Positions 1 to 32,385 of a DNA stretch of 32,385 bases are shown here, piece after piece. Source of the DNA: Candidatus Portnoybacteria bacterium RIFCSPLOWO2_01_FULL_43_11 (GTDB lineage Bacteria > Patescibacteriota > Minisyncoccia > Portnoybacterales > UBA2143). How positions within the stretch are numbered: the first letter of the stretch is position 1; every line of letters starts with the position of its first letter. Position numbers and translations under genes: made by a program. The DNA lies in contig MHNE01000011.1 in NCBI GenBank assembly GCA_001819605.1, positions 1 to 32,385 of the forward strand. Direction: 5' to 3'. Under the pieces are notes generated by a model. The model searched no databases and was not told the DNA's origin. It saw nothing but the letters and a program-made list of their open reading frames with translations.

Positions 1-34
1 TGACATATGTTTTGAACTTGATATACTATAATTA

Positions 35-580
35 TCACGAACGGAAAGGGTGCCCTGATGAGGTTTTGTCCTCATTGGGGTCTTTCTTTTTCTGTACTTT
101 ATTTTTAATATCGGCGACAAATCTAGTGTAGGGCAAGAAATCAGCTCGTTTTAGAAGCCCGGAATACCTTTTGTGGTTCGGCACCATAAGCGCAAGAAGT
201 TTTTTCTGCTCTAGTAAGTATTCGACAAGACAATAAAAATCGCCGTCGCCGGTTATGATAAGCGCTTTATGGAAATCGTTTATATGAATCATCGCGTGTA
301 AAACAAGTTCTGCGTCAACATTGCCTTTTACCTCTCCGTCAGGAAATTCCAATGTCGGCTTAAAAACGCAAATATAGCCGCTCTCCTGAAAATATTTATA
401 AAGCCCCTCATTGCCTTTCACATAGCCAATACAAAGAAACGCTTTCGTGATATCATATTTATCTTTTAGATATACGCGAAAACGGGCGAAATCCAGCTCC
501 CATCCTTGCGCGCGAACGCCAAGATTTAAATTCTGGCTGTCTATAAAAGCGTAGTTGTTTAACTCTTTTGTCATGCCCAA
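35..580 (-). CDS. NYN (PIN-like) domain protein, LabA/DUF88 type
   Basis: ORF; 'YAFIDSQNLNLG', 'GNVDAELVLHAM' and 'ALIITGDGDF' match the acidic NYN nuclease motifs. Confidence 0.8.
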   Translation of the reverse strand: MGMTKELNNYAFIDSQNLNLGVRAQGWELDFARFRVYLKDKYDITKAFLCIGYVKGNEGLYKYFQESGYICVFKPTLEFPDGEVKGNVDAELVLHAMIHINDFHKALIITGDGDFYCLVEYLLEQKKLLALMVPNHKRYSGLLKRADFLPYTRFVADIKNKVQKKKDPNEDKTSSGHPFRS

Positions 581-595
581 GATGATTTAATTTTT

Positions 596-2863
596 TTACC
601 GCTTAAACTTCCCGGCTGAAACATCCTGAATAAAAGCGTCCGCCTGTTTGACATAATCACCCTCAAAGCTTTTTATTTTTTGGGCCGTCTCAACAGCCTT
701 GTCTTTATCGCCTAAAAAAGCGTAAGACAAAGCTAAATTAATCCAATAATCCGGCTTTTCGGGAAAAAGCCGGGTTAGTTCCTGATAAAATTTTAAAGTC
801 CACTCATAGTTCTCCGCTTTAATGGCTGAATTACCCATTCGGCTTAAATCGTCTTCCCGATGATAATTCAAACCCATTTCGTCCATTCTATCAAAATAAG
901 ATTGAACTTTATCGCTCTTTTGAACGGCCAAGAGCACCATTATCATATTGGTATACGATTCAACGACCCGGTCGTTTAAGTCAATGGCTTTTTGAAAATT
1001 AGCCAAAGATTCCTCATAATATTTTTTTGCTTTTTCTTTATCACCCTTCCCTTCAAAAACACGGCCCAAATAAAATTGGCTATAGCCGGCTTCGTAATAA
1101 ATATGGGGCCTGGTCGGGCTGACTTGACTTACTTTTTTAAACAGCTCCAACGATTTGTTTAAACGATCTAAATTTAATCCGTAAGTCTTATTTAAAAACC
1201 TCATAACCATCAAATAATTTCTGGCGCTTTTGGGTCTCTCAGTAATTTGCTTGTCAAATTCCTGTTCGGCCCGAAGCGCTGACTGGGAAAGCCAATTCGC
1301 GTCAATGCCAGAAATCTCAACGGCGCCGGCGATAAACTCGCCGAAATGCTGGCGATATTCCTGATTGCCAAAAGTGTTTTTATCTACGGCCTCAATAAAA
1401 TATTTATAACTTTCTTTATAATCTTTTACATTCTGATTCATCATAGCTCTAATTAAAGTTTTATTGGCCGAAGCGGGCTTGATGTTCACGATAAAAAGAA
1501 CGGGTAAAAAAAGAATAAGGCCGACGGTCAGTAAAACTATATGCGGCTTATTGGAGCTTAAAAATTTATTTGGCCAAGCCGGACAAAATCGCGATAAAAA
1601 ACCCAAAGATAAAAATAAAGGAATATAAGTAACCAAGGCTTCAAAAATGAACAAATTCTGAATGAAATAAGCGGCCATTAAAAGCGTAGCGATAACCGGA
1701 ATTAAATACTGACCGTCCTGTTTTTTCTTTACGAAATATCTCCACAGATAAAAAATCGGCGCCAGTAAAAAAGATAAGTAAAGAATCAAGCCAGCGAGCC
1801 CGCCGGTAATCAGACGGTCAAAAATCATATTATGAGCCCGGTCATACCAAACGATAGAACCGGCGTCTTCGTAAATCCTGGGCGGAAAATATTTATCAAA
1901 AACTTGATAAAAATTTTCGTAGCCGTAGCCGAGAATCGGCTTTTCTTTAAAACCAAGATAAGAAGCCTGCCAAGTCATCAATCTGTTTTGAGCCGTGGTG
2001 GAACTGACGGATATGGCGCTAATCCTTGAAAAAACCGGGTTTTTGCGGACCCAGGGAGCCGTTTTATCGGCAAATATCAAAACAACGAGAATAATCATTA
2101 AAAGCGGTAAAACAATACCGCTGATTTTAGCCGATCTGTATCCCTTTAAATAGAAAAATGACAAATAAATAATCAGGGCAAAAGCGGAAAGACCGACCGA
2201 TAAAATAGCGCCGCGCGTTTGGGTGTTTAAAATAACGAATAATTGGAGAAGAATAACCGAAAGATAATAAAACCGCAAATATCCGTTGTCTTTCCTTTGA
2301 AAAAAAAGAATTAAGCCGAAAAAGACGTTAAAAAGCAGATAACCGCCGACATAACCGGCATTGCCGATGGTAGAAGTCAGTCTGGTGCCGCCGCTTGATT
2401 CCAAAATCCAGCTGACATTTAAATATTGGGCTAAAGCAACCAAGCTGACCAATAAACCGCCGAGAAAAGAAGCCTCAAAGACTAAGAGCCATTCTTTGAA
2501 ATCTTTGAGAAAAGCGCTTAAAACTATCAAAAAGAGGAATAAATGAAGCAATAAAAGCAGGCCTTCACTTCTTTCATTATTTGACCAGAAACTGAAATAA
2601 AAACTGCCGCCTAAAATTGAGGACAAAAAAATGGAAATAAGATATAAGAAAAATAAAACTAAAACTAAATTCAGCTTTGGCCTGTATTCCTTTTTAATCA
2701 CCGCCAGCCCCAGGTAAGCCAAAAAAATCACCTCTATAATAATTCTAAAAGCAAGAGTTTTGGGCACGATATAAGGAAAGTAATAATTGCTCTTAACTAA
2801 AAGAGGAATAAGAGAAACAGCCGCTAAGCCGGCCCAAATGATGTATTTTAATGTTTTTTCCAT
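596..2863 (-). CDS. O-antigen ligase/polymerase-like membrane protein with C-terminal TPR region
   Basis: 755 aa, many TM helices, 'GYGYENFYQVF...YDRAHNMIFDRLITGG' typical of Wzy_C proteins; TPR-like helical repeats at the C-terminus. Confidence 0.8.
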   Translation of the reverse strand: MEKTLKYIIWAGLAAVSLIPLLVKSNYYFPYIVPKTLAFRIIIEVIFLAYLGLAVIKKEYRPKLNLVLVLFFLYLISIFLSSILGGSFYFSFWSNNERSEGLLLLLHLFLFLIVLSAFLKDFKEWLLVFEASFLGGLLVSLVALAQYLNVSWILESSGGTRLTSTIGNAGYVGGYLLFNVFFGLILFFQRKDNGYLRFYYLSVILLQLFVILNTQTRGAILSVGLSAFALIIYLSFFYLKGYRSAKISGIVLPLLMIILVVLIFADKTAPWVRKNPVFSRISAISVSSTTAQNRLMTWQASYLGFKEKPILGYGYENFYQVFDKYFPPRIYEDAGSIVWYDRAHNMIFDRLITGGLAGLILYLSFLLAPIFYLWRYFVKKKQDGQYLIPVIATLLMAAYFIQNLFIFEALVTYIPLFLSLGFLSRFCPAWPNKFLSSNKPHIVLLTVGLILFLPVLFIVNIKPASANKTLIRAMMNQNVKDYKESYKYFIEAVDKNTFGNQEYRQHFGEFIAGAVEISGIDANWLSQSALRAEQEFDKQITERPKSARNYLMVMRFLNKTYGLNLDRLNKSLELFKKVSQVSPTRPHIYYEAGYSQFYLGRVFEGKGDKEKAKKYYEESLANFQKAIDLNDRVVESYTNMIMVLLAVQKSDKVQSYFDRMDEMGLNYHREDDLSRMGNSAIKAENYEWTLKFYQELTRLFPEKPDYWINLALSYAFLGDKDKAVETAQKIKSFEGDYVKQADAFIQDVSAGKFKR

Positions 2864-2864
2864 T

Positions 2865-4544
2865 TTAATAAAATTCTAATTTATTATCTGTTATTTTATA
2901 GATTTTAAAAGATATTGAGCCGTCGGGCGCGTTTATTATATCCGGCTCTAAATCCGGTTTTTGCTCTAAAATCTGTTTTTTAAAAAAATCGAAATCGCCG
3001 CTGGCGTATTTATCTTTAGATTCCAAATTCTCCAAACTGATAAAATAAAATTCTCTAAAATTACTTACGTTTGAAAGAACTTCTTCTCCTCCCTGAATCG
3101 TCTGAGCCAAAGCGCCGGCGTGAAAAACCGGCAGATTATTATAAATTCTCAATTTATCAAAAACCCAAAGCGTCTCAAACCAATCCATTTTATCGTCGTA
3201 GACGATAAGGGATTGATCGTTAATTTGGCATTTTCCTTTACTAAATTTTTTAATAATATTTATTTCGACTGGCCCCCTTATCCAAGCGCGGCTCGAGCAT
3301 TGATTAGAAAATTTATCTTGAAAATATCCGTCCAATTGATTATAACCGATCCAGGCGGGCCGGACAGCCAGCTCAAATTTCTTGGAAAAAGAAATAGGCA
3401 AAATATTAGTATTGATAGTATACAACAAATCAACTGACAAAAAAAGAGCGAGGATAAAGATAAAAATAAAATTTAATGCTTTCCGACGATGAAATAACTT
3501 TAATAGGGCGGACAGAAAAAAACCGGCAATTAAGGCCCAATGGACCGAAATCACCGAAAGGTATCTATTGTTCGCGCCCAAAAAGGCCGCGCCGATTAAA
3601 GACAAAACAAAAAGGCTGATAATAAAAAATTTATGCCGGTTTTCTTTCTGATAGACGAAAAAAGAAAAAGCAAGAATAAAAAGCAATAAAGAAATCGGCG
3701 AATAAACCGTGCTTAAAACATTAAAAATATCTTTAAATATTCCTTTAAAATTAAAATCAGCGGCTGTTTGCACTAACGGCCAGTCGTTTTTGCTTTGACC
3801 AAATAAAGCCGAGAACTGAACGTCAAAATGACCTCTCTCATAAAACATCGTTAGATTATAAAAAATTACCGGCGAAAAAATTAGGATGATTAAAATCAAA
3901 CTTAACCAGAAATTCTTTTCTTTTAACCAAGGCCTCTTTTTAAACAAAATAAAAATAAAATAAACCGGAATCAGATAAAAAGTGGTATACTTGCTAAGAA
4001 AGGCCAAACCCAAGGCAACGGCCCAAAGAAATAGATATTTCGTTTTTGACCACGCTTTGATAAAAAAATAAATTGAAAGAACAATAAAAAATATCGCGAC
4101 CGCTTCCAATAAAGCGGTCCTTGAAATCCAAATCAGATAATTTGAAACTGTTAAAACAAGAGCCGACCACAAACCAACCTGCTTTGAATATAATTCCCGA
4201 CCGATTAAGTAAATAAAAAAGATAGTTAAAAAACCGGCCAAAGCCGACGGCAGTCGGGCGGAAAAAGCGGAAACGCCAAATATTTTTATTGAAAAGTGCT
4301 GGAAAATGAAAACTAACGGCGGATGGTCGTGAAAAGACAGCTTAGACCACCAGGGAATTTCATCAAACCATTGAAGCGGCGTTGTCTGCTTATCGGAACC
4401 CAAATAATCCATATAGCCGATTGAGCGAAAAGCGTAAGCGCTTTGGTCTCCTTCCATATCCGGCTTTCCCAAATTGAAAAATAAAAGAACAAAAGCCAAA
4501 AATAAAATTAAAATGATGTATTTGTTATTACGAATAAAATCCAT
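2865..4544 (-). CDS. Glycosyltransferase family 39 / ArnT-like membrane protein
   Basis: 'DMEGDQSAYAFRS...HDHPPLVFIFQHFSIKIFGVSAFSARLPSAL' is the classic PMT/ArnT N-terminus, with multiple TMs. Confidence 0.82.
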   Translation of the reverse strand: MDFIRNNKYIILILFLAFVLLFFNLGKPDMEGDQSAYAFRSIGYMDYLGSDKQTTPLQWFDEIPWWSKLSFHDHPPLVFIFQHFSIKIFGVSAFSARLPSALAGFLTIFFIYLIGRELYSKQVGLWSALVLTVSNYLIWISRTALLEAVAIFFIVLSIYFFIKAWSKTKYLFLWAVALGLAFLSKYTTFYLIPVYFIFILFKKRPWLKEKNFWLSLILIILIFSPVIFYNLTMFYERGHFDVQFSALFGQSKNDWPLVQTAADFNFKGIFKDIFNVLSTVYSPISLLLFILAFSFFVYQKENRHKFFIISLFVLSLIGAAFLGANNRYLSVISVHWALIAGFFLSALLKLFHRRKALNFIFIFILALFLSVDLLYTINTNILPISFSKKFELAVRPAWIGYNQLDGYFQDKFSNQCSSRAWIRGPVEINIIKKFSKGKCQINDQSLIVYDDKMDWFETLWVFDKLRIYNNLPVFHAGALAQTIQGGEEVLSNVSNFREFYFISLENLESKDKYASGDFDFFKKQILEQKPDLEPDIINAPDGSISFKIYKITDNKLEFY

Positions 4545-4560
4545 TTTAAAACATATCTCT

Positions 4561-5289
4561 TTAAGAAATCGTCTCTGTGAAATATTTTTTAAAAATCAGC
4601 TTAAGGGGGGTAAAAATTCCTTCCCGAATAATGCCGTTTGATATTTTAGACTCTCCGCCGCGGCGCTCCTTAAAAAAAATGGGGACTTCTTTATGTTCGG
4701 CCCCGGCTTTTATAAGCAGATATTTTAAACTGATGATAAAGGCGTAGCCGGAGAATTTTAATTGTTCAAAATTGATTTTTTTAAGAAAGCGGATTTGGAT
4801 GCAGTTAAAACCGCCTGTCCAGTCTTTAATTTTTTTCCGCAGTATTATCCGGCAGTAAAGGTTCGCACCCCGGCTTAAAATTTTTCGCCAAAATTCCCAT
4901 TGGCTGGTTAGGCCGCCGCCTTTTACATACCGCGAGCCGATAATCAGTCCGTATTTTTCTTTTTCGCTTAAGAGCCGCGGCAGATATTCCGGCTGATGAG
5001 AAAAATCAGCGTCCATCATTACCGCAAAGTCAAATTCATTATCTTTTATTATTTTTTTAAAACCTTCTATATAGGCGTTTCCCAAACCGCTCTTTTTCGA
5101 ATTTGTCAATAAGAAAAGATTGGGGTGTTTCTCCTGTAATTTTTTTACTTGCTCGCCGGTTCTGTCAGGCGAAGTGTCATCAACCACTAAAATATGGATT
5201 TCGGGAAGGATTTTAAAAATTTCTTTTAGCAGAAGAGAAATATTTTCTTTTTCATTATAAGTAGGGATAACGATAATGGTTTTGGCCAT
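4561..5289 (-). CDS. Polyprenol monophosphomannose synthase-like GT2 (DPM1-like)
   Basis: 'IVIPTYNEKENI', 'VVDDTSPDRTGE', 'MDADFSHQPEYLP', 'GSRYVKGGG' motifs. Confidence 0.88.
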   Translation of the reverse strand: MAKTIIVIPTYNEKENISLLLKEIFKILPEIHILVVDDTSPDRTGEQVKKLQEKHPNLFLLTNSKKSGLGNAYIEGFKKIIKDNEFDFAVMMDADFSHQPEYLPRLLSEKEKYGLIIGSRYVKGGGLTSQWEFWRKILSRGANLYCRIILRKKIKDWTGGFNCIQIRFLKKINFEQLKFSGYAFIISLKYLLIKAGAEHKEVPIFFKERRGGESKISNGIIREGIFTPLKLIFKKYFTETIS

Positions 5290-5309
5290 TTTCTGTTTCG
5301 CTGATTATT

Positions 5310-5993
5310 TTAGAACTTTGGCAGTTGGTCCCGAAGATTAGGATTAATCTCTAAGGTTTTTTGGGTATAATATCTGGCTTTTTCCTGATTATCGCCGCCG
5401 CTGTTAGACGGGCCGTCGTAAAAATAACCGGCCAGATACATATAATAACCGTCCGCCTCGGCCGGATTGATTTTAGCTCCGTCAAGCATCAAATTCTCAA
5501 TTAAATTTGATTTCTCGGTCATATTGTAGCGATAAAGAGAGGCCAATCCGTAATAATAATTAAAATGATTGGGATTCATAGTTAAAACCTTTTTGTAATA
5601 TTCCTCGGCTTTCTGGTATTCGCTTAAATCAAACAAATATAAGTCCGCTAAATTCCCAAAGGCCAAAGATTGGTCCGGATTGTATTTAACAGCGTCTAAC
5701 CATGCTTTTTCCGCGCCTTTGTAATCTTCCAATCTCTTCTTTAAAATACCGATATTAATCCAGCGGATATAAACATGGTCGTCTTCTTTTATTTTTTGGT
5801 ACTGATTATTTAGATCTTCCAGGGAAAGTCTTAAGGTCTCTTCGCTCATTTTTTCCAAGGCATGGGGAAAATCAGCGGCCGTATATATCTTCTCTTCTTT
5901 TGGGATAAAATAAAATTTGGTTAAATAAAAATATCCGGCCAGCCCGGCCAATAAGATTATAAAACCAATTAAGAAATAAGATTTTTTAAGCAT
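5310..5993 (-). CDS. Membrane-anchored TPR protein
   Basis: N-terminal TM plus TPR-like repeats ('AFGNLADLYLFDLSEYQKAEEYYKKVLTMNP'). Confidence 0.7.
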   Translation of the reverse strand: MLKKSYFLIGFIILLAGLAGYFYLTKFYFIPKEEKIYTAADFPHALEKMSEETLRLSLEDLNNQYQKIKEDDHVYIRWINIGILKKRLEDYKGAEKAWLDAVKYNPDQSLAFGNLADLYLFDLSEYQKAEEYYKKVLTMNPNHFNYYYGLASLYRYNMTEKSNLIENLMLDGAKINPAEADGYYMYLAGYFYDGPSNSGGDNQEKARYYTQKTLEINPNLRDQLPKF

Positions 5994-6042
5994 AATGCCA
6001 TACTACATTATAATCAACAAAAAATCAACGCAAAAATATACG

Positions 6043-6065
6043 GAGCAGATCTAAAAGACCTGCTC
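6043..6065 (-). terminator. Putative intrinsic terminator downstream of the 514 aa surface protein gene
   Basis: Inverted repeat GAGCAG-a-TCT-aaa-AGA-c-CTGCTC; on the minus strand followed by TATATTTTTG. Confidence 0.5.
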
Positions 6066-6101
6066 TGCGTAATAATATAAAAGTCTTCGGATATTTAACT
6101 A

Positions 6102-7646
6102 TTACTGCTTAGCCGCGTAGCCGCCCGCGTCTCCGCTATAGCACCAGCCAGTCGCGCCGTTAGCTGTAATCTTATACCAGCCGTTTTGTTCCTCAAGTAA
6201 ATTATAGACTTCTCCTTGGCTGACTTGAGTCAAAACTTCTCCGTCCAAAGAAGGCAGACTGCGAACTCTTAAAGTAGAAACTTTAATGATAATAGTATTT
6301 AAGATAGGACTCGCTCCTGAAGCTGTGATATCTAAACCAGCGGTATAAGCGTCGCGGTCAGTCGCGTTAATGTTGTAGATGGAATCAGCGTCATACCCCT
6401 TGACTGAAAAATCATTAGCGCTCATATTCAGCCATTGCTTGGCGCCGGTGTCTCCATCGGCTGTCAGCTTATAAACTCTCGTGTCATTTACTTCCCGAAT
6501 TAAATCAGAAGTGGTATAAGAATCCATTGTTGCCTGATTAATATCTGTCACATCGTTCCAGCCTTTATCGCCGTCGCCGTTCTTGTCAAAATGTCCGTAG
6601 CTTTCAAAAACATGCGGGGAGAGAATTAATCTCTTAAATTTTTTACTGCCAACCAATTTGACAATGTAAATGTCAAATTGAGCCAAGCCCGAAGCATTGG
6701 GATTTTTAATGAGGTCGCCGTCGCTAATAACCACCTCTTCGGCTGGAGTCTCGGTTGGTACTTCCTCTTCAATCGCGTCAGGCACCGCGCCCAAAACGGC
6801 AAAATAAGTAAAATGAGTAGTTTCAGCGGTTAAAGTATTATTTGCCGCGTTAACAGTGGTCGTCAAAGCAACCCATTGAGAATCGCTTTCTCTCCAATAA
6901 AAAACTTTAAGAGTGGATTCGTCAAAGGCGCTGATTTGAGCGTCCGTATAAGTAAAAGTCAGAGTAGCCGCTTTACTAAAATTACTGACCGTTTGGCTGT
7001 TAGCCGTGGCCGTGTAATCATAAATGTAATTACCCACAAGACTTCTGCCGTTGGGGAGCGGCCGGGAACCCGTTACCGTTCCTTCCGTTGAAGTAGCTAT
7101 TTTAATTATTATGGAAGCGCTCACCGCGTTAGCCGGCAACTCCGCGCTGGCTTTAGTACTCTCGTCCGTGGTTAAAGTTGTTTTACCGCCCTCGGAAACA
7201 GTAACGGTCACTTCGCCGGTACTTGTCGTAGGGACTGTTGGAGAAGGAGGCGTTGGTGTTCCGCCGCCTCCACTAGAAGGAGTACTGCCGCCGCCGGTTG
7301 TCCCGGTACAAGTGCCGCTTGGCGATATTACCAAGCTTGAACCGGAACTATTGCCTGAAACAGTTACCTGGGAATAAGAATCGCCGCAAAGTATGTCCAA
7401 GCTTAAATTGTTAACTAAATTAGCTCTGGTGGTGGAACGAATAATTAAGCTTGAATTGGCTGAAAGAGTAAAAGTTACATTAGTGGCGCCGACAACCATT
7501 TGGTCAGCCACGCCGCCGCCGGAAATCGTCAAAGCGTAGCCGCCGATGGAAATATTCGTATCTTGAGCAAAAGAAACTTCGTCAGCCGCCAAAACGGTTA
7601 TGGGCAGAAACAGTAAAGCTAAGATAAAAACAATAATTTTTTTCAT
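6102..7646 (-). CDS. Secreted surface protein with EF-hand-like conserved domain and C-terminal SH3b domain
   Basis: Signal peptide; 'GDLIKNP..AQFDIYIVKL..KKFKRLILSPHVFESYGHFDKNGDGD' domain; C-terminal 'STLRVRSLPSLDGEVLTQVSQGEVYNLLEEQNGWYKI' is SH3b-like. Confidence 0.75.
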   Translation of the reverse strand: MKKIIVFILALLFLPITVLAADEVSFAQDTNISIGGYALTISGGGVADQMVVGATNVTFTLSANSSLIIRSTTRANLVNNLSLDILCGDSYSQVTVSGNSSGSSLVISPSGTCTGTTGGGSTPSSGGGGTPTPPSPTVPTTSTGEVTVTVSEGGKTTLTTDESTKASAELPANAVSASIIIKIATSTEGTVTGSRPLPNGRSLVGNYIYDYTATANSQTVSNFSKAATLTFTYTDAQISAFDESTLKVFYWRESDSQWVALTTTVNAANNTLTAETTHFTYFAVLGAVPDAIEEEVPTETPAEEVVISDGDLIKNPNASGLAQFDIYIVKLVGSKKFKRLILSPHVFESYGHFDKNGDGDKGWNDVTDINQATMDSYTTSDLIREVNDTRVYKLTADGDTGAKQWLNMSANDFSVKGYDADSIYNINATDRDAYTAGLDITASGASPILNTIIIKVSTLRVRSLPSLDGEVLTQVSQGEVYNLLEEQNGWYKITANGATGWCYSGDAGGYAAKQ

Positions 7647-7727
7647 AACAATCTTTTAGCGGAATTGAAACTAAATAAACCGGGAAATTTTATGGTTAGT
7701 TAATTTCTGGTCCCGCTAAAACAAGCT

Positions 7728-8312
7728 TTACCTTATTGCCTGCCAATAAAACGTATGGCCGCCAGTGGCTAAAGTCGCGCCATTCCAGCCTAAATAATAT
7801 AATCTTATATTGATTTTACCGGCCGCGGTTGAGGAAGCGGCTTGAATAACAAAGGAATCAGGCAAGGAACTGGTGGCTGTGACAAAAACCTTATCTCCGG
7901 CCGCTACGCTAGTAGCGTTCTGACAATCAGTATAAGCGCTTGAAGAAGCGGTAATAGTCACGGTATCAATATCGCAAGTGCCGAAAAGTAATTTACGGAT
8001 ATTACTGCCTGAACCAATGGATAAAGTATCACTAGTCGTGGCTGAATTCAAAGAAGTAGCGCCTGAAACAATTAAATCTCCGTTTTTAAAGTCCCAGCCG
8101 GTTGGTTCAGTAATGTCAGAGCCAACATACAAATAATCAGTGGTCGTAGCTGAAGTGGAAGTGGCCCAGCCGGAAACGGTTAAATTCCCGCCGGTATTAA
8201 CATTGGTGCCGATAGTCGTAACGCCGTAGACAAAAAGAGTCACAAAAAACACGGAAATAAAAATACTTAAAATAACAGCGAAAAATCGCTCGTTTCTAAA
8301 TAGATTTTTCAT
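7728..8312 (-). CDS. Membrane-anchored/secreted Ser/Thr-rich surface protein
   Basis: N-terminal TM segment followed by a low-complexity beta-rich S/T/G region. Confidence 0.6.
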   Translation of the reverse strand: MKNLFRNERFFAVILSIFISVFFVTLFVYGVTTIGTNVNTGGNLTVSGWATSTSATTTDYLYVGSDITEPTGWDFKNGDLIVSGATSLNSATTSDTLSIGSGSNIRKLLFGTCDIDTVTITASSSAYTDCQNATSVAAGDKVFVTATSSLPDSFVIQAASSTAAGKINIRLYYLGWNGATLATGGHTFYWQAIR

Positions 8313-8460
8313 ATACGATTTAATTCTTGAAACTTAAAACCTATAACTTGAAACTCAAAAAATATCTTACAAAAGAAATTTCGTAATTCTTGAGTTGTGA
8401 GTTATGAGTTATGAGTTTAAGACTTAAAGATTTTTTCGACCTTTTTTAATTAAGTGGAAA

Positions 8461-8469
8461 TTATCCACA
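8461..8469 (-). promoter_or_regulatory. DnaA-box-like 9-mer (TTATCCACA on + strand)
   Basis: Exact TTATCCACA. Confidence 0.45.
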
Positions 8470-8516
8470 AACAGATTTATTATACCACAAATAAATCCCA
8501 AAAAAAATAAACAGCC

Positions 8517-8525
8517 TGTGGATAA
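8517..8525 (+). promoter_or_regulatory. DnaA-box-like 9-mer (TGTGGATAA)
   Basis: Exact reverse complement of TTATCCACA; with 8461-8469 it flanks a TGGTATAAT extended -10 on the minus strand (near 8480-8488). Confidence 0.45.
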
Positions 8526-8545
8526 CTTCCATTTTTATCCAAAAT

Positions 8546-8576
8546 AAAAAACCCTCGCAAGGAACGAGGGTTTTTT
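8546..8576 (-). terminator. Intrinsic terminator (bidirectional) of the 1195 aa surface protein gene
   Basis: AAAAAACCCTCG caaggaa CGAGGGTTTTTT. Confidence 0.9.
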
Positions 8577-8621
8577 GTTTTTTCGTTACAAACTATTCAG
8601 ATCAACTACTATTCAGATTAA

Positions 8622-11600
8622 CTAGTACCCAACCACATAGACCGTGGTTGAAACCGCGTTTTCCAATCCCGGAACCAAATGACCGTTATACCACTGATTA
8701 GCCGTTGTCGCGTTATTACCGCCAGTGCCTTCAATATTCTTTTGCTTATAGTTGTCAGACCAAACAAAGTTGCCTACTTCAGAAGCAAAGTTATAATCGG
8801 GCGTGCCAAATTGAGTGGCGTAATTGCTGGTATTAACCTCATTGGAAGTAGAAGCCGTATCGCCAACCAAGAAAGTGGAAATAGCGTCGCCGGTTGAAGC
8901 ATTGGTCACAGTGCCGTAAACCGTAAAGGTTCTGCTTTCACCGGCCGGAACCTTAATCGCTTCTGTGCTCGGCACGGTCGTATCCACTGTAAAGTCTGGG
9001 TTGTCAAAAGTAGCCGTATAGTAGTATTGAGGACTGGCCGGGTTGGCCACAGTCGGATTAACCGCGGCTTTAATTGTACTGCCATTCTGGTCTTTAATCA
9101 AAACGCTGGCTAAATCTACTCCGGTCGTGGCAAAGACAAAAGTGGTTCTGTAAAGCAGAACATCGCCGCCAGAAGCGTCAGCCGTTACTTTAAAGGCATA
9201 GAGGCCTATATTACCGCCTCCAGCCAAGGACGAAGCCGCGCCTAAACGAGCACTGGCAGTTGGTAAAGCAACTGTTGGCTTACTGCTCCTTAAAACCATG
9301 GCCGAGCTCGTGGAATTATTGTAAGTTTCATAAGTGGTCGTGCTGATTTCCGTGTTAGAAGATTTGCCTGTTGTCTTAACGCCGTTGGCGCCGCCAAAGC
9401 CAATCTTTAAGTCAGCCGAGTTAGTACCCGGGGCATTATCAGTATTCGGATCAATAGTGGACATATCCGCTTTTATCGTAACTGTCTTGGCATTACCGGT
9501 GCCCTTAAGAATAGTCAGGGTATCAGCGTCAAAGTTAAAGGTGTATTCACCGGTTGACGGAATAGACGCGTTGCCTAATTTCGTGGTGCCGACATAAAGC
9601 GCCACATTGGTCACATCCCGATACTCGCCGGTCAAACCGCTGAACGCGTAGCCGCCGTCAGCCAAAAGAACTCTTAACTGGTCTAATCTTAAATCTTCGT
9701 CTTGAGCCGTGAGCTTGACATTGGAAAAGACATTGCCCGTTGAACCAGCTAAAAGAATGGCTGAAGAAGGATTATTGGAAGTTTCAATCGTCAAAGTTCC
9801 ATTAACTTTATTGGTTAAGGTCGGACCGTGGTCCGGAGTCAAAGTCTCGGTAACGGCGTTGCTGGTGCTTAAGCCATAAGCCGTGACATTTGCGCCGGCG
9901 CTGTCAGCCATACCCCAGTTCTCCGTGGCATCAGAAGCCACAGTAGTTTTATTGCCTTTTAATTCAATCTTGGCGCTAGTGCCTTTCTTAACAATAATCG
10001 GCGTTTCAAGGGAAAAAGTGGAAGTATTGGGCTGTGTGCTTATCGCGTCATTTATAGGCGATTGCTGAACTCCGTCAGCGTAAACGGTCAAGGAGCCGGT
10101 ATTAGTGGCTGACTGACCCCGGCCGGCAAAAGCGATTTGCGTTATTCTAATGTCTTCGCCGGAGTTACTAGCGTCAAAATTCCATGAAGTCAAAGTTACG
10201 GCCTGCTGGTTAACAATAATATTTCCGTCAGCCGGAAGCGTGTTTCTCGTAACGGTCAAGGCAGCGGCTTTAACGGTCTGGGTATTGCCGGAAACTGAAC
10301 TGCTCGGCGTGGCTGTAATGGTATTGCTGGTTACTCCGCCTCTGATGGTCATTGCTGAAGGAGTAAACTTGACATAAATGGTGTCATTGGTGCTCCAACC
10401 GCCGTTAGTGGCTAAATCAGCCCTGACTTTGTAAACCGTGTCGCCAATCGGCGCTGTAAAGGTGTCGGTCCAGGCAACAGTCACCGCGTTATTGGTAATA
10501 TCAGTGGGCCCGGCCACAACATTGCCGTTCGGGTCAACTAATTCCACGCCGGTTAAAGCGTCTTCAATATTGCCGCTGGTGCTTGAAGTAATGGTAAGAG
10601 TTAAAGCTGAAACATCAACGGATTCGCCTTTAACCGTAAACTTGAAAGCGCCTAAATACTGGTTGTTAGCCACCGCGATATTTGTGGCTGTAATTTCATT
10701 GCTTCTCTGGACTTCCACTGTGCCGTTTGAAATGGTAAATTCCCTATCGCTTAAAACTGGATTGCCGGAGCTTGTGCCAGCGCCTGAATAAGTCGGCGTA
10801 ATATTATAGTTGTAAGTGACGCCCTTGACTAACAAGTCAGTAGTCCTGTAAATGCCCAAATCAACTGTTCTCGCGGAGCCGCTTTCAACATCAGCTCTGA
10901 CTTGGAACTGTTTGATTTGTCCTTTATCAAGAGTAATCTTGTCAAAATTAAAGGTTACATACTGGTTGCTTTTAACAACGCCATCAGCGATTTTAGTCGT
11001 CTCAGCTAAAAGCTCCATATTCTTTAAGTCTGTGCTTAAGCTGGCGCTTCCCTGCTGATAAATCTTTACTTGGCTGAATTCAACTTTTTCAGTTGAGCCG
11101 GCCTGCACCTGGAAAGACATGAAAGTATAATCCTGCTTTCCAACCTGAATACTTGAAGAAGTGGCGTTTTGGTAAGCACCTGGCCCAACCGTGGCTGAAC
11201 CAATAGTAATGGTGCTGTTATTAGTCATGGCATTGCCGGTAATCGGCAAAGTGCCGTTAAGCGCGGCCGTGCCTTTTAAGGTGATGCTCGTCAAAGAAAG
11301 AGCTGGCGTTTCGCCGGCGTAATTAGTCAAACTGGCAGCCATATTAGCCGATAAAATAATTGGCTTAGTCGTGCCATTAGCTACCTTAATATCGTCATTA
11401 AAAGTAGCTTCGTGGACGGAATTCAAGGTTTTGGCTGTTTCATTGATGGAAAGATTTGTATCTCCGTCAATTACGTCCAAACCGGCAAGAGCTGCATCTT
11501 GAGCCAAACCGACTCTTTTTACCGTCAATGAATCAACAGTAACATCACCGTTGCTGGCTGTTAGATTAATCTTAGTAAAAGGTACTCTGGCCGCGTTCGG

Positions 11601-12209
11601 AACCGTACTTCCAGCCGCCGGAGTGTCAGCCGCTAAAGCAACAGTTAATGTGCCTTCGCTGGTCTCTGCTGAAGGCGGGAAAGCCGCGTTCGGGTCGGTA
11701 ACATTAGCGCCGGCCGTATAGCCCGCTGAATCAGTGCCGTTGATGGTATAAATTGACTCGGCGTCAAAGACAGGGGTAAATGTTTCCGCCGTCATATTGA
11801 GCCAATATTTACTACCGGTATCAGCGCCTTCTTCAGCGTGAAGCCGGTAAACCGGATCAGTGCTGATTTCTCTGACTAAATCAGAAGTGACATAGCCGTC
11901 CATAACTGCCTGACTAACGTCCATTACGTCATTCCAGTTATTGCCGTCGCCATTCTTGTCAAAATGTTTATAGCTTTCAAAAACATGCGGACTTAAAATA
12001 AGCCGCTTGAATTTTTTGGCGCCGGCCAATTTGACGATGTAAATGTCAAATTGAGCCATACCCGCGGCGCTGGGATTTCTAATCAAATCGCCGTCCACGA
12101 CATCAACCGCCAAAGCGCTCATCGGCGCGAGCATAGCCAAACCGGAAAGCCAAAGCGTGGTAGTAACTGAAGTTAAAATCGAAATCGGTTTTTGTAATTT
12201 TTTACTCAT
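8622..12209 (-). CDS. Large secreted S-layer-like protein
   Basis: 1195 aa with signal peptide; N-terminal conserved domain shared with the 514 aa protein, then repeated Ig/beta-like segments. Confidence 0.75.
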   Translation of the reverse strand: MSKKLQKPISILTSVTTTLWLSGLAMLAPMSALAVDVVDGDLIRNPSAAGMAQFDIYIVKLAGAKKFKRLILSPHVFESYKHFDKNGDGNNWNDVMDVSQAVMDGYVTSDLVREISTDPVYRLHAEEGADTGSKYWLNMTAETFTPVFDAESIYTINGTDSAGYTAGANVTDPNAAFPPSAETSEGTLTVALAADTPAAGSTVPNAARVPFTKINLTASNGDVTVDSLTVKRVGLAQDAALAGLDVIDGDTNLSINETAKTLNSVHEATFNDDIKVANGTTKPIILSANMAASLTNYAGETPALSLTSITLKGTAALNGTLPITGNAMTNNSTITIGSATVGPGAYQNATSSSIQVGKQDYTFMSFQVQAGSTEKVEFSQVKIYQQGSASLSTDLKNMELLAETTKIADGVVKSNQYVTFNFDKITLDKGQIKQFQVRADVESGSARTVDLGIYRTTDLLVKGVTYNYNITPTYSGAGTSSGNPVLSDREFTISNGTVEVQRSNEITATNIAVANNQYLGAFKFTVKGESVDVSALTLTITSSTSGNIEDALTGVELVDPNGNVVAGPTDITNNAVTVAWTDTFTAPIGDTVYKVRADLATNGGWSTNDTIYVKFTPSAMTIRGGVTSNTITATPSSSVSGNTQTVKAAALTVTRNTLPADGNIIVNQQAVTLTSWNFDASNSGEDIRITQIAFAGRGQSATNTGSLTVYADGVQQSPINDAISTQPNTSTFSLETPIIVKKGTSAKIELKGNKTTVASDATENWGMADSAGANVTAYGLSTSNAVTETLTPDHGPTLTNKVNGTLTIETSNNPSSAILLAGSTGNVFSNVKLTAQDEDLRLDQLRVLLADGGYAFSGLTGEYRDVTNVALYVGTTKLGNASIPSTGEYTFNFDADTLTILKGTGNAKTVTIKADMSTIDPNTDNAPGTNSADLKIGFGGANGVKTTGKSSNTEISTTTYETYNNSTSSAMVLRSSKPTVALPTASARLGAASSLAGGGNIGLYAFKVTADASGGDVLLYRTTFVFATTGVDLASVLIKDQNGSTIKAAVNPTVANPASPQYYYTATFDNPDFTVDTTVPSTEAIKVPAGESRTFTVYGTVTNASTGDAISTFLVGDTASTSNEVNTSNYATQFGTPDYNFASEVGNFVWSDNYKQKNIEGTGGNNATTANQWYNGHLVPGLENAVSTTVYVVGY

Positions 12210-12309
12210 TTTAATTTTTTATTAATCTTAATCTCTGAGATTAGCTAATTCATATGCTATTAGACAATCTCATTCGACCTTATTTTTTCTTTCAGCCGTA
12301 TCGACCCAT

Positions 12310-12474
12310 AGAGGTCATTTCAAAACTCTCCTTTCTGCTGTAATTTTTTAATTTTGGCTGCGGCTTCGTCAGTCCTCCTCGTCGTATATTAGTCATATAC
12401 GACTTCGTCGTCCTTCCTTGCCTCGCCTAAAATTAAAAAATTTCGCTGCGAAAAAGAGTTTTGAAATGACCTCT
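12310..12474. repeat. Class I foldback element, copy 1 (MITE/REP-like)
   Basis: 20 bp perfect terminal inverted repeat AGAGGTCATTTCAAAACTCT/AGAGTTTTGAAATGACCTCT, second stem AATTTTTTAATTTT/AAAATTAAAAAATT, apical stem GTCGTATA/TATACGAC. Confidence 0.85.
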
Positions 12475-12553
12475 TATTACAGCCGAATCCTTATTATCTA
12501 ACTAAACCCGCTTAGAGGTCAAGAGTCACCCCTTTATTTAAAGGTGTTCGACC

Positions 12554-13375
12554 TTACTCTTGTCCTTCCAAGTTTTCCAAATTTTTAATTATTTCATCAG
12601 TGGTGGTAATTGTTTTAAAGCTGTTTTCTTCAAGAAAAATCAAAACTTCTTTGTCAGTGGTGCTGGCCGTGTTCTTATCGTCATCTTTACCGTCTTTAAT
12701 TAGAGTGGTTAAAATCTGGTAATTAATTTCTTCCATTATTTTTTCCGCTTCTAGCACTTTTCCCTGAACAACTTCGGATAAAGAGGGGATTTCTTCTCTG
12801 GTTTTAATCAGGTTTTCTTTTATTCTTTGGGTTTTCTTGGCCATAGCCATTACCTTTTCTCTTGGAGTGTTTTTAACATAAAGACTCGCCCCGGCTAAAT
12901 TATCTTTAAAATCATTGATTACTTCTTCCACTTTTTCTACTTTCTTTTCCGGCGATAATGAATCTTCGGTAATTTTATTTAATTCTTCCAAGCGTCTCTC
13001 GGCAAATTCCACCTGAAGCTGGGCCTTGCTTTCTTCTGAAGCTAGACCAGCCCGAATTTTCTCGGTTGCCTGCTTTACGGGATAAAGCGTCTCCCCGGGC
13101 AGACTGGCCTGCGATGCCATAGAAACCAACCAAGGCCCGCCGCCTAAAATCAAAATCAAACAAATAGTTAGAGCAATTGGCTGAAAAGGCCTTAACCAAT
13201 TAAAAAAGTCAATCCGAGGAGCTGGCTCAAGAGAAGCGGGCTTAAGAAAAGCAGACTTTATTGACTCAAAAGTGATTTGCTTAATTAAATTTTGCCGCAT
13301 TAAATCCAACCGTTCCTCTGAAGGTTTAATTTCTTTTAGCCGCTTAATTTTTTGAATTAGTTCTTCTTGAAGCAT
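12554..13375 (-). CDS. DUF5667-type single-TM protein, candidate anti-sigma factor
   Basis: TM at ~aa 70-90 then 'LPGETLYPVKQATEKIRAGLASEESKAQLQVEFAERRLEEL'; directly downstream of an ECF sigma gene. Confidence 0.7.
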   Translation of the reverse strand: MLQEELIQKIKRLKEIKPSEERLDLMRQNLIKQITFESIKSAFLKPASLEPAPRIDFFNWLRPFQPIALTICLILILGGGPWLVSMASQASLPGETLYPVKQATEKIRAGLASEESKAQLQVEFAERRLEELNKITEDSLSPEKKVEKVEEVINDFKDNLAGASLYVKNTPREKVMAMAKKTQRIKENLIKTREEIPSLSEVVQGKVLEAEKIMEEINYQILTTLIKDGKDDDKNTASTTDKEVLIFLEENSFKTITTTDEIIKNLENLEGQE

Positions 13376-13455
13376 TTTTTACGGAAAATACCTATATTAC
13401 GCCTATATTAAAGAAGACGAATTAAAACCAATTCTATTACACCATTCAACCGTTA

Positions 13456-14013
13456 TTAAAGCTCCTTTTTTAAGGACTTTAAAGCCCGATGCAGTTGAAC
13501 CCGAACCGCGGATTCCGGCTTTTCCAAAACTTGAGCTATTTCTTTTACTGAAAAGTCGTCTATGTAGTGCCAAAGAATCAAATCCTGATAATCATGATTA
13601 AGCTTAGTCAATGCTTTTCTGATTTGGACTAAATCCGATTTTAGAGCCAAATTTTCCTCCGGGCCAGCCCCGGGATTAGGAATATTCTTTAAGGCCATTT
13701 CTTTTTCATCGTCAATAATCAGCTCTTTTTTTGGTTTTTTTCTGTAATAATCAATAACCAAATTTCTGGCTATCTGATAAATTACGGCCCGGGGATTTAA
13801 AAGACTGGAACCGGAACTGACGCTTTTCCAGCACCTTAAAAAAACTTCTGAAGTCAAGTCTTCAGAATCGTGAGAGGAATTAGTCTTTAAATAAATAAAC
13901 CGATAAAGCTGGGGCGCGTATTGGTCGTAAAGCTGAATAAATGCTTCGTTATCCCCTTTTTCTATTTTTTTCTGAAGAATATTTTCTTCTTGTTTTTTTA
14001 AGAAATTGCTCAT
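13456..14013 (-). CDS. ECF-type RNA polymerase sigma-70 factor
   Basis: 'DNEAFIQLYDQYAPQLYRFIYLKTNSSHDSEDLTSEVFLRCW' (sigma2) and 'YQDLILWHYIDDFSVKEIAQVLEKPESAVRVQLHRALKSLKKEL' (sigma4). Confidence 0.92.
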   Translation of the reverse strand: MSNFLKKQEENILQKKIEKGDNEAFIQLYDQYAPQLYRFIYLKTNSSHDSEDLTSEVFLRCWKSVSSGSSLLNPRAVIYQIARNLVIDYYRKKPKKELIIDDEKEMALKNIPNPGAGPEENLALKSDLVQIRKALTKLNHDYQDLILWHYIDDFSVKEIAQVLEKPESAVRVQLHRALKSLKKEL

Positions 14014-14728
14014 TTTTCGTCTTCTTGGCTATAAAATTATTGGCCTCTAATAAGGAATCAAAAGTACCAGCGTCAATCCATCTCCCTTTTATTTTTTGAT
14101 AAGTTAAAGTCCCCTCTTTTAAATAAAGATTATTCAAATCAAGAATTTCATATTCGCCCCGTTTAGAGGGTTTTAACTTCCTAATCATATCAAAAACTCG
14201 GTTGTCATACAAATAAAACCCGGTTTGAATCCAGTTGCTTGGCGGGTTTTTGGGCTTTTCAAAACAAGCGATGATTTTATCGCCATTAAACTTCATCACC
14301 CCAAATCTCTCCGGATCAGGCACTTGTTTAATAATAATCTTGGCTCCTTTTTCTTGTTTTTGAAAATCGTGAACTGCTTTAGCTAAACTATCTTCATAGA
14401 TATTATCACCTAAGATTAAAGCAACTTTATCATTGTCAGTAAAATCTTCAGCCACGGCTAAACCGTGAGCAATTCCCTTGGGTTCTTCCTGAATATCATA
14501 ACTCAAATTAACCCCTAAATGCCTGCCCGAACCTAATAAATCCAAAAACTGACCCGCGTGTTCTCTTCCGGAAACAATTAAAATATTCGTTATTCCGGCG
14601 TCCCTTAAAGTGAAAATAGGGTAATAAATCAACGGCTTATCGTAGACCGGCAAAATGCTTTTATTAATTATTTTTGTTAGAGGCCTCAAACGAGTGCCTA
14701 AACCGCCGGCTAAAATAATTCCTTTCAT
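13949..14728 (-). CDS. rmlA: Glucose-1-phosphate thymidylyltransferase
   Basis: 'MKGIILAGGLGTRLRPLTKIINKSILPVYDKPLIYYPI', 'RGEYEILDLNNLYL'. Confidence 0.9.
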   Translation of the reverse strand: MKGIILAGGLGTRLRPLTKIINKSILPVYDKPLIYYPIFTLRDAGITNILIVSGREHAGQFLDLLGSGRHLGVNLSYDIQEEPKGIAHGLAVAEDFTDNDKVALILGDNIYEDSLAKAVHDFQKQEKGAKIIIKQVPDPERFGVMKFNGDKIIACFEKPKNPPSNWIQTGFYLYDNRVFDMIRKLKPSKRGEYEILDLNNLYLKEGTLTYQKIKGRWIDAGTFDSLLEANNFIAKKTKNEQFLKKTRRKYSSEKNRKRG

Positions 14729-14846
14729 AAAGATTTAAGATTTAAGATAATAGGGTAATAATAAGGTATTATTAGGGCAATAAATATACTTAATTTATAC
14801 CCTATTATTTGCCTTATTTATCCAGCGCCTTTCCAGAATAATCCTT

Positions 14847-15392
14847 TCAGTGGGGTCTAATGCCTCTGAAGGGTGCGGGATTAATTTTGTAGAAACTGCT
14901 CCTTCCTCTTCCTTGCTGGAATAAAATTTTTCTCTTTGCCATTTCGTTTAAATCTTTTCTGATCGTCCTCGGGCTTGAGCTTGGAAAAAGAACGGATAAT
15001 TCTTTTAACTGGACAAAATCTTTATCTTTAACGTAAGAAAGAATTTTTTCCTGTCTTTTGTTCAGTGAATTTACTTTTGCGGTTGGCTTTGGAACGGCTG
15101 ATTTTTCACTTCCTAATAATTTTATCTCTTCCGCCAGCCGCTGATATTCTCTGGTTAATACAACAAAATTAATTGACTTTATCCAGCTCTGGGCCCGGGC
15201 GATTCTAAAATAATTTAAAAGAATTTCAATCTGCTTAACGGATTCTTTCTTGTTTTCTAAAACTAATTCGTTAATGAGCTGATTAGCTGTTTTTCTTATC
15301 TGACCAATTAAAACCTCACCCCCGGGAAATAAATTAGTTACTCCGTACACGGCCAAAGCCAATTCTACGGCCTTTTGCTTTATGTCTTTCAT
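14847..15392 (-). CDS. Helical-bundle protein with C-terminal DeoR-like HTH
   Basis: 'NKRQEKILSYVKDKDFVQLKELSVLFPSSSPRTIRKDLNEMAKRKIL' is a DeoR-type winged HTH; the N-terminal half is helical. Confidence 0.65.
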   Translation of the reverse strand: MKDIKQKAVELALAVYGVTNLFPGGEVLIGQIRKTANQLINELVLENKKESVKQIEILLNYFRIARAQSWIKSINFVVLTREYQRLAEEIKLLGSEKSAVPKPTAKVNSLNKRQEKILSYVKDKDFVQLKELSVLFPSSSPRTIRKDLNEMAKRKILFQQGRGRSSFYKINPAPFRGIRPH

Positions 15393-15507
15393 CTCGGAAA
15401 ATGATAATCTATTTCTTTATTTTAGGCAAGAAATCCCGGCAATTTAGCGTCTTTCTAAAAAAAATCTGTATTATCGAGGTTCAACCCCGATAAGGCTTTA
15501 ATAGCTA

Positions 15508-16353
15508 TTATCTTAACTCTTTATAAGCTTCCATAATTTCTTTAAGCCGGTTTTCGTCTAAAGCCGGCATTTTTAGGCCCATGGACTTAGCTTTTTCATT
15601 ACTTAAAACGCAGTTACTTCTTTTCGCCTTGACAATGCCGTCTTTGCCCTCTAATTCTTCCAATGTGATTAAAGTATAATCATGGTTCGGCTCAATAACT
15701 TTCTTATGGGCCTCAATAATTTGACTATGTTCAACATAGCCGTCGTTGGTTAAATTTAAAATGCCGGTTGGCTTAATTTCAGCTAATTTCTCAAGGGCTG
15801 GAAAAAGGTCTTCAATCAAAGTCACGGAATTGGGAAGAGAAATTATTTTTTTATAGGAAATAATTTTATTGATTAAATTGCGCGGATGCGGTTCGGTTGA
15901 AATAGGCATTCTGATTCTTGTTTGCAAAACCGGCAATTCTTTTAGGGCCGCTTGCATAACGATTCTCATTCGGGAATAAAAACTACCAAAAAAATTTGGC
16001 TCGTTTTCTTCGGTAAAGGACGTCTCCGGCCCGCCGGAATAAATACAGCCGGATGAAATCTGGATTGGATAAGCTCCGGCTTCTAAAGCGGCCAGCATCG
16101 CGTTAATGGCGCCAGCCACATTAATTAAAACAGTCGTTTCTTTATTGTCTTCACACCAATCAATATTCGGATAAGTCCGCGCCCCGGCGAAATTTATCAC
16201 CGCATCGGGTTTGCTTTTTTTAAAATTTTCAACTAAAAGCGGGTAATTGGTTATCTCCAGCCGCCCGACTAAAACATTATGACCTTTGTTTTTCAAATAT
16301 TTAGCGCAGCGGCTGCCCAAAAAGCCGGTTGATCCCAAAAGATAAAATTTCAT
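15508..16353 (-). CDS. RmlD-like sugar nucleotide-binding SDR
   Basis: 'MKFYLLGSTGFLGSRCAKYLKNKG' Rossmann motif and 'DAVINFAGARTYPNIDWCEDN'. Confidence 0.8.
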   Translation of the reverse strand: MKFYLLGSTGFLGSRCAKYLKNKGHNVLVGRLEITNYPLLVENFKKSKPDAVINFAGARTYPNIDWCEDNKETTVLINVAGAINAMLAALEAGAYPIQISSGCIYSGGPETSFTEENEPNFFGSFYSRMRIVMQAALKELPVLQTRIRMPISTEPHPRNLINKIISYKKIISLPNSVTLIEDLFPALEKLAEIKPTGILNLTNDGYVEHSQIIEAHKKVIEPNHDYTLITLEELEGKDGIVKAKRSNCVLSNEKAKSMGLKMPALDENRLKEIMEAYKELR

Positions 16354-16387
16354 AAAAATTAGATATTCGGTGTTTTAATATTTAAAA

Positions 16388-17386
16388 TTATTTCCCATAC
16401 TGCTCCCTATAATATTCCAGATACTCGCCTGATTTTATTTTCTGCCACCAATCCGGATTCTCTTTATACCACTGAATAGTTTTAACCATAGCTTCGGAAA
16501 AATCATATCTGGGCCGCCAGCCCAAATTATATAATTTATCAAAACTTAACGAATAACGTCTGTCATGGCCCGGCCGGTCTTTAACGTATTCAATATAACT
16601 TTCATTCTTTCCCAGATGAGTAAGAATAATTTTCGTGATATCTAAATTCGTTTTTTCGGTATTGCCGCTGATATTGTAAATCTCGCCAATCTGGCCGTTG
16701 TGCAAAACATAATCAATGCCGGAGCAATTATCTAAAACATAAACCCAATCTCTGACCTGCTCTCCGTCGCCGTAAACCGGCACTTTTTTGTCCTCCAAAA
16801 GATTGGTGATAAAAAGAGGAATCAGTTTTTCCGGATATTGAAAAGGGCCGAAATTATTTGAGGAGCGAGTAATCAAGGTCGGTACGGCAAAAGTTTTTTG
16901 ATAAGCCCGAACCATCAGATCGGCTCCGGCCTTAGAAGCGGAATAGGGGCTGTTCGGCCTTAAGGGGCTTTCTTCAACAAAAGAACCGTTTAAAATACTG
17001 CCGTAAACCTCATCCGTTGAAATCTGAATAAAAATATCTGTTCTGTATTTTTTAGCCGCTTCCAATAAAGTATGAGTACCTAAAATATCCGTCTTTATAA
17101 AATCTTGGGGAGCGAGAATTGAACGATCCACATGGGTCTCGGCCGCGAAGTTCAAAATAGCGTCCGGTCTTTTAGAAACTAAAAAATTTACGAGCTTTCT
17201 GTCGCAAATATCGCCCCTGACAAAACCATAACGAGGATTATTTTCAATGTCTCGCAAATTAGAAAGATTGCCGGCGTAAGTCAATTTATCAAGGTTAATA
17301 ATTTTATAACCCGGATATTTATTGAGAATATGGCGGATAAAATTAGAACCGATAAAACCGGCTCCACCGGTTATTAATAAATTCAT
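16388..17386 (-). CDS. rmlB: dTDP-glucose 4,6-dehydratase
   Basis: 'MNLLITGGAGFIGSNFIRHIL', 'STDEVYGS', 'SPYSASKAGADLMVRAYQKTF', 'IEYVKDRPGHDRRYSL'. Confidence 0.94.
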   Translation of the reverse strand: MNLLITGGAGFIGSNFIRHILNKYPGYKIINLDKLTYAGNLSNLRDIENNPRYGFVRGDICDRKLVNFLVSKRPDAILNFAAETHVDRSILAPQDFIKTDILGTHTLLEAAKKYRTDIFIQISTDEVYGSILNGSFVEESPLRPNSPYSASKAGADLMVRAYQKTFAVPTLITRSSNNFGPFQYPEKLIPLFITNLLEDKKVPVYGDGEQVRDWVYVLDNCSGIDYVLHNGQIGEIYNISGNTEKTNLDITKIILTHLGKNESYIEYVKDRPGHDRRYSLSFDKLYNLGWRPRYDFSEAMVKTIQWYKENPDWWQKIKSGEYLEYYREQYGK

Positions 17387-17391
17387 ATAAT

Positions 17392-18162
17392 CTATATTTT
17401 AATGAATTCTTTAATTATATTAACGGGCGCTGTTTTAGTCAATCCGTTCTGATTGACTAAATTCAAACCAACTACCTCTCCTTTTGTGTTAATCAAGGGC
17501 CCGCCATTGGCCAAAGGATCTTCCTCGCTTAAGTTAAGCGAGATTGTTTCTTCTTTGATACCCCTGATGGTTCCAAGGTTTATAAAACGATAAAAATTAT
17601 CTTTTGGGACTTGCCCCGCATCTTTTTCTAAAAGGTGCGGGGTCTGAACGCCCATTAAAATAATTCTTTCGCCTAAGGCCAGTTCGTTAAGATCAGCCAA
17701 AGGAACAACCGGCAAATTGGTCTTTTCTATTTTTAAGAGAGCTAGATTGTTTTTCCCGTCTCTTTTAATGACTTGAGCCGTTGAAGAACTGTTTTCTTGA
17801 AAGACCAAATATTGGCCGGCTTTTTCAGGAACCAAATCAGCCGCGGTTATAATTAAACCGTCGGAAAAAACAATAAAGCCGGTTCCTTCGCGGATAATTT
17901 GTTTATTTTTGGATAAAGTCTGAACAGCCGTTATTGAAGGATTTATCCGTCTGATTGCTTCTTCGGCGGCAGTATTTTCCGCGATAGTGATTCTTTCAGT
18001 TTTATTTATAATAGTCGTTCCGTCTTTAGCCCGCTCAATGAATTCTATTTGAGAAAAAAAGGGAGCATCGGCCAAAAACGGCAGAAGAAACTGGTCAGCC
18101 AAAACGCCGCCCAGTCCGCCAATTATTAAAATAAGGATAAGCTTAAATATTTTTTGCTTCAT
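17392..18162 (-). CDS. HtrA/trypsin-fold protein, apparently catalytically inactive
   Basis: 'GTGFIVFSDGLIITAADLV', 'NNLALLKIEKTNLPVVPLAD', 'PLANGGPLINTKGEVVGLN' align by eye with HtrA motifs but lack His, Asp and Ser. Confidence 0.72.
   Translation of the reverse strand: MKQKIFKLILILIIGGLGGVLADQFLLPFLADAPFFSQIEFIERAKDGTTIINKTERITIAENTAAEEAIRRINPSITAVQTLSKNKQIIREGTGFIVFSDGLIITAADLVPEKAGQYLVFQENSSSTAQVIKRDGKNNLALLKIEKTNLPVVPLADLNELALGERIILMGVQTPHLLEKDAGQVPKDNFYRFINLGTIRGIKEETISLNLSEEDPLANGGPLINTKGEVVGLNLVNQNGLTKTAPVNIIKEFIKI
17614..17642. repeat. Class II palindrome, copy A (inside trypsin-fold ORF)
   Basis: CCCCGCATCTTTT tct AAAAGGTGCGGGG; 13 bp arms, one G-T mismatch. Confidence 0.85.
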
Positions 18163-18205
18163 TGGTTTTCTAAAACAAAATAAACCAATTAAACACTTTA
18201 GTCAA

Positions 18206-18330
18206 CCCCGCACCTATTGAACTTTGTCTAAAAAAGATTTTTACTTTTTTAACATTCCTAGAATTTTGCTAATTATTTTTAAGGAAATACATGATTTAAT
18301 TTATGTTAATTAAGTTCAATAGGTGCGGGG
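18206..18330. repeat. Class II palindrome, copy B (overlaps 3' end of pilD)
   Basis: 19 bp perfect arms CCCCGCACCTATTGAACTT / AAGTTCAATAGGTGCGGGG around an 87 bp AT-rich core. Confidence 0.9.
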
Positions 18331-19195
18331 TCAAACTTTCACCAAATAACATCATAAAAACAGCCGCTCCGGCCAAAAACGGGCCAAACGGAATTTGAGA
18401 CTTCAGAGTCTTTTTTTTAAAAGCGATTAAAACTAAACCAATAACCGCTCCGCTCATAAAAGCTAAAAACAAAGCCCATAAAACATTAGGCCAACCCAAA
18501 ACCAAACCCATTAAAACGGCTAATTTAACATCGCCCATTCCCATCCATTTGCCTTTGGAAACAAGAACTAAAAATAAAAAAAATCCGCTCGCTACTAGTG
18601 CTGAAAGGAGACCGTCCTTTAGGGCGAGACCCGGATCTCTGCCTAAGGGCAGGACTCCATTAAAAATTAACCAGATGCCAGCCGCTATTATGGCCGGGTA
18701 AATAATTCTATCCGGAATAATATAGTGCTTTAGATCGTAGACGAAAATGATAATCAAAATACTGATAATATAAAACCAGTAAATAAGCAGTAATAAATTT
18801 CTAATTTCTATCCCGTATTTAATACGGGACAAATCCCAAATCCCAAATCTAAAATCTAAAACTTTAAAAGATATTAATAAAAATAGAATTCCAGCGGCTA
18901 ATTCAACTAATGGGTATTGCCAAGAGATTCTATTGTAACAATATCGACACCGGCCTTTTTGAAGAACAAAGCTAAAAAGAGGAATCAAATCATACCACCT
19001 TAAAACAACCCGGCATTTTGGACAATGAGAGCGAGTCATTAACCCCGCACCTTTTGAAGATAGACTTCGTCTTTTGAAAAAAATCTTCAAAAGGTGCGGG
19101 GTAAAAATTGACTCTTTGGTTTTTAAGCGATAAATAACAACATTTAAAAAACTGCCGATAATAAGGCCGAAAAGAAAAATCAAAACGCTAAACAT
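18296..19195 (-). CDS. pilD: Prepilin peptidase
   Basis: 'GLIIGSFLNVVIYRL', 'HCPKC...CRYCYNRISWQYPLVEL', 'YDLKHYIIPD', 'GMGDVKLAVLMGLVLGW'. Confidence 0.93.
   Translation of the reverse strand: MFSVLIFLFGLIIGSFLNVVIYRLKTKESIFTPHLLKIFFKRRSLSSKGAGLMTRSHCPKCRVVLRWYDLIPLFSFVLQKGRCRYCYNRISWQYPLVELAAGILFLLISFKVLDFRFGIWDLSRIKYGIEIRNLLLLIYWFYIISILIIIFVYDLKHYIIPDRIIYPAIIAAGIWLIFNGVLPLGRDPGLALKDGLLSALVASGFFLFLVLVSKGKWMGMGDVKLAVLMGLVLGWPNVLWALFLAFMSGAVIGLVLIAFKKKTLKSQIPFGPFLAGAAVFMMLFGESLTPHLLNLININ
19043..19101. repeat. Class II palindrome, copy C (in-frame inside pilD)
   Basis: 19 bp arms CCCCGCACCTTTTGAAGAT / ATCTTCAAAAGGTGCGGGG with a 21 nt loop. Confidence 0.92.
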
Positions 19196-19213
19196 AATAA
19201 AATTTTAACACAA

Positions 19214-19245
19214 AAACAGCCCCTAAACAATAAAGGGCTGTTTTG
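19214..19245 (-). terminator. Intrinsic terminator of the pilin gene
   Basis: AAAACAGCCC...GGGCTGTTTT. Confidence 0.82.
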
Positions 19246-19286
19246 TATTCTAAGCAGAATAATAAAGTAAGTAAAAAGTCCAAATA

Positions 19287-19736
19287 TTAGTTACACTTAA
19301 TGTTGGTTGCCAAACAACCAGCAGTAGAGCCCGAATAACCAGTGCTATCCACGCACCACTCTCCGCCGCCCCTCAAAGTACTTTCCACGCAATAAGCTAT
19401 CGCGCTATCAAAACAAGGAGGAATAGCGCCGGTCCCATTATGGCTATCTATACTACCCTCTACTCTTGCTATTTCAGTTCCGTAAATTGCATGAGCCCCA
19501 TCTAAAGTATTATCAGCCGCACATAGAGACGCATAACTAAGAGGGACATCATAAACCATTTCAGCTAAACTTCTTACTCCTGTTAACTCTGACTTAACCG
19601 CAGCATCTTGGGCTTTATCTCTCGCGCTCTGCAAACTCACCAATACAATGGTCGCTAAAATGCCGATAATCGCGATAACCACTAAAAGTTCAATCAAGGT
19701 AAAACCTTTTTGCTTTTTGCTTAAATATTTTAACAT
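19287..19736 (-). CDS. Type IV pilin
   Basis: 'QKGFTLIELLVVIAIIGILATIVLVSL' prepilin signature; strong SD AGGAGGTG upstream. Confidence 0.93.
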   Translation of the reverse strand: MLKYLSKKQKGFTLIELLVVIAIIGILATIVLVSLQSARDKAQDAAVKSELTGVRSLAEMVYDVPLSYASLCAADNTLDGAHAIYGTEIARVEGSIDSHNGTGAIPPCFDSAIAYCVESTLRGGGEWCVDSTGYSGSTAGCLATNIKCN

Positions 19737-19807
19737 TTTATTTCACCTCCTTTCGTTTAAGATAAATTAAACAATAATAACATATTTTGTCTTCGACCTT
19801 TTGTACT

Positions 19808-19966
19808 AGACCTCTTGCATAATAACCTTTCTACTGCAATTTCCATATTTTGGCTGCGGCTTTGCAAAAATCTTTCAACATATACGCCGTATATGCTTCA
19901 AGATTTTTGCTTCGCCTCGCCTAAAATCTTAAAATTTCGTTGCGAAAATTATTACGCAAGAGGTCT
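19808..19966. repeat. Class I foldback element, copy 2
   Basis: AGACCTCTTGCATAAT ... ATTACGCAAGAGGTCT (15/16 complementary); shares the core ATTTTGGCTGCGGCTT...CTCGCCTAAAAT with 12310-12474. Confidence 0.85.
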
Positions 19967-19997
19967 ATTATATCAAAATTCAAATTATTAAAACTCC

Positions 19998-21203
19998 TTA
20001 GATACTGCTGGCTATATTATATATCGGCATTAGAATTGACGCAACCAAAATACCGACCATAATTCCCAAAACAACAATTAAAATTGGCTCAATTAGCTGA
20101 CTTAAATTTGCCACGGTTCTATCCACTTCTTTTGAGTAAAAGCCGGCCAAGTTTTCTAAAATAAAATCCAATTTTCCGGTTTTTTCTCCTGTCTTTATCA
20201 TCTGAACCGCCATAGCCGGAAACTGCTCAAATTTTTCCAAAACCGAACTCAAACTCTGACCAACCCTGATTTTATCTCTGGCCTCAAAAACCATTTCTTT
20301 AAAAACGGTGTTTCCCGCCACTTCGCCACAGATAGTCAGAGCTTCAATTATCGGCACCCCGCCTTTAATCAAAGTACTTAAACTCTCGGTAAAACGGGCA
20401 AGATAAGTTTCTTTAAAAACCTTGCCGAGAATCGGTAATTTTAATTTTAAATTATCCCAAACCCGGCGGCCAAAAGAAGTTTTAATGAAATAGCTGAAAC
20501 CAAAGCCCAAAATAACCAGCGCCAAACCAAGAATCCAGCCCTTGGTTTTTAAAGAATTGCTTGTCCAGATAAGAGCTCTGGTCGTCCAGGGCAAATCCGA
20601 GGAAAATTCTTCCAAAAAACTTGTCAATTGAGGCACCACCATAATCATCATTAAAACTCCGATAATTAAAAAAACGGCTAAAATAAAAGCCGGATAAATC
20701 ATCGCGCCCCGGATTTTTGAAATAAGGTAATATTCTTTTTCCAGATAATTGGCCAGATATTCCAAAGATTCCTGAAGCCGGCCGCTTACCTCGCCGGACT
20801 TAATCAGGTTAACGAAAAAAAGAGAAAATATCCTTGGGTGCTTGGCCAGGGCTTGAGAAAAAAGCATGCCGCCGTCAACACCAGAGGCGATTTCAAAAAG
20901 AGTTTCCTGAAAATGATAATTTTCCGTCTGTTCTCCCAAGGCCTTAAGAGACTGAACCAAGGGAACCTCGGCGCCGACCAAAGTGGATAACTGACGACAA
21001 AAAAGCATAACTTCTTTTCTGTTAACGCGCTCAAAAATATTAATTCTTTTCGGCAGAAAAGAAATCTTTCTGACCGCCTTTAGCCGGATAACCACTAAAT
21101 CATAACCCTGAAGCGTCTTTATCGCCGCTGATTCGCTGGCCGCTTCAACACTGCCTATCTGCGTTTCTCCTTTTTGGGTCCGGGCGAGATATTTGTATTT
21201 CAT
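19998..21203 (-). CDS. pilC: Type II secretion/type IV pilus inner membrane protein
   Basis: 'RKEVMLFCRQLSTLVGAEVPLVQSLKAL', 'LSTLIKGGVPIIEAL', three TM segments. Confidence 0.93.
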   Translation of the reverse strand: MKYKYLARTQKGETQIGSVEAASESAAIKTLQGYDLVVIRLKAVRKISFLPKRINIFERVNRKEVMLFCRQLSTLVGAEVPLVQSLKALGEQTENYHFQETLFEIASGVDGGMLFSQALAKHPRIFSLFFVNLIKSGEVSGRLQESLEYLANYLEKEYYLISKIRGAMIYPAFILAVFLIIGVLMMIMVVPQLTSFLEEFSSDLPWTTRALIWTSNSLKTKGWILGLALVILGFGFSYFIKTSFGRRVWDNLKLKLPILGKVFKETYLARFTESLSTLIKGGVPIIEALTICGEVAGNTVFKEMVFEARDKIRVGQSLSSVLEKFEQFPAMAVQMIKTGEKTGKLDFILENLAGFYSKEVDRTVANLSQLIEPILIVVLGIMVGILVASILMPIYNIASSI

Positions 21204-21304
21204 AAATCGCGAATATAGTCTCTAATTTTATCTCTAATAATCACGGATATAAAAATGGTTATTAGAGATAATTCGAGATAGAATTCGGACTTGATTAGTG
21301 ATTT
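21204..21304. repeat. Class III foldback, copy 1 (pilT-pilC junction)
   Basis: Contains TTATCTCTAATAA...TTATTAGAGATAA and inverted ends AAATCGCGAAT/ATTAGTGATTT; homologous to 22370-22471. Confidence 0.85.
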
Positions 21305-22376
21305 ACTTTTTTAACAGCATTCTCAACTCTGAAATATTAGTTGAGTAAAGCTCAGCGTTCTCTATGGAAATTATACCAAAATTAACCAAATCAGCCAAAG
21401 AACGATTCAGAGAAATCATCCCCTCTTCAGAGCTGGTTTCAATAACCATATCTATCTGATGAGTTTTTCCTTCCCGGATTAAATTCCTGACAGCGGAATT
21501 AACCAGCATCAATTCAACCGCGTTAATTACCCCTTTACCGATTTTTGGAACAAGCCGCCTGGAAAGTATGCCTAAAAGCGTGGAAGCCAACTGCTGACGA
21601 ATCTGATTTTGTTGATAAGGCGGGAAGCTGTCAATAATCCGGTCAATGGTTTGGGCCGCGGTATTTGTATGAAGCGTGGCAAAAACCAAGTGCCCTGTTT
21701 CAGCGGCCGTGACCGCGCTTGAAATTGTTTCAGGGTCGCGCATTTCGCCTATCATAATCACATCCGGATCTTGACGAAAAACTTCCCTTAGGCCGCGATG
21801 AAAATCCAGAACATCTTCACCAACCTCTCTTTGGTCAATAACGCATTTATCGTCTTTAAACAGATATTCTATCGGGTCTTCAATGGTGACAATATGGTCA
21901 AAGCGAGTATGGTTTACTTCATCAATTAAGGCGGCCAAGGCCGTGGTTTTGCCTTGGCCCGAAGGGCCGACCACCAAAAAAAATCCTTGGGAAAACTTGG
22001 TAATTTTATGGCAATATTCCGGCAGATTTAATTCCTTGATAGTTTTGATTTTGGTCGGGATATACCGCAAGGCAACATTTACTTGCCCCAACTGATGATA
22101 AATATTAATTCTGAATCTGGCTTTATCCTGATAATTGAAAGATAAATCAATGTCTCTTTTAGAAAGAAAACTTTTCTTTCTTTCTTCGGAAAGAAGAGAA
22201 AAGGCAATATTTTGAGTGTCGTCATTGGTCAAAATCCGTCTCTTGGTTATGGGGCTCAACTGGCCGTCAACGCGCAAAATCGGCGGCTGGCCGGGAGTCA
22301 GATGAACATCAGAAGCGCTTTTCTGAACCGCTATCCCCAAAATTTCCTCCAATTGTTTTTGATAGTCATTATTCAC
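21303..22376 (-). CDS. pilT: Type IV pilus retraction-type ATPase
   Basis: 'GPSGQGKTTALAALIDEVN' Walker A, 'VTIEDPIEYLFKD', 'GEMRDPETISSAVTAAETGHLVFATLHTN'; GTG start. Confidence 0.92.
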   Translation of the reverse strand: MNNDYQKQLEEILGIAVQKSASDVHLTPGQPPILRVDGQLSPITKRRILTNDDTQNIAFSLLSEERKKSFLSKRDIDLSFNYQDKARFRINIYHQLGQVNVALRYIPTKIKTIKELNLPEYCHKITKFSQGFFLVVGPSGQGKTTALAALIDEVNHTRFDHIVTIEDPIEYLFKDDKCVIDQREVGEDVLDFHRGLREVFRQDPDVIMIGEMRDPETISSAVTAAETGHLVFATLHTNTAAQTIDRIIDSFPPYQQNQIRQQLASTLLGILSRRLVPKIGKGVINAVELMLVNSAVRNLIREGKTHQIDMVIETSSEEGMISLNRSLADLVNFGIISIENAELYSTNISELRMLLKK

Positions 22377-22471
22377 GAATATAATCTCTAATTTTATCTC
22401 GAATATTCACGAATATTTTTATGTTTTATTCGTGAGAATTCGCGATAGAATTGAGAATTGATTAGCGATTT
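22370..22471. repeat. Class III foldback, copy 2 (response regulator-pilT junction)
   Basis: GAATATTCACGAATA / TATTCGTGAGAATTC inverted repeat; direct homolog of copy 1 (TATAATCTCTAATTTTATCTC ... GATTAGCGATTTACTTTT). Confidence 0.85.
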
Positions 22472-22839
22472 ACTTTTGCCAATATTTCTTTCACTTTAGC
22501 CACCACGGCGCTCGGAGTAAAATGAGCTTTTATAATATATTCGCGAGCGCCCATTTTTAAGCCTTTCTCAACGTCGTCTTTTTGGCCAAGATTGGTCAAT
22601 AAAATTACCGGAATTTTTTCTAATTCCTCGTTCTTTTTTATTTTTTCCAGAACATCAAAACCGTCCGCTTTCGGCAAAACAATATCCAAGAGAATCAAGT
22701 CGGGCCTTTCTTTTTCAATCTTTTCCAGTCCTTCTTGACCGTCAGCGGCCACCCCGACCTCAAAACCGGCCTGATTGAATTTTGCCGCATACATTTCGCT
22801 TAAAAACGGGTCATCTTCAATAATAAGAATTTTTTGCAT
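22462..22839 (-). CDS. CheY-like response regulator receiver
   Basis: 'KILIIEDDPFLSEMYAAKF', 'PDLILLDIVLPKADGFDVL', 'PVILLTNLGQKDDV', 'YIIKAHF'. Confidence 0.94.
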   Translation of the reverse strand: MQKILIIEDDPFLSEMYAAKFNQAGFEVGVAADGQEGLEKIEKERPDLILLDIVLPKADGFDVLEKIKKNEELEKIPVILLTNLGQKDDVEKGLKMGAREYIIKAHFTPSAVVAKVKEILAKVNR

Positions 22840-22843
22840 GCTT

Positions 22844-24472
22844 TTAATCCTCCACCGCTTTCACCATCTCTTCAAAAGAAATAACGCCTTCCAAAACTTT
22901 TAAGACGCCGTCCTGCTTCATTGTCGTCATGCCCTGCCTCTGCGCTTCTTTTTCAATGGCGCTTTCAGTCGGATTTTTAATGATGATTTCTTCCATTTCC
23001 GACGTTATTTTTATCATCTCAAAAAGAGCGATTCTTCCCTTGGTTCCTCTCTGGCCGCAGAATTTGCATCCCTGGGCCTGATAGATTTTATAGGGCTTTT
23101 TCCGTTCCGCCCTTTCCTCTTTTTTCAAACTTAATTTATTTAATTCTTGTTCAATAATGTCAGCCACTTGAGGAGAAGCGCTCACTTGCTTTTTACACTG
23201 CTCGCACAATCTTTTAACCAAGCGCTGGGCAATGGCCAAGTTAAGAGACGGAGGCAGAAGAAAAGAACTAACGCCCATATCAATTAAACGGGGGATTACT
23301 CCGACAGCGTTATTAGTGTGAAGAGTGGAAAGAACAATATGTCCGGTCAGAGCCGCGTGTATAGCCAAGCCGGCTGTTTCTTCATCCCTTATCTCTCCGA
23401 CCATAATCACATCGGGGTCCTGCCGCAGAATATGACGAAGGCCTGAAGCGAAAGTGTATCCAATTTCCGGCCTGATCTGGGACTGATTAATTCCTTCAAT
23501 ATAATACTCAATCGGATCTTCCAAACTGATGATATTAACCCCTTCTTTATTCAACGCGTTAAGTATAGCATAAAGAGTGGTGGTCTTACCAGAACCAGTC
23601 GGCCCGGTTATCAACACCATGCCAAAGGGCTTCTCAATTCCTTTTTCAAGAGTCTTTAAATTATAACCGTAAAGACCCAAATCTGAAAAGCCACCCAAAC
23701 CGATACTCGGGTCTAAAACTCTCAAAGCCACCTTTTCTCCGGTAGTGGTCGGCAAAGTGGAAACCCTAAAATCTATTTTTTTCTTATCAATAAAAGTATG
23801 AAAGCGGCCGTCCTGGGGAATCCTTGTCTCGTCAATTTTTAAATTGGAAAGAATTTTAATCCGCGAAATAATGGCTGAATGAACGTCTTTGGGCAAAAAA
23901 AGACTGGTGTGTAAAACTCCGTCCACTCTGAAACGAACCTTTACTTTATCTTCAGTCGGCTCAATGTGAATATCCGAAGCCCGGCCTTCAACGGCGTTTC
24001 TTAGAATAACCGCGACTATTTTAGTTACCGGCGCCTCGGCCGCCACTCTCTCTATCACTTCTTCCGGTTTAATTCTGGCCGTCGGCCCCGCTTCTTCTGT
24101 TTTTAACTCTTCCTCTAATTCTTCCAGAGCTTTTTTAACTTCGCCCCGAAGGGCCTTATACTGCCTAAGAATATTTTTAAAATCGCTGGGGGTGATAATA
24201 AAAATACTTGGCTCCAACTGACTGCGAAAAGCGATAAATCTTAGGGCTTCTCTGGCTTTTAAATCATCGGGGCTGACCATGCCCACTTCCAAAACCCCGT
24301 CCCGCTTTTCAATCGGAACGAATTCGTAAAAAGCGGCCGCTTCTTCGGGAATACTTTTCAAAACATCGGCTGAAACTTCTTTCAAACTCAAATCAATAAA
24401 AGGAACATTTATTTTTTTTCCCCTTTCCTTAACTTCTTCCGCTTCTTTTGGATAGTCTTTTTGAACAGCCAT
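22844..24472 (-). CDS. pilB: Type IV pilus assembly ATPase
   Basis: 'ITGPTGSGKTTTLYAIL', 'SLEDPIEYYIEGINQSQI', 'GEIRDEETAGLAIHAALTGHIVLSTLHTN', 'CEQCKK...CKFCGQRGTKGRIALFEM'. Confidence 0.95.
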   Translation of the reverse strand: MAVQKDYPKEAEEVKERGKKINVPFIDLSLKEVSADVLKSIPEEAAAFYEFVPIEKRDGVLEVGMVSPDDLKAREALRFIAFRSQLEPSIFIITPSDFKNILRQYKALRGEVKKALEELEEELKTEEAGPTARIKPEEVIERVAAEAPVTKIVAVILRNAVEGRASDIHIEPTEDKVKVRFRVDGVLHTSLFLPKDVHSAIISRIKILSNLKIDETRIPQDGRFHTFIDKKKIDFRVSTLPTTTGEKVALRVLDPSIGLGGFSDLGLYGYNLKTLEKGIEKPFGMVLITGPTGSGKTTTLYAILNALNKEGVNIISLEDPIEYYIEGINQSQIRPEIGYTFASGLRHILRQDPDVIMVGEIRDEETAGLAIHAALTGHIVLSTLHTNNAVGVIPRLIDMGVSSFLLPPSLNLAIAQRLVKRLCEQCKKQVSASPQVADIIEQELNKLSLKKEERAERKKPYKIYQAQGCKFCGQRGTKGRIALFEMIKITSEMEEIIIKNPTESAIEKEAQRQGMTTMKQDGVLKVLEGVISFEEMVKAVED

Positions 24473-24492
24473 TTTTATATTTTTTTTATTTT

Positions 24493-25068
24493 TTACTGGT
24501 AATAGACTTCAACTTTTAAATCAAAATCCAAAAAATCTGAATCCGCGGCCGTAATTAATTCGCGGCTGATAAAATCAATAGAGTTGACATTCATTGAGCG
24601 GATATTTTCCTCCAAAGCGCGCAAATAATTTTTAAAAGCGTTGTAAGTGCCGCTGACGGTTAATTCCACCTCCCGACTCTTTAATAATTTCTCCGTTTCT
24701 TTTTTATCCCCTCTTTTAGTTTCATCGTCTATCTCGCCAAAGTCTATTGATTCCAGAATAAGACCATTGGCTGTGGATAAAGACTCAAAATAGACCAACA
24801 AATTAGGTATGTCTTTTTCCTTGGGAAGAGCCAAATAAACTTCTTCCAGTTCTTTTCCGATGTCTCTCCCTTGTTTTTTTATTTCATTAACCCTAACAAT
24901 CAAATCCTCTATACCGGCCAATTCCGTTCTTTTTTCCTTGATTCCAATTCTGATATTTGTCAAGTCTTTTAAAATAGGAACGACCAAAAAGATCGTTGCT
25001 CCAAAAACAGCGATAAAAAGCCCTATAATAAGAATAATTTTTTTATTGATTTTTATTTTTATCTTCAT
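24493..25068 (-). CDS. pilO: PilO-like protein
   Basis: Position, N-terminal TM, coiled coil and 'LVYFESLSTANGLILESIDF...VSGTYNAFKNYLRALEENIRSMNVNSIDF'. Confidence 0.8.
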   Translation of the reverse strand: MKIKIKINKKIILIIGLFIAVFGATIFLVVPILKDLTNIRIGIKEKRTELAGIEDLIVRVNEIKKQGRDIGKELEEVYLALPKEKDIPNLLVYFESLSTANGLILESIDFGEIDDETKRGDKKETEKLLKSREVELTVSGTYNAFKNYLRALEENIRSMNVNSIDFISRELITAADSDFLDFDLKVEVYYQ

Positions 25069-25642
25069 TTTTTAAAAGAATCGGGTCAAATTCCAAATTC
25101 ATGTTAAAATTCACTCCGCCGGCTGAAAGACCGATTCCCGAAGTTTCCACTTTTTTAATTCTTGGATCTTTTTCCAAGACGGTAATCTCTTCGGCTAAAA
25201 TATTATAATTAGCCGCCTGGCCATTTAAATCTATTTTGTTTTTACCTAAATCAGCGTCAAATTTTTCCCAGCGAACATCGGCTAAAGTAAGCTCTTCAAG
25301 CGCCTTAAAAAGCCGGGAAGAAAAAATATGTATTTCCGAAAATTTATTTAAGTTTTTTGTTCCTTTTTCCAATTCCGTTATGTGTTTTTCCAATTCTAAA
25401 TCTCTTTCCGAGCTTTTATCTCCCATCTGAATCTCTAAGGCAATCCTTTCCTTATTAAGCGAGTCTTTGTAGAAAACCAAACCAAAATAGCCCAAAACAA
25501 TAATAACTAAAAAACCAATGGCTGCCCAAAGCCACAAATTCTGGTTAAAGAGTTCGACCTTCGGAGCAAGAAACGACAACTTAAACCCGCGAGAGATCGT
25601 CGGTTTTTGGTTATATTCTTTTGGCATTAGTTTTATGTCCAT
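25043..25642 (-). CDS. pilN: PilN-like protein
   Basis: Position, single TM and coiled coil; overlaps pilO by 26 nt. Confidence 0.75.
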   Translation of the reverse strand: MDIKLMPKEYNQKPTISRGFKLSFLAPKVELFNQNLWLWAAIGFLVIIVLGYFGLVFYKDSLNKERIALEIQMGDKSSERDLELEKHITELEKGTKNLNKFSEIHIFSSRLFKALEELTLADVRWEKFDADLGKNKIDLNGQAANYNILAEEITVLEKDPRIKKVETSGIGLSAGGVNFNMNLEFDPILLKNEDKNKNQ

Positions 25643-26835
25643 TATTCTCTCATCGCCAGTCCAACGGCCACGGCCAAAGGAGGACCCAGCTCCTTTACGG
25701 CCGGCTCAAGAACGGGCGAATAAATAATTCTCGCGAAAGGATTACCCAGAGAAACTTCCAAGCCAAGCTTATTGGTAAATTCGTCAATCAGTCCCGCGGC
25801 AGCCAGTCCGCTGCCGGCTAAAATGCATTTCTCTATCCGGCGATTATATTTCAACTGATAATGATTGACGATTCTTTTTGTTTCAGAAACAACGGCTTCC
25901 AAAAAAGACTGAACTGTTTCTCTCGCCGTAAACTCTTTTCCTTGGCTGTTGGCGGAGGTCAGCTCCGATTTTTTTATTTCTTCGGCTTTTTCAAAATCAA
26001 TCTGCATTTTCTGACCCAAATTTTTAGTCAGCTGGGCGCCGCCCATTTCCAAATTATGAGTAACCCGAATATATCCTCCATCCACAACACTGATATTTGT
26101 GGAACGGGCTCCGGTGTCCACTATAACAATAGAACTTTTATCATTGCCTACGAGAGAACGAGTTAAGCTGAAAGTTTCCGCTTCAAGCGCTTTAAGCTCC
26201 AAGCCGGCCATTTGAATAATGCGGGCGTATTTCGCGGCTACTTCTTTTGGCACGGCTACCAACAAAACCTGGATGCCTTCAGAACCTCCCGCTTTTTCTT
26301 CGGGTTTTATCATTGGGTCTTGCGGTTTTTGCCCGCTGTCAAGACTTGGCTCCTGCTGTCTGGTTATAACACGGCTGTCTTTTGAAATTTCATTTCCGAG
26401 TGGGGGCGGCAAAGGCGCGCTTTTAGTCTTTTCAATAATGCTCCAATCCAAAATAACTTCTGAAATAGGCACGGGCACATATTTTTTGGCCTCAAAAGGA
26501 ATAGCCGTGGCAATCTCTTTTTCGGGCATAAAGGGTAAATCAATCAAAGTAGAAAAACTGGAATACACGGGCACGGAAAGGCAAACTTTTTCACTTTTAA
26601 TTCCCGCTTCTTTTATGGCCAGTTTAATCATTGAAGACATTTCCTGCTCCCGCATTTTTAAAGACTCTGTCCGGATCTTCTGTTCCAGACGTTCCGGATA
26701 TTCAACAATGGGAAAAATAGCGTAATTTTCCAGCTTAAATCTTTCATTCTCCTTGCTTAATTCCACGAGCTTAATGGCCGAGGTTCCAATGTCTAAACCT
26801 AAATGCGTTTTGGGTTTTCTCCCAAAGAAAAACAT
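25642..26835 (-). CDS. pilM: PilM-like actin-fold protein
   Basis: 'THLGLDIGTSAIKLVELSKENERFKLENYAIFPI', 'IVIVDTGARSTNISVVDGG', 'CILAGSGLAAAGL'. Confidence 0.93.
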   Translation of the reverse strand: MFFFGRKPKTHLGLDIGTSAIKLVELSKENERFKLENYAIFPIVEYPERLEQKIRTESLKMREQEMSSMIKLAIKEAGIKSEKVCLSVPVYSSFSTLIDLPFMPEKEIATAIPFEAKKYVPVPISEVILDWSIIEKTKSAPLPPPLGNEISKDSRVITRQQEPSLDSGQKPQDPMIKPEEKAGGSEGIQVLLVAVPKEVAAKYARIIQMAGLELKALEAETFSLTRSLVGNDKSSIVIVDTGARSTNISVVDGGYIRVTHNLEMGGAQLTKNLGQKMQIDFEKAEEIKKSELTSANSQGKEFTARETVQSFLEAVVSETKRIVNHYQLKYNRRIEKCILAGSGLAAAGLIDEFTNKLGLEVSLGNPFARIIYSPVLEPAVKELGPPLAVAVGLAMRE

Positions 26836-26849
26836 AAGTTTGTTTTTTT

Positions 26850-26878
26850 AGTATACCATATTATAAAAACTACTCCAA
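26850..26878 (-). promoter_or_regulatory. Promoter of the pil operon
   Basis: On minus strand TTGGAG-17-TATACT with extended -10 TGG; TGTGGATAA immediately upstream. Confidence 0.65.
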
Positions 26879-26882
26879 AAAC

Positions 26883-26891
26883 TTATCCACA
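26883..26891 (-). promoter_or_regulatory. DnaA-box-like 9-mer upstream of pilM
   Basis: TTATCCACA on + strand, in the pilM/comF divergent region. Confidence 0.45.
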
Positions 26892-26907
26892 AGCCATAAT
26901 CTCATAA

Positions 26908-27010
26908 CTTGAAACTTAAAACTTAAAACCTTAAAATAATAATATGTTTCAAGTTTTGCGCCGTCGCCAAAGCGGCTATGGCGCGTCGGCGACAGATTTT
27001 AAGTTTCAAG
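26908..27010. repeat. Inverted repeat overlapping the comF 5' end
   Basis: CTTGAAACTTAAAA (26908-26921) and TTTTAAGTTTCAAG (26997-27010) perfect 14 bp, enclosing a GC-rich GTCGCC...GGCGAC core. Confidence 0.75.
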
Positions 27011-27651
27011 GATGGATTCTTGATTTGCTTTTTCCTATCCAATGTTTAAGCTGTAGTCAAGAAGGAGAATTTATTTGCTCAAATTGCCTTGGAAAAATAT
27101 CGCTTAATCATTCAATTTTCTATCCTAAAAATTCTTCTTTATCCGGCCTTCTTGTTGTCGGCTCCTACAGAGACCCTCTTTTGAAAGAAGCCATTCATAA
27201 ATATAAATATGATTTTATTAAAGATTTAGCCGAACCTTTGGCCGGCTTAATGATAAAAAAAATAAACGATTGTCCCTGGTTTAAAGAAAATAACGCTCTT
27301 CTTGTCCCCGTACCTCTTCATAAAAAACGGCTTCGCTGGCGGGGATTTAATCAAAGCGAACTTCTGTGCTTAGAAATCAATAAATCGCTGAACATCCCTC
27401 TGATTAATAATTTTTTAATCAGAACGAAACATAATTTAGCGCAGGTTAAAATCAAAAATACGGAACAAAGAAAAACCAATATTAAAAACACCTTTCAGAT
27501 TAATCTTAAAAACCAAATTGAATTTAAAAATAAAATTATTATTTTAATTGACGATGTTTTAACCACCGGCGCCACTTTAGAAGAATGCGCCAAGACTCTT
27601 AAAAAAGCCGGCTTAAAGGAAATCTGGGGATTGGTTTTGGCGCGGGGGTAA
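26944..27651 (+). CDS. comF: ComF family protein (phosphoribosyltransferase-like)
   Basis: 'LLFPIQCLSCSQEGEFICSNCL', 'VPVPLHKKRLRWRGFNQSELL', 'IILIDDVLTTGATLEECAKTLKKAG'. The true start may lie downstream of 26944. Confidence 0.88.
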   Translation: MFQVLRRRQSGYGASATDFKFQGWILDLLFPIQCLSCSQEGEFICSNCLGKISLNHSIFYPKNSSLSGLLVVGSYRDPLLKEAIHKYKYDFIKDLAEPLAGLMIKKINDCPWFKENNALLVPVPLHKKRLRWRGFNQSELLCLEINKSLNIPLINNFLIRTKHNLAQVKIKNTEQRKTNIKNTFQINLKNQIEFKNKIIILIDDVLTTGATLEECAKTLKKAGLKEIWGLVLARG

Positions 27652-27693
27652 AATGATTGACCCAAATAAAGCAAGATGATAAAGTAAAAATAA

Positions 27694-27781
27694 GGAGGAG
27701 TGCGGCGAATGGCAAGCCAGCAGTTTGCTAAACTGTAGTCGTGTAAAAAGCGACTTGTGGGTTCGAGTCCCACCTCCTCCG
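27694..27781 (+). tRNA. tRNA-Ser(GCU)
   Basis: Acceptor GGAGGAG/CTCCTCC; anticodon loop TTGCTAA; long variable arm; GGGTTCGAGTCCC T arm; CCA not encoded. Confidence 0.95.
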
Positions 27782-27826
27782 TCATCCTTCGCTAAAGCTA
27801 CGGAATGACGGCCTATACATTATATT

Positions 27827-28147
27827 ATGAATAAAGAAAACAATAACAATGGAATTGATTTAAGTAATTATTTTAAAAATTCGGCTGAAAAATCTCCAAG
27901 CGGGCAACGGTCTTCCGGACCCTATGTTTCTCCTTTTGCTCCGAAAATCATTCAGTGGCTAATTAAATATTCTGGCGGCTTGATAAAAAATGAAAACCAG
28001 GCAGCGTATGTTTTGAGTGGATTTGTGGTGCTGACGATTATTATTTCGCTGTTTTTGATTTTGGGCAGGGAAGGCGAAAGGAAAAGAGGAAAAAGTTTCA
28101 CTCCTCCCGCAGAAGCGCCAACGGAGGAAGTCATTCCTCCCGCTTAA
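27827..28147 (+). CDS. Small single-TM protein
   Basis: 106 aa, TM 'AAYVLSGFVVLTIIISLFLILG', Pro-rich tail. Confidence 0.6.
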   Translation: MNKENNNNGIDLSNYFKNSAEKSPSGQRSSGPYVSPFAPKIIQWLIKYSGGLIKNENQAAYVLSGFVVLTIIISLFLILGREGERKRGKSFTPPAEAPTEEVIPPA

Positions 28148-28157
28148 TTTTAGAATT

Positions 28158-28682
28158 ATGCATTTGAGATACCACAAAGGATTTACACTTATTGAACTTC
28201 TAGTGGTCATTGCAATTATCGGACTTTTATCTACTATTGTTTTAGTGGGCTTACAAGGCGTAAGGAAAAAAGCAAGAGACGCTAAAAGACTTCATGATAT
28301 GAGACAAATTGTCATCGCCCTTCAATCTTATTACAATATATATGAAAGATATCCTTCTATCTCAGCCGATGTTTGTTGTGATGGTTGGGATCAGGGCCCT
28401 TGTGGTGTAGATCCGTTTATTGGTTCTTTAGTGACAGAAGACTTAATCCAAACTCCTACTGACCCAAGCGGTGGCTCAGGAACAGGTTGTTATGGGTATA
28501 ATTATTATCGTTATGGAGCCGGAGGATATGGTTGTAATGCCTCCCGTGGAGCCTACTTTGTGCTTGGTGTCAGAGATATGGAAAGTAGTGGAAGGCCGCA
28601 CCCTTCAAGTCCGGGTTGGAGTTGTCCTTCCCGAAATTGGCAAAATGAATTTGATTGGGTGATTGGAGGATTTGAAAGGTAA
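28158..28682 (+). CDS. Type IV pilin-like protein
   Basis: 'HKGFTLIELLVVIAIIGLLSTIVLVGLQGVRKKARDAKR' prepilin signature. Confidence 0.92.
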   Translation: MHLRYHKGFTLIELLVVIAIIGLLSTIVLVGLQGVRKKARDAKRLHDMRQIVIALQSYYNIYERYPSISADVCCDGWDQGPCGVDPFIGSLVTEDLIQTPTDPSGGSGTGCYGYNYYRYGAGGYGCNASRGAYFVLGVRDMESSGRPHPSSPGWSCPSRNWQNEFDWVIGGFER

Positions 28683-28872
28683 TTTTTATTTTTAATTTGC
28701 CGCCAAAGAAAAACTAAATTGTTAATGTTCGCGGCAAAGCCGCTCGGATTTCTGCCCGCCAGCCACGCCGCCTTCGGCGGCGAAATGCGTTCGAGCTATT
28801 TTCAGAATACACCGCCATGGAAAACTTATTCTGTATATCTTCGTCTTTAGCAAACCAAGAAAAAATAAATAA

Positions 28873-28958
28873 GGTGGGTTGCGCCGAATTGGCAAGGCAC
28901 TAGTCTTGAAAACTAGCGGGCAGCAATGCCCTTAGAGGTTCGAGTCCTCTACCCACCG
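28873..28958 (+). tRNA. tRNA-Ser(UGA)
   Basis: Acceptor GGTGGGT/ACCCACC; anticodon loop CTTGAAA; long variable arm; GGTTCGAGTCC T arm. Confidence 0.95.
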
Positions 28959-29021
28959 CACCCGCTTTAATGTCAAAACAATAATCATCAAAAAATAATA
29001 AAAAAGAAAGGAAAAAAAAAT

Positions 29022-29675
29022 ATGAGCGCGCAAAATTTTTCCAAAAAAGAAGCGATAAAATTCGGCTGGCAGACCATGAAAAGCAATCTTGGTTTTTTTA
29101 TCGGCCTTTTATTATTGGTCTTTGTAATCAATATCGGCCCCGGTCTTCTCACGGCTTTAGTTTTGGGAAAAATTCCGCTTCTGTCATTTGTCTTCGCTGT
29201 CATCTCTTGGGTTTTACAAATAATAATAGGTATAGGCCTAATTAAAATCGCCTTAAAATTTTGCGGTAATGAAAAAGGCGAATTTTCCGATCTTTTTTCT
29301 TCTTATCCTTTGTTTTTTAAATATTTATTCGGCTCAATTCTTTACGGCTTAATTGTTTTTGGCGGACTAATTCTTTTAATTATTCCCGGGATTATCTGGT
29401 CAATTAAATATCAATTCTATCTTTATTTTATTGTTGATAAAGGACTTGGACCGATTGAATCTCTTAAAAAAAGCGGGGAAATTACCAAAGGAGTTAAATG
29501 GAATTTATTTCTCTTCGGTTTATTATTGGCCGGCATAAATATTTTAGGCGTTCTCGCTCTTTTAATCGGTATGTTCGCTGCTATACCAACCACTATGGTA
29601 GCCACGGCTTTTGTTTATCGCAAATTACTGACTCAAATAGAAAGCTCTCAACCGCCCGCTGAACCGTCGCTATGA
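29022..29675 (+). CDS. Integral membrane protein (DUF975/YciC-like)
   Basis: Multiple TMs; 'YQFYLYFIVDKGLGPIESLKKSGEITKG' typical of this group. Confidence 0.65.
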   Translation: MSAQNFSKKEAIKFGWQTMKSNLGFFIGLLLLVFVINIGPGLLTALVLGKIPLLSFVFAVISWVLQIIIGIGLIKIALKFCGNEKGEFSDLFSSYPLFFKYLFGSILYGLIVFGGLILLIIPGIIWSIKYQFYLYFIVDKGLGPIESLKKSGEITKGVKWNLFLFGLLLAGINILGVLALLIGMFAAIPTTMVATAFVYRKLLTQIESSQPPAEPSL

Positions 29676-29938
29676 ATAATAAAAGAAATAGTCTATTCGC
29701 TAAAATAAAAAGAACCCTTTTTTCAATACTGCCTGTTTCTCAAAAACGGAAAGGAGAATGCGTTGATTGCGGAGAATGTTGTAAATTATTTAATGTCTGT
29801 CCTTTCCTTAAATATAAATCGGACAATAAATCTTATTGCGCTATTTATAAAATCCGTCCTTTAAATTGCAGAAAATATCCGAGGACCGCGTCTGAATTTG
29901 TCACCTCGGATACCTGCGGCTATAAATTTAAACTTTAA
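29672..29938 (+). CDS. YkgJ-type cysteine cluster protein
   Basis: 'CVDCGECCKLFNVCPFLKYKSDNKSYCAIYKIRPLNCRKYP'; start overlaps upstream stop (ATGA). Confidence 0.8.
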   Translation: MNNKRNSLFAKIKRTLFSILPVSQKRKGECVDCGECCKLFNVCPFLKYKSDNKSYCAIYKIRPLNCRKYPRTASEFVTSDTCGYKFKL

Positions 29939-29940
29939 TT

Positions 29941-30492
29941 ATGGAACAAATAATCAATCTTAAAGAAAAAAATAAAATAACAGAAGCCCCAAAAGCCGAA
30001 ATAACCAAAAGATCAAAGCCGGCCAAGAAAACAAAAGATGTTTTGGAATGGATGGCGCCGGAATTTCAGTATTACCCCAAAAACCAATCTTGGTTTACTG
30101 TAGGCGCCTTAATTACTTTGGGTCTGATTATCTGGGCCGCTTTCAGTAAAAATTTTCTTTTGATTCTTATGATTATTCTGGGGTATTTTTCTATTGTGGT
30201 TTTCGCTTTGAAAAAGCCGAGAAAAATCCGCTTGGCCGTTACTCCAAAAGGAATAATGATTGACGAATCCCTTTACGCTTATGATAATTTAAAGTCGTTC
30301 TGGATTTTTTACGACCCGCCGGAAATAAGCGAATTAAGCTTAAGAAGCAAAAAAACCGTTATGCCTTTCATTAAAATTCCTTTGGGTAATGAGAATCCGA
30401 TTGAAGTCAGGAAAATATTATTAAAATACCTTCCTGAAAGAAAACAAGAAGAATCTGTCATTGATAATTTAGCGCGGGGTCTGCGCTTCTAA
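29941..30492 (+). CDS. Conserved two-TM membrane protein
   Basis: 183 aa, TM segments 'FTVGALITLGLIIWAAF' and 'FLLILMIILGYFSIVVFAL'. Confidence 0.6.
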   Translation: MEQIINLKEKNKITEAPKAEITKRSKPAKKTKDVLEWMAPEFQYYPKNQSWFTVGALITLGLIIWAAFSKNFLLILMIILGYFSIVVFALKKPRKIRLAVTPKGIMIDESLYAYDNLKSFWIFYDPPEISELSLRSKKTVMPFIKIPLGNENPIEVRKILLKYLPERKQEESVIDNLARGLRF

Positions 30493-30495
30493 TAA

Positions 30496-30568
30496 GCGCC
30501 CGTAGCTCAGCGGATAGAGCATCAGCTTGCGGAGCTGGGGGTCAGAGGTTCAAATCCTCTCGGGCGCG
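30496..30568 (+). tRNA. tRNA-Arg(GCG)
   Basis: 73 nt; acceptor GCGCCCG/CGGGCGC; anticodon loop TTGCGGA; A20 in the D loop; T arm AGAGGTTCAAATCCTCT. Confidence 0.93.
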
Positions 30569-30582
30569 CTGAAAAATTTCAT

Positions 30583-30629
30583 TGTGGATAATCAAGCGCT
30601 TGACAAGATTTTTGCGGCTATGCTATCTT
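30583..30629 (+). promoter_or_regulatory. Promoter P1 with upstream DnaA-box-like motif
   Basis: TGTGGATAA (30583-30591), TTGACA (30600-30605), 18 nt spacer, TATCTT (30624-30629). Confidence 0.65.
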
Positions 30630-30636
30630 AGGAATA

Positions 30637-30796
30637 GCTTTACGATTGAAAAAAAATGAATAACTTAACTTATCAAAAAAATATTATTAACATTATTTTG
30701 GTCGGTTTTTGCGAATCGACTGTTTGAGGTGTAAATTGATTAAATAAAGATTAGGCCTTAAATAGTCGGTTCACAAAACCGATTTTTTGTTTTTTG
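30637..30796 (+). ncRNA. Candidate structured leader/small RNA ending in an intrinsic terminator
   Basis: Hairpin GTCGGTT/AATCGAC, hairpin TTTGAGG/CCTTAAA, then terminator TCGGTT cacaa AACCGA TTTTTTGTTTTTT. Confidence 0.5.
30766..30795 (+). terminator. Intrinsic terminator
   Basis: TCGGTT cacaa AACCGA TTTTTTGTTTTTT. Confidence 0.75.
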
Positions 30797-30865
30797 GGAC
30801 GCTGCTTCTTAACCGAAAAAGAAAGAAAAAGGGTAAAACTTACCGCAAGTTTTACCCCGCGTCCC
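30796..30865 (+). other. Structured 5' UTR element
   Basis: GGGACGC/GCGTCCC outer stem; GGGTAAAACTT accgc AAGTTTTACCC inner stem; 28 nt purine-rich one-sided internal loop. Confidence 0.7.
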
Positions 30866-30913
30866 CTAATTGTTCCTTTAAAATTTTGTTCTTTTAGAGA
30901 GGAGGTGAAATTA

Positions 30914-31120
30914 GTGTTTTCTGTTTATGTAAGAAAACAAAACAACAATGAATGGTTCCGAGTGTTTTCTTCAGATTCAGACCAAGAAAGAGGGGAGACT
31001 GCTTTTGTTTTAGCTAATGAAGTTTTTGGAGAGGCGAGATTTATTAGATCTGAAGAATCATCCCCTGTAACAGTAGACAATAATTTTTTTGAAAAAGTAG
31101 AAATTACAGAAGGGAGGTAA
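30914..31120 (+). CDS. Small hypothetical protein (68 aa)
   Basis: GTG start preceded by GAGAGGAGGTG; the track's 30794 start lies inside the RNA structure and is unlikely. Confidence 0.7.
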   Translation: MFSVYVRKQNNNEWFRVFSSDSDQERGETAFVLANEVFGEARFIRSEESSPVTVDNNFFEKVEITEGR

Positions 31121-31308
31121 TGATGGTAGAAATTAATGGCGATGGAATCTTAGAAATTAGACTCCGAAATACCGAAAAAGAAATGGAGGCCATTGAAAAG
31201 AAAATAGACAACAAAAGAATTTCGGAAGGAAAAAAAGAAAAATTACTTTTTCGCTGGTATTATCTGAAAGAATATGTTAGGCCACGCCAAACAAAAACGC
31301 AATTTTAG
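31120..31308 (+). CDS. Small helical hypothetical protein (62 aa)
   Basis: Start overlaps the upstream stop (TAATG); SD GGGAGG. Confidence 0.7.
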   Translation: MMVEINGDGILEIRLRNTEKEMEAIEKKIDNKRISEGKKEKLLFRWYYLKEYVRPRQTKTQF

Positions 31309-31319
31309 TTTCACTACCT

Positions 31320-31357
31320 GGGAGAAGTTGGAAAATTCAGCTCCTCCCTTTTTTATT
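31320..31357 (+). terminator. Intrinsic terminator
   Basis: GGGAG...CTCCC followed by TTTTTTATTT. Confidence 0.75.
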
Positions 31358-31377
31358 TAACAACCTTAAAATGAAAA

Positions 31378-31401
31378 TGTGGATAACTTATTTTCTTGAC
31401 A
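31378..31401 (+). promoter_or_regulatory. DnaA-box-like motif plus -35 (P2)
   Basis: TGTGGATAA (31378-31386) and TTGACA (31396-31401); the -10 is poorly defined. Confidence 0.5.
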
Positions 31402-31433
31402 AATAATTTAAGGATGATAAGCTTATGTAGAAT

Positions 31434-31613
31434 ATGGATTTCAAGCAATTTGAATTAAATAAATTTAATCACCAAGCCCCAAATCAAGAGCTTTGTTTGG
31501 TTTTGTTGCTTTTAGTATTGTCCCACGGCTTGGTGGAAGATTTTGAAATAAGTTAAATATAAAATAATTTAAAGTAATTAAAAAACCAATCTTTCACCAA
31601 AAGATTGGTTTTT
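31434..31613 (+). ncRNA. Candidate structured RNA ending in an intrinsic terminator
   Basis: Nested stems ATTTCAA/TTGAAAT, CACCAAGCC/GGCTTGGTG, CCAAATCAAG/CTTTGTTTGG, then terminator AAAAACCAATCTTT/AAAGATTGGTTTTT. Confidence 0.55.
31581..31613 (+). terminator. Intrinsic terminator
   Basis: AAAAACCAATCTTT cacca AAAGATTGGTTTTTTGG. Confidence 0.85.
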
Positions 31614-31680
31614 TGGTTTATTAGGAAGGATTTGTTCTTTTAAAATTTATGATTAACCATTTTTAAGAAAGGGAAGAAAA

Positions 31681-31821
31681 ATGGGCAGAAGGTCAAAAAA
31701 AAGAAAAGCGAGAATTAAAGGATTTGAAAAAAAGAAACACATAGCATTACTACATTCAAACAATGAGGAAGTGGCTAGATTACAGGCCATAATTAACAAA
31801 ATACAAGCGTGTCGTTTGTAA
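31681..31821 (+). CDS. Small basic protein (46 aa)
   Basis: MGRRSKKRKARIKGFEKKKHIALLHSNNEEVARLQAIINKIQACRL*; upstream SD AAGAAAGGGAAG. Below the size cutoff of the ORF track. Confidence 0.65.
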   Translation: MGRRSKKRKARIKGFEKKKHIALLHSNNEEVARLQAIINKIQACRL

Positions 31822-31844
31822 ATAACTTAAAGGAGATGAAATAG

Positions 31845-32000
31845 TTGATAAAAGCAGAAGAAATAAAAAAGGCGAAAAAGTTTAAATGCACTAATCCGTC
31901 GTGTATCAGACACGACCACGATATAATCCCGGAAAACGGCCAAACAAAATGCAGAGATTGCGGATGGCCGTTAAGGGAAAGTAACGGTTGTATATTTTAA
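31845..32000 (+). CDS. Small zinc-ribbon-like protein (51 aa)
   Basis: TTG start 7 nt after AAAGGAGATG; MIKAEEIKKAKKFKCTNPSCIRHDHDIIPENGQTKCRDCGWPLRESNGCIF* with C-x4-C and C-x2-C. Confidence 0.65.
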   Translation: MIKAEEIKKAKKFKCTNPSCIRHDHDIIPENGQTKCRDCGWPLRESNGCIF

Positions 32001-32028
32001 AAAGGAGATGCCTATGTAGCAAACCCAT

Positions 32029-32056
32029 GGGAGAGCAAAGCTCTCCCTTTTTTATT
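32029..32056 (+). terminator. Intrinsic terminator
   Basis: GGGAGAGC aaa GCTCTCCC TTTTTTATTTT. Confidence 0.93.
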
Positions 32057-32070
32057 TTAAAAAATACGGC

Positions 32071-32092
32071 TGTGGATAAGTTCTTCTTGACA
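32071..32092 (+). promoter_or_regulatory. DnaA-box-like motif plus -35 (P3) upstream of recG
   Basis: TGTGGATAA (32071-32079), TTGACA (32087-32092); weak -10 CAGAAT/AGAATT inside an inverted repeat. Confidence 0.5.
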
Positions 32093-32149
32093 AATATTTT
32101 TGAGCGGGCAGAATTGGACATTCTGCCCTATTTTATTTATGATTCTACT

Positions 32150-32385
32150 ATGCTCCCCATCATTTCCTCAAACAGCCCAATTGAACATTTGAAAAAAGTC
32201 GGGCCCGCTTATTTAAAAGTCCTTCATAAAGTCGGCATTAAAACCATCAAGGACCTGCTTTTTTATTTTCCCCACCGCTACGATGATTTTAGCCAAATTG
32301 CGCTAATCAGTCAGCTTAAAATAGGCCAGACCGCCACGATTCAAGGAAAAATTTCGGAAATTAAAAATATAAGGACTTGGAAAAA
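32150..32385 (+). CDS. recG: ATP-dependent DNA helicase RecG, N-terminal part (runs off window)
   Basis: Translated by eye: MLPIISSNSPIEHLKKVGPAYLKVLHKVGIKTIKDLLFYFPHRYDDFSQIALISQLKIGQTATIQGKISEIKNIRTWK. Confidence 0.88.
   Translation, partial: MLPIISSNSPIEHLKKVGPAYLKVLHKVGIKTIKDLLFYFPHRYDDFSQIALISQLKIGQTATIQGKISEIKNIRTWK

Follow-up and report, generated by a model that had tools for sequence, protein, structure and literature searches.

The 125-bp palindrome at the 3' end of pilD in the 32,385-nt stretch of DNA analysed here (the window) is, judged by sequence comparison, a decayed and internally deleted GIY-YIG palindromic element that gave pilD its final codons and stop codon. It probably represents a degenerate, non-autonomous form of a very small transposable element. 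A copy with identical arms that carries a GIY-YIG endonuclease gene was found in the same 702-kb genome (G000), and it indicates a type of transposable element that is widespread in bacteria; the literature searched, outside which most subscription journals lie, yielded no description of GIY-YIG elements with inverted ends from bacteria.

The pilD-terminal palindrome and two further copies

Three copies of the palindrome and two host genes were delimited in the window:

17392..18162, minus strand: trypsin-fold protease gene, 256 aa (PF13365), host of copy 1
17614..17642, minus strand: copy 1, 29 bp, an older insertion, in frame, that adds 11 residues (33 bp = 29 + 4)
18202..18205, no strand: left target-site duplication (TSD) of copy 2, TCAA; TCAA is also found at the matching site of the congener G001
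18206..18330, minus strand: copy 2, the 125-bp palindrome at the end of pilD; arms identical to those of C27:15300-15601, core aligned with it
18206..18224, plus strand: left 19-bp arm of copy 2, CCCCGCACCTATTGAACTT
18296..18298, minus strand: pilD stop codon (TAA), within the core of copy 2
18296..19195, minus strand: pilD, type IV prepilin peptidase, 299 aa (PF06750 and PF01478)
18312..18330, minus strand: right 19-bp arm of copy 2, whose minus-strand reading is PHLLNL of PilD
18331..18334, no strand: right TSD of copy 2, TCAA
19043..19101, minus strand: copy 3, 59 bp, in frame in the N-terminal region of PilD, adding 21 residues, FTPHLLKIFFKRRSLSSKGAG (63 bp = 59 + 4)

As described in the initial annotation, the arms of copy 2 are perfect (18206-18224 and 18312-18330 are complementary at 19 of 19 positions, or 20 of 20 with the flanking A/T) and enclose an 87-bp core. 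The right arm does encode the end of PilD (...TTG-ACC-CCG-CAC-CTA-TTG-AAC-TTA-ATT-AAC-ATA-AAT-TAA, the arm part being PHLLNL), and the stop codon does lie inside the core. Replacement of the native C-terminus, which had been suggested from the window, was supported when the PilD C-termini of six family relatives were compared: G001 ends in ...LFNDYLTQALNWFMLG and the window protein in ...LFGESLTPHLLNLININ, with LTQALNWFMLG in G001 at the place of the tail LTPHLLNLININ. PilD has lost its last ~10 codons to this copy (125 + 4 = 129 bp), and insertion near the end of the gene would have supplied the new tail together with its stop codon.

Next to the right arm, in the orientation of pilD, the core aligns with the 3' end of the GIY-YIG gene on C27 (GMLKK*KSFLDKVQ* versus EMLKRRLRYFLNKVQ*), and copy 2 is therefore read as an internally deleted GIY-YIG element. 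The end-anchored alignment scored 35, with a maximum of 30 among 3000 dinucleotide shuffles (0/3000 as high); the unanchored score of 42 lay below the shuffle maximum of 52, and significance thus comes from the end-anchored comparison only. No alignment was obtained for the opposite orientation in the end-anchored comparison.

By comparison with relatives, the other two copies are insertions as well. At the site of copy 3, a gap of exactly 21 residues was found in all relatives readable there, and its flanks (TTAA/TAAA) match at three of four bases. Copy 1 corresponds to exactly 11 residues missing from the orthologues in G004, G007 and G008, and G001 carries a decayed version of equal length. 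The possibility that copy 1 was no insertion, raised by this equal length, was overturned by the wider family comparison. The copies differ in age: copy 1 was in place before the sister species G001 diverged, and copies 2 and 3 are missing from that genome. These unequal ages, together with at least about 19 complete copies spread over the genome, argue against the local proliferation proposed earlier, so a purely local burst does not account for the window copies. The window showed no transposase, as had been noted.

A mobile family with 4-bp target duplications

The window has five occurrences of the motif CCCCGCACC, where 0.03 would be expected, and G000 has 25 of ACCCCGCACCT, whose reversed control gave no hits. 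The complete paired-arm copies in G000 range from 26 to 302 bp in length. At least 10 paired copies were present in the part of G001 examined, and the exact paired pattern was missing from the other 53 relatives searched. Membership of one family is evident, at the level of sequence, from the arms: the outer bases CCCCGCACC are invariant, and the inner bases vary from copy to copy yet covary, with 96% of cells pairing and 23 double-change cells versus 7.3 after shuffling (0/500). The unit comprises two inverted arms, each with a constant outer CCCCGCACC(T) followed by a variable yet self-complementary inner part.

Comparison of flanks and orthologous sites established both the target duplication and the mobility of the family. 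Direct repeats just outside CCCC/GGGG were exactly 4 bp long in 16 of 29 elements from G000 and G001, and none reached 5 bp; shuffled pairs gave on average 2.2 exact repeats, with a maximum of 9 over 2000 shuffles. Mean flank identity was 0.77 at 4 bp and dropped to 0.28 by 6 bp. Specifically, empty sites in G001 with a gap equal to the element plus 4 bp were identified for C2:10414 (69 bp), C2:21261 (66 bp) and C9:11135 (33 bp). Including copies 1 and 3, exact in-frame gaps in relatives were found for five copies. Insertion seems to take place at short A/T-rich targets (TTGA/TCAA, TTTA/TAAA, TGAA and CTTA) with exact 4-bp duplication.

ORFs run through eight copies without meeting a stop codon, and in all eight the length plus 4 is divisible by 3, as expected if in-frame insertions survive. 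Short stop-free copies with a length of 3n-4 may therefore persist in genes as in-frame peptides. Additionally, the TTGA duplications of C27:15300, C8:10885 and C28:10303 (G000) coincide with TTGAC(A)/-35-like boxes, so that insertion keeps the downstream box intact.

An intact tRNA-Arg gene lies within CCCCGCACC arms at L032:4519-4621 (G000 C8:78018-78120) and at L116:7415-7517 (G001). In both cases the arm pair splits the T-loop of a second tRNA-Arg whose anticodon is identical (TCT in G000, GCG in G001), and the units look like elements with a replacement tRNA. Another CCCCGCACC element, L092:10106-10179 (G001 C7), is located in a region covered by a second LSU rRNA match, which is partial. 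Horizontal carriage by viruses was considered and rejected: the CCCCGCACC pattern was found in only two GC-rich viral contigs, at a chance-like level, and GIY-YIG relatives were rare in viruses.

GIY-YIG elements in this and other genomes

The copy at C27:15300-15601 (~302 bp) shares all 19 arm bases with copy 2 and has TTGA on either side. Its sole gene encodes an 87-aa GIY-YIG endonuclease (PF01541, 6e-16), which demonstrates the linkage of arms and GIY-YIG gene in sequence terms. Apart from GIY-YIG or tRNA, no genes were found between the arms. No clear empty site for this copy was found in G001, where the right flank alone aligns. We regard this copy as the likely autonomous form.

GIY-YIG relatives were detected in 47 of the 55 relatives searched, with at most 13 per genome, and a capped scan of GTDB genomes, in which stand-alone GIY-YIG genes numbered more than 500, yielded 80 GIY-YIG loci from many phyla. 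Inverted arms scoring at least 14 were present at 38 of these 80 loci, compared with rates of 1% for mismatched pairs and 5.7% for 647 neighbouring ORFs; about half of the loci had no clear arms. Typical arms were CCCCCACACC..., CCCCTCACC..., CCCCGTTAGA... and CCCTGTTAAATA..., and the shared architecture of one GIY-YIG gene with inverted arms in ~275-320 bp was found in many Patescibacteria and in other phyla. Arm type follows the GIY-YIG tree, whose hosts include Patescibacteria, Planctomycetota, Bacteroidota, Pseudomonadota and others. The evidence for this is good, though not blinded: 13 changes were counted against a mean of 41 after shuffling, with labels that were partly manual, half-matches pooled with full ones and many weak forks in the tree.

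Arms of at least 13 bp were present at 69 of 175 GIY-YIG genes, and an exact 4-bp TSD at 11 of these 69 (shuffled 0.97, maximum 5). In G029, two units that are 94.5% identical lie 10 kb apart in different surroundings; their homology ends at the arms, and their TSDs are CACA and CTTA. Direct TSDs are mostly missing from the elements with CCCCGTTAGA arms. Three elements with CCCCTCACC arms (L060, L187 and L205) are flanked by 7-bp direct repeats at the 5' ends of tRNA genes (Val, Val and Ala), and these repeats end in ...TAG, directly before CTCAG/CTTAG.

Swarms of short CCCCGTTAGA...TCTAACGGGG palindromes with compensating inner arms were observed in G030, G022 and 16 other relatives (46 copies in G030 and 17 in G022, with none for the control), and several of them have 4-bp TSDs. 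We lean slightly towards the view that GIY-YIG elements of ~300 bp, widespread in Patescibacteria and present in several other phyla, are the origin of the protein-coding palindrome swarms. L069 (G048, a genome assigned to the class of G000) and L203, from a Candidatus Sungbacteria MAG, have identical GIY-YIG elements, which suggests that G000 belongs to the Patescibacteria of that class.

The candidate mobilising enzyme and alternative explanations

We infer, as rather likely, that the GIY-YIG protein is the mobilising enzyme, a hidden DDE transposase being possible. GIY-YIG dimers would bind the inverted ends and cut both these ends and a staggered 4-bp target, after which joining of the element and filling of the gaps would leave the 4-bp duplication; short copies would be mobilised in trans. 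Against this reading, characterised GIY-YIG homing enzymes make cuts with 2-nt 3' overhangs; the loci with no clear arms, the mostly missing TSDs of the CCCCGTTAGA elements and the 7-bp repeats of the three CCCCTCACC elements also weigh against it. With a candidate enzyme present within identical ends in the same genome, the question of what mobilises protein-coding palindromes can be put to the test. Should GIY-YIG be the mover, a single-domain unit of ~300 bp would rank with the smallest autonomous DNA transposons; its chemistry would be one that the literature searched does not describe for transposition in prokaryotes, and it would account for the many stand-alone GIY-YIG genes that the small genomes of Patescibacteria carry. 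Mobile DNA supplies these small genomes with peptides and gene ends.

The family resembles MITEs in its terminal inverted repeats, fixed-length TSD, size of tens to hundreds of bp, high copy number and lack of a transposase of its own, and in having a larger gene-bearing parent with the same ends. It differs in that the presumed parent encodes a GIY-YIG nuclease, not a DDE transposase, and in the variable yet self-complementary inner arms. Penelope-type retroelements use a GIY-YIG nuclease for transposition, whereas the elements described here have no reverse transcriptase and total ~300 bp. Free-standing GIY-YIG endonucleases are likewise single-domain proteins of ~85 aa (PMC1564403), but here inverted repeats and TSDs enclose the gene, which is moved as a unit; the terms 'inverted repeat' and 'palindrom' do not occur in that survey of the GIY-YIG superfamily (term search). 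Rickettsia has been known since 2000 to carry protein-coding palindromes (cited in PMC10969869). The Rickettsia palindromic elements (PMC10969869) are also short and non-autonomous and add peptides in frame to unrelated protein genes, an insertion behaviour found here too. Sequence and host differ, and the present family has an exact 4-bp TSD and a gene-bearing GIY-YIG copy with identical arms in the same genome.

It is possible, though we consider it rather unlikely, that the short palindromes are MITEs driven by an unseen DDE transposase, GIY-YIG being a passenger or a homing gene lodged in a MITE. Inverted arms with a clean 4-bp TSD are the classic DDE signature, 4-bp TSDs being typical of these enzymes. 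A single CCCCGCACC copy has GIY-YIG, and the GIY-YIG genes of G001 bear other arm types, which speaks against the GIY-YIG role. Moreover, in L247 (G053) the GIY-YIG ORF, intact in the sister copy L244, is itself interrupted by an inserted short palindrome, CCACGTTAGAAAATA...TATTTTCTAACGTGG. On the other side, only GIY-YIG or tRNA genes were found between arms. Searches with PF01609 and PF00665 gave no DDE gene within arms, the search covering three transposase families and G000 being 83.5% complete. PF01609 (DDE_Tnp_1) and PF01797 were absent from G000 at this completeness, PF01609 and rve were absent from G001, and the one rve gene of G000 lies outside CCCC arms. Arm sequence follows the GIY-YIG tree across phyla, and near-identical GIY-YIG units, as in G029, move whole with their TSD. 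Pure homing, in which the element is copied in by host repair after GIY-YIG cleavage of the target, without transposase-like strand transfer, appears improbable. The GIY-YIG fold is known from homing nucleases (PMC1564403), the nuclease domain (PF01541) is present, and several elements sit at tRNA genes that they rebuild. Homing requires homologous flanks, yet the copies are found in unrelated sequences with only ~4 bp in common, not solely at homologous allelic sites.

That the palindromes are not mobile DNA but hairpins of host-functional RNA, kept in place by selection as terminators or regulatory RNA, is hardly credible: the arms do covary as a stem would, but copies lie in frame within coding genes, are bounded by target duplications and have empty sites in relatives, and they match no Rfam family. 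Equally remote is movement of REP-like hairpins by a Y1 transposase through single-strand transposition. The initial annotation had proposed mobile palindromes of this REP/RAYT kind; mobility is borne out by the TSDs and empty sites, but not the manner of movement. Repeated palindromes of similar size are common to both systems, and G001 has three Y1 genes. PF01797 was not detected in G000 (83.5% complete), no Y1 gene of G001 lies within CCCC arms, the gene-bearing form encodes GIY-YIG, and the elements leave 4-bp TSDs; we know of no RAYT/IS200-type transposition that makes exact 4-bp target duplications. A Y1 gene flanked by the arms of copy 2 was sought elsewhere, and none was found in G000. 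The three Y1 transposase genes of G001 (L216, L217 and L218) each lie amid their own distinct, unrelated REP-like palindromes.

Follow-up and report, generated by a model that had tools for sequence, protein, structure and literature searches.

A 59-bp palindrome lying in frame in the prepilin peptidase gene pilD of a Candidatus Portnoybacteria genome is best explained as non-autonomous and MITE-like, a copy derived from a very small insertion element which encodes a GIY-YIG nuclease, and as having been moved in trans by a related nuclease. We give this reading a probability of roughly three in four. An insertion element of this kind is apparently undescribed, and mobilisation by the nuclease is inferred and has not been demonstrated. 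The evidence is purely computational, without experiments and without data on expression, proteomics or mobility. The window, that is the whole stretch of DNA analysed, comprises 32,385 nucleotides and belongs to a 702-kb draft genome which is 83.5% complete. The genomes compared with it are mostly drafts as well, many of them assembled from metagenomes. Coordinates are collected in Table 1.

Table 1. Positions of elements, target duplications and genes (window coordinates unless a contig or locus is named)
Feature	Position	Strand	Basis or context
pilD, prepilin peptidase, one element inside and one at the 3' end	18296..19195	-	Pfam A24_N_bact and Peptidase_A24
Palindromic element, 59 bp, in frame in pilD	19043..19101	.	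inverted repeat, orthologue alignment, fold energy
Inferred target duplication, 4 bp, left copy (+ strand), TTAA	19039..19042	.	sequence and same-genus empty site
Inferred target duplication, right copy, TAAA (one substitution relative to TTAA)	19102..19105	.	sequence and same-genus empty site
Family copy, 125 bp, overlapping 3' end and stop of pilD	18206..18330	.	19-bp arms, colinearity with GIY-YIG-bearing copy
Target duplication TCAA, left of 125-bp copy	18202..18205	.	flank comparison
Target duplication TCAA, right of 125-bp copy	18331..18334	.	flank comparison
HtrA-like serine protease gene with short copy	17392..18162	-	Trypsin_2
Short copy, 29 bp, in HtrA-like protease gene, read as TPHLLEKDAGQ	17614..17642	.	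sequence
Longer imperfect palindrome with AGAGGTC..GACCTCT ends	19803-19972 and 12310-12474		between pilin and pilC genes, and elsewhere
Gene-bearing copy, 302 bp, family ends, TTGA/TTGA duplication	C27:15300-15601		sequence
Palindrome-flanked tRNA loci	G000:C8:78018-78120; L203:7415-7517; L142, L152, L153, L229

The palindrome in the prepilin peptidase gene

A preliminary description of this DNA had reported a hairpin of 59 bp with 19-bp arms which is read through in pilD, and the positions it gave are those of the element exactly. The element is CCCCGCACCTTTTGAAGAT ... ATCTTCAAAAGGTGCGGGG, its arms are perfect, and the translation across it is TPHLLKIFFKRRSLSSKGAG. As single-stranded DNA it reaches -24.7 kcal/mol as compared with -5.35 +/- 1.82 for shuffled sequences (z = -10.6; 0 of 200 as good), and this stretch has an inverted-repeat score of 20, the best shuffle reaching 9. 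The reading frame had been described as open with intact motifs, and indeed the invariant cysteines 58, 61, 83, and 86 and the aspartates 154 and 222 are all present. Equally borne out was the statement that only few residues usually precede the zinc motif: in nearly all orthologues the KESI-type residues are followed by three residues and then by the motif. Conservation of the insert in PilD orthologues without the palindrome had been named as the observation which would refute an insertion. The insert of about 21 residues is found in none of 97 aligned orthologues, 80 of them taken from public genomes and 17 from related genomes, with one of the same genus.

The pilD gene from the same genus provides an empty site, GAG CCG ATT TTA ATT GGC CGT, which can be set beside the filled site of the window, GAG TCA ATT TTT A[59 bp]TTA ATG ACT CGC. 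This fits a putative TTAA target which was duplicated at insertion and later acquired one substitution. As the 59 bp of the element and the 4 bp of the duplication add up to 63 bp, or 21 residues, the frame of pilD is kept. In an AlphaFold2 model with a mean pLDDT of 82.7 the residues of low confidence, 33–54, correspond to the insert, and the remainder is mostly confident. The extra residues are thus predicted to form a disordered loop ahead of the zinc-binding cysteines, which is probably tolerated and not useful. Strong palindromes of other, unrelated kinds occupy the same PilD loop elsewhere, in three further genomes at the least (L249, L250, L251; weaker ones in L031 and L063), which marks this loop as a spot tolerant of insertions.

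Copies of the palindrome in the genome

About 18 copies with CCCCGCACC ends occur in the genome of the window. The genome-wide search with the arm which had been proposed earlier yielded 30 occurrences of the motif ACCCCGCACC and none of its reversed control, mostly as facing pairs spanning 26–125 bp. The family is dispersed in this genome and in a sister genome of the same genus (G001), with reversed-pattern controls near zero. Two further copies within 1.5 kb of the pilD palindrome had been missed by the preliminary description. The 125-bp copy supplies the final residues and the stop codon of pilD, and the 29-bp copy has imperfect arms and lacks a clean target duplication.

In-frame copies were also found in LepA, RF2, peptide deformylase, and IleRS of the same genome, and a related type of palindrome lies in frame in LigA of another genome. 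The inserted residues appear as gaps or breaks relative to solved structures or family models, with structures serving for LepA, RF2, and peptide deformylase. Element length plus 4 is divisible by three in 10 of 11 copies spanned by an open reading frame, and the sole deviating case, L162, probably does not represent a true gene. These counts indicate that copies persist in coding genes when the element together with the 4 bp makes a multiple of three, a retention which would most simply reflect selection against frame-breaking and disruptive insertions. Besides its palindrome the LepA gene (L003 505-2331) contains the stretch NSKFKIQNSKF, which is encoded by a simple repeat and is partly missing in the solved homologue.

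The window contains other repeats. The longer imperfect palindrome of Table 1 has further partial matches in the genome and a 163-bp copy with 94% identity in G001, and is possibly another mobile element. Two AT-rich direct repeats (85-86%) rich in CGAATAT-like units are situated beside the pilus ATPase gene (21200-21310 and 22366-22477), and two large surface-protein-like genes have related coding segments with 70-80% DNA identity in common (6492-6722 and 11868-12095).

Element ends and target duplication

Hardly any variation is seen in the outer nine bases, CCCCGCACC, and the next ten differ among the copies with the opposite arm mostly changed to match. Judged from these copies the arms vary in sequence and keep their complementarity, which implies either that the hairpin is selected or recognised or that the arms are copied from each other. 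A target duplication of at least 4 bp flanks 38 of 77 copies, as compared with 8% in a null in which flanks of different copies were paired. Where exactly 4 bp are duplicated (n=35) the first base is T in 33 cases and the last base is A in all 35. The length of 4 bp rests on placing the element boundary at CCCC/GGGG, which gives the consensus TNNA. A first reading as a 2-bp duplication was dropped as this boundary yields a consistent 4 bp, and with it the easy fit to the 2-nt overhangs of known GIY-YIG enzymes was lost. An intact duplication is absent in about half of the copies, and the pilD copy has one mismatch. The flanks show that insertion takes place at short AT-rich sites, TNNA in the family of the pilD palindrome, and duplicates 4 bp. 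The MITE criteria of terminal inverted repeats and absence of a gene are met, and that of a target duplication is met in about half of the copies.

Several tRNA genes (Arg-TCT, Arg-GCG, Pro-GGG, Val-CAC, Pro-CGG) are found between facing palindrome arms in segments of 103-111 bp without a clean target duplication. They may be cargo, or the palindromes may have inserted around the tRNA.

A copy with a GIY-YIG gene

One copy with the family ends, the 302-bp element on C27, encodes one gene only, that of an 85-aa GIY-YIG protein (Pfam PF01541, E 4.7e-16), for which the UPF0213 proteins 1zg2 and 1ywl are the nearest solved structures. Its 19-bp arms are identical to those of the 125-bp copy beside pilD. 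Directly inward of the right arm the two elements are colinear (0 of 5000 shuffles), and inward of the left arm they are weakly so (44 of 5000 shuffles). Identical arms and colinear internal sequence are the grounds on which the 125-bp copy is likely to be an internally deleted derivative of the C27 element, the classic MITE relation. The MITE criterion of ends common with a gene-bearing element plus internal deletion is met on this comparison, and autonomy of the larger element has not been shown.

Small GIY-YIG genes across Patescibacteria

Homologues of the C27 nuclease were detected in 47 of 55 related genomes. Tight inverted repeats, defined by a score of at least 12, surround 49 of 92 small GIY-YIG genes (53%) as compared with 2 of 481 control windows (0.4%); no strong inverted repeat was seen at the other 47% of the genes examined. 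As delimited by these repeats, a full-length member is an element of about 265-350 bp composed of two terminal inverted repeats and one gene for a predicted nuclease of about 85 amino acids. The sequence of the repeat differs by lineage and clusters on the nuclease tree; for each of three types, none of 500 shuffles gave so low a value. This tree is poorly resolved, and the repeat types were labelled by regular expressions which misclassed L183 and L274, an error tending to blur the reported clustering.

The CCCCGTTAGA type of arm, which first came to notice around nucleases, is plentiful in many genomes with a maximum of 132 in one, and controls are near zero. A test by prediction was offered by the CCAGGTAGT type, which was read from the nuclease elements of two genomes (G015 and G018) and then sought genome-wide. 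G015 has 25 places with this type, G018 has 59, G017 has 31, and each of the other genomes has no more than three. Between their two arms the palindromes show the GA/AG asymmetry which is also seen in the nuclease elements, and exactly 4 bp are duplicated in 24 of 41 fetched pairs against a null of 19%. Repeat types of nuclease elements are found again, within the same genomes, on palindromes without a nuclease, and both kinds show 4-bp duplications. Palindrome-rich genomes make up 27 of the 47 with a GIY-YIG homologue and 0 of the 8 without (Fisher p = 0.004, no phylogenetic correction). In G001, which has many palindromes of the family, the two GIY-YIG elements carry different repeats and no matching nuclease was found, so that its driver was lost, is unassembled, or is something else.

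Some further sites deserve description. The CCAGGTAGT family (L330-L365) targets CATA/TATG, possibly including start-codon contexts. A GIY-YIG element with inverted repeats lies inside a 16S rRNA gene (L319), and another abuts or overlaps the 5' end of an RNase P RNA (L167:1485-1776). Small GIY-YIG genes without strong inverted repeats were seen close 3' of or beside tmRNA genes (L171, L176, L179), others adjoin tRNA genes, and this is perhaps a second mode of integration.

Proposed mechanism and alternative explanations

In the mechanism which we propose the nuclease, whose activity is itself inferred, would recognise the repeat or its hairpin or cruciform form and would make, or help to make, a staggered break at the target. 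Element DNA would then be joined or copied into the break, and filling of the gaps would leave the 4-bp duplication. A related nuclease acting in trans may mobilise the palindromes which lost the gene. The overhangs left by well-studied GIY-YIG enzymes are 2 nt long. A stagger of 4 nt would therefore mean that this family differs, that two independent nicks are made, or that another activity helps. To our knowledge a nuclease of 85 amino acids is far below the size of known transposases.

The alternative which survives best, though we consider it unlikely, treats the GIY-YIG gene as a passenger, with an unidentified transposase, for instance a DDE enzyme acting in trans, moving anything that has these ends. 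Classical insertion sequences typically show terminal repeats together with a duplication of constant length, as the 4 bp are here, and G001 has palindromes without the matching nuclease. Against a passenger gene stand the repeat type tracking the nuclease phylogeny, the several independent repeat types each found around nucleases, and the presence of a GIY-YIG homologue in all palindrome-rich genomes. The fetched loci contained no longer element, of 330-4000 bp, which combined these ends with a duplication. As for a driver other than the nuclease, only the Y1 transposase family was examined.

Spread of the GIY-YIG genes by homing, in which the empty site is cut and the gene copied in by recombination with the palindromes as debris, has very little in its favour. 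GIY-YIG nucleases are classical homing enzymes, and the elements in the 16S rRNA gene and at the RNase P RNA speak for such a process. Homing would, however, not give copies with 4-bp duplications scattered over unrelated genes at non-allelic sites, and no group I intron structure was recognised around the elements, since none of 47 GIY-YIG or element loci matched an intron family at the Rfam gathering threshold.

Slightly weaker still is the proposal that these are palindromes of the REP/REPIN type moved by a Y1 (RAYT, IS200-like) transposase, to which their shortness, their many copies, and the commonness of Y1 transposases in relatives might point. The draft genome of the window, with its incompleteness, contains no Y1 match (PF01797), and neither do several palindrome-rich draft genomes of relatives, such as G014, G017, G022, G029, G040, and G049. 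A 4-bp duplication is not expected under single-strand transposition by HUH/Y1 enzymes. For the genome of the window a RAYT/REPIN system is excluded as far as the draft shows, as no Y1 transposase is present and none is needed in relatives.

That the palindrome is not mobile at all, being an old functional PilD loop with DNA palindromic by chance or an RNA hairpin under selection, for instance as a regulator, would agree with the intact frame and with arms which covary among copies so that pairing is kept, but it is virtually ruled out, and a conserved PilD loop was rejected, by the 97 orthologues lacking the insert, the empty site, and the same ends in unrelated genes and intergenic regions with target duplications.

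Comparison with known systems

Like the REP/REPIN palindromes with their RAYT partners, the present palindromes are short and abundant and their types differ by genome or clade; they differ in having target duplications and lying inside genes, and in that the Y1 driver was not found in the draft genome of the window and is not needed across relatives. With MITEs they have in common the terminal inverted repeats, the target duplication, the lack of a gene, and one copy which resembles an internal deletion of a gene-bearing element. The putative autonomous partner here encodes a GIY-YIG nuclease and not a transposase of a known insertion-sequence family. We know of no GIY-YIG fold driving a bacterial DNA transposon, and the literature covered, which was incomplete and excluded most subscription papers and ISfinder, did not yield any account of such an element in connection with palindromes, MITEs or terminal repeats. 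Should the nuclease prove to be the mover, few transposition enzymes would be as small.

Insertions with GIY-YIG genes in rRNA genes of CPR bacteria were reported to match neither intron class, many further insertions being short (<200 bp) and without an open reading frame (PMC11270868). In the passages considered here the GIY-YIG insertions are placed outside homing and no mobile-element structure is offered for them, and the main text of that paper uses neither the word "palindrome" nor the word "repeat". The inverted-repeat element in the 16S rRNA gene (L319) resembles these insertions, so far as they are described there. Elements of its type may explain this unclassified class. More generally, extra segments in the core proteins and in the rRNA genes of Patescibacteria, which are usually treated as lineage oddities, gain a possible explanation.

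Palindromes invading genes in frame have been known from Rickettsia since 2000. These Rickettsia palindromic elements (RPEs), also reported in Wolbachia, and the present ones are alike in being palindromic and dispersed and in lying in frame within conserved protein genes which are unrelated to one another, here PilD, LepA, RF2, peptide deformylase, IleRS, and LigA. RPEs have been found fused in tmRNA and RNase P RNA genes (PMC2229807), and related elements of this study are situated within or beside genes for 16S rRNA, RNase P RNA, and tmRNA. They differ in phylum and sequence, and in length, most present copies having 26-150 bp as compared with 105-146 bp for RPEs. For RPEs, which insert in frame, the mover and the target duplication are listed as unknown (PMC2229807, PMC10969869), whereas the present elements have a 4-bp duplication and a candidate driver gene. 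The resemblance to RPEs suggested at the outset thus holds for behaviour, including the many conserved genes and the structural RNA genes. As membership of an RPE family is not established and the host belongs to a different phylum, the likeness is one of behaviour, and the palindrome is not claimed to be an RPE itself. Evenly balanced in our judgement is the wider proposal of a new minimal class of transposon, in which a stand-alone GIY-YIG nuclease of about 85 amino acids, encoded between terminal inverted repeats, would drive 4-bp-duplicating insertion and mobilise in-frame palindromes across Patescibacteria, and which could also explain the palindromes of Rickettsia and Wolbachia and the short rRNA insertions of CPR bacteria. 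With RPEs as the first, the present elements make a second and very widespread case of in-frame gene-invading palindromes, located in a deep bacterial radiation, with exact ends and target duplication now defined and one small testable protein indicated.
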